Part shown: positions 1-64,000 of the stretch, piece by piece
Position numbering within the stretch: the stretch's first letter is position 1
Layout of the letters: the number at the start of each line of letters is the position of its first letter
IMG/VR virus record: IMGVR_UViG_3300032770_000017
Coordinates: 16,208 to 80,207 of that record
Source: a virus
DNA: 64,000 nt
Strand: one strand, 5' to 3'
Position numbers and translations under genes: made by a program
The notes under the pieces: model-generated
Databases searched by the model: none
The model's input: only the letters and a program-made list of their open reading frames with translations
What the model was told of the DNA's origin: nothing

Positions 1-1
1 G

Positions 2-979
2 GCGGTCGACACCTGGCTGCGGATCCAGTCCTGCACCATCGGGGCCGTGACCATCGTCCCCATCCCGGCCTATCCCCAGTGCGTCATCACGCTTGCCGAT
101 CAGGCGCTCCCAGAGGCTCCCATTGCCATTGCGTCGGCACCTCCCGGCTTGCCGGCGGTGACTGCCGCTGGAGGCCCTGTAAGACCCTCTCGCAAGGCTT
201 TCGACAACCCCGGGTTCTATGTGGGCGATCCTCGTCTGGTGCGCCAGAAGTCTGGCGACTACGCGTGCCCAGCCACGGTCAGCGAGGACGGCTCGCGCTG
301 TTGGGGCCATCTTGCTGCCTGGAAGACGGCGCATACGGCCGGCGTGCGTGACGAGTACGGCCAACCACGCAAGCCCCCTCGCTCCAAGACCAACTACGCC
401 TACTTCCTCACAGGCGTTGTCGTCTGCGAGGACGGTAGCGAGGTCCCCGTGGGCAATCTGACCATGGGGACCGGACACGCCAGTGTGTACGCGCCGCTCC
501 CCGACGTGCTCGCCCACTATGACGGCGGTTACGGTGCTGTATGCGTTGCGGACGTGACGGTGGGTGAGGACGATTTCGGCATTTGGTTCGCAGGGGCCAT
601 GCGTTCGGAGCTGACCGATGAGCAACTCAGGGAGTTCAGAGCGACGAACCTGTCGGGGGACTGGCGCAACCTTGGCGGCAACCTCGAACTGGTGGCCGTG
701 CTTGCTGGCGTCCCTTCCCCCGGGTTCCCGATCGCGCGCCGAGCGGTGACGGCCGCTGGGACTCCCGTTTTCGCAGATGGCGAGGCGATGATCGCGGCCA
801 TGAACGGCGATCGCTGCCTCGCTCTTGTGGCGGCAGGGGTGGTGCAGAGGATCGATCCGTTGGAGCGACTGGCGGCTTTGGAGCGGGCCCATGAAATTCT
901 ATGGGCCGATTACCAGTCTCTCGCGGCTCGGGTACGCCCCATCGAACTGGAGCGATTGCGGGCTCAGTCGGGTCTGTGA
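2..979 (+). CDS. Phage head maturation protease, 5' end cut by window edge
   Basis: The frame is open from base 2 and 325 residues are visible, so the true start lies outside the window; the internal GTG near base 47 is not a credible start. Residues about 85-230 show the pattern of actinophage capsid maturation proteases: a GHLAAW block, a PPRSKTNYAYF block, a GTGHA block, then VADV, GIWFAGA, LSGDWR and NLELVAVL blocks. In this family the protease processes the capsid precursor during head assembly. The C-terminal 60 residues are helical and may act in scaffolding. Position just before the capsid gene fits, although an accessory island separates them. Confidence 0.8.
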   Translation, partial: AVDTWLRIQSCTIGAVTIVPIPAYPQCVITLADQALPEAPIAIASAPPGLPAVTAAGGPVRPSRKAFDNPGFYVGDPRLVRQKSGDYACPATVSEDGSRCWGHLAAWKTAHTAGVRDEYGQPRKPPRSKTNYAYFLTGVVVCEDGSEVPVGNLTMGTGHASVYAPLPDVLAHYDGGYGAVCVADVTVGEDDFGIWFAGAMRSELTDEQLREFRATNLSGDWRNLGGNLELVAVLAGVPSPGFPIARRAVTAAGTPVFADGEAMIAAMNGDRCLALVAAGVVQRIDPLERLAALERAHEILWADYQSLAARVRPIELERLRAQSGL

Positions 980-986
980 TATAAAT

Positions 987-1018
987 GGACCGGGCGGCGC
1001 CGCGAACGCCCCCGGTCC
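987..1018 (+). terminator. Hairpin after head protease
   Basis: GGACCGGG (987-994) pairs perfectly with CCCGGTCC (1011-1018), with an inner GGCG/CGCC helix, giving about 12 base pairs. There is no U tract, which is usual for high-GC actinophage terminators. It separates the protease gene from the HNH gene. Confidence 0.6.
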
Positions 1019-1045
1019 TGGCCGATCCTCTGTGGAAGGAACGAC

Positions 1046-1720
1046 ATGGTTCACGGTACCTGCTCTGTGCCAGATTGCACCAGACCCGTTTACGTGAGGT
1101 CCTGGTGTGTGGCCCATTACCAGCGTTGGCGCAAATACGGTGATCCTGCCTACCCGGTAAGAAGGACGGTGCAAAACCTCGGTTTGCCATGCAATGTGGC
1201 CGGATGTAGCCGTCCCGCCTTCCTGCGCGGTATGTGCGGACCCCACTACCGCAGGTTCAAGAGCACTGGGACGACCGATCTGAGCCCGAGGCCTCGACGG
1301 TCGAAGGGCCCCTCTATCTGCAAGATCGAAGGATGCGACTCGATCGTTGAAGCCCACGGCTGGTGCCGTGTGCATCACTGGCATTATCAAGCCCACGGTG
1401 ATCCGCTAGCAGGCCGTTTCCATGCAAAGGCTGGCGAGGGTTGGATCAACAAGAAGGGTTATCGAATGGTCCGACGGGGCAAAGGTCGGTCGAGGCCTGA
1501 GCATTGTTGGGTCATGGAGGAAATGCTCGGCCGGCCGCTAATGGTCGGTGAAGAAGTCCACCACATCAATGGCCAGAAAGCCGATAACCGCCCGCAGAAC
1601 TTGGAGTTGTGGTCAAGATCGCATCCGGCTGGTCAGCGGGTAGAGGATCTGGTCGCGTGGGCTCGGGAGATCCTGGCCCGCTACGGCGACGACTTCGTCC
1701 AGCCCAGGTTGTTGCTGTAG
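1046..1720 (+). CDS. Free-standing HNH homing endonuclease with three zinc modules
   Basis: 224 residues. The first 115 hold three repeats of a short C-x4-C...C-x2-H module (about residues 6-33, 50-77 and 92-120), each followed by a W/F-x-YGDP-like tail. They look like zinc-binding DNA-recognition knuckles. The C-terminal half is an HNH core with EEVHHINGQKADNRPQNLEL (about residues 172-191), the standard phage HNH motif. ATG at 1046 follows GGAAGGAACGAC. It is probably a selfish homing nuclease sitting between structural genes. It shares its N-terminal module with the nucleases at 7573, 36456 and 46940. Confidence 0.88.
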   Translation: MVHGTCSVPDCTRPVYVRSWCVAHYQRWRKYGDPAYPVRRTVQNLGLPCNVAGCSRPAFLRGMCGPHYRRFKSTGTTDLSPRPRRSKGPSICKIEGCDSIVEAHGWCRVHHWHYQAHGDPLAGRFHAKAGEGWINKKGYRMVRRGKGRSRPEHCWVMEEMLGRPLMVGEEVHHINGQKADNRPQNLELWSRSHPAGQRVEDLVAWAREILARYGDDFVQPRLLL

Positions 1721-1735
1721 GCGCCTTCACAGTGG

Positions 1736-1742
1736 TAAGGAT
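1736..1742 (+). promoter_or_regulatory. Possible -10 element (TAAGGAT)
   Basis: TAAGGAT ends six bases before the GTG at 1749. It resembles the TAGGAT boxes found elsewhere in the window, but no good -35 is visible, so it is only a candidate leaderless promoter. Confidence 0.4.
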
Positions 1743-1748
1743 GGCCGC

Positions 1749-2204
1749 GTGAACACCGGCGCAGGCGTCGAAGTGGACGTGATCACCACCTGCGACCCAG
1801 AGGGCTACGGTCACGTCGGGCTCATCCTGTTGGAGGACGACGGCAAGCACCGGTGCTCGATCTGCCATGAGGAGGCCGACCCGGGCGTGGACGACGGCAA
1901 CGTGACCATCGAAACGCGGGTGACGGGTAAGGGCGCGTTGATGCCCACCCTGCGCCCACCGTGCGAGCACACCGGCGTCACGCAGCAGGTGTTCTACGCC
2001 GTCACCCGCAATGACGCGGGCGTGGTCATCGACCGGGCGGCCAAGGTCAAGCTGAGGTGCTCGTCTTGCGGGCGACCGATGCGGTGGGTCATCCCCTCGG
2101 CGCATTTCTCCGAGGTCGACGGCGAGCGGGGCCTGGTCTGTTCGGTGGTGGCGATGACCGATACCGAGGCCGAGGATGGCTGGCAGGCGGTGGCCGAGGA
2201 ATGA
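1749..2204 (+). CDS. Small protein with two Cys pairs, function unknown
   Basis: 151 residues from GTG at 1749. Two C-x2-C pairs (CSIC about residue 36, CSSCG about residue 104) suggest a split zinc ribbon. No enzyme motif is seen. Its stop overlaps the next gene in an ATGA junction, so it is first in a three-gene run with the ParB-like and VIT-like genes. A candidate promoter lies directly upstream. I do not recognise a named family. Confidence 0.7.
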   Translation: MNTGAGVEVDVITTCDPEGYGHVGLILLEDDGKHRCSICHEEADPGVDDGNVTIETRVTGKGALMPTLRPPCEHTGVTQQVFYAVTRNDAGVVIDRAAKVKLRCSSCGRPMRWVIPSAHFSEVDGERGLVCSVVAMTDTEAEDGWQAVAEE

Positions 2205-2803
2205 GCGATAACGACCGCGTCGATGAGGCAGGGAATCCGCCTATCCCTCACGACGCGGACGACCATCGCATCCCCGCCCGCAAGGCCGAATGCTGCCAGG
2301 CGCACGCCGACGAGCTGGGCCGACTCCCAATAGGTTGGTGTGGGCCGGGGTGCCTGAGAAGCAGGCTGCCTGATCCGTCACCGGGCGACAAGCTGCCGTT
2401 ACCCTTCGCGGCCATGCCCACTCAACCCGTTGAGCACTGGGCCTCGGAGCCCGAAGCCCACGATTATCCGGCCGCTCTCGACTACCTGACCCTGATGATG
2501 CCTGCCAAGCAGGCCAAGGCCGCGGTCAGGGCGCTGAAGAAGGCGCCGCTCAGCCACCGTAAGGCCAAAGACCTACTCAGGGCGTCCGGCTTGGCCGCGT
2601 TGCCCAAGACGAATGTGCACGTCGCCAAAGACCTCGCCAAGGTGGCGGGAGGGACGAAGTTGTCGCCCGTCCTCATTGTGCGCGACGACACATCGGTCGG
2701 GTCATTGCTGCTTATTGCCGACGGCTACCATCGCATTTGCGCCAGTTACATAATCGATGAGAACGCCGAAATCCCCTGTCGCCTTATCTCGTCAAAGGCG
2801 TGA
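2201..2803 (+). CDS. ParB/sulfiredoxin-like domain protein
   Basis: 200 residues, starting at the ATG of an ATGA overlap. The C-terminal half reads NVHVAKDL, LSPVLIVRDD, then LLIADGYHRICASY (about residues 172-185). That layout is the ParB/Srx fold, in which DGxHR marks the nucleotide-handling loop. Proteins of this small size occur as stand-alone genes in actinophages with unknown role. The N-terminal 60 residues are polar and low in motif content. It is translationally coupled to a VIT1/CCC1-like membrane gene. Confidence 0.6.
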   Translation: MSDNDRVDEAGNPPIPHDADDHRIPARKAECCQAHADELGRLPIGWCGPGCLRSRLPDPSPGDKLPLPFAAMPTQPVEHWASEPEAHDYPAALDYLTLMMPAKQAKAAVRALKKAPLSHRKAKDLLRASGLAALPKTNVHVAKDLAKVAGGTKLSPVLIVRDDTSVGSLLLIADGYHRICASYIIDENAEIPCRLISSKA

Positions 2804-3240
2804 CCTCTAACCGCGATGAAATCGTGTTTGGCGGGCTTGATGGCCTGACCAGTGCCCTCGGCGTGATGGCCGGCGCCTACCTCGCCAACGCCCGGGCCAA
2901 GACGGTGCTGATCACCGGGCTCGGGCTCGCCATCGCCGCGGCGGTGTCCATGGCCGGCGGTGAGGCCCTGAGCGACGAGGAGGCCGATGGGCGGATCGTG
3001 CGGGCGGCATACATGGGCGGCGCTACCTTGGTCGGGTCGTTCCTGCCGATCGCCGGGTTCATCTTCGACCGCCGTGCCGGGCTGGTGTTCTGCATCGTGA
3101 TCACGGTGTGCGTGGGCGCCACTGTTGCCCATCTGCGCCCCGGCGCCTGGTGGCCATCGATCGTCAAGACCTTCGCCGTACTGGCGGTGGCGGCTGGGCT
3201 ATCGGTGGTGGCAGCGGTCGCGATGGGGGCCACGGGTTAG
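2800..3240 (+). CDS. VIT1/CCC1-like membrane protein (possible Fe/Mn transporter)
   Basis: 146 residues; GTG at 2800 overlaps the upstream stop. Residues 8-25 read FGGLDGLTSALGVMAGAY and residues 50-58 read SMAGGEALS. Both match signature stretches of the VIT1/CCC1 family of vacuolar or cell-membrane Fe/Mn exporters, with the GE-x-LS motif after the second helix. Four hydrophobic segments are seen. The family is usually over 200 residues with a cytosolic metal-binding loop; here that loop is very short, so transport is inferred. It would act in the host membrane. A metal transporter in a phage head region is unexpected. Confidence 0.65.
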   Translation: MTSNRDEIVFGGLDGLTSALGVMAGAYLANARAKTVLITGLGLAIAAAVSMAGGEALSDEEADGRIVRAAYMGGATLVGSFLPIAGFIFDRRAGLVFCIVITVCVGATVAHLRPGAWWPSIVKTFAVLAVAAGLSVVAAVAMGATG

Positions 3241-3260
3241 GCCATCACACCCCCTCTCGT

Positions 3261-3284
3261 GCGCCCCGCATAGCGTTGCGGCGC
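3261..3284 (+). terminator. Hairpin before lipoprotein gene
   Basis: CCGCA (3266-3270) and TGCGG (3277-3281) pair around a TAGCGT loop, with further GCGC pairing outside. It lies between the VIT-like gene and the lipoprotein gene and could be a weak terminator. Confidence 0.35.
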
Positions 3285-3309
3285 CCCCTTCGGAGCGAGG
3301 AGCCCTCCC

Positions 3310-4365
3310 TTGCGCAGATTCCTACTGGCCGCCATTGCCGCTGTGCTCGTCCTCTCTGCCTGCTCGGGGGGCACGAAGGGAAAGCCGCCCGTCCCGGCTG
3401 TGTCAGGCACCGTTGTCGGCGTATCTCTTTCCGCAAATGCCGCCAATAGGTACATGGCTGCAGGCGCGGTGTGGAACGTCTTTTGCCCGAACAAGCTGAC
3501 CTCCTCGCAGATCGCCTCCAATGAGGTCCACCTCGTTTGCGCCGTCCCGGCGACGACCACGACGGCGCCCGCGACCACCACAACGGTGGCTCCCACCACG
3601 ACTCGGCCAGCGACAACCACGACGTTGCCCGGCGGCACGACGACCGTGCCCGCGACCACGACGACCACCGTTCCGGCCACCACCACGACGGTCCCGACCA
3701 GTGGCACCTGTACGAGCCCGGTGTGGTCGAGCAGCGACGCTCAGGCCACCGACAACACCGACAGCGCCGGGTACTGGTGGGTGAACAACGACGCCTGGTC
3801 GGGCAGCCACGGCCCGCAGACGATCAACGTGTGCAGCGCGTCGTCTTGGTACGCGGTGTCCAACCAGACCGATCAGCAAGGCGCGGTTGAGACCTATCCC
3901 GACACCGAGTATTTCGTCGGCGGCGGCGGTGGGGGCCACACGACCAAGACCATCTCGCAGTTCGCCAGCATCACTTCGACGTTCTCCGAGGCGTTCCCCA
4001 CCACGACCGGCTTGTCGTGGGACGCGGGCTACGACCTGTGGACGAACAACTGGACGAATGAAACGATGATCTGGAACCAGTGGGTCGGCGACCCGGGCTA
4101 CTGGCCAGGACAGGCGACCATCGCCGTGACGCTCGATGGCGTGCCCTACCACTTCCTCGACAACGGCGGCGAGCTGCTGTTCTTCAGGGACACGCAGGTC
4201 GCCTCGGGCTCCGTGGACATCCTCGCTGCCTACCAGTGGGAGGTCGCCCACGGCTACGCCAAGGCCACCGACATCCCGACCAATCTGGAGTACGGCGTGG
4301 AGGTCGTGGGCACGAACGGTGCGACCACATTCCCGCTGACCGGTCTGACCTTCAGCCTGTCGTGA
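3310..4365 (+). CDS. Lipoprotein with GH12-like glucanase domain
   Basis: 351 residues from TTG at 3310, preceded by GGAGCGAGGAG. It has a lipoprotein signal with lipobox LSAC (Cys18), then a Thr/Pro linker at about residues 80-130 made of TTTT and TTVP repeats, then a beta-rich C-terminal domain (about 133-351). That domain follows glycoside hydrolase family 12: an NN-x-W early strand, YDLWTNN, ETMIW and a final GVEVVG strand. Glu251 (ETMIW) and Glu331 (VEVVG) sit where the GH12 nucleophile and acid/base lie. It would be anchored outside the host membrane and might cut beta-glucans. The family call is by eye; a non-catalytic lectin-like role is possible. Confidence 0.6.
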   Translation: MRRFLLAAIAAVLVLSACSGGTKGKPPVPAVSGTVVGVSLSANAANRYMAAGAVWNVFCPNKLTSSQIASNEVHLVCAVPATTTTAPATTTTVAPTTTRPATTTTLPGGTTTVPATTTTTVPATTTTVPTSGTCTSPVWSSSDAQATDNTDSAGYWWVNNDAWSGSHGPQTINVCSASSWYAVSNQTDQQGAVETYPDTEYFVGGGGGGHTTKTISQFASITSTFSEAFPTTTGLSWDAGYDLWTNNWTNETMIWNQWVGDPGYWPGQATIAVTLDGVPYHFLDNGGELLFFRDTQVASGSVDILAAYQWEVAHGYAKATDIPTNLEYGVEVVGTNGATTFPLTGLTFSLS

Positions 4366-4682
4366 CCCCCTTGCGCGCCGTCGCCACCCGGGCAGTCAGT
4401 GAGCCCCGTCACTGGCCGCTGCGCAAGGTGGCGGCGATCGGGCTCCCGTTGCTGCTGCTCGGCGCCCTCGGGATCACGCTCGGCCTCCTGGCCCACGCCC
4501 ACCACACCTACCGCACCGTGGTCCAGACGGCCACGGTCGGCGCCCAGCCGGCGACGGTGCACGCGGCCCCCACGGACCCGCAGAACACGATCGCTCTAGT
4601 GACCTGTGTCTGCGGCGTGGTCGCCACCCTGACCGGCGTGGGGACGTTCGTGGTCAGCCTGCGCAAGGCCCCAGCCTCGTGA
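4362..4682 (+). CDS. Small membrane protein
   Basis: 106 residues from GTG at 4362 in a GTGA overlap with the lipoprotein gene. Two hydrophobic segments (about residues 24-42 and 80-100) flank a polar loop rich in Ala, Thr and Val. No family is recognised. Translational coupling to the lipoprotein and to the following DUF1003-like gene suggests that the three are co-expressed and work at the host envelope. Confidence 0.6.
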   Translation: MTPLRAVATRAVSEPRHWPLRKVAAIGLPLLLLGALGITLGLLAHAHHTYRTVVQTATVGAQPATVHAAPTDPQNTIALVTCVCGVVATLTGVGTFVVSLRKAPAS

Positions 4683-5149
4683 AACTGCACCGGCCTCATC
4701 CCCATCCGGCCGTCCGGCGACCCGACCAACTGACCCGGGGCGAGCGGGCGGCCGACGTGATGAAGGGCGCGCTGGCGACCTGGGCCGCGCTCGGGTTCAT
4801 GGCGGCATTCATTGCCGGGTGGATGGTGCTCAATAGCCACCTTGCGGGGCGTAGCCACCACTTCGATCCATATCCCTGGATCCTCCTGAACCTCTGCCTC
4901 TCGACCTTGGCCGGGCTGCAGTGCTTCGTGCTCCTGATCGCCAACCGCCGGGGCGAGCAGATCGCGGCCGAAATCGCCGTGGCCACCAAGAACAACACCG
5001 ACGGGATCGCGGCGGAACTGGCGGTCAATACGACCCTCACCAAGGCCGTGCAGGCCAATACCGACCAGATCGCGGAGGTGCACCGCCACGTCACGGCCCT
5101 CACCCGGCACCTCAATGTGCCCGCCGGGCGGTTCGATCCCGATACCTGA
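4679..5149 (+). CDS. DUF1003-like membrane protein
   Basis: 156 residues from GTG at 4679, overlapping the previous stop. Two transmembrane helices surround FDPYPWILLNLCLSTLAGLQ (about residues 62-81), and NRRGEQ follows; FDPYP-x-LLN-x-xLS is the hallmark of DUF1003. The C-terminal 60 residues look like a coiled coil on the cytoplasmic side. The family is common in bacteria and has no firm function. It closes the accessory membrane island before the capsid gene. The 160 bases after it hold only a weak inverted repeat (GACCG...CGGTC near 5191-5212). Confidence 0.7.
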   Translation: MKLHRPHPHPAVRRPDQLTRGERAADVMKGALATWAALGFMAAFIAGWMVLNSHLAGRSHHFDPYPWILLNLCLSTLAGLQCFVLLIANRRGEQIAAEIAVATKNNTDGIAAELAVNTTLTKAVQANTDQIAEVHRHVTALTRHLNVPAGRFDPDT

Positions 5150-5311
5150 TCACTCCGCGCCATTGACGCGTTGTGGTATCTATCTGAGGGACCGCCCGAC
5201 GTAGTTGGACGGTCGCAGCACCTCCGGTCCATAGGTGCCGGGTGGACGAGCCGACGCCGCCACAGGCAGGCGCATCCCGTTCCGACCGCGCCCAGAACCG
5301 GAGGACAACCC

Positions 5312-7576
5312 GTGGACGCACTGCACATCAACCGATTCGCTGCGTTCGCCGCCGATGGCTCGATGACCAGCCTGGTGGCCGAGGGGCTGCCCGAATGGCC
5401 CACCGACGGCGCCCTCGGAGCGATCGCCGATGCCGACCTGTACGCGATGGAGCAGGCGTACCTCGCCGAGTTCGCCGCCATCGAAGCCGACCCGTCCCGC
5501 CCGGTGGGCGACGCCGTGGCCCTCGCCGAGCACGTTCGTGCCCTGCGCGACGAGGCCGAGCGCCGTATGGCCGCCGAGCCCGTCCCTGAGCCCACGGCCG
5601 AGGAACTGGCCGCCCAGGCCGCAGCCGATGAGGCCGCGGCCGCGCTCGCCGCCGAGCGGGAGGCCCAACTGGCCGCCCTGCGCGCCGAGATCACCCCCGA
5701 GCCCGGTGCGGGCGAGACCATCCCCGAGGGCACGGCGTTCAGCCGCGAAGACCTCGTGGCCGCCGTCACCGCCGGTGCCGAAGCCGCGGCACGGGCCATC
5801 GTGCCCGCCGTCACCGCTGCCATCGCCCAGGCTGCCCCGGTCACCGAGCCGGCCCCTGGCGTCACGATCACCCGCATGCGGGCCCGTGACCTCGGTGGCT
5901 ATCGCCCCGACCACCTCGCCCCGGCGCCAGCCAACGGCGCCGAGCGCAGCCGGTTCACAGCCAAGGTCGTCTCAGCCACCGACTCGTCCGCGGTCGGCCT
6001 CGGCGGCGAGATCCAGACCATGGACCAGCTCGTGGACATCTTCACCGAGAAGGCTCTCGCCATCGGGCGGGCATCCGGTGTGGACAACGAGCAGGTCAAG
6101 TTGGCCTCGATCAAGCTCGACCGGGTGCCGCCGGAGATGGACCTGCGCGGTATCACCGACGGCCGGGAACTGCGCCGCAAGGTGCTGTCGGTCATCGGCC
6201 CCGAGGCCGTTGGCGTCAACCCGTGGACCGGCCGTGAGGCCCCCATCGGGCGCGGCGGTGTCGTGCACGTCGGAGAGGGCCTGGTCGCATCCGGCGGGTT
6301 GGCCGCACCGGTCGAGCCGTACTACAACCAGCTCGTCATCGCCCAGGGCGCACGCCCTGTGCAGGCGGCGTTGCCGACCTTCGTGGCCGAACGAGGCGGG
6401 ATCAAGCTCACGCTGCCTCCCTCCATCGGCACGATCGCGGCGGCCACCACGCCCGGGCAGTACACCGACGGTGTGACCAACACCGATACCTCGCTGGTGT
6501 CAGCCACGGCCACCTTCACCGCCGCCGATGCCGGCTCGTACATCTCCGGCTCGCCGACGATCTTCGCCGAGGGCACGATCATCGCCAGCGTCACCAACTC
6601 GACGACGGTGGTCCTGTCGGCGGCCACGCTCACGACCACCACGGGCGTGACCTTCGTGATCCAGCGGCGCAACCCTTACAACCTCGGGCCTGCCGTTGGT
6701 GTCGTCACCGCCGCCCAGGACGCCGCAGGGCCGCCGAACGTGATCAAGTACACCTACGACGTGCCCGTCGGCACGCAGAACGAGTACGACGTCTATTCGG
6801 TCTACACGTCGCTGCAGTTCGGCAACCTGACCGGGCGCACCTTCCCCGAGCAGGTGGAGGCCAACATCCGCGTCGCCGACGCGCTGGCCGCCCGGACCGC
6901 GGACACGCAGATGCTGAACCTCATCAGCCTCTACTCGACGCTGTTCACCGGGGCCAAGACGTTCGGCACGGCACGCCAACTGCTCGCCCAGTTGGGCCAC
7001 ATGGGAGCGGTGTACCGCAACTCCGAGCGTATGGACCCGAGCGCCGTGCTGCGGGTGCTGCTGCCGGCGTGGGCGATCAACGCCATGCGGGGCGACTACA
7101 TCGCCTCGTTCATCGGTGGCGGCGACGCCTGGGGCCTCTCCGACGACGAGATCGCCGGGTGGCTGGCCGACAACCACTTCATGCTCAGCCTCTACCAGGA
7201 CGGCCCGACGGACATCTCGCAGCTCTTCGTCACCACCGGCTTCTCGGGGGCGACGGGCAACGGGACCACGCTCGGGACGCCGATCGCCATCCCCGACTAC
7301 CCGGGCACTGGCGCGACCACCTCGTTCCGCACGCAGGTGATCTCGTTCATGTGGGCCGAGGGGACGTGGCTCGGGCTGACCACCGGGGAACTGAATTTGG
7401 GCCTAGTTCGGGATAGCATACTCAATTCACAGAACCGATACCGTCAATTCTCTGAAGTGTGGGAGACTCCCGCTTTCGTGGGAACTCGCACGCTGCGGGG
7501 AGAGCACACGGTTGCGGCAGACGGCAGCTACGGCGCCGCCGTGTCGGTCACTCTTGGGGCCGGCAACGGGCTCTAG
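5312..7576 (+). CDS. Major capsid protein with N-terminal scaffold-like region and inserted beta-domain
   Basis: 754 residues. GTG at 5312 has GGAGG seven bases upstream and is preferred over a TTG 141 bases earlier. Residues 1-190 are acidic, Ala/Glu-rich and helical, as expected for a delta/scaffold region removed by the head protease. Residues about 215-754 carry the HK97-type capsid pattern. Residues about 384-453 are an inserted beta-module (DGVTNTDTSL... SVTNSTTVVLS) that recurs in three other virion proteins here. That insertion helps explain the large size compared with the usual 300-450 residues. A LAGLIDADG gene lies head-on at its 3' end. Confidence 0.8.
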   Translation: MDALHINRFAAFAADGSMTSLVAEGLPEWPTDGALGAIADADLYAMEQAYLAEFAAIEADPSRPVGDAVALAEHVRALRDEAERRMAAEPVPEPTAEELAAQAAADEAAAALAAEREAQLAALRAEITPEPGAGETIPEGTAFSREDLVAAVTAGAEAAARAIVPAVTAAIAQAAPVTEPAPGVTITRMRARDLGGYRPDHLAPAPANGAERSRFTAKVVSATDSSAVGLGGEIQTMDQLVDIFTEKALAIGRASGVDNEQVKLASIKLDRVPPEMDLRGITDGRELRRKVLSVIGPEAVGVNPWTGREAPIGRGGVVHVGEGLVASGGLAAPVEPYYNQLVIAQGARPVQAALPTFVAERGGIKLTLPPSIGTIAAATTPGQYTDGVTNTDTSLVSATATFTAADAGSYISGSPTIFAEGTIIASVTNSTTVVLSAATLTTTTGVTFVIQRRNPYNLGPAVGVVTAAQDAAGPPNVIKYTYDVPVGTQNEYDVYSVYTSLQFGNLTGRTFPEQVEANIRVADALAARTADTQMLNLISLYSTLFTGAKTFGTARQLLAQLGHMGAVYRNSERMDPSAVLRVLLPAWAINAMRGDYIASFIGGGDAWGLSDDEIAGWLADNHFMLSLYQDGPTDISQLFVTTGFSGATGNGTTLGTPIAIPDYPGTGATTSFRTQVISFMWAEGTWLGLTTGELNLGLVRDSILNSQNRYRQFSEVWETPAFVGTRTLRGEHTVAADGSYGAAVSVTLGAGNGL
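6461..6670 (+). repeat. Shared beta-module, copy 1 (in capsid protein)
   Basis: Encodes about 70 residues with the signature DGV...SATATFT-x2-D-x-G...SVTNSTTVVLSAAT. Copies occur in the genes at 8508, 9903 and 44065. Confidence 0.75.
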
Positions 7577-8421
7577 GAGTCGTCGCCTTGTCCCTTTCGC
7601 CTCGCTCGGCTCTCTGCGGCCTGCACCCGTCGGTACTCGCGCGCCTCATCGGGCGTCAGGTCACGGCTGCGTTTGCCGAAGAGGCGAAAGGCCAGCGTTC
7701 CTCGGTAGTACTCCTCGGTGGTCTCCCGGCCATCGAGGAGTCGCTGCCGGTCGCGCTGGGCTTGGGACTTGGCTCGGTCGAAGGTTCTTCTTTCCTCCGG
7801 CGTGAGGTCACGAAGCCGCTTGCCGAACATCTGCCAGGCGGGCGTCTCGTGCACCCATCGGGAACTGGAGCCCTGAACGCGCGGGCCATGTTGGAGGAAT
7901 GCAGTGAGCAGTTCGTGCGCCCGTTCCTTGCGCCGGGCGCCAAGCCATGCCCAGAAAAGGCAGACGATGTGCTGGAACTCTTCGTGACTGCCGACCTGCC
8001 AGATCAGGATCGGTTTGCGGCCACCGGGCCGTTCCTTCGGTCCAGTGATGCTGCCGACCTGCACGATGGCAGCGAAGCGCTCGACTACGTCGTAGTCGGT
8101 CATCGCCAGTGTCGCCGTTGGCCCACCGCGGCCAGGGCTCCTAGAGAAACATCCCTCTCCCTCGAAGAGCGCGGCCGCCCAAGCGATTTCGGCCGCGCTC
8201 GGCATCACGAAAGATGCTCGGATCTTTCGCACTGGGACCGGCTCCGGTTTGCGCCCGCGTTGCTTGACCACCAGGGGATCACCCCATCGGTGGTAGCGAC
8301 GGGCATGCTTCCCGCAGAGCGGCTCGCCTTCGGCGCCGGTGCCGTTGGCTGCTCGTCCACAGACGACGCCATCCTCAATGACGGCGCAGGCCTTGCCGAG
8401 AACCTCGTTACGCTGACTCAT
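7573..8421 (-). CDS. LAGLIDADG-type homing endonuclease
   Basis: 282 residues read on the reverse strand. ATG at 8421 has GGAGG seven bases upstream. The N-terminus (about residues 12-50) has a Cys/His knuckle ending in RYHRWGDP, like the modules of the HNH nucleases here. Residues 80-93 (AWAAALFEGEGCFS) are a LAGLIDADG helix with its catalytic acidic end. Only one such motif is clear, so it would work as a homodimer. The C-terminal third repeats the unit FGKRxRDLTPxE twice, perhaps a DNA-binding repeat. It is antisense to the virion operon, and its stop overlaps that of the capsid gene by three bases. Confidence 0.82.
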   Translation of the reverse strand: MSQRNEVLGKACAVIEDGVVCGRAANGTGAEGEPLCGKHARRYHRWGDPLVVKQRGRKPEPVPVRKIRASFVMPSAAEIAWAAALFEGEGCFSRSPGRGGPTATLAMTDYDVVERFAAIVQVGSITGPKERPGGRKPILIWQVGSHEEFQHIVCLFWAWLGARRKERAHELLTAFLQHGPRVQGSSSRWVHETPAWQMFGKRLRDLTPEERRTFDRAKSQAQRDRQRLLDGRETTEEYYRGTLAFRLFGKRSRDLTPDEAREYRRVQAAESRARRKGQGDDS

Positions 8422-8448
8422 GTCGGACCTCCTCACAGGTTCGGCCGG

Positions 8449-8477
8449 GGCCGGGGGTGCGCAAACACCGCCCGGCC
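8449..8477. terminator. Strong hairpin between LAGLIDADG gene and next virion gene
   Basis: GGCCGGG (8449-8455) pairs with CCCGGCC (8471-8477) and GGTG (8456-8459) with CACC (8466-8469) around a CGCAAA loop. It lies upstream of both divergent genes and may stop or attenuate read-through. An AT-rich TATAGC follows at 8485-8490, a possible -10 for the gene at 8508. Confidence 0.55.
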
Positions 8478-8507
8478 CTCCCATTATAGCAAGTGTAGGA
8501 GACGGCC

Positions 8508-9890
8508 ATGAGCGGGCCGACCATGTCGAGCGTCGTTGGGGTCGATTACACCCTGGACCCGGGACCGCCGCTCAAACTGCCGCCCCTCTCGTTGCTGTCG
8601 TTGGCATCGCCGTTGGTGGACATCGACGACCTGATTGGGCAGCAGCAGCAGGCGGCCGAGATGGTCCTGTCGGCACAAAGCGACCTGAGCGCCCTCGAAG
8701 CGCCCATGGATGCCGACGAGTCGATCGACACGCTGGAGCGCCAGCAGGCCACAGAGGCCGCGCAGAACCGCGTCCAGGAGGGCGAGGCGTGGCTGTCGGC
8801 GGTCAACAAGCGCCTGGCCGAGGTGCAGCGCTGGGAGCACGGGTTCCAGTACCTGCCCGAGTTATCCCAGTCGGCTGGCATGTCGATCTTCGCCCCCGAC
8901 GGCGACCCGGCCATCACCAACCCCACCGTCGGCGCGATCAAGACGGTCGGGCCCAATCAGACGGCGTTCGCGTGGTACGACCCCTTCCAGGTGGTCGCCC
9001 TTGATTCGCGGTCGCTGTTCGGCTGGCCCAACACCGACTTCGCCTCACGGTCGCGCCGTGCCCTGCGGGCGCTGCAGAACCACGAGTCGTGGGACGTGGA
9101 GCAGGAGTTCTGGAGCGGGAGCAGCATCCCGACGAACTACCACCTCTCCGCATCGCCCAGCACGCCGACCACATCACCGCACCGCACGGTCACGGGTTGG
9201 CCCAACCCCACCGCCGCGTCAGGGACCACGCTTGGGACCGCGGTCGGGCTCGGTGCGTCGTTGGCCGCGCTTGACCAGTCAATCGCAGACGCAGACGCGG
9301 GCACCGGTGTCATCCACGCCACGCCGTACCTCGTGCAGCGCTGGGCGTCGGTGTACTCGTACCTGCGGGACTCCGACGGCCACGTCTACACGGTCAACCA
9401 CAACCTGATCCTGGCGGGCTACGGCTACCCGGGCACCGGTCCCGACGTGGCCTCGCGCACGGTCACAGACGGTGTGCTGGCGTCGACCACCACCGTCACG
9501 AGCGCCACCGCCAACTTCACGAACTTCGACATCGGCTCATCCATCTCCGCTGCCGACGGAAAGATCCCGGCTGGCGCCTACATCGTGAGCGTCACCAACT
9601 CCACAACCGTGATCATCTCGGCCGCGGCCACGGCATCGGAGTCCGGGGTCACGATCACCATCGGCGCGTCGCAGGCCCACATCGGCGGCAACCGCTACCA
9701 GTGGGCCTACGCGACCGACTGGCTCTACACCTGCGCAGGCGCGGCCCAGATCTACCCGTGGGACTTCCGCCAGGGCTCACCCGACGTGCCACTCGACAAC
9801 CTCGCCGAGATCCGCGTGGAGCGGAGCTGGGCCGTGCTTACGAACCAGTTGCTCAGAGCCGCCGTCCTCGTCGACACCGGCACGGCATAG
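8508..9890 (+). CDS. Virion structural protein (actinophage head/capsid-associated type)
   Basis: 460 residues; ATG at 8508 follows TAGGAGACGGCC. Residues about 55-110 are a coiled coil. The middle has ARRALRALQNHESWDVEQEF, and later GVIHATPYLVQRWA and a closing NRYQWAYATDW. This order is seen in a structural protein that follows the capsid gene in many actinophages. Residues about 316-387 are the shared beta-module (copy 2). The exact role is not known to me; a minor capsid or decoration protein is the best guess from position. Confidence 0.6.
   Translation: MSGPTMSSVVGVDYTLDPGPPLKLPPLSLLSLASPLVDIDDLIGQQQQAAEMVLSAQSDLSALEAPMDADESIDTLERQQATEAAQNRVQEGEAWLSAVNKRLAEVQRWEHGFQYLPELSQSAGMSIFAPDGDPAITNPTVGAIKTVGPNQTAFAWYDPFQVVALDSRSLFGWPNTDFASRSRRALRALQNHESWDVEQEFWSGSSIPTNYHLSASPSTPTTSPHRTVTGWPNPTAASGTTLGTAVGLGASLAALDQSIADADAGTGVIHATPYLVQRWASVYSYLRDSDGHVYTVNHNLILAGYGYPGTGPDVASRTVTDGVLASTTTVTSATANFTNFDIGSSISAADGKIPAGAYIVSVTNSTTVIISAAATASESGVTITIGASQAHIGGNRYQWAYATDWLYTCAGAAQIYPWDFRQGSPDVPLDNLAEIRVERSWAVLTNQLLRAAVLVDTGTA
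9456..9667 (+). repeat. Shared beta-module, copy 2
   Basis: Encodes RTVTDGVLAS...SVTNSTTVIISAAATA...TITIG, about 71 residues. It is closely similar to the copy in the capsid protein, including the codons around SVTNSTTV. Confidence 0.75.
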
Positions 9891-9902
9891 AAAGGAACGG
9901 CC

Positions 9903-10850
9903 ATGGCCAACGCTGGCGCAATCCCGATCCAAGGGTGCGCGATCGCCATCACGCAACTGCAGGCCAATGGCACCCCCGTCATCGGCTCGACGAGCTACGT
10001 GCAGGACGACAAGCCGTTCCTGAAGTTCACCGCCAAGCCGGTGATGGAGGAAGGCGTCGAGATCACGCCCAAGAGCGCATGCGGCGTGCCGATCATCTCC
10101 TACAAGGACTTCAACTACTACAAGCGCTGGGATGTCACGCTCGACCTCGCCGACTTCGACCTGGACAAGATGTCCATTCTCGGCAACGGCACGCTGCTCA
10201 CCGCCGGCTCGTCGTCGGGGCGCACCTTCACTGATGGCGTGGTCGTTACCAACTCGACGACCATCACGTCGGCCTCGTCGGCGTCCTTCGTGTCCACCGA
10301 CGTGGGCCGCACGATCACCGGTGCCGATGTGCCAGCGAACACCTACATCACAGAGATCCTCGGCACGACTGGCGCGGTGATGAGCGCGGCGGCGACCGGT
10401 TCGACCGGTCCGGGGTCCTACACACTCGGCACGCTCGCTGCCCGCTCGATCGGCTACCAGTGGCCGCAGCTCATCTGCACGCCCAACACCAACGGCGTCT
10501 CAATCGAAATCTGGATGAAGGCGATCGTGCGCTGCACCGGCTACCAGGGCACCACGCCCTACCCGAGCGCCGGTGGCACCCCGACCGGCCTCCCGTCCTC
10601 GGCATGGATCCGCTTCGGCGCCTTCCGGTGCTTCATGTACCACGCCGATATCGACATCGAGGACAAGGAATTCACCAACATGTTCACGGGGTGGGCGATC
10701 GAGAACCCGCTCTTCGGCACCGGACCGCGCAACGACTGGACGACCTCGGGCGTCTCGGGCGGCACGGCCGTGGACACCACCAAGGTCTTCGACGCGATGT
10801 TCGATTTCCAACTCCCGTCCCCGCTCCAGGCCGGGTTCCAGGTCCCGTAG
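9903..10850 (+). CDS. Virion structural protein
   Basis: 315 residues; ATG at 9903 follows AAAGGAACGGCC. The motifs KDFNYYKRWDVTLDLADFDL (about residues 62-81), NGVSIEIWMKA and ENPLFGTGPRNDW match a structural protein seen next to capsid genes in actinophages. Residues about 107-178 are the shared beta-module (copy 3), placed between these parts like an inserted domain. A major tail or head-decoration protein is possible; I cannot choose from sequence alone. Confidence 0.55.
   Translation: MANAGAIPIQGCAIAITQLQANGTPVIGSTSYVQDDKPFLKFTAKPVMEEGVEITPKSACGVPIISYKDFNYYKRWDVTLDLADFDLDKMSILGNGTLLTAGSSSGRTFTDGVVVTNSTTITSASSASFVSTDVGRTITGADVPANTYITEILGTTGAVMSAAATGSTGPGSYTLGTLAARSIGYQWPQLICTPNTNGVSIEIWMKAIVRCTGYQGTTPYPSAGGTPTGLPSSAWIRFGAFRCFMYHADIDIEDKEFTNMFTGWAIENPLFGTGPRNDWTTSGVSGGTAVDTTKVFDAMFDFQLPSPLQAGFQVP
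10221..10436 (+). repeat. Shared beta-module, copy 3
   Basis: Encodes RTFTDGVVVTNSTTITSAS...STDVGRTITG...SAAATG, about 72 residues. It is more divergent than copies 1, 2 and 4, but the same pattern is clear. Confidence 0.65.
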
Positions 10851-10859
10851 GAGGATCCC

Positions 10860-11342
<483 letters not shown>

Positions 11343-11355
11343 CCCTTCAGCGGCG

Positions 11356-11361
11356 TAGCCT
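11356..11361 (+). promoter_or_regulatory. Possible -10 (TAGCCT) for glycosyltransferase
   Basis: TAGCCT is followed by six bases and then GTG at 11368, the spacing expected for a leaderless start. It is a variant of the TAGGAT box. Confidence 0.35.
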
Positions 11362-11367
11362 GAGGCT

Positions 11368-12033
11368 GTGCGCCTTGTCTACGTCTCCCTCGTCGCTGAC
11401 GCCGAGCGGTACGCGTCGGTGGCGGGGGCGCACATCCCCGAGCACGCCACCGCCGTCACGGTTGAAGGCGCGGCCTCTGCGGCGAGCGGGCTGAACCCGG
11501 TCCTCGAACGCTACGCGGCCGACCCATCGGTGGACGGCCTGGTGGTGCTGCACGAGGACGTGATCATCCGTGATCCCGAGTTCGAGCCGATGATCGGAGC
11601 GCACCTGCGCGAGCAACGGGTGGGCCTGATCGGCGTGATCGGCGCCGTGCGGCCACCCGGGCTCAACTGGTGGGACGCCGCGGTCAAGCGGGGCGCGGTA
11701 GACGAGACACGAGGACGCATTGACTTCGGCTGGGGCGACGCCGATGTGGACGTGTGCGACGGGCTGCTCCACGTCATCGGCCGTCGAGCCCTTGACGCCG
11801 GCATCCGTTACGACGAGTGCTACGACGCCTTCCACGGCTACGACTTGGACCTGTGCCTGCAGGTGAGGGCGGCCGGGCTGCGGGTGGTCGTGGCGCCAGT
11901 GTGGGTGGACCACCGCACCCGTGGCGGCTATGGCGACGTGGACGCCTATCTGCGCGCCGATGCCCGGTTCCGCGCCAAGTGGTCAGGAACGGTGCGCGGC
12001 GACGCCGATGTTGGCGAGCAGGTGCGGCGGTAG
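11368..12033 (+). CDS. Glycosyltransferase, StrF-like GT-A fold
   Basis: 221 residues from GTG at 11368. GLVVLHEDVIIRDPEFEPMI (about residues 51-70) carries the HxD-type acidic motif of StrF-like glycosyltransferases (GT2 clan), followed by VGLIGVIGAVRPPG and FHGYDLDLC (the acceptor-side motif). It may move a sugar onto a protein or glycan. It faces the reverse-strand glycan operon tail to tail, and the two reading frames overlap by 51 bases, an unusual amount. Confidence 0.7.
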   Translation: MRLVYVSLVADAERYASVAGAHIPEHATAVTVEGAASAASGLNPVLERYAADPSVDGLVVLHEDVIIRDPEFEPMIGAHLREQRVGLIGVIGAVRPPGLNWWDAAVKRGAVDETRGRIDFGWGDADVDVCDGLLHVIGRRALDAGIRYDECYDAFHGYDLDLCLQVRAAGLRVVVAPVWVDHRTRGGYGDVDAYLRADARFRAKWSGTVRGDADVGEQVRR

Positions 12034-12699
12034 CTCCTCGGAGATGGCGCTCAACGCGTCGATCAGCCGCGGGTCCCATTCGAGCATCATCGAATTCGGC
12101 ACGACCTTGAGGAAGTAGCCGAAGCATCGCCCAAGCCGGAACCCCGCGGTCCATAGATCGGCATGTAGCTCGTCGCGCGTGTAGACCCGCCGATGGCCTA
12201 CGAGCCTGTCCCGGTCCGAGAGTGTGTCGAGACGTGGCTGCAAGCCCATCCTCACCGCCAGGCGCCGGTGCAGTGATTCGGCGTTGGGGACAACGACCAC
12301 GATGGTCCCGTATGGCTTCAGCCACGAACGCACGGCCTGCAGCATCGTGATCGGGTGCTCGACGTGCTCCAGCACATGCAGGCAGAGCACGCCGTCATAG
12401 GGCTCGGCCGGGGTGAAGTCCTCGAACAGGGAGTGGTGCACGACGAGCCCGGGATGGCGCTCGGCCGCCTCAGCGCACAGCGCCTCCGACCCTTCGACCA
12501 CCTCCACGCTGAGGCCTCGCTCGATCAACGCGGCAGTGACCGCTCCGGTGCCGTAGCCCATCTCCAGCACCCGCTCTGCTGGCCTGAGGGCGTCGAGCAC
12601 CGTGGGCAGGCTGGCGAGCTGCATGGACTCCTCAATAGCGATGTCCGGCACTGACGTGTTGAGGTAGTACCCACGGGCGAAGTCGTCGAGATCGGTCAT
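11983..12699 (-). CDS. SAM-dependent methyltransferase
   Basis: 238 residues; the ATG at 12699 overlaps the upstream stop. RVLEMGYGTGAVTAAL (about residues 43-58) is class I motif I, ending in the acidic residue of VEVVEGSE. LCLHVLEHVEHP is the post-I/motif II region and PYGTIVVVVPN is motif III. The C-terminus (RLVGHRRVYTRDEL) fits sugar or small-molecule methyltransferases of polysaccharide clusters. It is the last gene of the five-gene reverse operon. Sugar O- or N-methylation is inferred from context. Confidence 0.8.
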   Translation of the reverse strand: MTDLDDFARGYYLNTSVPDIAIEESMQLASLPTVLDALRPAERVLEMGYGTGAVTAALIERGLSVEVVEGSEALCAEAAERHPGLVVHHSLFEDFTPAEPYDGVLCLHVLEHVEHPITMLQAVRSWLKPYGTIVVVVPNAESLHRRLAVRMGLQPRLDTLSDRDRLVGHRRVYTRDELHADLWTAGFRLGRCFGYFLKVVPNSMMLEWDPRLIDALSAISEELPPHLLANIGVAAHRS

Positions 12700-14000
12700 A
12701 CCTGCTCCGCTGCCCACAGGCCCTGGGCGACCTGCTCGTTGAGGCTGTCGGCGCCGAACGCCATGGCCCCGCCGATCACGGTCACATCCTCCAGGATCGG
12801 CATGGCTTCGGTGCGGGCGGCGGCGAAGCGGCAGCGGTTGCCGGCTGTGGGCGCGGCGAAACCGGGGGCGTGCATCTCGTGCACCGGCCCCAGGCAGGCC
12901 CGCTCGCGCACGATGCCCAGTCGCTCCAGATCGGCCTGGGCGTGGGCCAGCCGTGCGCCTTCGATGCTGATCAGCCGTTCGTCCTCGTGGGCGCCTCCGT
13001 CGTTGACCCGGAAGGCGGTCACGGAAGGATCGGGCACCATCACGGTTGAGGGCAGCGAGAGGATGTCGCGCTCGGCCACCGACACCCAACAGACCGTCAG
13101 CGGCACCCGCTCCAATCGCATGGGCGTGCCGGCAGCGGTGAACAGCGTCTCCGGGCCGAAGCCGATCACCGAGCCTTCTGGCAGGCGCACCTCTAGACGC
13201 CTCTGCCGGGCTTCCTCGAAGCGGAGAAATCCACGATCGAGCATGACGAGCGGTGGCGTCCTGATGACCTCTGCACGGCTCTGGAGCCGATCCAGCAGGC
13301 GCTTGACCACGCCATCGCCCTTGACGGTGTGGAACGGGCGCCGCGGTCGATAGGTGACGGCGTTGTTCGATGCCGCTTCCCAGACCGTCTCGCTGTGGAA
13401 CAGCGGCATCCACAACTTGCGGCGCATGGTGGCAAGTACGCCCTCGGAACCCCAGCGATAGACCTTCAGACAGAACGGCTCTATGAGCAGCTCGTGGAAC
13501 GTCGGACCATGCTGGCTAAGGGACGCCGCTGCCAGGGACCGACCCCAGAGATCGGCAAGGGTGCGGCCACTGTCGGCTTCTTTGGCGATGAGCCTGGCCT
13601 GCTCATCGGTGAGCGCCCCCCGCAGGCGGGTGAGGTCCACGGTGAGGTAGATGTCGGGCGCGCGCCGGCCGTTGACGAACATCTCCGGGCGTCCGGCTTC
13701 TACAAGGTCATCGCCGAGCAGGGAACGGTAGAAGGCCCGGACGTGGGCGATGTGGGGACGGTGACCGCTCATGCCCGGCACATAGGCCGAGATGGGCGGT
13801 TCGTCGGGTGCCTCCTCGGGCCCGTAGGAGGTCTCCAACAGGCGCAGCCCGAACTGCAGGTCCCACGGCCCGAGGCGCATGGGCTCGAAGCCACCGCCAA
13901 TGCCACGCTCCGGCAGGTAGAGCGTGACGGGCTCGCCCCGTTCTGCGAGCGCGTCGGCTGCCACCAGGGCGGCCACGGTGTCACCGGCGACGATGGTCAT
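12696..14000 (-). CDS. FAD/NAD-dependent oxidoreductase-like protein of sugar cluster
   Basis: 434 residues. The N-terminus (MTIVAGDTVAALVAADALAE) is a beta-alpha-beta dinucleotide fold whose usual GxGxxG is degenerate (GDTVAA), followed by a basic/acidic strand and GGGFEP as in FAD amine-oxidase or UDP-galactopyranose-mutase-like proteins. The closing MPILEDVTVIGGAMAFGADSL is typical for the FAD-binding C-terminus of that fold. Four-base overlaps tie it to both methyltransferases. The substrate is unknown; a nucleotide-sugar or lipid-sugar redox step is likely. Confidence 0.55.
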   Translation of the reverse strand: MTIVAGDTVAALVAADALAERGEPVTLYLPERGIGGGFEPMRLGPWDLQFGLRLLETSYGPEEAPDEPPISAYVPGMSGHRPHIAHVRAFYRSLLGDDLVEAGRPEMFVNGRRAPDIYLTVDLTRLRGALTDEQARLIAKEADSGRTLADLWGRSLAAASLSQHGPTFHELLIEPFCLKVYRWGSEGVLATMRRKLWMPLFHSETVWEAASNNAVTYRPRRPFHTVKGDGVVKRLLDRLQSRAEVIRTPPLVMLDRGFLRFEEARQRRLEVRLPEGSVIGFGPETLFTAAGTPMRLERVPLTVCWVSVAERDILSLPSTVMVPDPSVTAFRVNDGGAHEDERLISIEGARLAHAQADLERLGIVRERACLGPVHEMHAPGFAAPTAGNRCRFAAARTEAMPILEDVTVIGGAMAFGADSLNEQVAQGLWAAEQV

Positions 14001-14686
14001 GCCCGGAAGGTCAGGTAGTTCACGGCGCAGTTGTCGGGGAAGCGGTGGGCGACCAGGCGGAAGCCTTCGAGCACTTCGACGGGCAGTCTGGCCATCTCGT
14101 CGTTGGGCAACGGCTTGAACACGATGCCCTGGCGTCCGATGAGGCTGAACCCCGCATTCACGGCCAGCGCCTCCAGTTCAAAGGCGGTGTAGAGCCGGAC
14201 CGTTCCCCATTGCCGACCGCGCTCGCTCACCTCAGAGCAGTCGCAGATCAGCCCGAGGTCCAAGGCGACGAGGCGATGCACCGATTCCGGGTTCTGCGAG
14301 GCGAGGTGCAGCATCCCGTCGTGGCGCAGCAGGTGATGGCAGTGGCGCAGGAACTGGCCGGGGTGCTCCAGTTCGTGGATCACGTTGGTCACCACGACGT
14401 GGTCATACGGCACGCCGCTGCGGAAATGGGAGACGTTGTCCTGGACGAACGAGGCACTGATCAGGTGCCGCGCTCGGGCCCGGGCCAGGTAGGCCTCCGA
14501 GCGGTCGACGCCGACCACGGTGGCCCCGGCCGCGACGAACAGCGACGACATGAGCCCCGTGGCGCAGCCCATCTCCAGCACGCGGTCACGCGGCCCGAGG
14601 TGCTCAGCGATGGCCTCACCGGTGGCGATGGTGTAGAAGCGGTCGAAGTCGGTATCGGGGTCGTAGGAGTCCGAATAGTCCGTCAT
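13997..14686 (-). CDS. SAM-dependent methyltransferase
   Basis: 229 residues; ATGA overlap at both ends. RVLEMGCATGLMSSLFVAAG (about residues 35-54) and VVGVD form the SAM site. VVTNVIHELEHPG and HDGMLHLASQNP are the later class I motifs. It is only distantly similar to the second methyltransferase in the operon, so two different positions may be methylated. The start at 14686 is fixed by the overlap with the upstream gene. Confidence 0.8.
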   Translation of the reverse strand: MTDYSDSYDPDTDFDRFYTIATGEAIAEHLGPRDRVLEMGCATGLMSSLFVAAGATVVGVDRSEAYLARARARHLISASFVQDNVSHFRSGVPYDHVVVTNVIHELEHPGQFLRHCHHLLRHDGMLHLASQNPESVHRLVALDLGLICDCSEVSERGRQWGTVRLYTAFELEALAVNAGFSLIGRQGIVFKPLPNDEMARLPVEVLEGFRLVAHRFPDNCAVNYLTFRA

Positions 14687-15090
14687 GGCCGATCCCCGCT
14701 GGGTAAACCGAGAGCGAACTTCGTCACGCCGTCATACTTCGTCTTGGACCGGCCGCCCAATGGGTTGCGTGTCTCGCCGTCATAACTGTGGAACGCCTCT
14801 TCGCCCTGCATCTGAAAATCAATCGGCAGACCGGTGACATGACGGCCCCACAGGCTGATAGCCACATTCAGCGTATAAACGGCGAATGGCGACATCACGT
14901 CCTCTGCCCAAGGCAAGAGCATGCGCACGTCAACGTCACGCCAATCGCCACCGCGCTCGACGGAACCGACGAGGTAGGGCGTCTGCTCGAAGGCATCACG
15001 AAGCTGGCGACCCCACTGATCGAGCACAAACAACTCCGCAGGACTAAGGGTCGTACCTCGGCGTCTCGCCGTGCTAGCGGGATCCGTCAT
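14683..15090 (-). CDS. Nucleotidyltransferase-fold protein
   Basis: 135 residues from the ATG of an ATGA overlap at 15090. YLVGSVERGGDWRDVDVRML (about residues 39-58) is the GS-x(9-11)-D-x-D signature of the nucleotidyltransferase superfamily, in which the two Asp residues bind metal. The third acidic strand may be GLPIDFQMQ. It is too small to be a sugar-1-phosphate thymidylyltransferase such as RmlA. It could be an adenylyl- or nucleotidyl-transferase tied to the glycan genes; the substrate is unknown. Confidence 0.65.
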   Translation of the reverse strand: MTDPASTARRRGTTLSPAELFVLDQWGRQLRDAFEQTPYLVGSVERGGDWRDVDVRMLLPWAEDVMSPFAVYTLNVAISLWGRHVTGLPIDFQMQGEEAFHSYDGETRNPLGGRSKTKYDGVTKFALGLPSGDRP

Positions 15091-16013
15091 GGCCGCCACA
15101 CCAGATCAAGGCGTAGGGACTGGCGGGCGCCCACGCTCTGCTTGAACTGCACGAGCCCAGCATCGGCCACGCCGTCCTTGCTGGACCGGCCGAGGTCGAT
15201 CGTGAGGGCGCCCTGTTCGAGGCCCCACTGCACGAGCTTGTAGGCCAGATGGTTCATCGGCGAGCACGGTAGGTCGGTGGCATCGTCGCCCCAGTACACG
15301 ACGAGGAAGCGCTGGGGCAGCACGCGGTAGACCAGCGCCGCCGCGCATCGCTTGAGACCATGCACGACGGTGAACATGTGCACGTCGCCGGGGAACGTGT
15401 CGCGCATGCGCAGCACGTATTCGCGGCTGAGCAGGAGCTGGCGCCCTTTGCGTGCCCGGTTGGTCTCCAGCACGTCGTAGGCCCGTTCCCATTCCTCGTC
15501 ACCGATGGCCTCGAAGAAGGCGAAGGGCTCGCGGTGAGAGCGCAGCAGGGCCTTTCGTGCCTCGCGTTTGAGGGAGACGATGTAGTCGGCGAACGTCTCA
15601 AGGACCGCGAGATCAATGTGGTGGTTCAGATCGCACGTCTCGACCCAGAACCCGGCATTGAGCAGGGCGAACTGCAGCGCCGTCTCGTTGCGGCTGTAGA
15701 ACGCTGGCTTGCACCGGATGCGCACGCTCGGCCACTGGTTGAGCCGCGCCCAGTCCATGAGGTCATCGACCAGGGAGACGACATTGCCCACGGTCTCGGG
15801 CTCGCGGACGAAGTCGGGGCCACCGAAGGGCGCCGACCAGCCCGAATCGAACCCCTCGGCGGTCAGCACCCCGGTCACCGTGCCGATGGGCCGGATGCCG
15901 CTGAGCCGGGCGTGAGGCGCCTCGAATGCCTGGAAGCGGGAGCCGCAGGTGAGGTTGCGGGCGTGATAGGCCTCGCGGTTGAACAGGGCCAGATGATGGT
16001 CACCGCCCGTCAT
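15087..16013 (-). CDS. FemAB/GNAT-like acyltransferase
   Basis: 308 residues; ATG at 16013 lies nine bases after a TAGGAT box, so the mRNA is nearly leaderless. The order VRIRCKPAFYS, WVETCDLNHHIDL, SLKREARKALLRSHRE and the late block MNHLAYKLVQWGLEQGALTI plus LGRSS matches FemAB-like (GNAT fold) proteins of polysaccharide clusters. These transfer acyl groups to amines. With FdtA and FdtB next door, acylation of a 3-aminosugar is the natural guess. It is first in the reverse operon and diverges from fdtA with a 27-base gap. Confidence 0.7.
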   Translation of the reverse strand: MTGGDHHLALFNREAYHARNLTCGSRFQAFEAPHARLSGIRPIGTVTGVLTAEGFDSGWSAPFGGPDFVREPETVGNVVSLVDDLMDWARLNQWPSVRIRCKPAFYSRNETALQFALLNAGFWVETCDLNHHIDLAVLETFADYIVSLKREARKALLRSHREPFAFFEAIGDEEWERAYDVLETNRARKGRQLLLSREYVLRMRDTFPGDVHMFTVVHGLKRCAAALVYRVLPQRFLVVYWGDDATDLPCSPMNHLAYKLVQWGLEQGALTIDLGRSSKDGVADAGLVQFKQSVGARQSLRLDLVWRP

Positions 16014-16021
16014 GCTCCGTA

Positions 16022-16027
16022 ATCCTA
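16022..16027 (-). promoter_or_regulatory. TAGGAT -10 box for reverse glycan operon; opposed -10 for fdtA
   Basis: On the reverse strand GGTTAGGATT places TAGGAT eight bases before the ATG at 16013. On the forward strand TAACCT (16026-16031) lies nine bases before the ATG at 16041. The two candidate -10 boxes overlap, giving a compact bidirectional promoter. Confidence 0.6.
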
Positions 16028-16040
16028 ACCTCTGTTGCCT

Positions 16041-16457
16041 ATGACCACCACGAACAGGCCGACCGTTGACGACTGCCGCCTCGTCAACCTGCCGAAGATC
16101 GCCGACCCGCGGGGCAATCTGTCCTTCGTCGAAGGCGGTAGGCATGTGCCCTTTGAGATACGCCGTGCGTTCTGGTTATATGACGTGCCCGGCGGCGAGA
16201 GCCGGGCTGGGCACGCCAACAAGGAACTGGAGCAGTTGATCGTCGCCGTGAGCGGCAGTTTCGATGTGCAGCTCGACGATGGGCAATCCACGAAGACCGT
16301 CACTCTGCGCCGCTCCTATCGCGGCCTGTACGTGCCCGGGATGATCTGGCGGGATATCTACAACTTCTCGTCGGGCTCGGTGTGCCTAGTGCTGTGCTCG
16401 GGCCTCTACGACCCCGATGACTACTTCCGCGACTACGGCGAATTCGTGAACGCATGA
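16041..16457 (+). CDS. fdtA: FdtA/QdtA-like dTDP-4-oxo-6-deoxyglucose 3,4-ketoisomerase
   Basis: 138 residues. ADPRGNLSFVEGGRHVPFEI (about residues 22-41), GHANKELEQLIVAVSGSFDV, GLYVPGMIWRDIYNFSSGSV and the end DPDDYFRDY are the signature of the FdtA/QdtA/WxcM-C cupin family. These enzymes shift the keto group of dTDP-4-keto-6-deoxyglucose to C3, before transamination to Fuc3N or Qui3N. The upstream RmlA and RmlB enzymes are not in the window, so host dTDP-4-keto-6-deoxyglucose is presumably used. It is coupled to the aminotransferase gene by an ATGA overlap. Confidence 0.9.
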   Translation: MTTTNRPTVDDCRLVNLPKIADPRGNLSFVEGGRHVPFEIRRAFWLYDVPGGESRAGHANKELEQLIVAVSGSFDVQLDDGQSTKTVTLRRSYRGLYVPGMIWRDIYNFSSGSVCLVLCSGLYDPDDYFRDYGEFVNA

Positions 16458-17539
16458 CCACGCTGACCGTGCGCGTCCCCTTCCTCGACGTGGGCGCCAC
16501 CTACCGGGCACTGCAGGGCGAGATCGACCGGGCCGTGGCTGATGTGCTGGCCAGCGGCTCCTACATCCTCGGCGAGCAGGTGGCGGCGTTCGAGCAGGAA
16601 TACGCGGCCTTCACCGGCGCCCGGCACTGCGTGGGTGTGGGCAACGGGCTTGACGCCCTGACGCTGTGCCTCCTGGCCCTCGGGATCGGCACGGGCGACG
16701 AGGTGATCGTGCCTTCGAACACCTACATCGCCACTTGGCTGGCCGTGTCGCGCACCGGGGCCGTACCGGTCCCGGTCGAGCCCGACTTGTGGTCGTTCAA
16801 CATCGACCCCGAGCGCATCGAGGCAGCCATCACCCCACAGACGCGGGCGATCATGCCCGTGCACCTCTATGGCCAGCCTGCCGATCTCGCTGCCATCATG
16901 GCCGTTGCCGATGCCTACGGGCTGGCCGTGGTGGACGACGCGGCCCAAGCCCACGGGGCGCGCCTCGGGCCGAGCACGATGACCGGCTGGAGCTTCTACC
17001 CGACCAAATGTCTCGGCTGTTTCGGCGACGGGGGCGCGGTGACCACCGACGAGGGGGCCCTGGCCGACTCGGTAAGGCGACTGGCCAACTATGGGCGCGT
17101 GAGCCGCTACCGCAACGATGACCAGGGCATCAACAGTCGGCTGGACGAGCTGCAGGCCGCCGTCCTGCGGGTCAAACTTCCGCACCTGACCGAGTGGAAC
17201 CGGCGCCGGAAGGAGATCGCGGGCCGCTACACAGCCGCTTTCCAGGGCATCTCGGGGCTGATCGTCCCTGGCGAGGTGGGGCGTTCCGTCTGGCACCTCT
17301 ATGTCGTGCGCTCGTTCCGGCGCGATGCCCTGGCCCTGCATCTGAGCGGATGGGGGGTGGAGACGGCGGTGCACTACCCGGTGCCGCCGCACCGCCAGCG
17401 GGCCTACGCCAAGGCGCGCCCGGCCTACCTGCCCAACGCTGATGAGCTGGGCAAGGAGGTGCTGAGCCTGCCCATCGGCCCGCACATGAGCGACGAGGAC
17501 GTGGACGCCGTGATCGAAGCCGTCCGGTCCTTCCGGTGA
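16454..17539 (+). CDS. fdtB: DegT/DnrJ/EryC1 sugar aminotransferase (FdtB/QdtB-like)
   Basis: 361 residues, the usual length for the family. VPFLDVGATYRAL opens the protein. PSNTYIATWLA, VDDAAQAHGA (Asp161, PLP pyridine contact), and SFYPTKCLGCFGDGGA with Lys185 as the PLP Schiff-base lysine are all present, followed by NSRLDELQAAVLRVKL and HYPVPPH. It should transaminate the 3-keto sugar made by the preceding enzyme to a 3-amino-3,6-dideoxyhexose on dTDP. Its stop overlaps the start of the large glycosyltransferase. Confidence 0.9.
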   Translation: MTTLTVRVPFLDVGATYRALQGEIDRAVADVLASGSYILGEQVAAFEQEYAAFTGARHCVGVGNGLDALTLCLLALGIGTGDEVIVPSNTYIATWLAVSRTGAVPVPVEPDLWSFNIDPERIEAAITPQTRAIMPVHLYGQPADLAAIMAVADAYGLAVVDDAAQAHGARLGPSTMTGWSFYPTKCLGCFGDGGAVTTDEGALADSVRRLANYGRVSRYRNDDQGINSRLDELQAAVLRVKLPHLTEWNRRRKEIAGRYTAAFQGISGLIVPGEVGRSVWHLYVVRSFRRDALALHLSGWGVETAVHYPVPPHRQRAYAKARPAYLPNADELGKEVLSLPIGPHMSDEDVDAVIEAVRSFR

Positions 17540-20500
17540 CCGATCACGCGGCTGCGATCGCCGAATCGGCGGCGGTCCTGGAGCGGCTGGAGGCTGACGC
17601 CGAGCGGCTGGCAGGGGCCAGCCAATCTGAGGCGGCGGCCGCGGTGGCGCAGGTCGCCGCCCACTTCGCATGGTTCAATCACCCGGGCCGCTATGTCAGC
17701 CCGCGCCTAGAGGCTGTTCTGAGGGGCCTGTCGGGCTCGCTGGAGCCCGTTGGCAACGCCGTCGGCTCCCCGCCCCAGCGGGTCCTCCATGTCCTCACAC
17801 AGGCCTACAGCACGGGAGGGCACACCCGCTACGCCAGGCGGTGGGCCGAATGGGACACGGCCCATGCCCATGCCTTCGCCCTTACGAATCAGCGCGGCGG
17901 CGGCATCCCCGAGGGGCTCATGCGTTACGACGTGCGAAGCCTCGAGGGCCCGATGCTCACCCGGGCCGCTCGCCTGCGGCAGTTGGCCTCGCGCGCCGAT
18001 CTGGTCGTCTCCTTCGCCCATCCCTACGACGTGGTGCCGATGCTCGCCTTCGCCGCCTGGGAGGGCAGGCCGTCGGTGATCGTGGCTGACCATGTTGACC
18101 ATGCGTTCTGGCTCGGCGCCTCGATCGCGGACGTGGTGGCCTGCCATCGGGCCGAGGGGCGGCGGGTCGCCACCGAGCGGCGGGGCATCGAAGCCAGGCG
18201 CTGTGTGGACCTACCTATCCCCGCCGACGATTCACGCCCGTTTAGCCCGGCGGCTAAATCTGAGGCCAGGGCTGCCCTCGGGATCGCCGAGGACGCCAAG
18301 GTGCTGCTCACCGTTGGCGATGCCTACAAGTACCTCACCGACGGCCCCGGCATCGTGGAGGTGCTCGCGCCGGTGCTCGACGCGGACCCCGACGCTCTCC
18401 TCATTGCCGTGGGCCCGCAATCGGACGGCATGTGGGCGTCGCACCCGCAGGTGGTAGCCGTCGGGCGGGTGCCGTCGCTGGAGGGGTTCTGGGCGGCCGC
18501 GGACGTCTATCTCGACTCCTGGCCGTGCTCAGGGGCGACCTCGGCCATGGAGATGGCGGTGCGCGGTGTGCCGGTCGTGCAGTTCTGCCCCGACCCCGAA
18601 GCCGAACGGTTCTACTACCCCGACGAGATTGGACCGCCGTCGCGCTGCCACACCGTGGAGACCTACCGGGCCCGCATCGAAGCCCTGCTCGTCAACCCGT
18701 CGCTGCGGGCCGGGCTAGGCCGCCAGCTCGCCATTGCCGCTCGGGCGCGGCACGGCAAGAAGGGATGGCTCAAGGCTCTGGGCAAGGTCTACGCCGCTGC
18801 CATCTCGGTCGGCCCCGCGCCCATGCTGGCGGCCGTCCCCGAACCGTCACCCACAGACACCGCCGATGGGTTCCTCGTCGACCTCGACGCCGCCCTCAGC
18901 CGGTTCTCGGGCCTCGGGGGCGCCATCGCCGAGCACGGCCATCTCATCCCTGCCGGCACCCATTGGAATAGCGTCACGTCGGCCATGAGCGCATCGGTGG
19001 TCATCCCGGCGTGGAACGCCGCCGAGCAGACGCAGGCCTGCCTCGACTCGGTGCTCCCGACCTTGCGCGACGTGGACCGGGTGGTGGTGGTCGACAACGG
19101 CTCGACCGACACCACACCTCAGATGCTGCGCAACTATGGCTGGCCGGTGTCGGTGCTGACCAACCCCGAGAACCGGGGCTTCGCCGCGGCCAACAACCAG
19201 GGCGCCGACTTCACCGACAGCGACGTGGTCGTGTTCCTCAACTCCGACACGATCGTGCACGAGGGCTGGCTGGACGCTCTGTGCCTCCCATTCGCCGACG
19301 AGACGGTGGGTGCGGTGGGACCCCTCGGGACGAACGTGAGCGGCCCACAGGGCATCCTGGCGCCGAATTGGGAGGCCGTGCAGGTGGGAAGGCTGGTCGG
19401 GTTCTGCCTGGCCGTGCGGCGCTCGGCACTCGACGAGGTCAGCGGGTGGGACGAGGAGTTCACCGGCGGCTACGAGGATGACTGGCTCTGCCACCGCCTC
19501 AGCGCCCGCGGCTGGCGCCTGGTCATCACCTCACAGACCATCGTGGAGCACGTCGGGCACGCGTCCTTCGATGCCAACGAGGTGGACTGGTACGCCCGCC
19601 AGGAGTCCAACCGGCCGCTGTGGGAGGCCAGGCGCCACGAGGACATCGCCATGGTCGCCATCGTCCGCGACGAGGCGGCGGTCATCGAGCGCCTCCTGAC
19701 CTCGGCTGCCCAGGTGTGCGGGCGGGCGGTGGTGGTGGACACGGGCTCGGTGGACAAGACGCCAGAGATCGTGGAGAAGGTGTGCGCCGACCTGGGCCTG
19801 GCCCTAACGCTGGAGCACCGGCCGTGGACCGACTTCGCCACCAACCGCACCGAGGCCCTCCGCATCGGCCAGGAATCAGGCGCCGGCTGGTTGCTGTTGC
19901 TCGACGCTGAGCAGACGCTCGAGGTGACCGGGCCGCTGCCGAACCTGTGCGGGGACGCCTATCAGGTGGCGATGAGCGTGGGCGGCCTGTACTACACCAA
20001 CGCCAAGCTGGTCCGGGCCCGGCGCGGCTGGCAGTTCATCGGCGCCGCCCACGAGTACCTCCACACCCTCGACGGCGAGGCCTACCAGGCCCAGCCGCTC
20101 GGGCCGTGCCTGACCGTGGTCGACCATCTCGACTCCGGCGACCGGATGGCCAAGATCGCCCGCAACCGGGTGCTGCTCGAAGCCGACCTCGAACGGGACC
20201 CCGACAACCCGCGCACGGTGTTCTATCTGGGCGAGACCTACCGCGACCTCGGCGACCGGGAGGCGGCCAAGGCGATGTACAAGCGGCGGGCGCTGATGGA
20301 GGGCACGTTCGAGGAGGAGGGCTGGTACGCCCACTGGCAATGGGGCTCGCTTGTCAGCGAGGACGACCTGGACACCGCCTCGGTGATCCTCACCCACGCC
20401 TTCGAGCGCCGTCCGCACCGGGCCGAGCCGCTCTGGGACCTCGGGCGCCACTACCGGTTCGCCAAGCGCTACCAGGCCGCCTACATGGTCCTCTCCCACG

Positions 20501-20709
20501 CCATCACCCTGCCGCTGCCGCCGGACACCCTGTTCGTCCACGCCGCGGTCTACGACCACCTGATCGCCTTCGAGCTGGCCATCGCCGCCTGGTGGACGGG
20601 GCGCTATGCCGAGTCCGACGGCCGGAACCGGGAACTGCTGGCCCGGGACGCGCTGCCCTCCAACATTCGCGAGGCGGTCGAGCGGAACCTCGCCATCCCG
20701 CACCCCTAA
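17536..20709 (+). CDS. Three-domain glycosyltransferase with C-terminal TPR-like region
   Basis: 1057 residues from GTG at 17536 (overlap). Residues about 80-420 are a GT-B domain (RVLHVLTQAYSTGGHTRY; later EMAVRGVPVVQF). Residues about 485-690 are a GT2 domain (SVVIPAWNAAE, VVVVDNGSTD, VFLNSDTIVHEGW, GGYEDDWLCHRLSARGW). Residues about 703-830 are a second GT2-like domain (MVAIVRDEAAVIERL, VVVDTGSVDKT, LLLLDAEQTLE). Residues 870-1057 are helical and TPR-like, perhaps holding the acceptor. It could assemble a short oligosaccharide on one polypeptide. The longest gene in the window, it is coupled to the sugar-synthesis genes. Confidence 0.85.
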   Translation: MTDHAAAIAESAAVLERLEADAERLAGASQSEAAAAVAQVAAHFAWFNHPGRYVSPRLEAVLRGLSGSLEPVGNAVGSPPQRVLHVLTQAYSTGGHTRYARRWAEWDTAHAHAFALTNQRGGGIPEGLMRYDVRSLEGPMLTRAARLRQLASRADLVVSFAHPYDVVPMLAFAAWEGRPSVIVADHVDHAFWLGASIADVVACHRAEGRRVATERRGIEARRCVDLPIPADDSRPFSPAAKSEARAALGIAEDAKVLLTVGDAYKYLTDGPGIVEVLAPVLDADPDALLIAVGPQSDGMWASHPQVVAVGRVPSLEGFWAAADVYLDSWPCSGATSAMEMAVRGVPVVQFCPDPEAERFYYPDEIGPPSRCHTVETYRARIEALLVNPSLRAGLGRQLAIAARARHGKKGWLKALGKVYAAAISVGPAPMLAAVPEPSPTDTADGFLVDLDAALSRFSGLGGAIAEHGHLIPAGTHWNSVTSAMSASVVIPAWNAAEQTQACLDSVLPTLRDVDRVVVVDNGSTDTTPQMLRNYGWPVSVLTNPENRGFAAANNQGADFTDSDVVVFLNSDTIVHEGWLDALCLPFADETVGAVGPLGTNVSGPQGILAPNWEAVQVGRLVGFCLAVRRSALDEVSGWDEEFTGGYEDDWLCHRLSARGWRLVITSQTIVEHVGHASFDANEVDWYARQESNRPLWEARRHEDIAMVAIVRDEAAVIERLLTSAAQVCGRAVVVDTGSVDKTPEIVEKVCADLGLALTLEHRPWTDFATNRTEALRIGQESGAGWLLLLDAEQTLEVTGPLPNLCGDAYQVAMSVGGLYYTNAKLVRARRGWQFIGAAHEYLHTLDGEAYQAQPLGPCLTVVDHLDSGDRMAKIARNRVLLEADLERDPDNPRTVFYLGETYRDLGDREAAKAMYKRRALMEGTFEEEGWYAHWQWGSLVSEDDLDTASVILTHAFERRPHRAEPLWDLGRHYRFAKRYQAAYMVLSHAITLPLPPDTLFVHAAVYDHLIAFELAIAAWWTGRYAESDGRNRELLARDALPSNIREAVERNLAIPHP

Positions 20710-20775
20710 CCGTCTCCGGGCGCGTCCCGTGCCCTATCATCCCGACGATGGCCGACGGCGTAGGAGGCTGAACAG

Positions 20776-21435
20776 GTGCCCTCAAGTGCCAACTGGGTAA
20801 CGCACGCCTTCGACCAGGCCTTTTCCGGGAATATCAACTGGGCGTCCGACACGATCAAGATGGCCCTGTTCACCGCGAGCCCGGGCACCATTTCCTCGGT
20901 TACGCACTATTCGGACCTGGCCAACGAGGTGCCGAACGGCTCGGGCTACACCACGGGTGGTGCCACCCTCGGCACCAAGACCCACACGGTGACGGCGGCC
21001 AACTCGTTCGGCGTCTCCAACGGCAACTTCACCTCGGGCATCTGGATCGCTTCCACCGTGGCGGCCGTGGGCAACATCGTGCGCCCGATCACCACCAACG
21101 GGTACCTGTTCCTCTGCGTCGCCGTGACCTCCGACGACCAGACGGGCGGCTCGGAGCCGACGTGGCCGAGCGTGCAGGGCCAGACGGTGGTCGACAACCA
21201 CGTCACATGGTCCTGCCTCGGCGAGTCCATCACGATCTGGTCGAGCGCCTCGCCGACATGGTCCACAGCCACGTTCACGGCGACGAACTACGCGATCTAT
21301 GACGCGCAGAGCGGCACGGGGTCGACTGAGCCCGTGCTGGTCCTCGGCGCGCTGTCGCCCTCGCTCACCCCGGTCTCAGGGACCGCGACGGTGACTGCGC
21401 CGGCTTTGGGTTGGGCGTGGACGACGCCGAGCTGA
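20776..21435 (+). CDS. Tail/virion structural protein
   Basis: 219 residues; GTG at 20776 has TAGGAGG ten bases upstream. The N- and C-terminal parts (NWVTHAFDQAFSGNINWASD, IKMALFTASP, NYAIYDAQSGT, VLVLGALSPSLTP) follow a common small phage virion protein. Residues about 95-155 are an inserted segment (NIVRPITTNGYLFLCVAVT...W). No enzymatic motif is seen. It begins the run of fibre genes after the glycan cassette. The 66 bases before it hold a possible -10 (TATCAT) but no reading frame. Confidence 0.6.
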   Translation: MPSSANWVTHAFDQAFSGNINWASDTIKMALFTASPGTISSVTHYSDLANEVPNGSGYTTGGATLGTKTHTVTAANSFGVSNGNFTSGIWIASTVAAVGNIVRPITTNGYLFLCVAVTSDDQTGGSEPTWPSVQGQTVVDNHVTWSCLGESITIWSSASPTWSTATFTATNYAIYDAQSGTGSTEPVLVLGALSPSLTPVSGTATVTAPALGWAWTTPS

Positions 21436-21440
21436 GATGA

Positions 21441-23882
<2,442 letters not shown>

Positions 23883-23883
<1 letters not shown>

Positions 23884-24233
23884 TGCCCGCCACCTATGCC
23901 ATCGGCCAAGTGCTGCCTAATGGGGCCCGCGTCACGACCGACGAGGTCACGACTGCGCCCGACGGTTCCACGGTCGAGCACATCGTCGCCCACTACCCGA
24001 ACGGCGCATGGGACGAGGAGACGATCTTCACGCCCGGCCCGGGGACGCCCGAGGCGAACCGGCAGATGACTCATCAGCGCGTCCGTGACGGGCTCATTGA
24101 CCATGCCACCTATCTCGCCGATCCGGCGACGACGTTCGAGGCCCTCGTTGCGCAGGTGGAGGCGTTGACCCGCCAGGTCAACCGACTGGCCCGCATCGTC
24201 CTGAACGAGCACGACACCACCGCAGGTACCTGA
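23883..24233 (+). CDS. Small fibre-associated protein
   Basis: 116 residues; ATG at 23883 shares a base with the previous stop. GWDEET-like and NRQMTHQRVRDGLIDHATYL stretches, then a helical C-terminus (FEALVAQVEALTRQVNRLAR) resembling a coiled coil. It sits between a fibre and a peptidase-like gene and may be a fibre chaperone or attachment protein. No family is recognised. Confidence 0.55.
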
Positions 24234-24234
24234 G

Positions 24235-25743
24235 ATGGATCCGCGCGGCGTTGTCGGCCACGTCCTCCCGCAGCGCCAGGGTCCCGACCGGTTCGCGCTC
24301 AAGTATGCGCACGAATACCTGAGCACGCCACTGCCGACGCCGACCTATCCAATCGACATCACCAGCGGCCTAACCGCGTGGGGTGGGTTCGGCAACAGCG
24401 GAGAGATGCCACCGCAGTACCCCAACCCTGTCGGGGATTGCGTTGATGCGGCGAAGTACCACCTCTATATGTCAACGGCACTTGGCGCCGGGCAACCGCT
24501 GCCGGCCCTCACGACGCTGCAATGCATCACCGACTACTTCGCTCAGACAGGCGGCAAGGACACGGGCGTGCGGATCTCCGACTCGCTCCTGTGGTCCTAC
24601 AACCGCGGCGACATCCTCGCCTTTGCCCCCGTTGATTACACGAACCTCGCCGTGCGTGACGGGCTGTGCCAAGCGGGCTGGGGGATCATCCTCGGCATGT
24701 GGCTGCCCACGGCCAACAACGGCCAAGGCGGCGGCCATTGCGTGGTGCTCGCCAAGGTCGTCGCGCAAGGGGGCGACGAGTTCTTCATCACCTGGGGCGA
24801 CGTGGAGTCCTTCAAGGACGAGACGTACCTGTACACCATCGACGAGGCGTGGCTCGTCGTGACCCACGAGGAGCAGCTCGCCGCTTTTGAACCGGCGTTG
24901 TTGGCCGATATCACCGCCTTGGGAGGCACTGGCGGGCCGCCTCCACCGCCCCCGGTCTATCCGACCCCTATCGCAGGAGAGACCGTGCTCATTCAGACTG
25001 TCGGGACCCCTTTCGGTGGCACCCCGACCGCGGTTCAACAGGCGATCAATGTGCAGAACACCGGGGCCACCCTGCTCGCCTTCGTCTGCGGCAGCACCGC
25101 CACTTCGCCGATGGCATCGTCGGTCTCTGGAGCTGGGGCAACTTGGACGCGCCGGGGCTCGCGTTTTGACCACCCGGGCACCGTTGAGGTGTGGGAGGGG
25201 ACAGGCGCGGCGGCTGGGGTGCAGACGGTTACGGCTTCGCTCGTCGGTCCGATCGCCAACTGCGCGTTCATCGTGCAGGAATGGACCGGGACCGGGTCGA
25301 CCGCGCCGGACTCTGTTACCTACGGCTCTTCCTCCGCTCCTCCATCGGTGATCGTCAGCCCGCAGGCTGGGGATGGAGTGTCGGCGTTCATCTTCTGCGG
25401 CAATGGCATCATCAATGTTGCCGCACCCTTCACGGGCGAGATCACGCTCCCGATGGTGAACGTCTCATCCTGCGTTGCACCGGTTACTGGCGCACTAGCC
25501 GCGGCATGGGTGACAGGGGGAGGGGCGTGGAACGGGCTCGCGATCGCCCTGCCAGCCGGATCGGCTCCTCCTCCTCCTCCTCCATCACCACTGCCACCGC
25601 CTTCGCCGACCTCGTTCCTGGACCACATCAAGAGCGAACTGCAAGCGCTTGACGCCACATTGCAGGCGATCATCGCTGAGATCACCGCGCAGGACGCCGC
25701 CACGTTCGGTGGATCGTCCTACGGCGGCGGCGCGACGGGATGA
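24235..25743 (+). CDS. Papain-like peptidase-domain protein with C-terminal beta domain
   Basis: 502 residues. Residues 1-230 are homologous to the N-terminus of the protein at 42277 (ALKYAHEYLSTPLPTPTYP; DILAFAPVDY; EQLAAFEPALL). Conserved GDC (Cys69), GGHC (His168) and ITWG suggest a papain/C39-like Cys-His site. A Pro-rich hinge at about 238-245 leads to a jelly-roll-like domain (about 250-440), a second Pro-rich hinge, and a C-terminal helix. It lies among fibre genes, so it may be a virion-borne peptidase that digests cell-wall peptides or cuts fibre proteins. Activity is inferred. Confidence 0.6.
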   Translation: MDPRGVVGHVLPQRQGPDRFALKYAHEYLSTPLPTPTYPIDITSGLTAWGGFGNSGEMPPQYPNPVGDCVDAAKYHLYMSTALGAGQPLPALTTLQCITDYFAQTGGKDTGVRISDSLLWSYNRGDILAFAPVDYTNLAVRDGLCQAGWGIILGMWLPTANNGQGGGHCVVLAKVVAQGGDEFFITWGDVESFKDETYLYTIDEAWLVVTHEEQLAAFEPALLADITALGGTGGPPPPPPVYPTPIAGETVLIQTVGTPFGGTPTAVQQAINVQNTGATLLAFVCGSTATSPMASSVSGAGATWTRRGSRFDHPGTVEVWEGTGAAAGVQTVTASLVGPIANCAFIVQEWTGTGSTAPDSVTYGSSSAPPSVIVSPQAGDGVSAFIFCGNGIINVAAPFTGEITLPMVNVSSCVAPVTGALAAAWVTGGGAWNGLAIALPAGSAPPPPPPSPLPPPSPTSFLDHIKSELQALDATLQAIIAEITAQDAATFGGSSYGGGATG

Positions 25744-25744
25744 G

Positions 25745-26266
25745 ATGCGCGTCCTCGTTCCCTTCACTGCGCGCCATATAGAGACGATCGCGGGCGCGCC
25801 CGCCAACGCTGAGTGGGTGGATGTCTCCCGATCCTCCACCGCGTACTGGGAGACGTTGTGCGAGTTCTGGAATAGTGGCGATGACCTGCTGATCATTGAG
25901 CACGATGTGGTCTGTCGTCCTGATGTAATTGAGCAACTGGAGATGTGCCCTGAGCCGTGGTGCGCGTTCGGCTACAGCGATATGTGCCATCCCGAATGCA
26001 TGGAGGCATGGGCCAACGCGTTTGGCTGCACCCGGTTCCGTAAGGAATTGATGGCCGCCGCGCCCGACGCGGTGTCCTCTATCCCCGAGGGCTACGGCCG
26101 GGACTGGCACAACCTGTGCGACTACGTCTCGGGCATGCCTTGGCTGAACCCGGAGATGCGGCCCCAATGCCTGCGGGCGCGCGGCTTCTGGCACCACTGG
26201 CATTACCCGGCGGTCAGGCACCACAAGATGAGCCTTGAAAGCTACAAAGCCCTGATCGGCGGCTAG
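25745..26266 (+). CDS. Glycosyltransferase-like protein (GT-A type)
   Basis: 173 residues; ATG at 25745 sits two bases after the previous stop. LLIIEHDVVCRPDVIEQL (about residues 48-65) is the acidic nucleotide-sugar motif with EHD in place of DxD, followed by CPEPWCAFGY, LGC-like GCTRFRKELM, and a HHWHYPAVRHHKM C-terminus. Proteins of this shape are annotated as glycosyltransferases in other phages. It is separated from the main glycan cassette by the fibre genes, and could add the first or last sugar to them. Confidence 0.65.
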   Translation: MRVLVPFTARHIETIAGAPANAEWVDVSRSSTAYWETLCEFWNSGDDLLIIEHDVVCRPDVIEQLEMCPEPWCAFGYSDMCHPECMEAWANAFGCTRFRKELMAAAPDAVSSIPEGYGRDWHNLCDYVSGMPWLNPEMRPQCLRARGFWHHWHYPAVRHHKMSLESYKALIGG

Positions 26267-26270
26267 TGCA

Positions 26271-26798
26271 ATGAGCTTCGGCGGTGCGACCTATGGCGGC
26301 CTGGCCTATGCCGGAGGCCCGACCAGTGTCAACACGACGATCAAAGCCGCTGCTGCGGGCGCCATCGCCGCCGCTGTCTCCCCCGCCGTCCATGCCGATG
26401 CCACTGTTCTCGCCGCTTCGGCCGGTTGTCTTGCCGCCGCCCTTCCCGGTACCGCTTCGGTCACCGTCACCAGAGAGGCCGTCCCGGCCCAGGCCCTGGC
26501 TGCCGCTCTTCCCGGGCTCGGGCAGAACGAAAGTCTCTCCGAGGCCGTCCCCGCCGCCGCCCTGGCCGCGGCGTCCGGTGCCCTGCCCGAAGTCCTCCAA
26601 TGCGTCCTCCCGCCCACCCTCGTGCGCCTCGACGCACCCGATCCGACAGGGTTCTCGCCAGATGACATCGCGCCGGCCTTCACGATGCTGGACGCACCGG
26701 GCAAGGCATGTTTCGTTCCCGATCTGGTCGTGCCGACCGGGGTCCTGCTTGACGCCCCCGACCGGTCCTTTGTGGGGGCCAGTTGCGGCAAGGTCTAG
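26271..26798 (+). CDS. Ala-rich virion-associated protein, function unknown
   Basis: 175 residues; ATG at 26271. It opens with GGATYGGLAYAGG, then has repeats of Ala-rich blocks (AAALPGTAS, AAALPGLGQ, AAASGALPE) and three LDAPD/LDAPG units near the end. It resembles the small protein at 34786 in its AAAP repeats and may be a fibre or linker protein. No known domain. Confidence 0.5.
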   Translation: MSFGGATYGGLAYAGGPTSVNTTIKAAAAGAIAAAVSPAVHADATVLAASAGCLAAALPGTASVTVTREAVPAQALAAALPGLGQNESLSEAVPAAALAAASGALPEVLQCVLPPTLVRLDAPDPTGFSPDDIAPAFTMLDAPGKACFVPDLVVPTGVLLDAPDRSFVGASCGKV

Positions 26799-26801
26799 GC
26801 T
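26796..26801 (+). promoter_or_regulatory. Possible -10 (TAGGCT)
   Basis: TAGGCT overlaps the stop of the previous gene and is seven bases before GTG at 26809. It is a candidate leaderless promoter for the connector genes. Confidence 0.35.
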
Positions 26802-26808
26802 GAACGCG

Positions 26809-27156
26809 GTGACCATCGTCGAGACGCCGTTCGCCTGGCCGATGGGCCAGGGCGATACGTTGCCGGCCTTGACGGGCACCCTGATCGGCTCCAACGGCGT
26901 CGCCGTGGACCTGACCTATGCCATCTCGGTCGTCTTCAACATGGCCTCCCGGGACGGCCGCAAGGTGGTCACCGACGGCACCGTCACCGTGCTCGACGCC
27001 ATGGCGGGCCGGGTGGAGTACGCCTGGCAGGCGGGTGACACCGACATCGCGGGCGACTTCACCTACTCGTTCACGGCGACCTTCCCGAGCGGCACGCTGA
27101 CGTTCACCAACGCCGCGCCGAAGGGCATCGTGCGGATTTCGCCGAGGGTGCCATGA
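26809..27156 (+). CDS. Ig-like/BppU-type small virion protein
   Basis: 115 residues from GTG at 26809. A beta sandwich is suggested by GTLIGSNGVAVDLTYAISVV, VTVLDAMAGRVEYAWQAGDT and GDFTYSFTATFPSG. That order (polarization term, VxYxW-x-xGDT, then a final strand) matches the N-terminal domain of baseplate upper proteins and related Ig-like phage proteins. Its stop overlaps the head-tail adaptor start by four bases. Confidence 0.6.
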   Translation: MTIVETPFAWPMGQGDTLPALTGTLIGSNGVAVDLTYAISVVFNMASRDGRKVVTDGTVTVLDAMAGRVEYAWQAGDTDIAGDFTYSFTATFPSGTLTFTNAAPKGIVRISPRVP

Positions 27157-28001
27157 GCAACATGCAGGCAGAGGGCGTCATCCCCGCGAGCACTCACACT
27201 TTGCACCCCTATTGCTCGGAGAGCGACCTTCCTGCCGAGCGCATCAAGCGCATTACCGATGTCCCGCTCGGATGGCTGATCGCGGCGGCGACTGATTTGC
27301 TCTATGTGCTGACGCAGAGGAAATACCGCTCGGGCCGGTCCGTCGTGCGCCCCACGGCCCGCTTCCCTGCCAATCAGGGCTGGTGGTACAACTATCCGTG
27401 GTCGTCGATGAGCGGCTACGGCTCGGGCTGGGGCTATGCGGCGGGCTGGGCCTGGTCATCGGTGGGGCTCGGGTTCTGGCAGGGCCAGTCCAGTGACCTG
27501 TCCACCGTCGTACTGCAGGCGCCTGTTTTGGCTATTCACGAGGTGCTGCTGAACGGCCAGCCGCTGGCGCCGACCGATTACACGCTCTACAACCGCCGCG
27601 ACCTCGTTCTCACCATTGCCACCGAAAGCGGCGAAGGAACGGGCAATGCCTGGCCTTGGGAGCAGGTGCTGGCCATCCCGGCCACGCAGCCTGGCACGGC
27701 GCAGATCGATTACTCGTGGGGCATTGACCCGCCAGAGATCGGGCGTATGGCCTGCGCGGAACTGGCGATCCAATTGGGCCTCGCTTTCACGGGCGCGAAC
27801 GACTGCCGACTCCCGACGCGCGTGCTCACCGTTGCCACCGAGGGCGTCTCGGTCGCGGTCGGAGATGCCTTGACGTACATCCGCGAGAAGCTGACGGGCC
27901 TCCCGATTTGTGACATGTGGATCCAGGCTGAGAACCCGCAAAAGGCCCAACGTCGCTCGATGTTTGCTGGCCCCAACACGTACCTGAACCACACGGTATG
28001 A
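27153..28001 (+). CDS. Head-tail adaptor (connector) protein
   Basis: 282 residues. VVLQAPVLAIHEVLLNGQPL, DYTLYNRRDLVLTI, the GTAQIDYSWGIDPPEIGRMA strand-helix and the closing CRLPTRVLTVATEGVSVAVGD...IREKLTGLPICDMWI follow the actinophage head-tail adaptor. In this family the protein forms a ring under the portal. ATGA overlaps join it to neighbours on both sides. Confidence 0.7.
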   Translation: MSNMQAEGVIPASTHTLHPYCSESDLPAERIKRITDVPLGWLIAAATDLLYVLTQRKYRSGRSVVRPTARFPANQGWWYNYPWSSMSGYGSGWGYAAGWAWSSVGLGFWQGQSSDLSTVVLQAPVLAIHEVLLNGQPLAPTDYTLYNRRDLVLTIATESGEGTGNAWPWEQVLAIPATQPGTAQIDYSWGIDPPEIGRMACAELAIQLGLAFTGANDCRLPTRVLTVATEGVSVAVGDALTYIREKLTGLPICDMWIQAENPQKAQRRSMFAGPNTYLNHTV

Positions 28002-28603
28002 CCGTCGTCACACTGACGCCCTACGGGCCGTCGTGGCTCCAGCAGGCAGACCCCGACCAGTTCAACCTCACGGCCGAGGCGATCATGAACACCGCCGTCG
28101 CCGCCTTCCAGGCCTACGGCGCGTCCGACCCCGAGACAGGCGAGCGCATCGTCTACGCCCGCCAGATCATCGGCCATGGCAAGGTGCCGATCATCCCTGC
28201 CACCGACAACGGCGCCGGCTATCAGATCGTGCTCGGGCTCGATGACGTATCCCTCGGTGAGGCAGGCGCGGTGCAGTTCCGCTTTCCCCAGGGCTCGCCG
28301 GGCAAGTTCGGCTACGAGTTCGTCACCTACACCCTGGAGATCGCCCACCCATGGCCGATGGCGGCCGGGCAGGAACGCCTGCTCACCGACCCCGACATCA
28401 TCGACAAGTGGCGCCGTCCCCTTTGGTTTAACGGGAGATTGCTTTGGATGGCCCTCAAGGCCCTGGCCCTCGGCGGCGTCTCGCCTCCTGCCGCGCCCTT
28501 ACCCATCTCCAGCGACCAGTTGCATATCGGGCCGCTCAGCCCCGTCGGCCCCCGCGGTGGTACGGCAGGGTGGTCACTGCAAATCGCCGTGCAGCTCCAA
28601 TGA
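27998..28603 (+). CDS. Head-tail connector region protein
   Basis: 201 residues with ATGA overlaps at both ends. Blocks such as AIMNTAVAAFQAYGASDPET, RQIIGHGKVPIIPATD and QIVLGLDDVSLGEAGAVQFR are seen. No clear family is recognised. Its place between the adaptor and the neck protein makes a connector or stopper role likely. Confidence 0.5.
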   Translation: MTVVTLTPYGPSWLQQADPDQFNLTAEAIMNTAVAAFQAYGASDPETGERIVYARQIIGHGKVPIIPATDNGAGYQIVLGLDDVSLGEAGAVQFRFPQGSPGKFGYEFVTYTLEIAHPWPMAAGQERLLTDPDIIDKWRRPLWFNGRLLWMALKALALGGVSPPAAPLPISSDQLHIGPLSPVGPRGGTAGWSLQIAVQLQ

Positions 28604-28797
28604 GCGCGCCGCCTCAGGGCTTCGTGCGGGTGTTGCCCCGGGTCGGCCTGCCGGGGATGGTGGCGCTTCGGTGGGCCGACGTGCGTACCACCCACCCGCA
28701 GCTCCAGGACTGGATCGACTCGGGCCTCGTCACCACCACGGGCCTGCGGGGCGAGCCGCCGCCCGACGAGCTGCCCCGGCGCTGCTGCGGGCGATAG
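28600..28797 (+). CDS. Small connector-region protein
   Basis: 65 residues from the ATG of an ATGA overlap at 28600. It is rich in Pro and Arg and ends in CCGR. A small protein between stopper and neck genes is a usual feature of actinophage connector operons. No motif was seen. Confidence 0.5.
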   Translation: MSAPPQGFVRVLPRVGLPGMVALRWADVRTTHPQLQDWIDSGLVTTTGLRGEPPPDELPRRCCGR

Positions 28798-29232
28798 ATG
28801 GCGAACGTCAACGTCCGGTTCGTCGGTGTCCCGGCGCCGGTCCTGCGGGAGATCGTCAGCCTAGAACCCGGCTGGCGCACCATCGGCATGCGCATGTACG
28901 AGCGTGCGGTGGAGACGTGCCCGGAGTCCAAAGACCTCGAAGGCGACTATCAGGGCCCGCACCTGAAGGACACGCTGGTGGTCCACTTCGTCACTGGCAC
29001 CGATCCCCGAATCCTCATCGGCTCGGAGAAGAAGGGCCAGGTGCTCTCGTGGGTCACGGACGGCACGACGCCGCATGAGATCGTGCCCGTCAACGCCAGG
29101 GCTCTGCGCTGGACGGTCCCGGGTGGCACGGTGGTGTTCGCCCAGCATGTGAACCACCCCGGGACCAAGCCCAATCCGTTCCTGCTCGACGCCGTGCGGG
29201 CAATTGCCCAGGAGACGACAATCGCGGTCTAG
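28798..29232 (+). CDS. HK97 gp10-like neck / tail-completion protein
   Basis: 144 residues; ATG at 28798 follows the previous stop directly. GMRMYERAVETCPESKDLEG (A-x-x-x-x-P-x-x-x-G helix), WVTDGTTPHEIVPVNARALR and VNHPGTKPNPFLLDAVRAI match the HK97 gp10-like family. That family plugs or completes the head-tail junction. Its end overlaps the reverse-strand gene by four bases. Confidence 0.78.
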   Translation: MANVNVRFVGVPAPVLREIVSLEPGWRTIGMRMYERAVETCPESKDLEGDYQGPHLKDTLVVHFVTGTDPRILIGSEKKGQVLSWVTDGTTPHEIVPVNARALRWTVPGGTVVFAQHVNHPGTKPNPFLLDAVRAIAQETTIAV

Positions 29233-29750
29233 GCCGCCGGCTTGCCCCTCGTCGTATGCGGTAGCAGCCCAAGATCATGGCGGGCAACCATCACCCATCG
29301 GGCAGCTGTGCTCTTGGATGTCATCCACGTCTCGCGGATCACCGCCAAGGGGTCGGCGCCGATGGCCACGGCTTCCCTGTAGACCGTCGCTACGGCCCCG
29401 TAATGGCCGCGTGGGAACCGATGAGGCCAGGTGGCCCTCAGCGCCTCCACGGCGCCTAGAGCGGCCTCTCGTCGGTCGCCTTCGGCTTCGAGCGCCTCGG
29501 CTTCGAGCGCCTCAGCCATCTGGGCTCGTGCCTGGGCGGCAATGCGGTCGAGCGGGAGATCGCGCAGGGCGCTGGCCGGGAGCGGTTCTGGCGGCAGCAG
29601 TAGACCAGTCAGCGAGCCGGCGGCTTCGGTGCGGATTTCGACTCCGATGAGCGCGGCCGCCCTACCTGCCATGGTCAGACCGACATGGAGGGGACCATCC
29701 TCGGGGTCGGGCCAGCGGAGCCAGACGGTCCATTCCGGGTTCAGCCCCAC
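29229..29750 (-). CDS. Antisense moron gene, helix-rich DNA-binding-like protein
   Basis: 173 residues from GTG at 29750, six bases after its own TAGGAT box, so translation is leaderless. The C-terminus reads LAVIRETWMTSKSTAARWVMVARHDLGLLP, a helix-turn-helix-like pattern seen in small proteins of actinobacteria and their phages. The middle (residues about 80-115) is a Glu/Ala helix. It is a single reverse gene inside the forward tail operon and is probably expressed separately. Function unknown. Confidence 0.65.
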   Translation of the reverse strand: MGLNPEWTVWLRWPDPEDGPLHVGLTMAGRAAALIGVEIRTEAAGSLTGLLLPPEPLPASALRDLPLDRIAAQARAQMAEALEAEALEAEGDRREAALGAVEALRATWPHRFPRGHYGAVATVYREAVAIGADPLAVIRETWMTSKSTAARWVMVARHDLGLLPHTTRGKPAA

Positions 29751-29756
29751 GACCAG

Positions 29757-29762
29757 ATCCTA
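29757..29762 (-). promoter_or_regulatory. TAGGAT promoter for the antisense gene
   Basis: The reverse strand reads CCTTAGGATCTGGTCGTG: TAGGAT, six bases, then the GTG start. No strong -35 is seen. Confidence 0.55.
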
Positions 29763-29786
29763 AGGTTCCGAAAGCGTGGCGGCGAA

Positions 29787-30152
29787 ATGACAACGTTTGG
29801 GCACCCACGGAAGGCGGCCGAGGTGCCACGCTCGGGGCCGATGACCGCACGCACCTACTCCTCGGCCTCCTATGCCGCCAACGACCTCCCGGTTGAGATC
29901 ACCATCGACGAGACGACGTGGAAGGCCTATCCCCAGCGCTGCCCCGCCTCGGTGGTGCTCGACTTCAACCTCTCGGAGCTGAGCGACACGACCAACCCCA
30001 CCCGCGATTTCTTCGCCGCGGTGATCGAGGACTACGACGGCTTTGCGGCCTTCCTGCGCGAGCGCAAGGTGCCCGCGGCCATGCTCACCGACATCGCCCG
30101 GGACCTGCTGGAGGAGACGACCGGGCGCCCTACGCAGCCGTCCAGGCCCTGA
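29787..30152 (+). CDS. Tail assembly chaperone, gpG-like
   Basis: 121 residues from ATG at 29787; ATG at 29841 is an alternative because neither has a strong Shine-Dalgarno site. SVVLDFNLSELSDTTN...FFAAVIEDYDGFAAFL and a helical C-terminus fit the first tail-chaperone protein, which coats the tape measure. It lies directly before the tape measure gene. The second chaperone segment lies in the -1 frame with no start of its own. Confidence 0.65.
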   Translation: MTTFGHPRKAAEVPRSGPMTARTYSSASYAANDLPVEITIDETTWKAYPQRCPASVVLDFNLSELSDTTNPTRDFFAAVIEDYDGFAAFLRERKVPAAMLTDIARDLLEETTGRPTQPSRP

Positions 30153-30445
30153 CGGGCTGGGCGGTCGAGAACTGGCTCCTGGTCGACGGCCGATGCGCTC
30201 TCGCCGGCTTCGACCCGTTGGCGCTCCCGGCGCGCCGGCTCATCTCAGTGCTGTACTGCATGCTCGTGGACCAGCCGGTATTCACCGAGGAAGCGGAGAA
30301 GCACCGCCAGGACATCATCATTGCCTTGGAATGGCCCGAGGTCGGCGAACAGATGCAGCTCGAAGCCGACGACAAGCAGGCGCGCGCCGCGCTGGCACAA
30401 TTCGGCATTTCCCTGCCAGTCGGTATCGAGTTCGTACCGGAATGA
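30122..30445 (+). CDS. Tail chaperone gpT-like extension, expressed by -1 frameshift
   Basis: The -1 frame relative to the gpG-like gene is open through the overlap and continues 98 codons past its stop (DRAPYAAVQALTGWAVENWL ... SLPVGIEFVPE). There is no ATG, GTG or TTG in this frame near the junction, and the first ATG lies far inside at about 30257. This is the geometry of gpG-gpGT programmed frameshifting. No canonical X-XXY-YYZ heptamer is evident, so the slip site is uncertain. The start coordinate given marks the junction region only. Confidence 0.6.
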   Translation, partial: RAPYAAVQALTGWAVENWLLVDGRCALAGFDPLALPARRLISVLYCMLVDQPVFTEEAEKHRQDIIIALEWPEVGEQMQLEADDKQARAALAQFGISLPVGIEFVPE

Positions 30446-30454
30446 GCGCCTGAG

Positions 30455-33100
30455 ATGCCTTCGATCATTGGCACGGCCTTTTTGGATGTGCGACCCGAGA
30501 CGACCAACTTCGAGTCCGATCTGAAGAAGAAGATCTCCGGCTTCGGCGGCATCGCCCCCGTCATCGGCACCTTGGCCGCCGCCGGTGTCGCAGTGGGCGG
30601 CGCGCTGTTCGACATCGGCTCCAAGTTCGAGGATGCATTCAACAAGATCAAGGTGGCCACCGGTGCGACCGGCTTGCAACTGGCCGGGCTCGGCGTGTCA
30701 TTCAAGGACGTGTTCTCCAAGAGCGCGTCGTCAATGACAGATGTGGCCACCGCTATCTCCGAGGTCTCGGTCCGCACCCATCTGACCGGTACTGCGCTCG
30801 ACGACCTGTCCAAGAAGTTCGTCGACCTGAGCCGCATCACAGGCACCTCGGTGGCGACGAACGTGCAGACGGTCACGGCGCTGTTCAACAACTTCGGGGT
30901 GGCGACAAAGAACCAGTCGGCTGAGCTGGACGTGCTGTTCAAGGCCGCCCAGCAGTCAGGGGTGGGCATCGACAACCTCGTCTCCTCGGTGCAGGCGGCG
31001 ACGCCCACCGCCCAGACCCTCGGGCTCAACATCAACCAGACGACCGCGCTCGTCGCCCAGTTGACCCAGGCGGGATTACCGGCGACCAAGGTGATGATGG
31101 GCCTGGGCATGGAGTTCGCCAAGGCGGCCAAGGCCGGGCAGGACCCGACCTCAGTGATCGCCAAACTGGTCGCCGAGATCAAGGCGGCACCGAACGCTAC
31201 CGACGCGGCGACGTTGGCGGTCAGAAACTTCGGCGTGAGCGCGCGCCAGGCGGCCACGCTGGTCGATGCTGTGCGGGCGGGGACCCTGAACTTCGGCGCC
31301 ACGCTTGCGTCAATTACGAGCGGTGGCGGGGGGATCGAAGCGGCCACGAATGCCACCTTGACCCTCGGTGACAAGTTCAAGATCCTGCGCAATACCGCGC
31401 TCACCGCGTTGGAGCCGATCGCCATGAAGGTGGTCGACTTCGCCAACTTGCTTGCCGACAGGATCCCGGGCGCCATCCGTACGACTGTCGATGTGATCAA
31501 GGGTGCTATCGGCGGCCTTGTCGGCGGCTTCAGCGGCCAGGCACTCGCCGCCTCTGGGTTCGTGCGGGTATTCGGTGAGATCGGCCGCACGGCCCGCGAC
31601 ATCTTCGACTTCATCCGTGCCCACAAGGCCGAGGTGCTCGGCGCGCTCGCCGGTATCGGTGCGATTGTCCTCAGCGCAGTGATCCCGGCCTTTGTCGGTT
31701 GGGCTGCCGCCGCGGGTGCCGCTGCTGCCGCGACCATTGCCGCCGCTGCGCCCTTCATCGCCGCGAGTGCCGCTGCCGCCGCTGTGGGCTACGGCCTCGT
31801 CTACGCCTACACACACTTCGTGATCTTCCGCGACATCGTGAAGGACGTTGCCAAGGTCATCGTGGACGTGGCGGTGTTCGCGTTCCGTCAGGTGCGGTTG
31901 GAGATCGAGACGGTCGTCGCCGTGTTCACCGACCTGATCAAGTTCTTCTCTGATGTCTTCCAAGGCAAGTGGTCGGCAGCGTTCAAGGCGCTAGAGGACA
32001 TTCCCAAGCGACTCTTCGAGTACGTGCGGGATACGGTGGGCAACATCGTCAAGCTGTTCGAGAGCCTTCCCGCTCAGGTGCTTGGCGGGATCGAATCTCT
32101 CGGCGGCGCGATCGGCCGGTTCTTTGAGGGGTTACCTGCGGATGCGGTGACTGGGCTCAAGACGCTCGGCAGCGCCCTGTTGACCGCGTTCAAGAACGGC
32201 ATCGTGGCACTCGTCACCGGGCTACCGGGCCTGCTCATTGACGTAGCCGTGTTCTTCGAGGTGAAGCTACCGCTGCTCATCCTCGAATGGACCGCCAATG
32301 CTGCTGTGTGGCTTGCCGGTGTCGGGGTGAAGTTGATCGTCGGGTTCGTCTCCGATCTCATCTCGGCGCTGCCCACCGTGGCCAAGTTCTTCCTGGACCT
32401 GCCGGGCGAGATCCTCACCTTCATCGGCAATGCCGCGCTGTGGCTCGTGCACGTCGGCATGGACATCCTCACCGGTCTGTGCAACGGGCTTATCGCCACC
32501 GTGCCCGCGCTGTTCCGGTTCTTCACCGGCCTACCGAGCAAGATCCTCGACCTGCTCAAGGACGCGGGGACATGGCTCGTCAAGGTGGGCCAGGCCATCA
32601 TCGACGGGCTGATCAAGGGCATCGGCAACGAGGCCGGGAAACTGGAGTCGAAAGTCAAAGATTCGATCCTCGGGCCGATCAAGAAGATCCCGATCGTCGG
32701 TGGCCTGATCGGTTCACCGTCGCCCTACTTCACGACCGTCGGCGAGGCCATCGTGCAGGGCCTGGCGCTCGGCATCGCCAACAAGGCGAACCTGCCGCAA
32801 CAGGCGTTGGCCGGCGTGAAGATCGGCGGTCCCACTGTCGCGCCGGTCGGCCTCGGGACGCCATCGGCGATCGCAGCGGCAGGCCCGACGGCCGCGACCA
32901 CCGCGACGACAACGGCGCTGGCGACGCAGACCAAGGCCACGATGACAACCAATGACATTCTCAAGGAGATCCTCGCTTTCATCCGAGAGCAGGCGTTGAC
33001 CGCCAACGCTGCCGTGACCCAGAACACGCAGGCACTGAAGGCTTCGACGACGGAGTCGATCCTGGCCCTGCGCGCCGAGCAGGTCCAGAGAGGCCGCTGA
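30455..33100 (+). CDS. Tape measure protein
   Basis: 881 residues; ATG at 30455. The N-terminal half shows the tape-measure core (GSKFEDAFNKIKVATGATG, ITGTSVATNVQTVTALFNNF, LNINQTTALVAQLTQAG), then a long Ala-rich hydrophobic stretch (about residues 390-450) and repeated amphipathic segments with TANAAVWLAGVGVKL-like motifs. The C-terminus has IGSPSPYFTTVGEAIVQGLA, a common tape-measure end. At about 1.5 angstrom per residue it suggests a tail of roughly 130 nm. A long antisense frame over it is a composition artefact. Confidence 0.92.
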   Translation: MPSIIGTAFLDVRPETTNFESDLKKKISGFGGIAPVIGTLAAAGVAVGGALFDIGSKFEDAFNKIKVATGATGLQLAGLGVSFKDVFSKSASSMTDVATAISEVSVRTHLTGTALDDLSKKFVDLSRITGTSVATNVQTVTALFNNFGVATKNQSAELDVLFKAAQQSGVGIDNLVSSVQAATPTAQTLGLNINQTTALVAQLTQAGLPATKVMMGLGMEFAKAAKAGQDPTSVIAKLVAEIKAAPNATDAATLAVRNFGVSARQAATLVDAVRAGTLNFGATLASITSGGGGIEAATNATLTLGDKFKILRNTALTALEPIAMKVVDFANLLADRIPGAIRTTVDVIKGAIGGLVGGFSGQALAASGFVRVFGEIGRTARDIFDFIRAHKAEVLGALAGIGAIVLSAVIPAFVGWAAAAGAAAAATIAAAAPFIAASAAAAAVGYGLVYAYTHFVIFRDIVKDVAKVIVDVAVFAFRQVRLEIETVVAVFTDLIKFFSDVFQGKWSAAFKALEDIPKRLFEYVRDTVGNIVKLFESLPAQVLGGIESLGGAIGRFFEGLPADAVTGLKTLGSALLTAFKNGIVALVTGLPGLLIDVAVFFEVKLPLLILEWTANAAVWLAGVGVKLIVGFVSDLISALPTVAKFFLDLPGEILTFIGNAALWLVHVGMDILTGLCNGLIATVPALFRFFTGLPSKILDLLKDAGTWLVKVGQAIIDGLIKGIGNEAGKLESKVKDSILGPIKKIPIVGGLIGSPSPYFTTVGEAIVQGLALGIANKANLPQQALAGVKIGGPTVAPVGLGTPSAIAAAGPTAATTATTTALATQTKATMTTNDILKEILAFIREQALTANAAVTQNTQALKASTTESILALRAEQVQRGR

Positions 33101-33101
33101 C

Positions 33102-33626
33102 ATGGCTGGCCCCACCGGTGCGACCGGCACGACCGGATCGGTCACGCCTTCGAGCGGCCGCCTGTGCCCGGACCTGTCGATGGGCACGCTCACCATCTCG
33201 GGCGTGGAACTGGTCAACACCTATGCCTGGTCGATCACCGACCTGCGGCCCCTGTGGGACTCGGCCGATGTACGTGGCACCGACCGCATCCTGCCCGGCG
33301 TCATTGGCGTGATCCCCTATCAGCGCCGCTGGACGGTGACGAAGATTAACCTGCCCATGGTCATCTCGGGCTACGTCGACCAAGCCGGGTCGATCTATGA
33401 CAACCCCTTCGTCGGGCTGCAGGTCAACCAGGCGTACCTGCTCGACAACGTCGTCGCCCCCGTCGGTTCCAACCCTGGCACGCGCCCGGCCGTGCTCACC
33501 ATGCCTGACACCACCACGCGCTCGGGCGACGTGACGGTGGAGACGCTCAAGTTCGGGCCGATGGCCGGCGCCATCTCCTGGCCCTGCGTGCTCGTGATCA
33601 GCATCCCTGGAGGGATGCTGACGTGA
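33102..33626 (+). CDS. Distal tail / minor tail protein
   Basis: 174 residues; ATG at 33102 one base after the tape measure stop. It starts with a short [10 protein letters not shown] stretch, then MGTLTISGVELVNTYAWSIT, LPGVIGVIPYQRRWT and FVGLQVNQAYLLDNV. This is the layout of the small distal-tail-type protein that follows the tape measure in actinophages. It probably forms the ring at the tail tip. Confidence 0.65.
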   Translation: MAGPTGATGTTGSVTPSSGRLCPDLSMGTLTISGVELVNTYAWSITDLRPLWDSADVRGTDRILPGVIGVIPYQRRWTVTKINLPMVISGYVDQAGSIYDNPFVGLQVNQAYLLDNVVAPVGSNPGTRPAVLTMPDTTTRSGDVTVETLKFGPMAGAISWPCVLVISIPGGMLT

Positions 33627-33648
33627 GGCGCGGAAGGGGTGACCCGCG

Positions 33649-34056
33649 ATCAACCAAGTAACACCCTTCTGCAGGCAGGAGTTCCTCGCCGCCGCGGCCA
33701 ACTGGCAGTCCGACACATTCCGCATCGTGGCGGTGTCCTCGGGCTACTCGTTCTCCACGAGCGACCACTACCTGTCGGCCATCTCCGGTGGGGACATCAT
33801 CGCCACCTCGGCCGCGCTCACCAGCACCGACCCCACCGACGGCAACGCTTCGGCCGATCCGGTGGTGTTCTCCTCGGTCGGCGCGGGCTCGACCATCGCC
33901 GGGTTGTGGCTCTACCGCGACACGGGATCGAGCAGCACGTCGCAACTGCTGGTGTGGTGGGACCAGGACGCCACCAACTTCCCGTTGGCCATCGTCACCA
34001 ATGGTGGAGATATCACGTTGACGTTCCCAAGTGGGGGGACCTTATTTATACTATGA
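33649..34056 (+). CDS. Virion protein with non-standard start, 3' end duplicated by HNH insertion
   Basis: 135 residues if started at ATC 33649. The frame is blocked by TGA at 33640, and the next usual start, GTG 33727, would remove QEFLAAAANWQSDTFRIVAV, which is conserved in this actinophage virion family (FL-x3-A-x-W-x2-D-T-x-K/R-V). AAGGGG lies about ten bases before the ATC. The C-terminus GGDITLTFPSGGTLFIL is family-typical. A second copy of this 3' end lies after the HNH gene at 34746-34783. An early frameshift is the alternative explanation. Confidence 0.55.
   Translation: MNQVTPFCRQEFLAAAANWQSDTFRIVAVSSGYSFSTSDHYLSAISGGDIIATSAALTSTDPTDGNASADPVVFSSVGAGSTIAGLWLYRDTGSSSTSQLLVWWDQDATNFPLAIVTNGGDITLTFPSGGTLFIL
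34019..34056 (+). repeat. Left copy of 38-bp gene-end duplication flanking HNH
   Basis: From TGACGTTCCC to the stop, this copy matches 28 of 38 bases of 34746-34783. It encodes TFPSGGTLFIL plus stop and is more AT-rich than the gene body. Confidence 0.8.
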
Positions 34057-34072
34057 CGTCGCCCTCGTTTGC

Positions 34073-34078
34073 TATGAT
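34073..34078 (+). promoter_or_regulatory. TATGAT -10 box for HNH gene
   Basis: TATGAT is followed by seven bases and then the ATG at 34086, the leaderless layout seen for other genes in the window. Confidence 0.45.
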
Positions 34079-34085
34079 GTTGTCC

Positions 34086-34748
34086 ATGCGAACCAAATCT
34101 CCGCTCGTTTACGAGGATGAGCATGGGCAGTGGTGGTACAAGACGGCGACCGGTGCTCGGCAGCGCGCTGTGATACGGAATTGCTCCACCTGTGGTGAGC
34201 AATTCGTGTGCAGGTCAACAAAGGCGAGCCCCTTCTGTTCGGAGGCATGCTGGCGACGTACATGCCTGACCTGCAACACGGTGTTCACCCCATCAACGAC
34301 ACGGCAGCAATATTGCAGCTACAAGTGCCGGCGCGGGACGCGCACCTGTATCGAGTGCGGACGTGTGTTTATTACCGTGGCAAACAGCCATGGGAAATAT
34401 TGCTCGCAGGAGTGCCACTACAACCACAAGGTGCCGGTTGGGTCCGTCCGGTTACTCAAGCGAACCGGTTACACCATAATCAAGCTCCCCTTTGGCCGCT
34501 ATGGCGGGGCAGGTGGCAAATATCGTCGTGAGCATTGGATGCTAGAGCATCGATACGTGATGGAGCAGATAATTGGGCGACCACTTCTCCCGTCCGAGCA
34601 TGTTCACCACAAGAACGGCGATCGCGCGGATAACCGTCCAGAGAATCTAGAGCTCTGGAAGAACAAGAGCGGTAAGGGCGGGCATCCCTACGGCGTTCGT
34701 CTTGACGATTATCACTGTCCCGGTTGCCGATGCGGGGAAGATCGATGA
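34086..34748 (+). CDS. HNH homing endonuclease inserted at a gene's 3' end
   Basis: 220 residues. The N-terminal half has three C-x2-C...C-x3-C knuckles (about residues 33-58, 60-80 and 88-110). The C-terminal half has EHRYVMEQIIGRPLLPSEHV and HHKNGDRADNRPENLELW, a clear HNH core. Its codons are more AT-rich than those of its neighbours. The stop TGA is also the first bases of the right-hand copy of the interrupted gene's 3' end, so the insertion kept a complete host gene on its left. Confidence 0.9.
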   Translation: MRTKSPLVYEDEHGQWWYKTATGARQRAVIRNCSTCGEQFVCRSTKASPFCSEACWRRTCLTCNTVFTPSTTRQQYCSYKCRRGTRTCIECGRVFITVANSHGKYCSQECHYNHKVPVGSVRLLKRTGYTIIKLPFGRYGGAGGKYRREHWMLEHRYVMEQIIGRPLLPSEHVHHKNGDRADNRPENLELWKNKSGKGGHPYGVRLDDYHCPGCRCGEDR

Positions 34749-34783
34749 CGTTCCCGAGCGGCGGGACCTTGTTCGTTCTTTAG
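34746..34783 (+). repeat. Right copy of gene-end duplication (likely original 3' end)
   Basis: Encodes TFPSGGTLFVL plus stop in GC-rich codons like the body of the gene at 33649. It is probably the displaced original end of that gene. Confidence 0.8.
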
Positions 34784-34785
34784 CG

Positions 34786-35085
34786 ATGCCGTCCTCCACC
34801 GTCGCCGCAGCGCCCGCTCAGAGCCTCACAGAGGCCCCCATCTCGTCGTCGAGCTACACGGTCAACACCGTCTACCCGCCCGCCTCTGGCGCCCTTGCAG
34901 CGGCCCCTATCGCCCTCGCCGCACTGGACACCGTCACCGGCGCGCCGGCTGTGGCTCTAGCCGCGGCCGGAGTGCCACCGAGCCCCAACTCCACCACAGC
35001 GGCCGTAGCTGCCGGTGCGCTCAGCGCCACGCCTGGGCCGACTGTCGTGACGCCGACCTCCTACGTGATCGGGACGGCGACATGA
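34786..35085 (+). CDS. Ala/Thr-rich small protein, unknown
   Basis: 99 residues; ATG at 34786, three bases after the orphan gene end. Low complexity: AAAPAQSLTEAP, ALAAAPIALAALDT, AAVAAGALSATPGP. The style is like the protein at 26271. It overlaps the next gene in an ATGA junction. It is probably a virion linker; no known domain. Confidence 0.5.
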   Translation: MPSSTVAAAPAQSLTEAPISSSSYTVNTVYPPASGALAAAPIALAALDTVTGAPAVALAAAGVPPSPNSTTAAVAAGALSATPGPTVVTPTSYVIGTAT

Positions 35086-36368
35086 CCGGCGCGGTGGCCT
35101 TCGGGCCCACGATCACCCAAAGCGGCATCACCCCGCCGCCTGTCTACACACCGGCGATCACCTGCGGGGTCTACGACCGCTCGGGGACGTTGCTCAAGGC
35201 GCTCCCCAACTCCTACAACCGCCACTGGCAGGACCAGCTCAATGTGGAGGGCACCGGCTCGGCGGTGGTGCAGATATTCGACCCGACCACGGAATTGATC
35301 GTGTCGTGCGACATCCCATGGCGCTCTATCCTGATCTTCTCGATCGACACCATCCCTCGCTACGCCTCGATCATCGAGCACATGGTGGAGAAGCTCGTCG
35401 CCCAGGGCGAAGAGGTGGACGAGACGCTGGAACTGTCCGGGCGCGGGACGTTGGCGCTGTTCGAGGAGGCGGTCTGCTACCCGGAGAACGGCCTCAGCCG
35501 CCAACCCTTCACCGACACCCGCCTGTTCTCCTACGCGTCGATCGACTTCGATGACTCCATGTGGGCCTCGGCCGTGCAAGTCAAGCTCCAATCGGACCCG
35601 ACCTCGGGCCTGCCGTGGGACGGGGCGCCACAGGACTGGCCGGACCACAACGCCTATTGGATCTGGGACCGCGCGGTCACTTCCGCCACGCCCTGGCCGA
35701 CGGGCAATGTGTACTTCCGAAAGCAGATCACCATTCCCTCCGGTGGCGATGTGGTGCGGTTCTTCATCACCGCCGACGATGGTTTCGAGTTGTACGTGGA
35801 CGGCGGCCTGCTCCAGAGCGACACCGAGGCGTACCTGTGGGGGGTGACCAGACAGGTCGATCTCTTCCTCGACAGTGGGACTCATCTCGTCGCGATCAAG
35901 GGCACGAACCTGTCGCGGGCCTCGTCGAGCACGAACTATGCCGGCATCATCTGCTCGATGTACGTCGCCAATGGCGACGGCTCGCTGGGCGGCCTCATCG
36001 CCCACACCGACTCGTCATGGAAGATGCTTGCCTATCCGCCCAATCCGCCTGGCTACACCGTGGGGCAGATCCTGCGCATCCTCACCGAAGAGGCCCAGGC
36101 GCGGGGGACGCTATCAGGGATCAGTCTTTCGTTCAATGACACCAACGACTCCAACGGCGTTCCCTGGGCGACGCTGGCCGAGGTGCCGATACAGGTGGGC
36201 GACGACATGCTGACCACGATCAAGCAATTGGCTTCGGCCTATTGCGACGTGGCCATGGGCATCGGCACGCCCGTCCTGTTCGCCTACAACACGCGCGGCA
36301 GTTCGGTGAGCACCACCTTCTCCCGCGGCGTGAACCTGGGCGACTGGACGCAGGATGGCGCGGTCTAA
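35082..36368 (+). CDS. Minor tail protein (Gp37-like), N-terminal part with PA14-like insert
   Basis: 428 residues. The N-terminus (LLKALPNSYNRHWQDQLNVEGTGSAVV...STIEHMVEK-like) follows the siphovirus Gp37-like tail family. Residues about 165-310 (YFRKQITIPSGG, FFITADDGFELYVDGG, SGTHLVAIKGTNLS) are a PA14/lectin-like insert. The end, GVNLGDWTQDGAV, stops abruptly where homologous proteins go on. The missing part seems to be encoded after the HNH gene. The tail protein is therefore probably split by the insertion. Confidence 0.7.
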   Translation: MTGAVAFGPTITQSGITPPPVYTPAITCGVYDRSGTLLKALPNSYNRHWQDQLNVEGTGSAVVQIFDPTTELIVSCDIPWRSILIFSIDTIPRYASIIEHMVEKLVAQGEEVDETLELSGRGTLALFEEAVCYPENGLSRQPFTDTRLFSYASIDFDDSMWASAVQVKLQSDPTSGLPWDGAPQDWPDHNAYWIWDRAVTSATPWPTGNVYFRKQITIPSGGDVVRFFITADDGFELYVDGGLLQSDTEAYLWGVTRQVDLFLDSGTHLVAIKGTNLSRASSSTNYAGIICSMYVANGDGSLGGLIAHTDSSWKMLAYPPNPPGYTVGQILRILTEEAQARGTLSGISLSFNDTNDSNGVPWATLAEVPIQVGDDMLTTIKQLASAYCDVAMGIGTPVLFAYNTRGSSVSTTFSRGVNLGDWTQDGAV

Positions 36369-36399
36369 ATGGCCCAGAACGGTATGCTTGAACGACGTT

Positions 36400-36428
36400 G
36401 TCCCCGCGCTGCTGGCGCAGCCGGGGAC
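36400..36428 (+). terminator. Very strong hairpin upstream of HNH
   Basis: GTCCCCG (36400-36406) pairs with CGGGGAC (36422-36428) and GCTGC (36408-36412) with GCAGC (36417-36421) around TGGC. That gives twelve pairs with one bulge. It could be a terminator or part of the mobile element's RNA. Confidence 0.55.
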
Positions 36429-36455
36429 GTGCCCGAACCTTGCTGGAGGTCCGAG

Positions 36456-36998
36456 ATGGTCAAGCGTATATGCCTCAAGCCCGATTGTGGTCGTCCGGTG
36501 CTCGCGCGGGGTCTTTGCGGTCGTCACTATCAGCAGTACCGCAATAGTCCCGAATGGCAGCCGATGGAGCCTTTGACTGTAGAGCAACGGTTTTGGATGA
36601 AGGTCACCACGCAGGGCAGTATCCCGCCGTTCCGTCCAGACCTAGGACCATGTTACGAATGGACAGGAGGCAAAGGACATGGCGGTTATGCACTGTTCCA
36701 TCCTGTCGCGGGCGTATCCGCTCCTGCTTACCGATGGATTTATGAGCAGGAGAACGGAGCAGTCCCCAAGGGACTTGAGTTGGATCATCTGTGCCGAAAC
36801 CCTGGTTGTGTGCGTCCATCGCACTTAGAGGCCGTCACTCACCTGGAGAACGTTCGGCGTGGGGTTGATGCCTACGAACTGAAGGACACCTGTCGACGTG
36901 GTCATTCCATGATTGGAGTGACTCCGTCGAGCGATGGCTACCGCCATTGTCTTGCCTGTCGCCGATTGACGTGGCGTGCGAGGAGGGGAAGGACATAG
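36456..36998 (+). CDS. HNH homing endonuclease splitting a minor tail gene
   Basis: 180 residues; ATG at 36456 has GGAGG eight bases upstream. It begins with a C-x4-C...LCGRHYQQY knuckle. The core has YEWTGGKGHGGYALFHPVAG, AYRWIYEQENGAVPKGLELD, HLCRNPGCVRPSHLEAVT, and a C-terminal CRRGHSM...CLACRR zinc part: the HNH_3 type with Cys ligands. Its 3' end overlaps the downstream tail fragment. The frame is also open back to 36369, but that part is not typical HNH sequence. Confidence 0.88.
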   Translation: MVKRICLKPDCGRPVLARGLCGRHYQQYRNSPEWQPMEPLTVEQRFWMKVTTQGSIPPFRPDLGPCYEWTGGKGHGGYALFHPVAGVSAPAYRWIYEQENGAVPKGLELDHLCRNPGCVRPSHLEAVTHLENVRRGVDAYELKDTCRRGHSMIGVTPSSDGYRHCLACRRLTWRARRGRT

Positions 36999-37819
36999 CA
37001 CAGAACGTTCTGACGAGCCTCTTGATCCGATGGGCCGGCGGGTTCACCTCGGTCGATGATGCCGATGGGATCGCGTCGTTCGGCGTGATCGAAGGGTTCC
37101 TGTCGCTCGGCAACGTCATCGACGAGGCCACGGCCATCACGTTGGGGAACGCAGTGCTCGCCGATCAGGCATCAGTGCAGCTCACGCAGACGGGCACCAT
37201 TCAGCCCGCAGGGAGTAGCGATACGCCGTATGTCGGTTTCAACGTGGGCGATGTCGTCACTGCGCCCGACCTCTGTCTCGAAGAGGACGTGTTCCGCGTC
37301 CAGACGATCCAGGTGCAGGAGGACCAGGAGGGCAACCCGATCTACCCGGTGCAGGTCGGCACGCAGCAACAGATCCGAGACGTGCGCATCCAATCGTGGC
37401 TGCAGCGGATGAACGCCGGCACGCTGGCGGGTACTGCGCAGTCGGCCGCCCCGGCTTCCGGTTCCACACCGCCTGCGGCCACCACGCAGGGGATCCAGAA
37501 CGTCTGGCATATGCCGGGCTCGCTCACGGTGATGACCTCCGACGATTGGTCGCCGCCGCGCTCGGGGACGATGATCCGCCTCGACCTGCGCCTCACCACG
37601 GCCGGGTCAACGGCGACCACGGTCATCCTGTCGATCAACCACACCACGGTGATCGGGTCGAGCACGATTGCCGCTGGCCAGAACATCCCGACGACGCCCT
37701 TGCTGCTTGACACGCCCGTACTCGGTGTGGGTACGCCGAACGCGACGATCATCAACCTCTACGTGATGACGGCGGGGACTGGCGCGGCCGGGCTGGTGAT
37801 GACGCTCACCATTCTCTAA
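36995..37819 (+). CDS. Minor tail protein, C-terminal part separated by HNH
   Basis: About 274 residues. AQNVLTSLLIRWAGGFTSVD, FGVIEGFLSLGNVIDEATAI and PYVGFNVGDVVTAPD look like the continuation of Gp37-like tail proteins, so this is the second half of the gene at 35082. The start is uncertain: AGGAGGGG (36981-36988) is ideally spaced for an ATA codon at 36995, GTG 36971 and TTG 36947 lack such a site. ATAGCACAGAACG here resembles ATGGCCCAGAACG at 36369, left of the HNH gene. Confidence 0.6.
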   Translation: MAQNVLTSLLIRWAGGFTSVDDADGIASFGVIEGFLSLGNVIDEATAITLGNAVLADQASVQLTQTGTIQPAGSSDTPYVGFNVGDVVTAPDLCLEEDVFRVQTIQVQEDQEGNPIYPVQVGTQQQIRDVRIQSWLQRMNAGTLAGTAQSAAPASGSTPPAATTQGIQNVWHMPGSLTVMTSDDWSPPRSGTMIRLDLRLTTAGSTATTVILSINHTTVIGSSTIAAGQNIPTTPLLLDTPVLGVGTPNATIINLYVMTAGTGAAGLVMTLTIL

Positions 37820-40035
37820 TGACGGCGAACTCGGAAATCTATGCATCACCGGATGGTGTCACTTGGACGTTGATGGCTGGCCCTGGCGATAGCGGAGGAC
37901 TTGCACTTACCTCGATCGCATGGGACCCCTCATCTGGGGTGTTCACCACAAGCGGGTCGAATAACGTTTACTCAACCGATGGTGTGACCTGGACGCTGGT
38001 CAGCAACGTGACCAGCCTCTCAAATGTTACGCAGCGTGTGACCTACTCACCGTTGTTCGGGCTTCTCGTTGCGAACAACAACGGCACCGGTGGCATCACG
38101 CCGATGATCGCCACAACATCGGATGGCCACACGACGACATCGCGTGCCCACTACACGGGCGGATCGACGGGAAGCCACACCTTCCGAGACTCGGTGGACA
38201 ACGGGTCGATCCTCTGCACAGTTGGGCGGAACCAAACCGGCCTCACCGGGCCAGTGCAAATCAGCGGCTTGGGAACGGTCTACACCGTATCGGTGGCCAC
38301 GGGGACGTGGACCGCCAACACGACCAATTCCCCCTTCGGTGCGAACTCCGTCACGAACTCGCCCTTCGGTGACTACACGGCCTCTGCACCGGGCTCGATC
38401 CAGGCGCTCGGTACGGCCATTGGGTGCGACGGGACCACGTTCGCCGCGGCAGGGACCGTCAATGCCAGCAATGGCAGCCGCACCGGTCTCGGGTTCATCT
38501 ATACAACGAGCCCCTCCGGATCATGGTCAGCAGGGACCTCTCCCTGGGACTCAAGCACGGTCGCCGTCGTCAACCGTATCGCCTGGGGATCGGGCGCCGG
38601 ATGGGTAGCTGTCGGGACGAACGGGCTAACGGGCGCGTCATGCAAAGTCTTATTGACCTCATCGGACGGGCACACATGGACGCAGCAGTCGACTCCGATC
38701 GATGGCAGCACCAGCGCCGTGCTGAAGGATGTCGTCTGGTCGTCTGCCCTCAGCCTATGGACAGTCGTTGGCAGCGATGGTGCGGGTGACGCAGTCGTCC
38801 TGACATCGCCTGACGGCGCGACTTGGACACGGCGGGACAACGGCGACTCTGGGGTCTGGAACGGGATTGCCTGGTCATCGTCCCTAGGTTTATTGGTCGC
38901 CGTCGGTCATGTCCTCATTCCTACTGGGCCAGCAATCTGGACGAGCCCTGACGGTTCCACATGGACACAGCGGAGCACGCCCGCCGGTTGGGCCACCACC
39001 GGTGCCGGTGTCACGGTGGAATGGGCGAACTACACCAACGGCAGCGGGACGGTGCAAGAGTTCGTCGCGGCTGCCACGACGACGAGCACGACGACCGGCC
39101 TCCACCTTGCTCGCAGCACTGATGGCATCAACTGGACCGATGTAACAGGACCACCGACCACGGACAACCCCCAGGCCATCGGCGTGCCCTCCCCTGGGCT
39201 CAGCCTTGGCTCGGCCTTAGCACTTATCACAGATTTCAGCCTGTCAGGTCCCCTCACGATTTACGGCAGTAATGATGGGGTGACCCTGACGTTGTATTCG
39301 GCCACTGATGCCCATGGGCTGATAGCAACCGCCGCGGCCGGACTGATCTATTCGACAATTTCGGGCAAGTGGGTGTTCTCCTCTAATGGCAGTAATGTGG
39401 TCGCGACATCACCTGATGGGCTCACCTGGACGAGCGCCAACCTGACCGGGCTCCTCCAGTTCACGCACTTCAACGCGCTGGCAACGGACGGTTCCACCTA
39501 CGTCGTCGGCATGGGCCAGACATCGGGAGGCGGGTCAAACTCGGCGACCGGTTATTCGACCGATGGCGGTGTGACGTGGAATTCGACCAATGACTTCGGC
39601 CTCAGTGACGTGTGGCATGACTGCGCGTATTGCGGTGGGACCATCGGGTTCGTTGGCGTCGGGACAGCGAACCTGTCTGGCGTCGTTGCTGCCACGCTCA
39701 CCGGAGCAGGTGGCGCAACGTGGTCGGCGCACAATCTGAGCGCCACGTTCGGGAACATCATCGCGCTGGACTATGCGCCCTCGCTCGCGAAGATCGTCAT
39801 GTTGGGCAAGGCGCCCCCGGAGTCCTCCGCGGCCGGCAACCGTGTCGGGACGAGCACCAACGGCACAACCGCCTCAGTCACCGGTTTCGAGACAGCCAAC
39901 CCGTATGCCACCGTCTATGACGTTGCCTGGTCGCCTCAGCTCGGTCTGTTCGTCATCGTCGGATCAGGACCGCCAGCCCCGGCGCCCTCTGTTCCTTCTT
40001 TCATCGTCGGTGAGATCCGTATGCAGGCGGCTTAG
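37819..40035 (+). CDS. Tail protein with Asp-box (BNR-like) beta-propeller repeats
   Basis: 738 residues; ATG at 37819 overlaps the previous TAA. At least eight S-x-DG-x-TW(T/N) boxes recur every 40-90 residues (SPDGVTWTL, STDGVTWTL, SSDGHTWTQ, SPDGATWTR, SPDGSTWTQ, STDGINWTD, SPDGLTWTS, STDGGVTWN). Such Asp-boxes cap blades in sialidase-like propellers. No catalytic Arg triad can be assigned, so this is most likely a sugar-binding fibre or tail-tip protein and not a proven glycosidase. Confidence 0.8.
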   Translation: MTANSEIYASPDGVTWTLMAGPGDSGGLALTSIAWDPSSGVFTTSGSNNVYSTDGVTWTLVSNVTSLSNVTQRVTYSPLFGLLVANNNGTGGITPMIATTSDGHTTTSRAHYTGGSTGSHTFRDSVDNGSILCTVGRNQTGLTGPVQISGLGTVYTVSVATGTWTANTTNSPFGANSVTNSPFGDYTASAPGSIQALGTAIGCDGTTFAAAGTVNASNGSRTGLGFIYTTSPSGSWSAGTSPWDSSTVAVVNRIAWGSGAGWVAVGTNGLTGASCKVLLTSSDGHTWTQQSTPIDGSTSAVLKDVVWSSALSLWTVVGSDGAGDAVVLTSPDGATWTRRDNGDSGVWNGIAWSSSLGLLVAVGHVLIPTGPAIWTSPDGSTWTQRSTPAGWATTGAGVTVEWANYTNGSGTVQEFVAAATTTSTTTGLHLARSTDGINWTDVTGPPTTDNPQAIGVPSPGLSLGSALALITDFSLSGPLTIYGSNDGVTLTLYSATDAHGLIATAAAGLIYSTISGKWVFSSNGSNVVATSPDGLTWTSANLTGLLQFTHFNALATDGSTYVVGMGQTSGGGSNSATGYSTDGGVTWNSTNDFGLSDVWHDCAYCGGTIGFVGVGTANLSGVVAATLTGAGGATWSAHNLSATFGNIIALDYAPSLAKIVMLGKAPPESSAAGNRVGTSTNGTTASVTGFETANPYATVYDVAWSPQLGLFVIVGSGPPAPAPSVPSFIVGEIRMQAA

Positions 40036-40038
40036 GAT
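40033..40038 (+). promoter_or_regulatory. TAGGAT box before endolysin gene
   Basis: TAGGAT overlaps the end of the fibre gene and lies eight bases before GTG at 40047. It would allow lysis genes to be expressed apart from the tail operon. Confidence 0.5.
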
Positions 40039-40046
40039 CACTGGAC

Positions 40047-40847
40047 GTGACCGAGACGTGGATGCCCGGGGTGACCATTGAGCGCGGCCCATTCGACAAC
40101 GGCGCCCATGGTGGCCCAGTGACGGCCCACAACGGCATCGTCGAGCACGTCACCACCAACTGGGCCGACCCGGGCCCGTACTTCTCCCAGCCGATCAATC
40201 AGGCCTCGTCGCATTTCTGGCTGCGCCAGAACGGGGAGATCGTGCAGTTCCTGCCGCTCGAAGTGGCCTCATGGGCACAGGCCGCCGGCAATTACTCCTA
40301 CGTGAGCGTGGAGACCGACGGCGTACCTGAGGTGGCGCTATCGGATGCCCAGGTGCTGGCCTTTGCCGCCGTCTACCGGTTCGTGGAAACCGCGGCCGGG
40401 CTCGGTGGGTTCGGTTACCGCGTGGCCGAGGTGCCAGGGCAGCCCGGGCTCGGCTGGCACGGCATGGGCGGCGCAGCGTGGGGTGGCCACCTTCAGTGCC
40501 CTGGGGACGTCAGGAAGGCCCAGCGGGGCGCCATCCTGTATCTCGCCGGCGGTGCGGCCCCCGCCGTGACGGTGCCGCCGGCGATCTACCCGTCGCCCAC
40601 CCTGACGGCGCCGCTGGTGGACTGGCACATGACCGGGTTCTTCCCGGCCGGCGCGTTGCTGCTCACCCAGGACGGCGCGATCTGGACCTTGGGCAATGCC
40701 CAGTACGCCGGAGGCGCCAACACCCTGCCCGCCTTCGCCGGGCGCACAGCGGCCCGGTTCGGCGCGCTCACCGATGCCGAGGTGGCGGCCAAGAAGCTGT
40801 ACGTTGTCCTTGACACGGTCGCGGAACGGTACGCTTTCCCTGCCTGA
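40047..40847 (+). CDS. N-acetylmuramoyl-L-alanine amidase endolysin
   Basis: 266 residues from GTG at 40047. NGIVEHVTTN with His34, ASSHFWLRQNGEIVQFLPLE (about residues 53-72), and WHGMGGAAWGGHLQCPGDVR (about 137-156) with His148 and Cys151 are the amidase_2 pattern with zinc ligands. The last block is characteristic of actinophage lysins. The C-terminal 90 residues (DWHMTGFFPAGALLLTQDGA...) may bind the wall. It cuts the peptide from peptidoglycan glycan strands at lysis and lies at the start of the lysis region. Confidence 0.87.
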   Translation: MTETWMPGVTIERGPFDNGAHGGPVTAHNGIVEHVTTNWADPGPYFSQPINQASSHFWLRQNGEIVQFLPLEVASWAQAAGNYSYVSVETDGVPEVALSDAQVLAFAAVYRFVETAAGLGGFGYRVAEVPGQPGLGWHGMGGAAWGGHLQCPGDVRKAQRGAILYLAGGAAPAVTVPPAIYPSPTLTAPLVDWHMTGFFPAGALLLTQDGAIWTLGNAQYAGGANTLPAFAGRTAARFGALTDAEVAAKKLYVVLDTVAERYAFPA

Positions 40848-40893
40848 CGCCATTCCGCGCGCGGAGAGGGACGGTCAGTAGGGTTAGCCCGCA

Positions 40894-41112
40894 ATGGCCT
40901 ACGTCCCGTCCCTTGAGGAGCGTAGGGCGGATTTCTGCTTCCTCGTCCGTTCCGTCTTGCCGCGATCCATGGCTGACGCCGTCACCGACCGTGATATCGA
41001 CGAGGCGCTCGACGAGGCGCTGTGGGGCGTCCCCTTTGAGCGGGTCGCCACCGATCGGCTGGGCCCGCTCGCCGATGTGATCGCCGTGCGGCTGCGGGTG
41101 AGGTTGGGGTGA
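40894..41112 (+). CDS. Small acidic protein of lysis region
   Basis: 72 residues; ATG at 40894 nine bases after TAGGGT. Helical and rich in Asp, Glu and Arg (TDRDIDEALDEALW). The gene after it overlaps by four bases. No family is recognised. A palindromic CCGCGCGCGG lies between the endolysin and this gene (about 40856-40865). Confidence 0.55.
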   Translation: MAYVPSLEERRADFCFLVRSVLPRSMADAVTDRDIDEALDEALWGVPFERVATDRLGPLADVIAVRLRVRLG

Positions 41113-41408
41113 TCGCGCTCGTCGCCCAGGTGGGCTCGGCGAGTTATGACCCCCTCGGCATCGGGGTCGTGGGCGTGCTGTTCGTCTCGTTCGTCGGGTT
41201 CTGGTTAGGGGGCAAGATCATTTCGGGTAGGGAGTACGAGCGTGTGCTCCAGATCAACGACAAACTGTCAGCCGATAACGACCGCCTGCGGGAACGGTTG
41301 ATCGACTCGGCAGACAGACGCGAGGAGAACGCCACGGCGCTGAGAGAGACAGCGGCTGTGCTCAGGGACGTGCTGGTCGTGCTGGAGGTCAAAAGGCAGG
41401 CGGGATGA
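41109..41408 (+). CDS. Membrane protein with coiled coil, holin-like candidate
   Basis: 99 residues from GTG at 41109 (overlap). One transmembrane helix (about residues 16-35) is followed by a long coiled coil (YERVLQINDKLSADNDRLRE...). Proteins of this shape often stand next to endolysins in actinophages and may belong to the holin/spanin set. No stronger evidence. Confidence 0.5.
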   Translation: MIALVAQVGSASYDPLGIGVVGVLFVSFVGFWLGGKIISGREYERVLQINDKLSADNDRLRERLIDSADRREENATALRETAAVLRDVLVVLEVKRQAG

Positions 41409-41599
41409 GCCTGCGCCGCCACCGGGAACCGCAGCCACCACGGGAGATCGAGCACGTCATCGATCGTGACGAGCGCGCCATCCGCGCCCAGGAGACGGCA
41501 GCCGCGCTGATGCACAACGCGCTCGAAGAGGTGCGCAGGGCGATCGAAGACCTGCAGCAGGAGCAAGGAGAGCGCCGCAATGGCACCACCCCTGAGTGA
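41405..41599 (+). CDS. Small charged helical protein
   Basis: 64 residues; ATG in an ATGA overlap at 41405. Almost wholly charged helix (EHVIDRDERAIRAQETAAAL ... EEVRRAIEDLQQEQGERR). It may pair with the neighbouring coiled-coil membrane protein. Its 3' end overlaps the next gene by 20 bases. Confidence 0.55.
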   Translation: MSLRRHREPQPPREIEHVIDRDERAIRAQETAAALMHNALEEVRRAIEDLQQEQGERRNGTTPE

Positions 41600-42014
41600 C
41601 ATCCCCGAACTGATCGAACGGATCAACGCCGCCATCGCAGAGTCAGAACAGGCACGGGCGGCCAGTGACCGGGCCACGGAGGAACTGGCCTCGGAACGCC
41701 GCTGGCGGCGGTGGGCGGCCGTGTTCGCCGTCGTCCTGGCCGTGGTGATCATCGCCGTGGGCGTGGTCGGCGTCGTGATGATGGTGAGCGTGCGGGCCAC
41801 CCAACGCGACAACCACCGGACGCTGATCGCGATCCAACAGGCCACGACGCCCTCATCTGCGCAGGTGAACACCGCGCAGTCACTGATCACGCGGGTCGTC
41901 AACGAGCCCAACTGCGGGCTACGCGAGGACATCGCGCAGGTCGTGCACCTTGCCGTGCCCTCAGTGCCCGCTGCATTGCCCGCTACGGCGTTCTGCCCGG
42001 CATTCACCCCTTGA
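41580..42014 (+). CDS. Single-pass membrane protein of lysis region
   Basis: 144 residues; ATG at 41580 preceded by AGGAGAGCGCCGCA. An N-terminal coil (residues 5-42) leads to a Val-rich transmembrane helix (about 46-72) and an outside domain with two Cys (NCGLREDI, FCPAF) that could form a disulfide. A spanin-like or anti-holin role is possible but not shown. Confidence 0.55.
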   Translation: MAPPLSDIPELIERINAAIAESEQARAASDRATEELASERRWRRWAAVFAVVLAVVIIAVGVVGVVMMVSVRATQRDNHRTLIAIQQATTPSSAQVNTAQSLITRVVNEPNCGLREDIAQVVHLAVPSVPAALPATAFCPAFTP

Positions 42015-42051
42015 CGGGTGGGCGCGCCCCGAATGGGGTACAGATGGCTCT

Positions 42052-42237
42052 ATGGCAGCAATCCTGTTCCTGTTGGCGTTCATCCTGGCGGCCATCCACT
42101 GGGGCGGCGGTACCCTGCTCGGCCACCATTACCTTGACGCCTTCTTCACCCTCCTGGCCGCCGGCCTATTCCTGATGGCCATGGGCTGGGGCGCCATCCC
42201 GGTGGCCTTCACCGTGAGACGCCCACCGCCCGGCTAA
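42052..42237 (+). CDS. Small two-helix membrane protein (holin candidate)
   Basis: 61 residues; ATG at 42052. Two hydrophobic helices (AAILFLLAFILAAIHWGG and LDAFFTLLAAGLFLMAMGWG) are separated by HHY, with a charged C-terminus VRRPPPG. That is the simple topology of class II holins. A short inverted repeat (GGGCGCGCCC, 42021-42030) lies upstream. Confidence 0.55.
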   Translation: MAAILFLLAFILAAIHWGGGTLLGHHYLDAFFTLLAAGLFLMAMGWGAIPVAFTVRRPPPG

Positions 42238-42276
42238 CCGCCGCGGCGCAGATGGCATGGCGTACCATCCGGTGCC

Positions 42277-43392
42277 ATGCCGACCGCTGGCCTACGGGGC
42301 CGCCTTCCCAAGCGCGAGGGAGCCGACAAGCTCCCCCTGCGCTGGGCCCATGAGTACCTGACCGTTCCCCTTCCGGTGCCGAACTACCCGGTGGACGTGT
42401 CGGGCGGCCTCAAGGATTGGGGCATGCTCGGCAACGACACCTACGGCGACTGCGGGGAGGCTGGGCAACTCCACGTCCAAATGGCCACGGCCATCGGCGC
42501 CGGGGTGCCGACGCCGCAGTTCAGCACCGAGCAGGCGGTGAACGAGTACCTCGCCTACACCGGCGGCCAGGACTCGGGCGTGGTGCTCGCCGACTTCCTG
42601 CTCTGGCTCTACAAGAAGGGCGAGATCCTGGCCTTCGCGCCGGTGGACCACGCCAGCCGCGCCAACTGCGACGGGCTCATGGAGATGGGCCACGGGCTGT
42701 ACTGCGGCGTCAACCTCACCGATCAGGACGAGGCCGATTTCGGCGTCCGCCCGTGGGGATCGGAAGGCGACCCGAAGCCGGACAGTGCATTGGGCCATTG
42801 CATTGTGAAAATTGGCGCCGATGGGGCCGAGCAGGACGCATGGGTGACCTGGGGCGCCGTGCAGCTATCGACCACAGCGTGGACCGCGGCCTGCCTTGAC
42901 GAGTCGTGGCTCATAGTTACGACCCAAGAGCAGCTCGCTAAGTTCGAGCCGTCGCTGCTCGGCGACATTCAAGCGCTCGGCGGCACCGGGGGCGAGACCG
43001 TCCCTCCCGCTCCGGTGCCGCCGGCACCCGAGCCTCCCCCCACGCCTGAGCCTCCTCCGGCTCCCGAACCGCCCCCAGAGCCGGCACCGCCGCCCGACCC
43101 AAGCCTGCTCGAACGCATCGAGGAGGAGATCGACGCGGTCATCGAGGACGTGGAGAAGATCGCCAAGGATGTGGAGCACTACATCGTCGGCGAGCCCGTC
43201 CCCGCCTTCGGGCCCGGCACCGCTCAGCGCCATATCGACTCAGTGACCGAGCCCGGCCACACGGTCGTGCACGAGGTGGCCGGGTCGGTCGAACAGGACA
43301 ACGTCAGCGGCGCCCAGGCCACCGTGCGGCGCGATCTGGACGGCAATGTGGTGAACGAGTCCATCCGTCCCGTCCCGGGCGCCGAGGGCTAG
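42277..43392 (+). CDS. Papain-like peptidase-domain protein of lysis region
   Basis: 371 residues; ATG at 42277. TACCAT at 42263-42268 lies eight bases before the ATG, a weak -10. The N-terminus (LRWAHEYLTVPLPVPNYPVD, GNDTYGDCG with Cys59, QDSGVVLADFLLWLYKKGEI, LGHC with His174, VTWG) is a Cys-His peptidase-like domain paralogous to the protein at 24235. Residues 240-275 are a Pro-rich PEPPPAPEPPP linker. The C-terminus has a short coil and a beta end. Proteins of this type are frequent in actinophages near lysins, and may cut peptidoglycan peptides. Activity is not proven. Confidence 0.65.
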   Translation: MPTAGLRGRLPKREGADKLPLRWAHEYLTVPLPVPNYPVDVSGGLKDWGMLGNDTYGDCGEAGQLHVQMATAIGAGVPTPQFSTEQAVNEYLAYTGGQDSGVVLADFLLWLYKKGEILAFAPVDHASRANCDGLMEMGHGLYCGVNLTDQDEADFGVRPWGSEGDPKPDSALGHCIVKIGADGAEQDAWVTWGAVQLSTTAWTAACLDESWLIVTTQEQLAKFEPSLLGDIQALGGTGGETVPPAPVPPAPEPPPTPEPPPAPEPPPEPAPPPDPSLLERIEEEIDAVIEDVEKIAKDVEHYIVGEPVPAFGPGTAQRHIDSVTEPGHTVVHEVAGSVEQDNVSGAQATVRRDLDGNVVNESIRPVPGAEG

Positions 43393-43395
43393 GCC

Positions 43396-43686
43396 GTGTT
43401 CAGCATCGCCTGGCTGAAGAACGCTGTGCACGTCGTCGTGCTGACCTTCGTTGCCGGTTTCGTCGGCGTGGTGTCGGCAGCGGGCGCCAACGTGCTCTCT
43501 CTGGCCACGGCCAAGGCGGCGGCGACTGCGGGCCTGATCGCAGCGGCGGCGGCCCTACAGGCCCTCCTGGCGCCTCTGATCAGCGTCCCGAGCGACAACC
43601 CGACGGCGTCGATCTTCTCGGCCATGCGGACCCGGATCGGCAACGGCGCGCCGACGGCGGGGCGCCACTTCGCTACGAGCGAGTAG
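43396..43686 (+). CDS. Small membrane protein, holin candidate
   Basis: 96 residues from GTG at 43396. WLKNAVHVVVLTFVAGFVGV and an Ala-rich second helix (AAATAGLIAAAAALQALLAP) form two transmembrane segments, followed by a polar tail with RTRIGNGAPT. This resembles actinophage holins placed after lysins. Several small membrane genes compete for that title here. Confidence 0.6.
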   Translation: MFSIAWLKNAVHVVVLTFVAGFVGVVSAAGANVLSLATAKAAATAGLIAAAAALQALLAPLISVPSDNPTASIFSAMRTRIGNGAPTAGRHFATSE

Positions 43687-43690
43687 CCCT

Positions 43691-44068
43691 ATGTGGCCGT
43701 TCGATCACCCGTTCAGCGCTTACACCTGGCCGGGGCCGTTCGGGTGGTTCGCCCGGGAGTGCCCGGGCAACATCGTCGCCGGCTTCGCCCAGGGGGCCAT
43801 CGCCGCCGTAGTCGCCATGCTGCTCTGGCCGCCGACACGCCACGCCATCCACCGCTTCGTCGATGAGAAGCTCAAGCCGGTGCACGAGCACTTCGCCCGC
43901 CAGTCCGAGCACAACCGGTGGATGGCCGAGCACATGGCGCGCGTCCACCTGGCGGCGACGGGTGAGCATGCCGCCGATCACCCCGAGCACGGCGCGCTGA
44001 CACACCCCGAGCCGACGCCGCCACGGTCCCACCACAAGAAGCAGGCAGTGGGCGGTGATGCGGCATGA
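43691..44068 (+). CDS. Membrane protein with His-rich tail
   Basis: 125 residues; ATG at 43691. One transmembrane helix (FAQGAIAAVVAMLLW, about residues 32-46) is followed by a helix with many His residues (HRFVDEKLKPVHEHFARQSE) and a His/Pro end. No known family. Coupled to the next gene by ATGA. Confidence 0.55.
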   Translation: MWPFDHPFSAYTWPGPFGWFARECPGNIVAGFAQGAIAAVVAMLLWPPTRHAIHRFVDEKLKPVHEHFARQSEHNRWMAEHMARVHLAATGEHAADHPEHGALTHPEPTPPRSHHKKQAVGGDAA

Positions 44069-44601
44069 GCTTCACCCCGATCGTGCTCACCGGTCAGTGG
44101 CAGAAGCCCGACGGCTCACCGGCGGCGGGGTCGGTGGTGGCGAGCCTCACTGAGGGTCTGGTGAACACCTCGCAGCCAGCGGCGCAGATCGTCAACTTCG
44201 CCTATCTGGACGCCAACGGCAACCTGGCCATGCCCGTCTACGCGGACAACGACACTGGCACCAATCCCGTCGGTTCGCAGTACTACTGCACCGTCACCAT
44301 CATCGGGTCGCCGCGCACAGCGGGCTACATCGTTGTGCCCGCGGTGCCAGCAGGATCGCGTTCCGTAACTGACGCCGTGATCGCCGAAAGCTCCACCACA
44401 CTCACCAGCGCCACCGCTTCGTTCACTGGCGCGGATGTGGGGAAGTTCGTCTACTCGCCGGATCTGGTCGTCGGCACCGCGATCGCCAGCGTGACGAACT
44501 CGACCACCGTGGTGGTGAGCCTGCCGGCCCTCGCGTCGGGCACGGGCCAGACGCTGCTCATCGGCGCCAGCGCGAGCCTGCCGGCGCTACTCGCGGCCTA
44601 G
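44065..44601 (+). CDS. Fibre-like protein carrying the shared beta-module
   Basis: 178 residues. The N-terminus (IVLTGQWQKPDGSPAAGSVV ... AYLDANGNLAMPVYADNDTG) is a beta domain of phage fibre type (Gly/Thr rich, DANGN turn). Residues about 99-169 are copy 4 of the beta-module also found in the capsid and two other virion proteins. It lies after the lysis genes, away from the other structural genes, and ends head-on with the reverse operon (15-base overlap). Confidence 0.65.
   Translation: MSFTPIVLTGQWQKPDGSPAAGSVVASLTEGLVNTSQPAAQIVNFAYLDANGNLAMPVYADNDTGTNPVGSQYYCTVTIIGSPRTAGYIVVPAVPAGSRSVTDAVIAESSTTLTSATASFTGADVGKFVYSPDLVVGTAIASVTNSTTVVVSLPALASGTGQTLLIGASASLPALLAA
44359..44571 (+). repeat. 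Shared beta-module, copy 4
   Basis: Encodes RSVTDAVIAESSTTLTSATA...SVTNSTTVVVSLPALA...LLIG. SVTNSTTV and its neighbours match the capsid copy closely, including at the DNA level. Confidence 0.75.
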
Positions 44602-44817
44602 AACGTCAGAAGCCGCCCCGATAACCTGCTCGATGGGCTGGTCGGTGTTGTCAATGGTGTCCGAACCGGAAGGCGCCCGATCAGCCCAGCGCCATCCGCT
44701 CGCTGTTCCGTGCTTGCCAGGGTGTCCGACCGGGAACTCACACCACCGGGGCGTTCCTGTACCTGCTGGCTTCACGCTCGGACAGTTGGGGGCGTCGTCC
44801 GAGTGTTGCTCACCCAT
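44587..44817 (-). CDS. Small protein of reverse operon
   Basis: 76 residues; ATG at 44817 with GGAGG upstream (a GTG one codon earlier is possible). NCPSVKPAGTGTPRWCEFPVGHPGKHGTASG has Cys and His in a zinc-knuckle-like spacing (C...C...H...H). Last gene of the reverse operon with the RNA ligase. Confidence 0.6.
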   Translation of the reverse strand: MGEQHSDDAPNCPSVKPAGTGTPRWCEFPVGHPGKHGTASGWRWADRAPSGSDTIDNTDQPIEQVIGAASDVLGRE

Positions 44818-44820
44818 CAC

Positions 44821-45156
44821 TTACCTCCTCCGCTCGGGGTCGACGAGGACCTCGAACGATGATGATGAGGTGAGGTCAGTGTCACAAGCAACGCAACGCC
44901 ACCACCCTTCGTACTCGTACGCCTCGGTGTGCGGGCACCGGAGAAGGGCTTTGAGCGCCTCAGGATTGTGCGGCAGAGGTATGGCCGAATCCCACTCGGC
45001 CCGGACGGCGTTGAGCACGACGTCGACCTTGGCGTAGTCGTAGGCCCCCGGCTCGCAGTCGTCGCGGGTGCAGAGCACACCGTGCTGGCACCACGACAGG
45101 TGGAGGTCTCTTGCTGCCCGCTCACGGGCGGCTTGGGTCAGAACCGCCTCAATCAC
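44821..45156 (-). CDS. Small protein with Cys/His residues
   Basis: 111 residues from GTG at 45156, overlapping the RNA ligase stop by eight bases. WCQHGVLCTRDDCEPG (about residues 22-37) and a second C...C pair (RCPHTEA, RCVACDTD) suggest zinc binding. No enzyme motif. Co-transcribed with the ligase. Confidence 0.6.
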   Translation of the reverse strand: MIEAVLTQAARERAARDLHLSWCQHGVLCTRDDCEPGAYDYAKVDVVLNAVRAEWDSAIPLPHNPEALKALLRCPHTEAYEYEGWWRCVACDTDLTSSSSFEVLVDPERRR

Positions 45157-45721
45157 GTTCGGTCACGTTCTCCCCAACGGGGAAGTCGCGGCGCTTGAGC
45201 TTTGCCATGCGGCCGTCCGGGTGATGCCAGACGATCCCCTCGAAGTCGCTGTCGGCCAGCCAGTCACGTAGGCCGTCGAAATCGCGCGGCAACTCGGTGA
45301 TCTCAGCGATGCCGTGACGAATCAACGAGTGGACGGTGTAACCCTCGGGGTTGCCGTTGACCCGTGGGCCGCACAGCTCATAGGTGCCAGGCTCGATATC
45401 GCCACGGTCGGTCAGCGCCTCCTCAATCCATATGGCAAACCCGGACTGCTCGGCTGGGAGCCAGCCGACCGTCTTGCCGGTCGTCTCGTCATGCTCGACC
45501 TCGACGAAGTTGGCGGGCGGCATCTTGCCGGGCTTGACCTCGCGACGGGCGTACGCCTTCACGGCGACGCCGTCGCGGCGGATGAGGACGCAGGTGCCGT
45601 CGAACTTGCGGGTCGGGACGCCTTCCCCGGCGAGCACCCACTCGCAGCCGGGGTTGACCTCGGGTATCACGTACTTGCGGTTCTCCGGGTCGCGGACAAA
45701 CAGCGTCGGGATCTTACGCAC
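45149..45721 (-). CDS. RNA ligase-like nucleotidyltransferase (DUF5565 type)
   Basis: 190 residues from GTG at 45721 with GGAGAGGAGACGA upstream. TRKFDGTCVLIRR carries the KxDG motif (Lys39 as the AMP-accepting lysine). YELCGPRVNGN (114-124) is motif III-like, EGIVWH (161-166) motif IV and KLKRRDF (174-180) motif V. These are the nucleotidyltransferase motifs of RNA/DNA ligases. The short form matches stand-alone RNA ligases in phages, which repair tRNAs cut by host defence nucleases. That repair role is inference. Confidence 0.78.
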   Translation of the reverse strand: MRKIPTLFVRDPENRKYVIPEVNPGCEWVLAGEGVPTRKFDGTCVLIRRDGVAVKAYARREVKPGKMPPANFVEVEHDETTGKTVGWLPAEQSGFAIWIEEALTDRGDIEPGTYELCGPRVNGNPEGYTVHSLIRHGIAEITELPRDFDGLRDWLADSDFEGIVWHHPDGRMAKLKRRDFPVGENVTERD

Positions 45722-45740
45722 TCGTCTCCTCTCCTAACCC

Positions 45741-45797
45741 TCAGCGACCAGACTCGGTGTCATTGGGACCGCCCGGGACGGGAACGCTGGTGGTCAT
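45741..45797 (-). CDS. Tiny 18-residue frame before RNA ligase
   Basis: ATG at 45797 has AAGGAGGGGCG just upstream and overlaps the previous stop as ATGA. The product MTTSVPVPGGPNDTESGR is too short to judge; it may be a leader peptide that couples translation to the ligase. Confidence 0.3.
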   Translation of the reverse strand: MTTSVPVPGGPNDTESGR

Positions 45798-45943
45798 CGC
45801 CCCTCCTTCCAGGCAGGCCGCCGCCGGGTGGCCGTCATCCAGTTCGGTCGGGCCATCTGGACCGGGCGAGAAACTGGACCGAAAACTACCCGGCCCAACG
45901 GACGGCGGCGGCCCGCGCGGCAGATGGTAACGAGCCTGGTCAT
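45794..45943 (-). CDS. Small basic protein, leaderless
   Basis: 49 residues from ATG at 45943, exactly six bases after a TAGGAT box with a TTGCCC -35. Arg-rich with MARPNWMTATRRRPAWKEGR at its end. An in-frame-shifted ATG four bases upstream gives a different product and sits only two bases from the -10, so it is less likely. First gene of the reverse operon. Confidence 0.5.
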   Translation of the reverse strand: MTRLVTICRAGRRRPLGRVVFGPVSRPVQMARPNWMTATRRRPAWKEGR

Positions 45944-45949
45944 GCATCT

Positions 45950-45978
45950 ATCCTAACTCAAGTGAAGAACGGGGGCAA
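45950..45978 (-). promoter_or_regulatory. TTGCCC-N17-TAGGAT promoter of RNA ligase operon
   Basis: Read on the reverse strand: TTGCCC, 17 bases, TAGGAT (45950-45955), six bases, ATG (45943). This is one of the cleanest promoters in the window. A forward -10 (TAAGGT, 45983-45988) for the opposite gene lies next to it. Confidence 0.7.
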
Positions 45979-45995
45979 GGGGTAAGGTTCGCGGC

Positions 45996-46712
45996 GTGCC
46001 CGTGGCGCCGAGCATCACCGACAGGCTGAAGGAATTGGCCAAAGACCTCGGGCTCGACGACGGCCGCATCGAAGCCATGCTCTCGGTACTCACCACCGAC
46101 GTGGCCTTCGACGCCACGGTGCTCTACCACCAGGCCCAGCAACTGGCCCACGACGTGGTGCGCCTGGCCGAGGACGAAGAGGCCGAGCTGGGCGTGATCA
46201 GCCAGATGCAGGCCGACGTGGCCACCCTTGGCGCCGAGGTGGCCGGGCTCCAATCCGCCCTTACTGACCTCAAAGCCGACGTAGACGCCGGGGTCGCGGC
46301 CATACTGGCCGCACTCGTGGGACCGCCCGCGAGCCCCGCTGTAGCCGCTCAAATCACCTTCACAGGAGGCACCGTGCCCGCATCCATCAGCATCGACGAC
46401 ACGACCGGAGCCGCCAGCCTCGAATGGCTGGACGACCATGGCGACACCGACGCCGCCGCCCCCACCGGCAACGACGGCAACCCGGTCGTGGTCACGTTCT
46501 CCACGGATAACGCGGGCGTGGCCACCATCGACCCGTCCTCGGGCGTGCTCAGCCCGGTCGCCGAGGGCTCGGCCAACGTCCTTGTGACGGTGACCAACAC
46601 CGATGGGTCGCCGGCCGACTTCGCCAACGGCAACCCCATCACTGCCGACCCTGCGCCGTTCTCCATCGTCGCCGGTCCCGCGGACCAGTTGGTGGTCGCG
46701 GTCAATCCCTGA
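45996..46712 (+). CDS. Coiled-coil protein with Ig-like (Big_2) domain
   Basis: 238 residues from GTG at 45996, seven bases after TAAGGT. Residues 1-120 are helical (TDRLKELAKDLGLDDGRIEA, ISQMQADVATLGAEVAGLQS). Residues about 125-235 are an Ig-like domain with VTFSTDNAGVATIDPSSGVL and GSANVLVTVTNTDGS, typical of Big_2 or phage decoration domains. It may be a late virion surface protein. It is followed by a terminator hairpin. Confidence 0.65.
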   Translation: MPVAPSITDRLKELAKDLGLDDGRIEAMLSVLTTDVAFDATVLYHQAQQLAHDVVRLAEDEEAELGVISQMQADVATLGAEVAGLQSALTDLKADVDAGVAAILAALVGPPASPAVAAQITFTGGTVPASISIDDTTGAASLEWLDDHGDTDAAAPTGNDGNPVVVTFSTDNAGVATIDPSSGVLSPVAEGSANVLVTVTNTDGSPADFANGNPITADPAPFSIVAGPADQLVVAVNP

Positions 46713-46733
46713 TCCCAGCGGGGGAATGCCGAC

Positions 46734-46776
46734 GGCCCCGGTACCTGCTCACCCCCCCGGGCAGGTAGCCGGGGCC
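46734..46776 (+). terminator. Strong terminator hairpin
   Basis: GGCCCCGG (46734-46741) pairs with CCGGGGCC (46769-46776) and ACCTGC (46743-46748) with GCAGGT (46761-46766). Fourteen pairs with a C-rich loop. It separates the Ig-like gene from the early promoter at 46794. Confidence 0.75.
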
Positions 46777-46793
46777 TCGGCGCGTCTGGGCCC

Positions 46794-46822
46794 TTGCCAT
46801 GGACCTTCACATGGGTTAGGAT
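46794..46822 (+). promoter_or_regulatory. TTGCCA-N17-TAGGAT early promoter
   Basis: TTGCCA (46794-46799), 17-base spacer, TAGGAT (46817-46822). Transcription would start near 46829, right at the base of the structured RNA element. Its spacer and -10 (CTTCACAT-GGTTAGGATTG) are nearly the same as those at 60555-60573. Confidence 0.7.
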
Positions 46823-46830
46823 TGCGGGCA

Positions 46831-46916
46831 GGCCCGTCCCATTGGGCGCATTCTTCCTGTCTGGGCGCCCACCTCCTCCGTCTGCAAGGGGGAAGGCCGT
46901 CGGAGGAGGACGGGCC
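46831..46916 (+). ncRNA. Three-way-junction structured RNA leader
   Basis: GGCCCGT (46831-46837) pairs with ACGGGCC (46910-46916); TGGGCGC (46843-46849) with GCGCCCA (46865-46871); CCTCCTCCG (46872-46880) with CGGAGGAGG (46901-46909). All 23 pairs are perfect, and the helices abut as in a three-way junction. The element hides an SD-like GGAGGAGG, while a second SD (AAGGAGG, 46927-46933) stays free. It is either a leader controlling the genes downstream or a small RNA. Confidence 0.55.
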
Positions 46917-46939
46917 CCATCCCCCGAAGGAGGCGACGA

Positions 46940-47569
46940 GTGCAGGACGAGCCATCAGGTCTGATCGGTCAAAGTCTCTGTCGCGTCCCTGGCTGTCCTC
47001 GGCCCGTGCGTGCACGAGGCTGGTGCTTCGCCCACTGGCAGAAATGGCGGAAATACGGCGATCCACTCGTCGGTAAGACACGTCTAGTCGTCTACAGGTC
47101 TGCTGAGGAAGCATTCTGGGCGCGCGTTTGTGTTGCCAGCCCGGATGAATGCTGGCTCTGGACCGGATCCATATCTGATGGCGGCTATGGGCGGCTGACG
47201 TTCGGAGGTCGTCAACGCTACGCGCACCAATGGTGTTATGAACTGAATATCGGACCCATCCCAGACGGGTTGGTCATTGACCACCTCTGCCACAATGCCG
47301 ATCGTGATTGTATTGAGGAGAGGCGTTGCCCTCACCGGCGGTGCTGCAACCCGGCCCATCTTGAAGCGACGACTATGGCCGAGAACCTACGGCGTGGTAA
47401 CGGGCTCATAGGCCAGAATAATCGTAAGACGCATTGCAAGTACGGCCACGAGTTCACGCCCGAGAACACCGCATATAACAAAGGATGGAGACAATGTCGA
47501 CGATGCGCGGCGATCCGGCAGGGACAGATAAGGATGCGGCGACGTATGTCAGCCTTGAGGAGTTCATGA
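46940..47569 (+). CDS. HNH homing endonuclease before recombination genes
   Basis: 209 residues; GTG at 46940 with AAGGAGG six bases upstream. A C-x4-C...WC-x2-HW-x2-WRKYGDP knuckle (about residues 14-42) is followed by CWLWTGSISDGGYGRL, AHQWCYELNIGPIPDGLVID, HLCHNADRDC..., CCNPAHLEATT and CKYGHEFTPEN: an HNH_3 type core with extra Cys. Its last 85 bases overlap the Gam-like gene, so the insertion sits between the early leader and the gene it used to serve. Confidence 0.88.
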   Translation: MQDEPSGLIGQSLCRVPGCPRPVRARGWCFAHWQKWRKYGDPLVGKTRLVVYRSAEEAFWARVCVASPDECWLWTGSISDGGYGRLTFGGRQRYAHQWCYELNIGPIPDGLVIDHLCHNADRDCIEERRCPHRRCCNPAHLEATTMAENLRRGNGLIGQNNRKTHCKYGHEFTPENTAYNKGWRQCRRCAAIRQGQIRMRRRMSALRSS

Positions 47570-48096
47570 CGGCCGACGAACCACCCCAGCCGTTCCAAAT
47601 AAGAGACCTTCGGAGTGCCGAGTGGGCGATGACGAAACTGGTCATGGCTCATCGGCGGTTGCTCGAATTTGAGCGCCAGGCCGAGGAATGGAAAGCAAAG
47701 GTGGACGCGTGGCTCGTCCAAGTGAGCGCTGCTGATGTGCAATCGTCCGAATACTTTGAGGGTTTGCTCCAGCGCTATGTGCTGGCCCTGCGCGAGGCCA
47801 ACCCGGACGTGAAGACCCTCAACCTGCCGAATGGGACAATCACCACGCGATCGGTCAAACCGCAGGTTGTCGTCACCGATGCGGACGGACTGGCGAAATG
47901 GCTCTTGGACGCAGGACGGTACGAAGCGCTCTCGGTCAAGCCGTTGGTATCCAAGGTGCGGGAATTTGCCGAGGTCGTGCCGTCACCCTTCGGTGAGGGC
48001 GCCATGGCCATCACCTCCGACGGTGAGGCCATCCCCGGCGTCGATGTCGAGCCCGGGCGTGTGACCGCGACGGTCAAGCCCAATCTGCCAAGTTGA
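47485..48096 (+). CDS. gam: Mu Gam-like host-nuclease inhibitor
   Basis: 203 residues from ATG at 47485; ATG at 47494 is equally possible. Residues about 45-150 (AMTKLVMAHRRLLEFERQAE, YFEGLLQRYVLALREANPDV, TLNLPNGTITTRSVKPQVVV, DADGLAKWLL) match the Gam family. These proteins bind double-stranded DNA ends and block RecBCD/AdnAB-type exonucleases. It is upstream of recT, as in other phage recombination modules. It overlaps the HNH gene at its 5' end. Confidence 0.78.
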   Translation: METMSTMRGDPAGTDKDAATYVSLEEFMTADEPPQPFQIRDLRSAEWAMTKLVMAHRRLLEFERQAEEWKAKVDAWLVQVSAADVQSSEYFEGLLQRYVLALREANPDVKTLNLPNGTITTRSVKPQVVVTDADGLAKWLLDAGRYEALSVKPLVSKVREFAEVVPSPFGEGAMAITSDGEAIPGVDVEPGRVTATVKPNLPS

Positions 48097-48371
48097 ACGT
48101 CGGGCCGCTTCACCCGACCCACCCGCCTGACATGGCCGACCCGAGAGGGCGGCCGTGGGCCTGCCAGTTGCCCGAGCAGAACAGCCACGGGCACTGGTGC
48201 ACCCGCTGTGATGGCTGCTACATCGCCCTAGTGGCGGCGGCGAGGGCGCGCCCTGACATGCCCGCGAGGTCGAAACAAGGGCGTCGGCTGCCGATCGGCG
48301 AGGTGCTCAAGGAAGCGAACAGCGGTCGGACAGCGCTCGGGCTCTGGACGGCACCTGACGTGCGGATTTGA
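48093..48371 (+). CDS. Small Cys/His protein
   Basis: 92 residues if TTG at 48093 is used (overlap with gam stop); ATG at 48132 gives 79. WACQLPEQNSHGHWCTRCDG has a zinc-knuckle-like pattern, followed by a helical basic stretch. No family known. It lies between gam and the promoter at 48374. Confidence 0.5.
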   Translation: MNVGPLHPTHPPDMADPRGRPWACQLPEQNSHGHWCTRCDGCYIALVAAARARPDMPARSKQGRRLPIGEVLKEANSGRTALGLWTAPDVRI

Positions 48372-48373
48372 TC

Positions 48374-48390
48374 TTGACAAAGGTTAGGAA
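48374..48390 (+). promoter_or_regulatory. Promoter candidate with TTGACA and TAGGAA
   Basis: TTGACA (48374-48379) is close to TAGGAA (48385-48390), too close to be its -35. TTGACA may instead pair with CACACT about 17 bases on. GGTTAGGAAT matches the recurring box except for the last base. It is upstream of the gene at 48409. Confidence 0.45.
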
Positions 48391-48408
48391 TAGGCGCACA
48401 CTGGAGGC

Positions 48409-48609
48409 ATGACCACCTACCGGTGCTATGCCAGCGGATGCCACGATCCAATCGACGGGAAGACCTTCACGAGCGAGACTGCCGCGGCCAAGCACGAGAA
48501 CGCCTACCACGATGGCGCGCAGACGTGCTGGTCGGACGAGGAACGGGACGAGGAGATCGCCCGGTCGTCCATGGGACTGCTTGACCAGGAATGGAGCCGC
48601 GACCGATGA
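48409..48609 (+). CDS. Small C2H2-like zinc-binding protein
   Basis: 66 residues; ATG at 48409 with GGAGG close upstream. CYASGCHDPIDGKTFTSETA followed by AAKHENAYH gives a C-x4-C-x(18-20)-H-x4-H spacing similar to a C2H2 finger. Coupled to recT by an ATGA overlap. Confidence 0.6.
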   Translation: MTTYRCYASGCHDPIDGKTFTSETAAAKHENAYHDGAQTCWSDEERDEEIARSSMGLLDQEWSRDR

Positions 48610-50009
48610 GTGACCCCCAGGCCATCGACCACCCCGGCGCCGAAGTCGTCCACCTGCCCGAACAACCCCGGGAGGCGGCGGCGCTGGCGCCGGTCATGGA
48701 GACCCTCGGGCTCCCGTCGCCCGCCGAGTTCGCCGCCCTCAAGGGCATGAGCGAGCAACTGGCCATGTCCAACCTCGTGCCCCGGACGCTGTGGGGCAAG
48801 CCGGCCGACGTGTTCCTGATCCTGCTCACCGGCCGCGACCTCGGCATCGGCGCCACCATGGCCCTGCAGCGGGTGAACGTGATCGAGGGCAAGCCGTCGA
48901 TCGCCGCCGAGCTGATGGTGGCGCTCATCCTGCGCGCCGGCTACCGGATCTGGCCCGACCCCGCCAACGACGCCACCAAGGCCACCGCCCACGCCATCCG
49001 TGACGGCCAGGAGCTTTCGGCAACCTTCACCTGGGAAGAAGCCACCAAGGCACAACTGGTCAACAAGGACAACTGGAAGAAATACCCCAAAGCAATGTTG
49101 TGGGCCCGGGCCGTCTCGGCGCTAGCCCGCCAGTCCTTCCCCGACGTGCTCATGGGCGTCAGCTACACCCCGGACGAGCTGGGCGCCGACATCGACCCGG
49201 AGACGGGCGAGGTCGTGGGCCAGCCCTACGCCCCGACCTCCATGGACACCCCCGACGACCGTGCCCGCAGCGCCGGATGGGCCGGGCTGGCCGACTATGA
49301 ACGGCACAAGGCCGAGATCGTGGACGGCGTGGCCCTGCTCACCGAGGACGACAAGGCAGCGTTCAAGCTGTGGATGGCCGAGCACGGTATCCCGTCGTCA
49401 GGCTGGTCGAAGGACCAGTGGCGCGCCCTGTCGGCCGAACTGGCCCAGCGCCTGCACCCCGAGGCCGAGGTCGTGGAGGACCCCATCTCCGGTGGGCCTG
49501 TGGGCCAGCCAGTGGTCGTGCTGCCCTCGGAGGACGCGCCGGCCAAGGCCGTTACCGCCGAGGAGGTCGCCCGCCAGGACGAGGCACGCCAGAAGCGCTC
49601 CGACGAGGCCGCCATCCGCCTCGCCCGCCGCACCGGCCAGCCCGTGGCCCCTGAGATCGCTGAGAGGCAGGCCAGGCGCCTTGCTGTGGCCCGGGAGGCC
49701 CTAGCGGCAGCCAAGGAGGCCCTGTCGGCTCCTGCGGCCCCACAGGCGCCTCTGGTGGCGGAACGGGAGGACCACGTGGCTGTGGCACGGGCAAGCGAGT
49801 TCTTGGTTGGCCGCGGGGACCTAGCGCTCCAAGAGATGAGCATGGAGGCCCTGAGCGAGATGGCTGACGCCATGGGGCTTGAACCGCTAGGCACTGGGGA
49901 CCAACTGGTCGTCCGGATCGCCCGGTCTATCTGTGAAGGGCTGGATGACGCGGCCGAGATGAAGGCGGCCAACCCGCTCGACTACCCCGAGGGGGAGGAA
50001 CCTTACTAA
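48606..50009 (+). CDS. recT: RecT-family single-strand annealing protein with long C-terminal extension
   Basis: 467 residues. Residues about 30-215 show the RecT pattern: LAMSNLVPRTLWGKPADVFL, GRDLGIGATMALQRVNVIEG, KPSIAAELMVALILRAGYRI, FTWEEATKAQLVNKDNWKKY, AMLWARAVSALARQSFPDVL, GVSYTPDELG. The enzyme anneals single strands during phage recombination. The following 250 residues, Ala/Glu-rich and helical with a possible BRCT-unlike end, are longer than in most RecT proteins. Together with Gam this is a phage recombination set; a partner exonuclease was not identified. Confidence 0.85.
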   Translation: MSDPQAIDHPGAEVVHLPEQPREAAALAPVMETLGLPSPAEFAALKGMSEQLAMSNLVPRTLWGKPADVFLILLTGRDLGIGATMALQRVNVIEGKPSIAAELMVALILRAGYRIWPDPANDATKATAHAIRDGQELSATFTWEEATKAQLVNKDNWKKYPKAMLWARAVSALARQSFPDVLMGVSYTPDELGADIDPETGEVVGQPYAPTSMDTPDDRARSAGWAGLADYERHKAEIVDGVALLTEDDKAAFKLWMAEHGIPSSGWSKDQWRALSAELAQRLHPEAEVVEDPISGGPVGQPVVVLPSEDAPAKAVTAEEVARQDEARQKRSDEAAIRLARRTGQPVAPEIAERQARRLAVAREALAAAKEALSAPAAPQAPLVAEREDHVAVARASEFLVGRGDLALQEMSMEALSEMADAMGLEPLGTGDQLVVRIARSICEGLDDAAEMKAANPLDYPEGEEPY

Positions 50010-50016
50010 CCGACGT

Positions 50017-50022
50017 TAGGAT
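50017..50022 (+). promoter_or_regulatory. TAGGAT box before SF2 helicase
   Basis: GTTAGGAT ends nine bases before ATG at 50032. The -35 is weak. It fits the recurring promoter family. Confidence 0.5.
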
Positions 50023-50031
50023 TGGCCCCCC

Positions 50032-51723
50032 ATGACCACCACCACCGATCCTGCCCTGCGGTTCGAGCTTCGGCCCTATCAGCGGGAAGCGATCGACCGG
50101 ATGCGGGCGGCCCAGGGCCGGGGCGTGAGCCGGCAGCTCGGCGTGGCTGCCACCGGGCTGGGCAAAACGGTCATGTTCTGCGCCCTGGCACACGAAATGC
50201 GGGCCCGCACGCTGATCCTCGCCCACCGGGACGAGTTGATCGAGCAGGCCGCAGGCAAGGTCCGGGAGGTCTGGCCCGGCGCCGATGTGGGCGTGGTCAA
50301 GGCCGAGCGTGACGAGGTGCACGGCGAGGTGGTCGTGGCCTCGGTGCAGACGCTGGCCCGCTCCCGGCGCCTGGCGCGGCTGGTCGACGCCCAGGCGTCA
50401 CAGTTGCTCGGCGAGCGCCCGTTCCGGCTGGTGATCGTGGACGAGGCCCACCACACGGCGGCCGATTCCTACCGCCGGATCCTCGACGGGCTCGGGGTCG
50501 GGACAGCAGACGGCCCGCTCTGCCTCGGGGTCACGGCCACGCCCGATCGCGGGGACGGCAAGGGCCTCAACGACCTCTTCGACGAGATCGTCTGGAACTA
50601 CGACATCCTGTGGGGCATCCGTTCGGGCTATTTGTCCGATGTCAAGGGCAAGCGCGTCGGCATCGAAGGCTTCGACCTCGGCGGCGTGCGCGTGACCCAC
50701 GGCGACTTCGACCAGGGCCAGGCGGGTGACGGGATGATGCAGGCCGGCGCGCCCGAGCAGATCGTTACGGCATGGCGGTCGTGGGCGACCGGGCGGCGCA
50801 CGCTGGTGTTCACGCCGACGGTGGCCATGGCCCAGGCGGTGGCCGACAAGTTCCGGCTCGCCGGGATCGCCGCCGGGTGGGTATCGGGGGCCACACCCAT
50901 GGACGAGCGCCGGGAGACGCTGGCGGCCTTCCGCGACGGCCGTCTCGACGTCCTCTCGAACTGCGCGGTGCTGACCGAGGGCTACGACGAGCCCAGGGTG
51001 GACTGCATCGTGGTCGCCCGACCGACCCGCTCGCGCGCCCTCTACACGCAGATGATCGGGCGCGGCACGCGACGCCACCCCGATAAGGACCATCTGCTCG
51101 TGCTCGATGTGGTGGGTGCGAGCGCCGAGCATTCACTGATCACCATTCCATCGCTATTCGGTATTGAGCGCAAAGGGCGCGAGGAAGACGATGAGCGCAC
51201 GGTCACCGAGGCAATTGACCAACAGGAACGGGAACAAATCCGCTTGGGCAATATCGTGGCCGCCGACGTGGAGTTGTTCCACCAGATGCGGTCCCAGGGC
51301 CTCGCATGGGTGAAAGTGCACGCCGCCGGGACCATCGGCTGGTACACCATCGGGCTCGGCGGTGAGCAGCGGGAGCGCGTCACTCTGCGCCAGGCGGCGC
51401 TCGGCGAGGACTCCTGGTCGGCGTTCATCGAATGGGAGCAAGAGGACGGTTCGGTCAAACGGCGCCCGCTGATGATGGACGTCACCCTCGAAACGGCCCA
51501 GGGCGTCGGCGAGGACTACGTCCGCAAGATGGGCGGCGGCACCGTGGCCCTTACCTCCGTGGACGCCCCCTGGCGCAAGCGCAAGCCCACGGAGCGCCAG
51601 TTGTGGGCGGCGGCGCGCTGGAAGATGCCGGTGGACCCGTCGTGGAACGCTGGGCAGCTTTCAGAGGCTCTGGACGCCCATATCGCCCGCAAGAAGGCCG
51701 CGCAACGGCCAAAGAGGCACTGA
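50032..51723 (+). CDS. SF2 DEAD/DEAH-type helicase
   Basis: 563 residues; ATG at 50032. Q-like LRPYQREAI, Walker A AATGLGKTV (about residues 39-47), LILAHRDELIEQA (Ia), DEAHH (motif II, about 138-142), GVTATPDRGDG (III), RRTLVFTPTVAMAQAV (IV), and YTQMIGRGTRRHPDK (VI) are all present. It resembles the UvsW/RadD-like group used in phage fork repair and recombination. The last 170 residues are a separate domain ending in a Lys/Arg-rich tail. It probably acts with RecT and the replicative helicase. Confidence 0.85.
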   Translation: MTTTTDPALRFELRPYQREAIDRMRAAQGRGVSRQLGVAATGLGKTVMFCALAHEMRARTLILAHRDELIEQAAGKVREVWPGADVGVVKAERDEVHGEVVVASVQTLARSRRLARLVDAQASQLLGERPFRLVIVDEAHHTAADSYRRILDGLGVGTADGPLCLGVTATPDRGDGKGLNDLFDEIVWNYDILWGIRSGYLSDVKGKRVGIEGFDLGGVRVTHGDFDQGQAGDGMMQAGAPEQIVTAWRSWATGRRTLVFTPTVAMAQAVADKFRLAGIAAGWVSGATPMDERRETLAAFRDGRLDVLSNCAVLTEGYDEPRVDCIVVARPTRSRALYTQMIGRGTRRHPDKDHLLVLDVVGASAEHSLITIPSLFGIERKGREEDDERTVTEAIDQQEREQIRLGNIVAADVELFHQMRSQGLAWVKVHAAGTIGWYTIGLGGEQRERVTLRQAALGEDSWSAFIEWEQEDGSVKRRPLMMDVTLETAQGVGEDYVRKMGGGTVALTSVDAPWRKRKPTERQLWAAARWKMPVDPSWNAGQLSEALDAHIARKKAAQRPKRH

Positions 51724-52018
51724 CACCGCGGAAGGCCCCAAGTTCCTCCCGGGATAGCCGTGAGAGGAGCCCTCTGGCCTGTAGCCGATCAAGCGTTACG
51801 GGTGGCCTCCCTCTCCCGTTCCAATGGCATCGCCATCATGCCCGCCCATTTCGCTGGGCCAGCGCTCCCGGCCGCTCCTGTCAGCGGGACCTCATCCCTG
51901 GACCAAGGTCAGGCACGGTCGCAGGTTCGGGTCGTCACCCCGGTCTGGTTTTTTGGCATGCCCCACCCTCAACTAGGAGGGAGGCTTTGTGTTGTCATCG
52001 GGCGCTGCCCGGTGCTAA

Positions 52019-52054
52019 CCTCAGTTACGAAACGATCCTGCTTCGCGACTGAGG
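52019..52054 (+). promoter_or_regulatory. Candidate antiterminator hairpin
   Basis: CCTCAGT (52019-52025) pairs with ACTGAGG (52048-52054). The pairing shares four bases (52051-52054) with the terminator helix below, so both cannot form together. A preceding hairpin (CATCGGGC with GCCCGGTG, 51996-52014) could act as a sensor or stabiliser. Confidence 0.45.
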
Positions 52055-52083
52055 GGAGGTTGGCTACACAGCCGCCTCCCCTC
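52051..52083 (+). terminator. Strong terminator in leader of replication genes
   Basis: GAGGGGAGG (52051-52059) pairs with CCTCCCCTC (52075-52083), with inner GGCT/AGCC (52062-52065 and 52070-52073) around ACAC. It is followed by TTCG, without a long U tract. It ends about 195 bases before the next start codon. Confidence 0.65.
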
Positions 52084-52277
52084 TTCGCGTCCTCGCCCTG
52101 CGTCGCATGTGGACGGGCACCGTACGCCTCGCGCGCCGGTCCTGGCAAGGATCGACGTGAAGGTGGATGCGGGCGCCCGTCGCGTGTACCGTCAGGCTCC
52201 CATCCGTTAGCGCGCCAGAGGCCGACCCCGAGAAGGCCGGCCCCTGCGACTTCAGATCACAGGAGGTGCTAGCTCCC

Positions 52278-52676
52278 GTGTCAACCGAGATGCTACCCGA
52301 TGCGTGCCTTTTCCCAAACGGCGCGATCGTGACGCAGGCCCGAGCGGCCAAGATGAGGCCCCGGGACCCGGTCTTCGACGCCATCGCCGAGGTGTGCGGG
52401 ATCGATCCCCGTTCGATCGCCGCCAAGTCCGTCGCCTCCCGGCTGGGCAAGTGCAAGCGTGACATCGTCGAGCAATCGACGGCCGCCGGCCTGCCCACCG
52501 AGCCCATGAGGCTCGCCAGGGGGATTGCCGTGCGGGCCCAGCGCTACCGCGACCGTTGGCCGCGCATGACCCTTTCGCCCGAGGCCCTGGCCAAGCACTG
52601 GTCCGAGCTTGGCCCGCAGTCAGCCCCGGTCGCCTTGAGCGCCGACGAGCTGCGACGGATGGCGCTGTATGGCTAG
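52278..52676 (+). CDS. Replication-associated helical protein
   Basis: 132 residues; GTG at 52278 has AGGAGG eleven bases upstream. RPRDPVFDAIAEVCGIDPRS, KSVASRLGKCKRDIVEQSTA, AQRYRDRWPRMTLSPEALAK and HWSELGP form a pattern frequent in actinophage proteins encoded just before the DnaB-like helicase. Probably a helix-turn-helix DNA-binding or helicase-loader protein. Stop overlaps the helicase start. Confidence 0.6.
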   Translation: MSTEMLPDACLFPNGAIVTQARAAKMRPRDPVFDAIAEVCGIDPRSIAAKSVASRLGKCKRDIVEQSTAAGLPTEPMRLARGIAVRAQRYRDRWPRMTLSPEALAKHWSELGPQSAPVALSADELRRMALYG

Positions 52677-53949
52677 CGCGCCAGTGCCCTACTCGGCCGA
52701 GGTGGAGGAATGCCTGCTCGGCGCCGCCCTGTTGTCGAGCGCGGCGGCCGACATCCTCGTGGCCAACGTGGCCCCCGCCGACTTCTACGTGCCCGCCCAC
52801 CAGCGCATCGCCGAGGCGATCGAAGACCTGCGCCACCGTGGCGGCTCCAGCGACGCCCTCACGGTGGGCGACTGGCTCAACCGCAACGGCACGCTGGCCC
52901 AGGTCGGCCCGGCCCTGCTGACCCATCTGCAGGCCATCACGCCCTCCACCGCCCACACCGCGACCTACGCCGAGATCGTCTCCGACGACGCCGTGCGGCG
53001 CCGGGTGATGGCCAGAGGCGCCGACCTGATGCGCCAAGCGGCGGATCGGTCGGTGCCCGTCGCCACGCTGGCCGCGACCGCCGATTCCCTTGCTCGCGAC
53101 ATCTCGGCGCCGCTTGCCACCGATGGTGCCGACATGCTCGCCGCGGACTACGTGGGAAGCCGGGTCGAGTCCTACGACTGGCTCGTGCCCGGGCTCATCG
53201 AACGCTGCGACCGCTTCCTATGGACCGGCGCCGAGGGGATGGCGGGCAAGAGCACGCTGTTGCGCCAGTTGGCGATGCAGCTCTCGATCGGCCTGCACCC
53301 GTGGTCGCACGCCCGGATCCGCCCGCTGCATGTGCTGATCATCGACTTGGAGAACGGGCCCGGGCAGGTGGCCCGCAAGCTCGGCGCGCTGTTGGACCTG
53401 GCCCGCAACGAGCGCCAGATTTCGTTCGCCGACACCGACGACGGCTTCGACGCCGGCACCCTGCGCGTCCGCGTCCACCCTCAGGGGCTGGACCTGTTGC
53501 GCCTAGAGGACCGCCGCTGGCTCACGGGCCGCCTGGCCGCCCAGCCCGAGCCAGTCGATGTGCTGGTCACCGGCCCGATCTACAAGATGATCGGCGGCAA
53601 GCCCACCGACGAGGAGCCGGCGGGGATCGTGGCCAAGTTCCTCGACGAGCTGCGCACCGAGTTCGGCTGCAGCCTGATGATCGAAGCCCACTCGCCGCAC
53701 GCCACCGGCGAGGACGGCCAACGGACGCTGCGGCCCTACGGCGCTTCCCTGTGGATGCGCTGGCCCGAGTTCGGGTTCGGGATCCGGCAATCACGCCGTG
53801 AGGACTCCCAGGGGACCTGGGAACTGAAGCCGTGGCGGGGTGCGCGAGACGAGGGCCGCGACTGGCCCTATTTCGTCCGTCGCGGCGGGTACTGGCCGTG
53901 GGAGGTCGCCTACCCCCGGGCCTCGCCCGACCCGGTGCAGGACTTCTAG
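52669..53949 (+). CDS. DnaB-like replicative helicase with RepA-like ATPase
   Basis: 426 residues; ATG at 52669. Residues about 8-140 are the DnaB N-terminal domain (YSAEVEECLLGAALLSSAAA; DFYVPAHQRIAEAIEDLRHR). Residues about 170-400 are a RecA-fold ATPase with GAEGMAGKSTLLRQLA (Walker A, about 186-201) and VLIIDLENGPGQVARKLG (Walker B region), closer to RepA/AAA_25 helicases than to classic DnaB. It should unwind the phage replication fork. The upstream structured leader may control it. Confidence 0.8.
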   Translation: MASAPVPYSAEVEECLLGAALLSSAAADILVANVAPADFYVPAHQRIAEAIEDLRHRGGSSDALTVGDWLNRNGTLAQVGPALLTHLQAITPSTAHTATYAEIVSDDAVRRRVMARGADLMRQAADRSVPVATLAATADSLARDISAPLATDGADMLAADYVGSRVESYDWLVPGLIERCDRFLWTGAEGMAGKSTLLRQLAMQLSIGLHPWSHARIRPLHVLIIDLENGPGQVARKLGALLDLARNERQISFADTDDGFDAGTLRVRVHPQGLDLLRLEDRRWLTGRLAAQPEPVDVLVTGPIYKMIGGKPTDEEPAGIVAKFLDELRTEFGCSLMIEAHSPHATGEDGQRTLRPYGASLWMRWPEFGFGIRQSRREDSQGTWELKPWRGARDEGRDWPYFVRRGGYWPWEVAYPRASPDPVQDF

Positions 53950-53951
53950 TC

Positions 53952-54074
53952 GTGGACCCCATGGAGACCCTGGCCGATCTGGTGGCGTGGTTCACCTCGC
54001 CCGAGGTGCAACTGGCGCTCGACTTCGACGCGCGCCCTGAGGAGGAGATCGTCGAAGTGGGCGACTTCCTGTGA
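53952..54074 (+). CDS. Small acidic protein
   Basis: 40 residues from GTG at 53952, or ATG at 53961. ETLADLVAWFTSPEVQLALD is a plausible amphipathic helix. There is no strong SD, but its stop overlaps the HNH start (GTGA), which suggests coupling. Low certainty because of size. Confidence 0.4.
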   Translation: MDPMETLADLVAWFTSPEVQLALDFDARPEEEIVEVGDFL

Positions 54075-54496
54075 AGCGATCGGCACTCCAACGCCGGACG
54101 CCGCTGCGCACTGTCACCCCCGGGCTCAAACGGTCAAGGCTGAAGGCGTCAGCGCCCGGCAAGACGGCGCGGCTACGGATGCCGCGGCTGTCGGCGCGTA
54201 CGGCGGCCTACAACGCCGAGTTCGCCGCGCTGCGGCCCTTCGTCCTGCGCCGCTCCAGAGGCACCTGCGAGGCCTGTGGAGGCCTTGCGTGCTCCGGGCC
54301 CGTCTCCCACGTCCACCACCGCCTCAGACGGGCGCATGGAGGCGGCAACGACGAGGCCAACCTGCTCGCCGTCTCCGCTGCCTGCCACGATCGGGTCCAC
54401 GCCAACCCGGCCGAGTCTTACCGCCGCGGCCTGTTGGTCAGGTCGTGGGACGATCCGGCCGCGGTGCCGGTCGTGTTGCTTGACCCCCGATCCTGA
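54071..54496 (+). CDS. HNH endonuclease of replication region
   Basis: 141 residues from GTG at 54071. A basic N-terminus rich in Arg/Lys leads to CEACGG...VSHVHHRLRRAHGG, NDEANLLAVSAACHDRVHAN: a compact HNH core with Cys pair. Because it is small, basic and in the replication module, it may be a phage nuclease with a DNA-processing role (compare NinG-type or packaging HNH) and not a homing element. Confidence 0.8.
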   Translation: MKRSALQRRTPLRTVTPGLKRSRLKASAPGKTARLRMPRLSARTAAYNAEFAALRPFVLRRSRGTCEACGGLACSGPVSHVHHRLRRAHGGGNDEANLLAVSAACHDRVHANPAESYRRGLLVRSWDDPAAVPVVLLDPRS

Positions 54497-54509
54497 TTTC
54501 CGTTAGGAT
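54480..54509 (+). promoter_or_regulatory. TTGACC-N18-TAGGAT promoter
   Basis: TTGACC (54480-54485), 18-base spacer, TAGGAT (54504-54509), then seven bases to the ATG at 54517. This is the best -35 of the family. Confidence 0.7.
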
Positions 54510-54516
54510 TGGAGTC

Positions 54517-54705
54517 ATGCCTGGACTATGCCGAGACACGGTCCGCACCGAGCACGCGCCCGACGTGGTGCGCATCTGCCTGCTCGAAGAGGGCCACGAC
54601 ACCGACCCGGCGCTGATGACGCCCCACCGCGACGGGGAGATCGCGTGGATGCGCACTGATGAGGGCGTCCGGTCCTGGCTGGACGGGGCGCGGGTGTTCT
54701 CGTGA
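54517..54705 (+). CDS. Small protein, leaderless
   Basis: 62 residues; ATG at 54517. RICLLEEGHDTDPALMTPHR suggests a C...H...H cluster; ends with RSWLDGARVFS. No family. GTGA overlap with the next small membrane gene. Confidence 0.6.
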   Translation: MPGLCRDTVRTEHAPDVVRICLLEEGHDTDPALMTPHRDGEIAWMRTDEGVRSWLDGARVFS

Positions 54706-54869
54706 TCTTCGTCTGCGCCTTCGTCGTCCTCTTCGTCGCCCTGCTGTTGGGCGCCAATTGGGTCGTCGGGCTCGTGATGAGGGACCCGGACCTGGAGTCG
54801 ATGCGGGCGCGGCGGGAGACGGTGCTGGCCGCTCGCCGCGCCTCCCTGCGCGCCCGGCGCTGGCAGTGA
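54702..54869 (+). CDS. Small single-pass membrane protein
   Basis: 55 residues from GTG at 54702. IFVCAFVVLFVALLLGANWV is one transmembrane helix, followed by a basic amphipathic tail (MRARRETVLAARRASLRARR). This gene is easily missed because it is short. Overlaps with the previous stop support it. Confidence 0.55.
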   Translation: MIFVCAFVVLFVALLLGANWVVGLVMRDPDLESMRARRETVLAARRASLRARRWQ

Positions 54870-54873
54870 CGCC

Positions 54874-55350
54874 TTGGGCACCCTGCTCACCGGAGACGAC
54901 TACCGCTCCAAGCCCGACCCGCGCCCGCCCGCCCGCAGGGCACTCGACAAGGCCCTGAGCGAGCGCAAATGGCAGGAGAAGGTCATGGGCCGCGCCCGGG
55001 AACTGCACTACCGGCTCATGGTGCACTTCTTCCCCGGCCAGTTCTCCAACGGCCGCTGGCTGACCAACGTCAACCGCGAGGGCCTGGGGTTCTGTGACCT
55101 GCTCTGCCTGCGCCCGCCGGTGATGGTGGCGCTGGAGTTGAAGACCGAGGCGAAGAAGCCGACTGAGGAACAGGCGCTGTGGCTTGACGGCTTCGCCGCC
55201 ATGCCCGGGTGCGTGGCCATGTACGCCCGTCCTCGCGACTGGGAGGTCGTGAGCGACGTGCTCGCCCGCCCGTGGGCCTATCTACCCGAACCCGAACGAT
55301 GGGCCCTTGGCCCACGGACCGAAGGAGCCTCACATGGCGCAGGTGTCTAG
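54874..55350 (+). CDS. VRR-NUC-type nuclease
   Basis: 158 residues from TTG at 54874. KWQEKVMGRARELHYRLMVH, GFCDLLCLRPPVMVALELKT (Asp75, Glu88, Lys90), KKPTEEQALWLDGF (Gln100) and YARPRDWEVV give the D...ExK...Q pattern of VRR-NUC nucleases. Such nucleases cut Holliday junctions or other branched DNA in phage replication. It lies right after the replication genes. Confidence 0.75.
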   Translation: MGTLLTGDDYRSKPDPRPPARRALDKALSERKWQEKVMGRARELHYRLMVHFFPGQFSNGRWLTNVNREGLGFCDLLCLRPPVMVALELKTEAKKPTEEQALWLDGFAAMPGCVAMYARPRDWEVVSDVLARPWAYLPEPERWALGPRTEGASHGAGV

Positions 55351-55852
55351 CCACCCCATCCCCTCGGGGCTGCCGTCGTTCGAAGGCCGGGAGGTCCGGG
55401 AGATGGCGATCATCGTCAACAAGGCCGGCGACGGCCTGTCCGACGCGCTGAAGGTGGACAAGGTGCCCCACCACCACGGCGACGAGGTCTTCCTGGTCCT
55501 GCGCACGCTCGTCACCAAGGTCAACCACGTTGAGGTCAAGCCGGGCTCGGATGACCTGCGCCGGGTGGAGACGCTGACCGCCCAGGACGCATTCGAGGTA
55601 GACGAAAGCGACATCGGCCCGCTGTTCCGCCGGGCCAAGGACACCGTGCGCCGCAAGCTCGACGAGGCGGCCGGGATCGTGCCGCTGTTCGCGGCATCGT
55701 CGGGCGATGATGACGTGGTGCCGTTCGAGGACATGAGCGACGAGCAGCAATCGCTCTACGTCGGCCACGGCCAGGGCGAGCACGCATCGGGCCCGGTGGA
55801 GGAGTGCCCCCTGTGCGATTCGCCGCCGCTACGAGAAGGCGACGACTGGTGA
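55334..55852 (+). CDS. Early phage protein, unknown
   Basis: 172 residues; ATG at 55334 with GAAGGAG seven bases upstream, overlapping the nuclease stop by 17 bases. VDKVPHHHGDEVFLVLRTLV, DLRRVETLTAQDAFEVDESD and a C-terminal ECPLCDSPP pair. A similar layout occurs in other actinophage early genes without known role. Confidence 0.6.
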   Translation: MAQVSSHPIPSGLPSFEGREVREMAIIVNKAGDGLSDALKVDKVPHHHGDEVFLVLRTLVTKVNHVEVKPGSDDLRRVETLTAQDAFEVDESDIGPLFRRAKDTVRRKLDEAAGIVPLFAASSGDDDVVPFEDMSDEQQSLYVGHGQGEHASGPVEECPLCDSPPLREGDDW

Positions 55853-56220
55853 GCCGCCGCGCATCCCTCGTCCCCGAGGCACCGCCCAGGACCCGACGAG
55901 AGACGGCCAGGGTGGCCCAGGAGGTCGCCGATGCCGTAGACCGGGCCTGTGCTGCCTCAGGTGCCGTCTGTGACCTCCTGAGCGCCGGTAGCGCCTCTGC
56001 ACCGGCTGACGCGTGGGAGACGGCCCTACAGACGGTCGTGGTGGCCCTCGGCGAGGTGGACGCCCTGGCGACGTTGCTCCGCGGCGAACGCGATGCCCTG
56101 ATCCTGTCGCTGTCGTCCGCGGACCCGACCGGGCGCCCGTGGCGCTCCCAGGCCTACATCGCCCGCCTTACGGGCATCGCCGATTCGCTTGTTAACCGCA
56201 TCGTCAAAGGCCACCAGTGA
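55849..56220 (+). CDS. Small helix-turn-helix-like protein
   Basis: 123 residues from GTG at 55849 (overlap). Two long helices are followed by RSQAYIARLTGIADSLVNRI at the C-terminus, with the spacing of a helix-turn-helix. It may regulate early genes. The promoter region after it is short (56221-56244). Confidence 0.55.
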   Translation: MSRRASLVPEAPPRTRRETARVAQEVADAVDRACAASGAVCDLLSAGSASAPADAWETALQTVVVALGEVDALATLLRGERDALILSLSSADPTGRPWRSQAYIARLTGIADSLVNRIVKGHQ

Positions 56221-56244
56221 CCGACATGAGCGAGGATTGAGCCA

Positions 56245-56526
56245 GTGAGCGTTGTGCGGGTAGGGGTGAAGCGGATCACCAAGAATGCTGGCTTTGAGGT
56301 CGACAAGATTGGCGATCCCGGAGTTGAGTTGTTCCAGGAATGGGTTGAGATCGATGGCAAACGCATTGGTGATGGCTCGCTTATGGGCGTGCGCTATGGG
56401 ACGCTCCGGGACATTGATCCCCTCGCCACTGGAAGGGAAAGCGGCGAGTACCAGAATGCGGTAGTGATCGTGCTGCTCAGCGACAGTTTTTCATCGGTTG
56501 ATCATCGTGAACCACCCGATGCCTGA
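56245..56526 (+). CDS. Small early protein, unknown
   Basis: 93 residues from GTG at 56245. KRITKNAGFEVDKIGDPGVE, GKRIGDGSLMGVRYGTLRD and a hydrophobic strand NAVVIVLLSD are seen. It is more AT-rich than its neighbours, which hints at recent transfer. Overlaps the next start by eight bases. Confidence 0.5.
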   Translation: MSVVRVGVKRITKNAGFEVDKIGDPGVELFQEWVEIDGKRIGDGSLMGVRYGTLRDIDPLATGRESGEYQNAVVIVLLSDSFSSVDHREPPDA

Positions 56527-56767
56527 CCTTGGCCGCGACTCCCACGACTGCGCCATGGCTGCCGTCACCGCGGCCGTGCACGGCGACTACACGCGGGCCG
56601 TCGCCATTCTGGAGGAGTCCCCCTGCATCCTGGTGGCCGCCGGTTCCCTCCTCGGCGCCGTCCTTCTGGTGCTTGCCGCGTCCCCCGACCTGCGGTCGAT
56701 GGAGGAACGGTGGGCAGAGATCGCCACGGCCCACGCGGCGGCATTGGAGACTTGGCCCTTGCCCTGA
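56519..56767 (+). CDS. Small protein with one hydrophobic helix
   Basis: 82 residues from ATG at 56519; GTG 56507 and TTG 56498 upstream are alternatives. DLGRDSHDCAMAAVTAAVHG followed by CILVAAGSLLGAVLLVLAAS, a likely membrane helix. No family known. Confidence 0.5.
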   Translation: MPDLGRDSHDCAMAAVTAAVHGDYTRAVAILEESPCILVAAGSLLGAVLLVLAASPDLRSMEERWAEIATAHAAALETWPLP

Positions 56768-56787
56768 TTCCTACATTCTGTTAGGAT
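56759..56787 (+). promoter_or_regulatory. TTGCCC-N17-TAGGAT promoter
   Basis: TTGCCC (56759-56764), 17 bases, TAGGAT (56782-56787), six bases, ATG at 56794. It is a clean leaderless promoter inside the end of the previous gene. Confidence 0.7.
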
Positions 56788-56793
56788 TAGGCC

Positions 56794-57261
56794 ATGACCG
56801 AACAGACGGTTCATCTGCCCTGCACCTGGCAGGACTTGGCCGACCTGCGCCACGCCCTCGCCTTGGCTGCACCCCAGGTGGACTACGAGACGCTCCTGCG
56901 CTTCGAGGCGTTGGAGGCCGTGATCGGCGCCATGCACCAGACGCTGCCGAACCCGCTTGGGCTAGCCAAGCGCGACGGGCTCGTCAGGGCCGATGAGGCC
57001 AAGCGTCTGCTCCGCGAGCGAGCGTGGCCCGACGTCAACGCGCTTGATCCGGTGTCCGAGGAGGAAATGCGGATCCACTGCCGTCTCGGTGGAATCGGAG
57101 CCGACTGGTGGCTCACCGACGCGCTTGCCCTCGTCGACACGGCCGAGGAGATCGGCTGGTGTGACCCGCCGTCGATCTTCGGGCACGATCTGGCGGTCAT
57201 CTCGTCAACCCTCGGCCGTCGCGGTGTGTACTGCTTCGATGTCCCCCGGCCCAAGTCGTGA
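56794..57261 (+). CDS. Early protein, unknown
   Basis: 155 residues; leaderless ATG. WQDLADLRHALALAAPQVDY, RADEAKRLLRERAWPDVNAL and WWLTDALALVDTAEEIGWCD suggest a helical protein. No domain recognised. It overlaps the next gene by four bases. Confidence 0.6.
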   Translation: MTEQTVHLPCTWQDLADLRHALALAAPQVDYETLLRFEALEAVIGAMHQTLPNPLGLAKRDGLVRADEAKRLLRERAWPDVNALDPVSEEEMRIHCRLGGIGADWWLTDALALVDTAEEIGWCDPPSIFGHDLAVISSTLGRRGVYCFDVPRPKS

Positions 57262-57842
57262 CCACCGCGGCCGAGGTGCGCTCGGAGTCCACAGCCCAGC
57301 TCAACTCCCTAGTGATGGCGGTCAGCCACGGCCAGGACGCCCTTCCCTTGGCCGCCTTCCTGCGCAACGGCAAGCGCCAACTGGTGCTCGGGGTCTGCCG
57401 CCAGGACGAATGGGGCCAGGGATGGGAATGGCTGGCCGACTACACCCGCCGCGTCGGCGCCGATGCCGTGGTGGTGAGCTTCGATTCGTTCACCCGCACG
57501 GTTGCCGCTGACGAGCCGTTCCCCTACGCGGAGGGCGGCGCACCGAGGGACGACCCCAAAGCGACCGAGGCGGTGCTGTCGTGGGGCCTGGCCCATCGCC
57601 AGGGCAACGTGCACGTCGACTGCGCCGTGTTCTATCCCTACTCGCGGGCAGATGACGGCGCCATTGTGTGGGGGTCCATGGCCAGCGACCCGTCCTCGGT
57701 GATCGGCGAGGTGCCGAACGAGATCGCTCGCGGCCTCACCGCGCCCAGAGGCGATGACCTGGCCGGCGCCGCGTTGGACGCCCGCAAGGCCGGGCACCTC
57801 GTGGTGATGCTCGGCGGCAGGCCGTACCGGGGGCCGCGGTGA
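57258..57842 (+). CDS. Early protein, unknown
   Basis: 194 residues from GTG at 57258. Mixed alpha/beta composition with LVLGVCRQDEWGQGWEWLAD, DAVVVSFDSFTR, VLSWGLAHRQGNVHVDCAVF, and a C-terminal GHLVVMLGGRPYRG. No catalytic motif was found. Co-transcribed with its neighbours. Confidence 0.6.
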   Translation: MTTAAEVRSESTAQLNSLVMAVSHGQDALPLAAFLRNGKRQLVLGVCRQDEWGQGWEWLADYTRRVGADAVVVSFDSFTRTVAADEPFPYAEGGAPRDDPKATEAVLSWGLAHRQGNVHVDCAVFYPYSRADDGAIVWGSMASDPSSVIGEVPNEIARGLTAPRGDDLAGAALDARKAGHLVVMLGGRPYRGPR

Positions 57843-57985
57843 CGGCCGAGGGAGCACCTGAACCGAGGATTTGCCCTGAATGCGGAGACGTTGCAAAGCG
57901 TCGGCTCTTCGTCGCTGTGACCTTGATGGCCGGCGGCGATGTCAAGGAAACGAGGGAGGTGAGTGACGATGACGCAACTGAGTGA
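57839..57985 (+). CDS. Tiny zinc-ribbon-like protein
   Basis: 48 residues from GTG at 57839 (overlap). PRICPECGDVAKRRLFVAV carries one C-x2-C knuckle. It overlaps the start of the next gene by 17 bases. Real but weak. Confidence 0.45.
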   Translation: MTAEGAPEPRICPECGDVAKRRLFVAVTLMAGGDVKETREVSDDDATE

Positions 57986-58217
57986 ACTACGTGAGAAGTG
58001 GGCGCGGTACGAACAGCGATTGTCCTCGGACGATGGCGAGGGGTCGTTGCTGGGTGCGGCGTTCATCATCGCCAAGACCGCCATCACGGACATCAACACG
58101 CTGCTAGCCGAGAACGAGCGGCTGCGGGCGGCACTGCGTCAAGCGTGCGACGACGGTTGGGCTGACGGTGAAGGGGCTATGCGGTCGTACCTGCGTGACG
58201 ATCGGGGAGGCAAGTGA
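57969..58217 (+). CDS. Small coiled-coil protein
   Basis: 82 residues; ATG at 57969 with GGGAGG nine bases upstream. MTQLSELREKWARYEQRLSS and INTLLAENERLRAALRQACD are heptad-like. It shares its gene-junction sequence (GGAGGCAAGTGATG) with the next genes. Confidence 0.55.
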   Translation: MTQLSELREKWARYEQRLSSDDGEGSLLGAAFIIAKTAITDINTLLAENERLRAALRQACDDGWADGEGAMRSYLRDDRGGK

Positions 58218-58504
58218 TGCCGGCGACTGAGGCGGCCGACCTCCGTGATGTGTTCGCTGGGAGCGTCGCATGGGGACGCATCCGTCCGGGCGGTCCGTGG
58301 CACGCTTTCCGACCTGCGTGGTGGGACGAGGATCTATGGGTGCCGCAATGCCGTCACGGCGACGCCTACAGCGACCTCCAGCTTGTGTCCCTGGATGCCG
58401 AGCCGGGCGGTCCGGGCATCTGCGCCAACGCCGGCTGCCTTCATGCCTATCACGCTTGCCGACTTCCTCGCCGAGCACGGATTGGGGAGGTAAGTGATGG
58501 CTGA
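58217..58504 (+). CDS. Small Trp/Cys-rich protein
   Basis: 95 residues; ATG at 58217 preceded by GGGGAGGCAAGTG. PGGPWHAFRPAWWDEDLWVP and CRHGDAY...CANAGCLHAYHAC suggest zinc binding by Cys and His. No family known. It ends with the same RBS/start block as the previous gene. Confidence 0.55.
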   Translation: MPATEAADLRDVFAGSVAWGRIRPGGPWHAFRPAWWDEDLWVPQCRHGDAYSDLQLVSLDAEPGGPGICANAGCLHAYHACRLPRRARIGEVSDG

Positions 58505-58940
58505 GCAAGTGACGCGTGAGGCCGAGAAAGACTGGGCGGCGCAAATCGAATACTGGCAGGAGCGGTGCTTCCGCCTGATGGACGAGAATGCCGAACTCAT
58601 CAACCAACTACAGGCGATCGAGGTCATGCTGCGACCTGGGCCGGGACAAGCAACGGTCGAGATCGCCCATGTCGTTGTCGAGGGGTGGCTTGAGCGGAGC
58701 TTGTGCCCGGCTGGGTTCCCGTACGCAGATGGGCACGACTGTCCCGCCGCGCACGACCCAGTCGAGGACGATCTGGTCGGGGACGGTTCGGAACTATGGG
58801 ATGTGACTCCCGTATGTGACGATTCTGGGGAGCGCGTTGTCACATTCGATCCCAGTACTCCACGGTACGACCCGGGTGCCTTCGGGCCTTCGTTCCCGCC
58901 AGTTCAGGACCCGACTTTCTCCACCTGGCGTCGCGAATGA
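58497..58940 (+). CDS. Coiled-coil early protein with acidic C-terminus
   Basis: 147 residues; ATG at 58497 preceded by GGGGAGGTAAGTG. EYWQERCFRLMDENAELINQ is a coiled coil; later CPAGFPYADGHDCPAAHDPV and an acidic, Pro-rich end. Unknown. It overlaps the WhiB start by four bases. Confidence 0.55.
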   Translation: MAEQVTREAEKDWAAQIEYWQERCFRLMDENAELINQLQAIEVMLRPGPGQATVEIAHVVVEGWLERSLCPAGFPYADGHDCPAAHDPVEDDLVGDGSELWDVTPVCDDSGERVVTFDPSTPRYDPGAFGPSFPPVQDPTFSTWRRE

Positions 58941-59185
58941 CCACACAGTCGTGGTTCTTCGGGGACGCCCCCTGGCGCGCCCTGGCCGCCTGCAAGGGCA
59001 AGCCCACCCGCTGGTGGTTCGATGGCACCAACGAGGAACGCGACCGTGCCCAGTCGATCTGCGCCCGCTGCCCCGTACGCGAGCCCTGCGCCGAGTTCGG
59101 CCGCAGCCAGCACCAGGGCCGCTGGGGAGGCGTGGACATGGAGGTGGAGCGGCGCCGGATGCGCCATCGGAGGCTGTCGGCATGA
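58937..59185 (+). CDS. WhiB-family Fe-S regulator
   Basis: 82 residues; ATG at 58937. Cys19, Cys42, Cys45 and Cys51 (C-x22-C-x2-C-x5-C) are the ligands of the WhiB [4Fe-4S] cluster, and RWGGVD follows as the G-x-WGG turn. A basic tail RRRMRHRRLS would contact DNA. WhiB proteins are found only in actinobacteria and their phages, so this gene is the best host marker here. Phage copies can interfere with host WhiB2-controlled division. That effect is not shown here. Confidence 0.9.
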   Translation: MTTQSWFFGDAPWRALAACKGKPTRWWFDGTNEERDRAQSICARCPVREPCAEFGRSQHQGRWGGVDMEVERRRMRHRRLSA

Positions 59186-59478
59186 CCGCCTGCCGTACCT
59201 GTGGCTTCCCGTGGGCCCGCTCGGGCGGTCATGCCCCGTGGTGCATCGGCGGCACGTTCGTGCTCAATGTAAGACCCGAGCCGCCCCCACCGCGACCCCG
59301 TCGTCCGTTGGAGCCGTGTGGCACGTCGGCGGCGTACGAGCGTGGATGTCGGTGCGAGCCGTGCAAGCAGGCGATCCGGGCGTATAACCGCGAGCGCTAC
59401 GCGATCAGGCGAGCGGAGCGCCAGCGCTACTGGACCGCCCGCGACGCGCTTGTGCCCGCTACGCTCCCTCGTCCGTGA
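59182..59478 (+). CDS. Small zinc-binding protein
   Basis: 98 residues; ATG overlaps the WhiB stop. CRTCGFPWARSGGHAPWCIG at the N-terminus, and CGTSAAYERGCRCEPCKQAI (about residues 46-65), a HGT-x2-GY-x-x-GC-x-C-x2-C-like motif common in small actinophage proteins. DNA-binding is likely. The 154 bases after it hold no gene. Confidence 0.65.
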   Translation: MTACRTCGFPWARSGGHAPWCIGGTFVLNVRPEPPPPRPRRPLEPCGTSAAYERGCRCEPCKQAIRAYNRERYAIRRAERQRYWTARDALVPATLPRP

Positions 59479-59632
59479 CGGCCCGCTCCGCGGCCAAGGC
59501 AGGCGCCTAGGGACCAAGCCCTCGGTCGCCCCCGGCAGCTAGCCGAGAGCGTCCACCTGTAAGACCACCTCCGTCCATGGCTCGGAATCAACCCGTCCAA
59601 AAGGGTCGAGCCTGAAGCGAAAGGAGTCGTCC

Positions 59633-60229
59633 ATGTGGCGATCCTTCGGCGCTGTCGGCCTGGCCGCGGCGCTTGTCCTGTCCTACGGGTGTGCCCAATC
59701 ACCCGCGCCCACTCACACCTCAACCGCCCACCGCACCACCCGGGCAGCCCTCGCCATCAATGCCGCCGCCGTGCTCGTCCCCGCCTGCCCAACGGCGCTC
59801 GACCCCGAAGGCCACCCGGTGGACTGCCACGGCTTCGTCACCGATGGCAGTCCTCAGCTGGACGACTTCCACTGTGTGGGTTCGCCCTTCCAGGTGTTCG
59901 TCTGCCTGGCAGCCCGTCACCCGACCTTCGGCGCCTTCCTGCTCGCCAAGACCGGCCCCGACCCTTCCATGGTCCCGTGCGGAGAGATGGTGGCCCGCTG
60001 GTACCCGCAACTTGCTCCCTACCCCTGGCCCATCGCCGAGATGGAGAAGATCATGTGCCGCGAGAGCGGTGGCAACCCATTGGCAGTCAACCGGTTCAGC
60101 GGTGCCTGCGGCCTGTTCCAGTTGCTCTCGTGCCCTCCCGGTGGATTGGATGGCTTTACAAACATCCGCCTCGCCTATCTCGACAAGTACCGTCCGAGCG
60201 GGCTGGCGCCGTGGAGCGAGACGGCTTAG
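59633..60229 (+). CDS. Exported lysozyme-like (SLT) lipoprotein candidate
   Basis: 198 residues; ATG at 59633 with AAAGGAG eight bases upstream. A signal peptide ends in SYGC (Cys20), an imperfect lipobox. The C-terminus has EKIMCRESGGNPLAVNRFSG with Glu144, then ACGLFQLLSCPPGG, the catalytic E-S-x-G and GLFQ motifs of lytic transglycosylases. Pairs of Cys suggest disulfides outside the cell. It lies among early genes, far from the lysis region, so roles in wall remodelling or superinfection exclusion are possible. Confidence 0.65.
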   Translation: MWRSFGAVGLAAALVLSYGCAQSPAPTHTSTAHRTTRAALAINAAAVLVPACPTALDPEGHPVDCHGFVTDGSPQLDDFHCVGSPFQVFVCLAARHPTFGAFLLAKTGPDPSMVPCGEMVARWYPQLAPYPWPIAEMEKIMCRESGGNPLAVNRFSGACGLFQLLSCPPGGLDGFTNIRLAYLDKYRPSGLAPWSETA

Positions 60230-60453
60230 GCCACCAGCCACCACTCCTCATCTTCGATGCGGTAGGAGACCCACGGGTAGTCCCACTCGACCATCTCGGC
60301 GAAATCCGTGGACTCCTCGCAGGTGTAGTGCACGCCGCGATGGGGCAGCGCGTGGTCGCGTGGGTGGTCGCACCCGAGCGGGGTGCCCCAGGGCTGGCGT
60401 ACCTGCGGGTGATGGGCAGGGCAGCGGGTGAGGCCGTCGGCGTCGCGCAGCAT
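60226..60453 (-). CDS. Small His/Cys-rich protein
   Basis: 75 residues; ATG at 60453 with AGGAGG just upstream. RCPAHHPQVRQPWGTPLGCD, HPRDHALPHRG and VHYTC give many possible zinc ligands; acidic aromatic end (DYPWVSYRIEDEEWWLV). It is convergent with the lysozyme-like gene. Confidence 0.5.
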   Translation of the reverse strand: MLRDADGLTRCPAHHPQVRQPWGTPLGCDHPRDHALPHRGVHYTCEESTDFAEMVEWDYPWVSYRIEDEEWWLVA

Positions 60454-60566
60454 GGCACCTCCTGGCGGGGTCTGGGCCGGGTCCGGCGCGGCTGTACCCA
60501 CTCGGTGGCCGCGATCAAACACCGGGGTTAGGAACCTCGGGCTAGACCTAGAGACTTCACATAGGT

Positions 60567-60572
60567 TAGGAT
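60567..60572 (+). promoter_or_regulatory. TAGGAT box of the IbrBA-like operon
   Basis: CTTCACATAGGTTAGGATTG places TAGGAT exactly six bases before the ATG at 60579. The surrounding sequence almost repeats that of the 46794 promoter. No clear -35. Confidence 0.65.
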
Positions 60573-60578
60573 TGATCC

Positions 60579-61277
60579 ATGACGTTGCTCGATCCGTCGT
60601 CCTGGGAGACGGCGCCCGATGTTGACGGAGCCCTGGCCGCGCTGGTCGCCGCCCTCGCGGGTGTGCAGGACCAGCGCGAGCGCGTGCGGCTGCTGAACAC
60701 CGTGCGCCGGGCCCTCCACGAGGTGTCGCCGCTGGCCCACCATCCGGTGGATTTCGTGGAATGGGTGCCCGTTGAGACGGTCCAAGCCAACGACTACAAC
60801 CCCAACGCCGTGGCACCTCCCGAGATGGAGTTGCTCCGTCTCTCCATCGACCACGACGGCTACACACAGCCTGTCGTGACCTATCTCGACGATTCGGGCA
60901 CTGTTGAGGTGGTCGACGGCTTCCACCGCAACCGTGTCGCCCGTGAGTACCCCGAAGTGGCTGACAGCCTGCTCGGCTTCCTCCCTGCCGTGCGTATCCG
61001 CGCCGAGTCGTCCGACCGCTCCGACCGCATCGCCGCCACGATCCGCCACAACCGGGCGCGCGGGAAGCACCAAGTGGTCAAGATGACCGACATTGTCCTC
61101 GAACTGAAACGGCGCAACTGGTCGGACGCGAAGATCAGTAAAAACCTGGGCATGGACGCCGACGAGGTATTGCGCCTCTCCCAGATCGGTGGCTTGGCTG
61201 ACGTGTTCGCCGATCGGGAGTTCTCACTGGCATGGGAGGTGGAGGAGGATGACCTCGACGACTCGGCCGTGGGCTGA
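60579..61277 (+). CDS. IbrB-like ParB-domain protein
   Basis: 232 residues; leaderless ATG at 60579. NDYNPN (71-76), VDGFHRNRVAREY (112-124), and ATIRHNRARGKHQVVKMTDI (153-172) followed by LGMDADEVLRLSQ are typical for the IbrB type of ParB-like proteins that stand beside PAPS-reductase-like IbrA. The ParB fold may bind CTP or DNA. Coupled by overlap to the next gene, which is coupled to an IbrA-like gene. Confidence 0.8.
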   Translation: MTLLDPSSWETAPDVDGALAALVAALAGVQDQRERVRLLNTVRRALHEVSPLAHHPVDFVEWVPVETVQANDYNPNAVAPPEMELLRLSIDHDGYTQPVVTYLDDSGTVEVVDGFHRNRVAREYPEVADSLLGFLPAVRIRAESSDRSDRIAATIRHNRARGKHQVVKMTDIVLELKRRNWSDAKISKNLGMDADEVLRLSQIGGLADVFADREFSLAWEVEEDDLDDSAVG

Positions 61278-61632
61278 TTGGGAGGATTGGCACGCTGGCC
61301 TCTATGCCCGCCGCCTAGTCCGCGCTGAGAGCATCGTCGCCTCTCTTGCCCTGCTCGCCGACGCCGACACCTTCCTAGAAGTCGGCCACGAGATGGTGCG
61401 CACCTGGCCCCACGCAGCTCGCCACAACCTTGACCATATGTGGAGCGGCCGCCGAGCTTGGATCGGCCAAGCGTCGTGCTGCTATGCCCACGGTGCCACC
61501 GCGGACGAGACAAAGCAGGCTTGGGGCGGCCTAGCCAATGCGGTACAGGCCAGGGCCAATGCCATTGCCGATGAGATCGCCGACGCTTATCACCGAGGAT
61601 GGCGATATGCCCAAACGCTATTTACCGATTGA
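61249..61632 (+). CDS. Conserved middle gene of the IbrB/IbrA-type cassette
   Basis: 127 residues; ATG at 61249 with GGGAGG upstream, overlapping the ParB-like gene by 29 bases. DWEDWHAGLYARRLVRAESI, EMVRTWPHAARHNLDHMWSG and RRAWIGQASCCYAHGATADE are seen. A protein of this kind often sits between ParB-like and PAPS-reductase-like genes in phages and mobile elements. Function unknown; probably a third subunit. Confidence 0.65.
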   Translation: MTSTTRPWADWEDWHAGLYARRLVRAESIVASLALLADADTFLEVGHEMVRTWPHAARHNLDHMWSGRRAWIGQASCCYAHGATADETKQAWGGLANAVQARANAIADEIADAYHRGWRYAQTLFTD

Positions 61633-62887
61633 CGTTTGCACCGCGGCTGAGGAACGAGTCCGATGGGTATTCGAGATGTTCGGGCGCGTCTATATTTCGT
61701 ACAGCGCCGGCAAGGACAGCACTGTGCTTCTTCACCTTGCGGCTCGGGAGGCCCGCCGTCGTGACCGCCGTCTCGGGGTGTTGCTGATCGACTTGGAAGG
61801 CCAGTACCGGCTCACGATCGACCATGCCCAGCGGCAGATAGCTGCCTATTCGGACGTGATCGACCCCTATTGGGTGTGCCTGCCGATCGCCCTGCGCAAT
61901 GCCGTGTCGGTGTTCCAACCGAAGTGGAAGTGCTGGGACGCCGCCGTTCCTGAGTCGTGGATCAGGGAGCCTCCCGAGGGCGCGATCACCGATCCCGCCT
62001 TCTTCCCGTTCTTCCGCGACGGCATGGAGTTCGAGGAGTTCGTGCCCCTCTTCGGCGAGTGGTACGCCGACGGCCAAGAGACGGCCTGCCTCGTCGGCAT
62101 CCGTTCCGACGAAAGCCTCAACCGGTACCGCACGATCGCGTCCTCGTCAAAGGTGCGCCGCGATGGCAGGCAATGGACCACCGTGGTCACGCCGAATGTG
62201 GTGAATGTCTACCCCATTTACGATTGGCGCACCGAGGACATCTGGACGTGGCACGCGAAGAACCCCGAGGCCGAGCACAATCACCTGTACGACCTGATGC
62301 ACAAAGCCGGGCTCCCGTTGGCCCATCAACGCATCTGCCAGCCGTACGGCGACGACCAACGGCGGGGACTGTGGCTGTTCCACATCATCGAACCGGAGAC
62401 ATGGGCACGCGTAGTCGCCCGAGTCAATGGTGCGAATGGTGGGGCGCTGTACGTGCAGGAATGGGGCAGCATCAACGGGTACCGCCGTATCACCAAGCCC
62501 GAAGGCCACTCCTGGCGGTCCTTTGCCGAATTGCTTCTTTCGTCGATGCCGCCTCCTATGGAACGCCACTACCGCGACAAGATCCTGCTGCACATCAAGT
62601 GGTGGCAGGAACGTGGCTTCGCCACTGGCATCCCCGACGAGGCACCCTATGAACTGGAAGCGGCGAGGAAGGCCCCGAGCTGGCGCCGGGTCTGCAAGTC
62701 CCTTCTGCGCAATGACTACTGGGGCAAGGGGCTCGGTTTCTCCCAGCACAAGAGCGACGCTTACAAGGCGTACCTTGACCTGATGCGCCGCCGCCGGGCC
62801 AAGTGGGGTGTGGACGAGAATGCCCTTGAACTGCCCTTGTCCGAGCTGGAGGACGCGCTGGAGATGGCGGGTGCCACCGATGGGTGA
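61607..62887 (+). CDS. IbrA-like PAPS reductase / DUF3440 protein
   Basis: 426 residues; ATG at 61607 with GAGG upstream. YISYSAGKDSTVLLHLAARE (residues 29-48) is the PP-loop of PAPS reductase-like ATP pyrophosphatases. ACLVGIRSDESLNRYRTIAS, VYPIYDWRTEDIWTWH and LMHKAGLPLAHQRICQPYGDDQRRGL are typical for IbrA/DUF3440. Related PP-loop enzymes include DndC of DNA phosphorothioation. Here the pair could alter nucleic acid or regulate host genes; no cysteine desulfurase is seen. Confidence 0.82.
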   Translation: MPKRYLPIDVCTAAEERVRWVFEMFGRVYISYSAGKDSTVLLHLAAREARRRDRRLGVLLIDLEGQYRLTIDHAQRQIAAYSDVIDPYWVCLPIALRNAVSVFQPKWKCWDAAVPESWIREPPEGAITDPAFFPFFRDGMEFEEFVPLFGEWYADGQETACLVGIRSDESLNRYRTIASSSKVRRDGRQWTTVVTPNVVNVYPIYDWRTEDIWTWHAKNPEAEHNHLYDLMHKAGLPLAHQRICQPYGDDQRRGLWLFHIIEPETWARVVARVNGANGGALYVQEWGSINGYRRITKPEGHSWRSFAELLLSSMPPPMERHYRDKILLHIKWWQERGFATGIPDEAPYELEAARKAPSWRRVCKSLLRNDYWGKGLGFSQHKSDAYKAYLDLMRRRRAKWGVDENALELPLSELEDALEMAGATDG

Positions 62888-63038
62888 ACGCCCGAAGCCG
62901 CGGCGCAGCCCGCAGAGCGAGGAAGCCGTCTCTCGCCGTCGCGAGGCCGAACGAGCTGCCGCCGAACGCGAAGCTGCAGAGGACCGGATCGCCGCCCTCT
63001 TGGCCGAGGCCCGTAAGCGCGTCCGGTCCGAGCGTTAG
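62880..63038 (+). CDS. Small charged coiled-coil protein
   Basis: 52 residues from ATG at 62880, overlapping the previous stop by eight bases. SRRREAERAAAEREAAEDRI is a charged helix. It lies just before the small terminase gene. Weak evidence beyond coupling. Confidence 0.45.
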   Translation: MGERPKPRRSPQSEEAVSRRREAERAAAEREAAEDRIAALLAEARKRVRSER

Positions 63039-63041
63039 CCT
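63036..63041 (+). promoter_or_regulatory. Possible -10 (TAGCCT) before terminase
   Basis: TAGCCT is seven bases before ATG at 63049, like the box before the glycosyltransferase at 11368. It could start the late transcript. Confidence 0.35.
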
Positions 63042-63048
63042 TCCCGGC

Positions 63049-63603
63049 ATGTCGGCCCAACCGGATTACCCGACGTGTGGTGCGAAGCACACCCGCGATG
63101 GAGACCCCTGCATCAAGCCGGCCGGCTGGGGTACCGAGCACGCAGGCATCGGCAGGTGCAAGTTCCACGGCGGCTCGACGCCTTCCCACGTCGCCGCGGC
63201 CCGGAAGGCCATGGCCCAGCAATCCGTCGCCACGTTGGGCCTCCCGCGGGACGTGGACCCGCAACAGGCGCTCTTGGAAGAGGTGCACCGCACCGCCGGG
63301 CATGTCGCCTGGCTGAGCGATCTAGTTGGCGATCTGGACCCGCTGGACCTGTCCGACGGCGAAGGGTTCAGCGTGTGGGTGCGGCTCTACCAAGCCGAGC
63401 GTAAGCACCTCGTGGAGGTCACCAAAGCGGCCATCGCCTGTGGCCTGGCAGCACGGGAGGTCGAGCTGGCCGAGCGTGAGGGCGCGCTGTTGGCCCAGGT
63501 AATCCTTCGCATCCTCAGCGACCTCGAACTGAGCGACATCCAACGGGAGATGGCGCCGGGTGTTGTGCGTAGGCACCTGACCGCGGTCAAGGCTGCCAGT
63601 TGA
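63049..63603 (+). CDS. Terminase small subunit
   Basis: 184 residues; ATG at 63049. CGAKHTRDGDPCIKPAGWGT (about residues 10-29), CKFHGGSTPSH and the helical remainder match actinophage small terminases with an N-terminal zinc knuckle. The small subunit recognises packaging sites. TGA overlaps the large terminase start. Confidence 0.75.
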   Translation: MSAQPDYPTCGAKHTRDGDPCIKPAGWGTEHAGIGRCKFHGGSTPSHVAAARKAMAQQSVATLGLPRDVDPQQALLEEVHRTAGHVAWLSDLVGDLDPLDLSDGEGFSVWVRLYQAERKHLVEVTKAAIACGLAAREVELAEREGALLAQVILRILSDLELSDIQREMAPGVVRRHLTAVKAAS

Positions 63604-64000
63604 CCCTTGCCGACCAATCGGTCTGGTCGCGGGCGATCGACCGGGCGCTCGAAGACGTTGACCGTGCCTTCGCCCCTGTGCCGAAGGATGAGGAATGGCG
63701 GCTCACTCCAGCCACCATGGCCCATCACCTCAGTCGTGGCCGGATCCGCCTGTGGCCGTACTTCGCCCTGCTCGGCCAGCGCTTCGCCGACGCAGTGGAA
63801 GGACGCGCGCCCCGCCAGATATGGAACATCCCCGCCCGGTACGGCAAGTCGCTGATCGCCTCCCAGTGGGGGCCGGCGTGGGCCTTCGATCGCACGCCGT
63901 CGCTCAAGATCATCCTGACCAGCTACGGCGACTCCCTGGCCGACAAGAACGCCCTGGCCGTGCGCGACCTGCTCAGGGAGCACAAGGGCGTCCTGCGGTG
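63600..64000 (+). CDS. Terminase large subunit, 3' end cut by window edge
   Basis: 133 residues visible from TTG at 63600, which overlaps the small-subunit stop. GRIRLWPYFALLGQRFADAV, IWNIPARYGKSLIASQWGPA (Walker A region PARYGKS) and IILTSYGDSLADKNALAVRD are the start of the terminase ATPase. It would package DNA into heads. The reading frame runs off the right edge and would continue toward the portal, which is missing from the window. Confidence 0.85.
   Translation, partial: MTLADQSVWSRAIDRALEDVDRAFAPVPKDEEWRLTPATMAHHLSRGRIRLWPYFALLGQRFADAVEGRAPRQIWNIPARYGKSLIASQWGPAWAFDRTPSLKIILTSYGDSLADKNALAVRDLLREHKGVLR

Follow-up and report, generated by a model that had tools for sequence, protein, structure and literature searches.

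The HNH endonuclease gene described here is very probably a free-standing homing element lodged in the 3' end of a phrog_644 family gene. It would move as a two-part unit, consisting of a recoded gene end followed by the HNH gene, through a cycle of cutting and repair in which the target site is lost on both sides. The gene lies in the window, i.e., the whole stretch of 64,000 nucleotides that was analysed, which belongs to an IMG/VR virus record of 80,207 bases.

Organization of the locus

The relevant features of the window are the following.

33646..34056, + strand: target gene, coding for a phrog_644 family tail-region protein (phrog_644 match, E 1.8e-23), completed by a putatively imported 3' end
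34000..34056, + strand: recoded 3' tract of the target, 18 codons plus stop, delimited by a break in GC3; analogous tracts are foreign according to empty-site pairs
34021-34056, + strand: left copy of the repeated gene end, TFPSGGTLFIL plus stop (ACG TTC CCA AGT GGG GGG ACC TTA TTT ATA CTA TGA)
34073..34078, + strand: -10-like box TATGAT, 7 nt upstream of the likely HNH start; a leaderless transcript is suspected
34086..34748, + strand: HNH endonuclease gene with zinc-ribbon motifs, an HNH_3 domain and C-terminal DYHCPGCRC; start chosen by alignment with relatives, alternative in-frame start at 34053
34748-34783, + strand: right copy, TFPSGGTLFVL plus stop (ACG TTC CCG AGC GGC GGG ACC TTG TTC GTT CTT TAG), presumably the severed native target end, judged from relatives

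The target product comprises 136 residues and ends at a position common to relatives from many phages; members of the family are present in the tail regions of phages of Mycobacterium, Pseudomonas, and others. At the position of the family N-terminus (33626-33730), no ATG, GTG or TTG codon is found and the frame opens with ...GCG ATC AAC CAA..., while use of the first common start codon would drop about 27 residues. A rare start codon, a frameshift, or a sequence error are the alternatives to account for the missing usual start.

The HNH product of 220 residues contains several zinc-ribbon motifs, and its HNH_3 domain matches PF13392 with an E value of 1.7e-9 (37.6 bits, as compared to the curated cut-off of 24.8). 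Its structure model (mean pLDDT 79.9, pTM 0.50) gave no PDB match at E ≤ 0.001 in the fold search, and PDB searches by sequence and fold yielded nothing beyond weak or chance zinc-finger matches. Boxes resembling a -10 element also occur 6-7 nt upstream of most HNH starts in relatives, with a mean match of 4.07/6 versus 2.49 in shuffled sequence, a pattern to be taken with caution because it was spotted first and tested afterwards. The HNH gene may thus possess its own promoter and give rise to a leaderless message.

The next tail gene is interrupted by a second, different HNH gene (phrog_826-like) at 36369-36998; the portions of the tail gene at 35082-36368 and 36947-37819 correspond to two segments of a minor tail protein that is continuous in Arthrobacter phage Kitkat (gp36; phrog_31834). 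The flanks of this HNH gene show a short likeness (GCCCAGAACGGT / GCACAGAACGTT), and an Rfam search found no intron RNA at this insertion.

The repeated gene end

The sequence coding for TFPSGGTLF(I/V)L plus stop is the top-ranking direct repeat of the region. Its two copies are identical at 26 of 36 bases; four of the 11 sense codons are the same, six differ synonymously, and one exchanges Ile for Val. The tail of the upstream gene, aligned with the peptide to the right of the HNH gene, scored 59, the maximum among 5,796 mismatched pairs being 42, and chance is excluded as the origin of the repeat. The initial annotation had described a duplicated target 3' end with mostly synonymous changes, and this repeat is confirmed; it had placed the right copy after the HNH stop codon, which has to be corrected, since the copy overlaps that codon (TGA, 34746-34748) by one base. 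The compositional contrast noted at the same time, i.e., a GC-rich right copy resembling the gene body and a left copy that is AT-rich like the HNH gene, is borne out by the GC3 values, which fall from 0.92 over the first 118 codons of the target to 0.44 over its last 18 (from 34000; likelihood ratio 21.7); the right copy has a GC3 of 0.82, and the HNH gene one of 0.65.

By analogy with the layout and composition of the related loci described below, the left end in the window is probably the import and the right copy the native end. An alignment-led search for relatives of the window target returned 46% amino acid identity at best and no close HNH-free relative, and a single-protein search retrieved no relative from IMG/VR; with relatives absent or at ≤46% identity, the window has no direct empty site of its own.

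Recurrence of the layout in other loci

The comparison was based on HNH proteins retrieved from IMG/VR that have the C-terminal motif DYHC(P/A)GC in common. Genes of this subfamily are located directly 3' of, and in the same orientation as, a phrog_644 gene in 12 loci (window, L003, L013, L014, L015, L017, L018, L019, L020, L166, L265, and L268). A right-hand remnant is retained in seven of them: TFPSGGTLFVL in the window, KILKVG in L003, TISASGLFYTQQ in L015, NASGIFAL in L020, L166, and L265, and NVSGIFQL in L268. The order imported in-frame C-terminus, nuclease open reading frame, native C-terminal remnant occurs in the window and six further loci; in the other five of the 12, a clear remnant is absent. 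The layout of L166, described below, recurs in L003, L015, L020, L265, and L268. No clear AT shift is apparent in the tracts of L003 and L013. The right junctions of L020, L166, L265, and L268 fall at an identical position, between TGG and AAY.

The locus L095 exhibits the same pattern with an HNH gene of another branch in a DNA methylase gene, the left end reading VSCNVAHFLGKAIAAVL plus stop and the right end VSANVANWLGRAIAEVL plus stop, so that the effect goes beyond phrog_644 genes. In this locus, the HNH gene and the 18-residue duplicated C-terminus of the methylase lie within 2509-3524. HNH genes of other branches were also observed directly 3' of phrog_644 in Pseudomonas phage and prophage loci (L028/L336 and L179), the gene end of L179 likewise being AT-rich. 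The phrog_644 gene followed by an HNH gene in L287 has a native-looking end, and in L016, L266, and L267, where such HNH genes are present, no adjacent phrog_644 gene was found. The pattern matches in L260-L263 turned out to be spurious occurrences of DYHCPGC in unrelated DNA. A duplication test on 146 HNH genes produced one false lead, L068, owing to low-complexity, R- and P-rich sequence.

HNH-free relatives and the origin of the two copies

A target-led search for the L020 target yielded another 79 relatives, all of them devoid of the HNH gene except L166; nearly all relatives of this target terminate in (T/V)WNASGIF(A/Q)L. The clearest empty-site pair consists of L166 and the HNH-free L161, whose target proteins are identical except for 1 of 134 residues. 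Their gene bodies are 96.6% identical at the DNA level, as compared to 70.5% over the last 26 codons, where 21 codons are changed, all synonymously and none nonsynonymously; GC3 of this tract is 0.38 against 0.85. In L166, the HNH stop is followed by the native end and the native downstream sequence of L161. Likewise, the native end and downstream DNA found in the HNH-free loci L124 and L165 stand behind the HNH genes of L265 and L268.

A second pair involves another HNH branch and comes from the Pseudomonas group (L336/L331) that stands nearest to phages in culture. The target gene of the Pseudomonas phage locus L336 differs from that of L331 by 15 synonymous and no other changes in the last 21 codons (GC3 0.43 versus 1.00); here the native end is gone, and the right junction lies 53 nt past the native stop. 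Occupied and empty alleles of one site thus exist in close relatives in both cases. In these relatives, the native copy is the one on the right, and the left end has been imported. The proposal that the element brings a replacement 3' end which keeps the target intact is supported in these relatives by the synonymous recoding between L166 and L161 and by the native remnant after the HNH gene.

Proposed mode of insertion

The empty-site pairs, the recoding, and the native remnant together define the mobile unit as a recoded copy of the last ~13-26 codons of the target, including the stop, followed by the HNH gene. We propose that the nuclease probably cuts, or nicks, the native gene end in a relative lacking the HNH gene, presumably near the junction of TGG and AAC, and that repair copies the unit in. 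The right-hand broken end would pair with the native remnant of the donor, which offers immediate homology because it is flush with the HNH stop. The left-hand end would be trimmed through the non-matching recoded codons until homology is reached in the gene body, and repair would copy tract and HNH gene in together. The target protein would stay complete, and the cut site would be lost twice, on the left by recoding and on the right by separation from its upstream half. The architecture, the recoding, the identity of the native copy in relatives, the repeated occurrence, and the constant junctions are directly observed, whereas cleavage, repair route, and immunity are inferred.

If so, a nuclease gene lacking both intron and intein can occupy the terminal coding part of a phage gene at low cost, and the target site of the nuclease may vanish in the same step. 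The question is directly testable because a defined, mostly synonymous set of codons distinguishes the recoded ends from the native ones. For annotation, the finding implies that some 3' ends of phage genes are imported together with a neighbouring HNH gene.

Linkage of tract and HNH gene, and alternative explanations

In a tree of the gene bodies calculated without the 3' end, the five rows carrying an HNH gene are scattered and require at least 4 gains or losses, a patchy distribution as known for homing genes. At equal divergence of the bodies, similarity is 0.75 between tracts, 0.66-0.67 between tracts and HNH-free ends, and 0.74-0.75 among HNH-free ends, which fits a tract that travels together with its HNH gene. 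The contrast between tract and body in L020, L265, L268, and L019 is not extreme when these loci are taken singly, because only distant relatives are available.

Ordinary co-conversion, in which flanking DNA is dragged along from a divergent donor phage and the tract hitchhikes without a role in rescue or immunity, is an unlikely alternative. Transfer of flanks is standard in phage homing (PMC2988022), and an old, diverged tract would require nothing but linkage to the HNH gene. However, the tracts are short and have similar end points (~13-26 codons) across unrelated hosts, and their best match among the HNH-free genes compared does not exceed 0.82. Moreover, 61 of 63 HNH-free genes have an Asn codon to the right of the junction, where four of five elements (L020, L265, L268, and L019) have a Ser codon. 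ATA encodes the terminal Ile in 8 of 10 HNH-associated ends (L179 included), among others in L166, versus 5 of 106 HNH-free ends. The junction Ser and the terminal ATA would fit changes that spoil the nuclease site, although AT drift could also cause the ATA bias. At the presumed cut position, the Asn codon is replaced by AGC (Ser) in two HNH-free loci, L165 and L169; these are possibly resistant alleles or leftovers of HNH loss. Co-conversion is partly compatible with the element proposed here, since it accounts for the origin of the tract, but not for a gene that always ends complete.

A tandem duplication of the 3' end preceding insertion of the HNH gene between the copies would result in the identical order of parts, but is highly improbable. 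HNH-free relatives already carrying two copies, which the initial annotation had named as the counter-evidence to look for, did not turn up: a second copy of the 3' end within 1 kb was present at 0 of 153 HNH-free phrog_644 loci from both target sets. Besides, the right copy begins inside the HNH stop or within a few bases of it in six independent loci. A self-splicing intron, with the likeness of the left end to the right exon as its signature, a reading that was weighed for the ShiLan domain (PMC11855218), can be dismissed with similar assurance, as an Rfam search of the insertion detected no group I or group II intron RNA at E values up to 1, and splicing is unnecessary because the left copy, with its own stop, already encodes a protein that is full-length by family comparison.

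Comparison with known systems

Replacement of a gene end is surprising for phages, the clear precedents being mitochondrial or engineered. It is not described in the phage homing papers covered by our keyword search, a search restricted largely to sources outside the subscription journals. Among free-standing phage homing endonucleases, the Seg and Mob enzymes of T4, which mediate intronless homing (PMC2988022), and the HNH insertions of Cluster J phages (PMC3706429) share with the present element the absence of intron and intein, the position next to the presumed target, and the patchy distribution; in the passages searched, they differ in that insertion is intergenic and accompanied by co-conversion of flanks, rather than replacing a 3' end and leaving the native end behind.

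The ShiLan domain is a homing insertion with a hidden HNH in a mycobacteriophage DNA methylase (Arsenault et al. 2025, PMC11855218), and its HNH is related to that of the window (about 33% identity over half of the window HNH). Its authors noted a resemblance between the 11 residues that open the insertion and the 11 to the right of the site, and found little support for an intron. We confirmed this type of repeat in Pollywog gp67 (L349), where the insertion begins with a diverged copy (SYEPVCVAVKP / AFEPIVVARKP). The ShiLan insertion is located mid-gene and is in frame without a stop, its HNH being out of frame, and its authors considered the duplication as a potential signature of an intron rather than as a replacement. 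In contrast, the window target is not read through but stops at 34054-34056, before the HNH body. Replacement of a gene end nevertheless offers a reading for the unexplained end-similarity in the published ShiLan methylase insertion.

Among systems that are understood, the closest is the mobile endonuclease ORF with C-terminal duplication of fungal mitochondria, as described for atp6 of Allomyces macrogynus and for atp6, atp9, cox2, and nad3 of Glomus (Beaudet et al. 2013, PMC3630166). In both systems, an endonuclease ORF has inserted close to the 3' end of its host gene, the gene body is joined in frame to a C-terminus of foreign or recoded origin, the severed native end remains downstream, and the copies diverge mostly synonymously. 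The mitochondrial ORFs code for LAGLIDADG or GIY-YIG enzymes and bring longer C-termini, whereas the phage element has a zinc-ribbon HNH, a short tract, and possibly its own promoter. It thus appears to work like a mitochondrial mobile ORF, but is not assigned to that class because of its HNH_3 nuclease and its location in phage DNA.

The engineered home-and-rescue gene drives termed HomeR (PMC7968924), which use Cas9 in Drosophila, likewise couple a nuclease to a functional, recoded remainder of the gene that it targets, the likeness to these engineered constructs being one of analogy only. On balance, we favor the view that the HNH elements of this phage family act as natural home-and-rescue drives, in which the recoded remainder would be immune to the nuclease and the protein would remain intact, and which would also explain the end-similarity of the ShiLan insertion.

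Follow-up and report, generated by a model that had tools for sequence, protein, structure and literature searches.

The closest described counterparts of the locus analysed here are the IbrA/IbrB proteins of E. coli and the chromosomal YbdN/YbdM pair, in which a DUF3440 PP-loop protein is likewise encoded beside a ParB-like protein. E. coli IbrAB is reported to activate prophage eib genes (Sandt et al. 2002, as cited in PMC6008420). ParB-superfamily proteins also occur as partners of DNA-modification enzymes, as described for DndB and DpdB (PMC10853773, PMC12839542). Pairs of the IbrA/IbrB type are widespread in phages, where IbrA is repeatedly labelled a sulphur-metabolism gene despite lacking the reductase motif.

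The present locus lies in an IMG/VR virus record of 80,207 bases, of which positions 16208–80207 were analysed; this whole stretch of 64,000 nucleotides (GC 67%) is referred to as the window. An earlier note had proposed an IbrB-like/small protein/IbrA-like cassette with overlapping reading frames, and all three frames are present with the similarities it described. They lie on one strand, with an overlap of 29 nt between IbrB and the middle protein, denoted M, and of 26 nt between M and IbrA. In window coordinates, the features of the cassette and its upstream region are:

60232–60453 (−): small ORF of 74 aa with its ATG at 60453 and its stop codon immediately below 60232 (whole frame 60229–60453), AGGAGG upstream, AGGAGGTGCCATG on the minus strand
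60526–60533 (+): GGTTAGGA, 8-bp direct repeat, copy 1, with copy 2 at a distance of 38 bp
60543–60548 (+): TAGACC as −35-like hexamer, separated from the −10 box by 18 nt
60546–60566 (+): inverted repeat ACCTA-N11-TAGGT, a possible operator that overlaps the promoter
60564–60572 (+): GGTTAGGAT, copy 2 of the direct repeat, which includes the −10 box TAGGAT (60567–60572), 6 nt before the IbrB ATG
60579–61277 (+): IbrB-like ParB/Srx-type protein, 232 aa, start ATG at 60579, with DGFHR, NRARGKH and a helix-turn-helix-like region
61249–61632 (+): M, the conserved middle protein of 127 aa, modelled as all-helical, family with IbrAB neighbours
61607–62887 (+): IbrA-like PP-loop/DUF3440 protein, 426 aa, start ATG at 61607, with SxGKDS and a C-terminal domain at about residues 318–411

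The cassette just precedes the small and large terminase genes. The large terminase gene crosses the record ends (window 63600–63998 and record 1–1234) with a near-identical join and no end repeat called; as it is cut off at the end of the record and continues from the beginning, a circularly permuted and nearly complete genome is probable. An actinobacterial host is indicated by a WhiB-family transcription factor gene at window 58937–59185, the family being present among 14 control genomes only in Corynebacterium. A tyrosine integrase was not found in the phage genome, nor did the 80-kb record contain a PF13614 match for a ParA partner, and the locus was not classed as a ParAB partition system. 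RecT-like, Gam-like, DEAD-helicase and DnaB-like genes are located about 7–13 kb upstream of the cassette. The recognisable members among 145 cassette-neighbour proteins are mostly DnaB-like helicases, replication initiators, RusA, exonucleases, HNH nucleases, helicases and terminase, a tally that is purely descriptive; Dnd partner genes were absent from the commonest families of the neighbours scanned. Next to one M-A-B cassette (L155), a 115-aa protein (L155:3506–3850) gives a match to the C-terminal domain of the RNA polymerase alpha subunit (E 1.7e-18), a possible link to transcription.

Because the small upstream ORF is divergent, an own promoter is expected for the cassette. This ORF, which borders the promoter region, shows a codon-position GC of 0.72/0.48/0.89 and no Pfam match; its ribosome-binding site is strong. 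The repeat GGTTAGGA occurs in six copies in the window as compared to 0.53 expected, two of them within the IbrB promoter (60526–60571) and the others at 16023, 45732, 46814 and 48382. All nine TAGGAT hexamers in the window are part of TTAGGAT, and seven of these nine are found 6–9 nt before the start codon of an ORF that encodes ≥60 aa, versus 8.9% for permuted hexamers (p about 1e-6). A TTGAC-like −35 element at a distance of 16–19 nt accompanies 7 of 13 sites (background 5.4%). Boxes preceding start codons are located at window positions 16027(−), 29762(−), 40033, 50017, 54504, 56782 and 60567, and at record positions 1250 and 3262. The TTAGGAT series probably constitutes the phage's own set of leaderless promoters, and the IbrB and DEAD helicase genes share both promoter type and box position. 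A simple sigma-70 scan found no promoter, as its consensus does not cover TAGGAT. The inverted repeat ACCTA-N11-TAGGT matches once against 0.01 expected, the pattern having been picked after inspection of the sequence. In the nearest relative, L023, an ordinary GAGGAGG site takes the place of the TTAGGAT box. The own leaderless promoter suggested by the earlier note is supported by the overall pattern, i.e. a −10 box directly before the ATG, a −35-like element and genome-wide recurrence. Leaderless transcription of IbrB is likely on these grounds, albeit AGGA within the box could also be a ribosome-binding site.

IbrB matches the ParB-like family phrog_2159 (E 7.8e-66) and has the N-terminal domain of the ParB/Srx type; its score against Pfam ParB_N is 18.8 bits, below the cut-off of 26.3. 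The conserved DGFHR and NRARGKH motifs presumably belong to a ParB/Srx nucleotide site, followed by the helix-turn-helix-like segment. IbrA contains a PAPS-reductase-like PP-loop domain (PAPS_reduct, PF01507, E 1.7e-11, 44.9 bits, cut-off 22.5) and then DUF3440 (PF11922, E 7.3e-33, 114.3 bits, cut-off 25), which together with the adjacent ibrB gene assigns it to the IbrA/DUF3440 family. Ten residues, S33, G35, K36, D37 and S38 of SxGKDS as well as D62, E64, R166, E169 and R173, are invariant in 145 of 145 relatives. No cysteine is invariant in this set, the best-conserved one reaching 81%, and an ECG-type reductase motif occurs neither in IbrA nor in the relatives. Models of CysH gave 18–23 bits at cut-offs of 154–165, which likewise speaks against a PAPS reductase. 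The structure model of IbrA (pLDDT 84) has FAD synthase, APS/PAPS reductase and CysD as nearest PDB structures (Z 14–15, residues ~1–260), with the PP-loop folds TilS (MesJ), NcsA and TtuA further away (Z 10–12). Neither of the adenylyl transferases FAD synthase and CysD needs a catalytic cysteine. From the likeness to these enzymes and the lack of an invariant cysteine we infer that IbrA is an adenylate-making ATP pyrophosphatase and not a reductase, and the label "PAPS reductase" is probably wrong in light of the alignment and the model. For a cysteine desulphurase, as needed by phosphorothioation of the DndC type, this genome gave only a sub-threshold match of 16.4 bits; a host enzyme could serve. 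Sequence searches of solved structures returned no convincing relative for IbrB, M or IbrA.

None of Pfam, NCBIfam, PADLOC and PHROGs yielded a significant match to M. Its model, built from the window and scan-derived sequence rows only, is all-helical with seven helices (pLDDT 91.8). Across 130 sequences, G73 is retained in 130, E12 in 129 and C77 in 123. Comparison with the PDB gave a best Foldseek E of 2.5 and VIA Z ≤3.5, where the absent match does not prove a new fold; among viral models, one unnamed 116-aa entry was matched.

The family of M was traced by several scans, which after pooling and deduplication yielded 197 distinct loci, nearly all of them viral. Each of the 197 has IbrA and/or IbrB adjacent on the same strand, and both are present at each of the 130 loci away from contig ends, an association that greatly exceeds chance. 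These counts are lower bounds, as the pattern scans were strict and M genes without the motif AW[IL]G[QH]A[SA]C would have been missed. A scan of IMG/VR with the M sequence of the window alone returned 16 loci with IbrA adjacent in each, and IbrB wherever the contig permitted. The M profile matched 195 loci, and the best 80 of these 195 show the same adjacency. Seeding with a distant mycobacteriophage M added 77 loci, all of them with IbrB and 74 also with IbrA; in the three others, the cassette begins ≤0.4 kb from the contig end on the side where IbrA would be expected. Conversely, 78 loci of IMG/VR encode close IbrA relatives (identity ≥58%), and M was detected in 73 of them. The conservation of the middle protein asserted in the earlier note is borne out by this collection; its exclusive occurrence with IbrAB, and the existence of the IbrA C-terminal domain as a gene of its own, go beyond that note. 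A stricter M pattern applied to 84,980 species genomes retrieved three loci, one of them spurious, which argues for a largely viral distribution; only one GTDB genome has a clear M, and of the 98 genomes searched for it, the 97 that are relatives of this genome all lack it. Isolated phages carrying M include Pseudomonas phage Amjad_SA, Microcystis phage Mwe-JY13 and Pseudoalteromonas phage XCL1123. Two candidates were rejected as M: the gene that precedes IbrA in Chlorobiaceae phage CV-1-33, and an actinobacterial genome match (L107, E 0.008). One locus (L124) has two M genes in tandem, in the order B-M-M-A. M is lacking in several close relatives, the nearest of all (L023) among them, and also in E. 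coli YbdNM; not every IbrAB pair thus needs it. Judged by its genomic company, M is a genuine third part of the IbrAB system in phages. A description of M was not found in the literature searched, which covered few subscription journals and gives weak evidence of novelty.

The cassette has been rearranged repeatedly. Orders B-M-A, M-A-B and A-B-M occur, with at least 15 interchanges on an IbrA tree of 120 sequences, and adjacency was retained throughout. On the same tree the presence of M changes eight times; IbrA proteins without M include E. coli YbdN, that of Escherichia phage PhiR5_2 and those of the tested Flavobacterium and Streptococcus phages. IbrB and M are fused in a single ORF in two loci (L063 and L065). 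Moreover, a second lineage encodes beside M a separate protein of ~90–110 aa that is homologous to residues ~318–411 of the window IbrA, and IbrA of this lineage retains only a shorter match to this C-terminal domain. The free-standing domain adjoins M in L007, L036, L048, L186 and about 80 other loci. Adjacency kept through rearrangement, in combination with the B-M fusion and the separation of the domain, is strong evidence for one functional unit. This comparative record shows IbrB, M and IbrA as a single unit, with the C-terminal domain of IbrA as a separable module of it. The distances of IbrA and IbrB are correlated (r 0.84); those of M correlate weakly with either (r about 0.2), which suggests that M may be exchanged between cassettes. 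Such a weak correlation would be expected if M was swapped in this way or is under different evolutionary pressure, and the mirror-tree analysis did not separate the M-A link from the M-B link. The IbrAB pair is already known; for the exclusive partner M, the B-M fusion and the separable C-terminal domain, no description was found in the literature searched.

Taken as one multi-subunit phage system, the cassette could operate as follows. IbrA would act as an ATP pyrophosphatase whose product is an adenylated intermediate, much as with CysD or FAD synthase. IbrB would be the ParB/Srx-like nucleotide-binding and DNA-binding subunit that targets DNA, and M a helical adaptor that works with IbrB and the C-terminal domain and links IbrB to IbrA; the sequences and models point to these roles. 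With lower confidence, the complex would be expressed early together with the phage replication and recombination genes, here from the leaderless promoter. Similarly, with lower confidence, it would modify nucleic acid in an ATP-dependent reaction that IbrB directs to particular sites, phage DNA being the most likely substrate. Any change in prophage gene expression of the kind reported for E. coli IbrAB would then be a consequence of the modification. The modification reading is preferred because of the invariant PP-loop residues, the lack of an invariant cysteine and the replication and recombination gene context. Against the scheme as a whole stand the cassettes that do without M and the weak correlation of M distances with those of IbrA and IbrB. 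Still, ParB-directed, ATP-dependent modification of nucleic acid is put forward as a tentative assignment, held with clearly less than even confidence, and its product is a guess.

The main rival is transcriptional co-activation, in which IbrB binds promoters, IbrA and M serve as enzymatic or structural co-activators and the DNA is chemically unchanged. The only experiments on record for IbrAB, according to papers that cite Sandt et al. 2002 (PMC6008420), describe transcriptional activation, namely that of the E. coli prophage eib genes, which counts against modification and in favour of this rival. YbdM is moreover a predicted transcription factor and ybdNM adjoins the regulator citR, IbrB has its helix-turn-helix-like region, and the repeats of the promoter region could be operators. 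A protein acting purely in transcription would, however, hardly be expected to keep an invariant PP-loop active site, and the cassette genes sit among replication and packaging genes in diverse phages. Co-activation is in our judgement a serious possibility, albeit rather unlikely. Alternatively, the three proteins could interfere with a host defence or keep other phages out. The cassette is mobile, sporadic, shuffled and almost confined to viral contigs, and a DUF3440/ParB pair has been listed as a putative toxin-antitoxin in Listeria through guilt by association; by contrast, PADLOC defence proteins were unmatched apart from weak PP-loop matches and the neighbours are not defence genes, so that we regard such a function as unlikely.

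Modification of RNA or tRNA by IbrA, with specificity conferred by IbrB and M, would agree with the presence of TilS, NcsA and TtuA among the structural neighbours. It fits poorly with a ParB-like partner that has a DNA-binding-type region and with the lack of conservation of the cysteines of the tRNA-thiolase kind, and is considered improbable. Even less credit can be given to a true PAPS reductase for sulphate assimilation: the Pfam domain and the PHROG label account for this annotation in many phages, but the missing ECG-type motif and invariant cysteine, the low CysH scores and the constant pairing with a ParB-like gene make it very improbable. The same low probability applies to M as an unrelated hitchhiker. 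Some IbrAB cassettes, the nearest relative included, do without M, and its mirror-tree correlation is weak; yet M never occurs apart from IbrAB in 197 loci, stays through changes of gene order and is found fused to IbrB. Returning to the preferred reading, we consider it possible but doubtful that IbrB, M, IbrA and the separable C-terminal domain make up a previously undescribed ParB-directed adenylylating or nucleic-acid-modifying phage complex, to which the label of PAPS reductase auxiliary metabolism is widely but wrongly given.

The way in which the IbrAB pair works becomes more accessible through its exclusive third partner and the separable fourth module. The analysis defines a set of proteins to be purified jointly and natural B-M fusions, and the phages Gaia and Nebkiss with their host M. 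smegmatis mc2 155 provide a laboratory system that allows removal of the individual genes. "PAPS reductase" annotations in viromes deserve re-examination.

In comparison with the known systems, the fold of IbrA residues ~1–260 is common to CysH PAPS/APS reductase, CysD ATP sulphurylase and eukaryotic FAD synthase, whereas IbrA differs in the lack of the reductase cysteine, in its additional DUF3440 and C-terminal domains and in its ParB-like partner. The phosphorothioation proteins DndC/DndB and the deazaguanine protein DpdB likewise combine a modification enzyme with a ParB-superfamily partner, the PP-loop being present in DndC. The earlier comparison with DndC holds at the level of the fold and fails beyond it: the DndC model TIGR03183 gave 23.4 bits, far below the cut-off of 290.4, and neither an invariant cysteine nor, in the commonest families of the scanned neighbours, Dnd partners were found, so that IbrA is not assigned to DndC. 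The E. coli ybdN/ybdM genes overlap by 28 nt (L191:3748–5570), resembling the overlaps in the window. IbrA/IbrB and YbdN/YbdM of E. coli differ from the present cassette in having two genes in the order A-B, no M and a separate branch of the IbrA tree. The full set is encoded by Mycobacterium phage Nebkiss, with genes 103 (IbrA), 104 (IbrB), 106 (M, E 1.6e-35) and 107 (free C-terminal domain), although in the different order A-B-(GIY-YIG)-M-c and with 106 and 107 annotated as hypothetical. Gaia contains an IbrA match of the same length and identity as Nebkiss; both phages infect M. smegmatis mc2 155, and in both the pair is annotated as "PAPS reductase-like" and "ParB-like nuclease".
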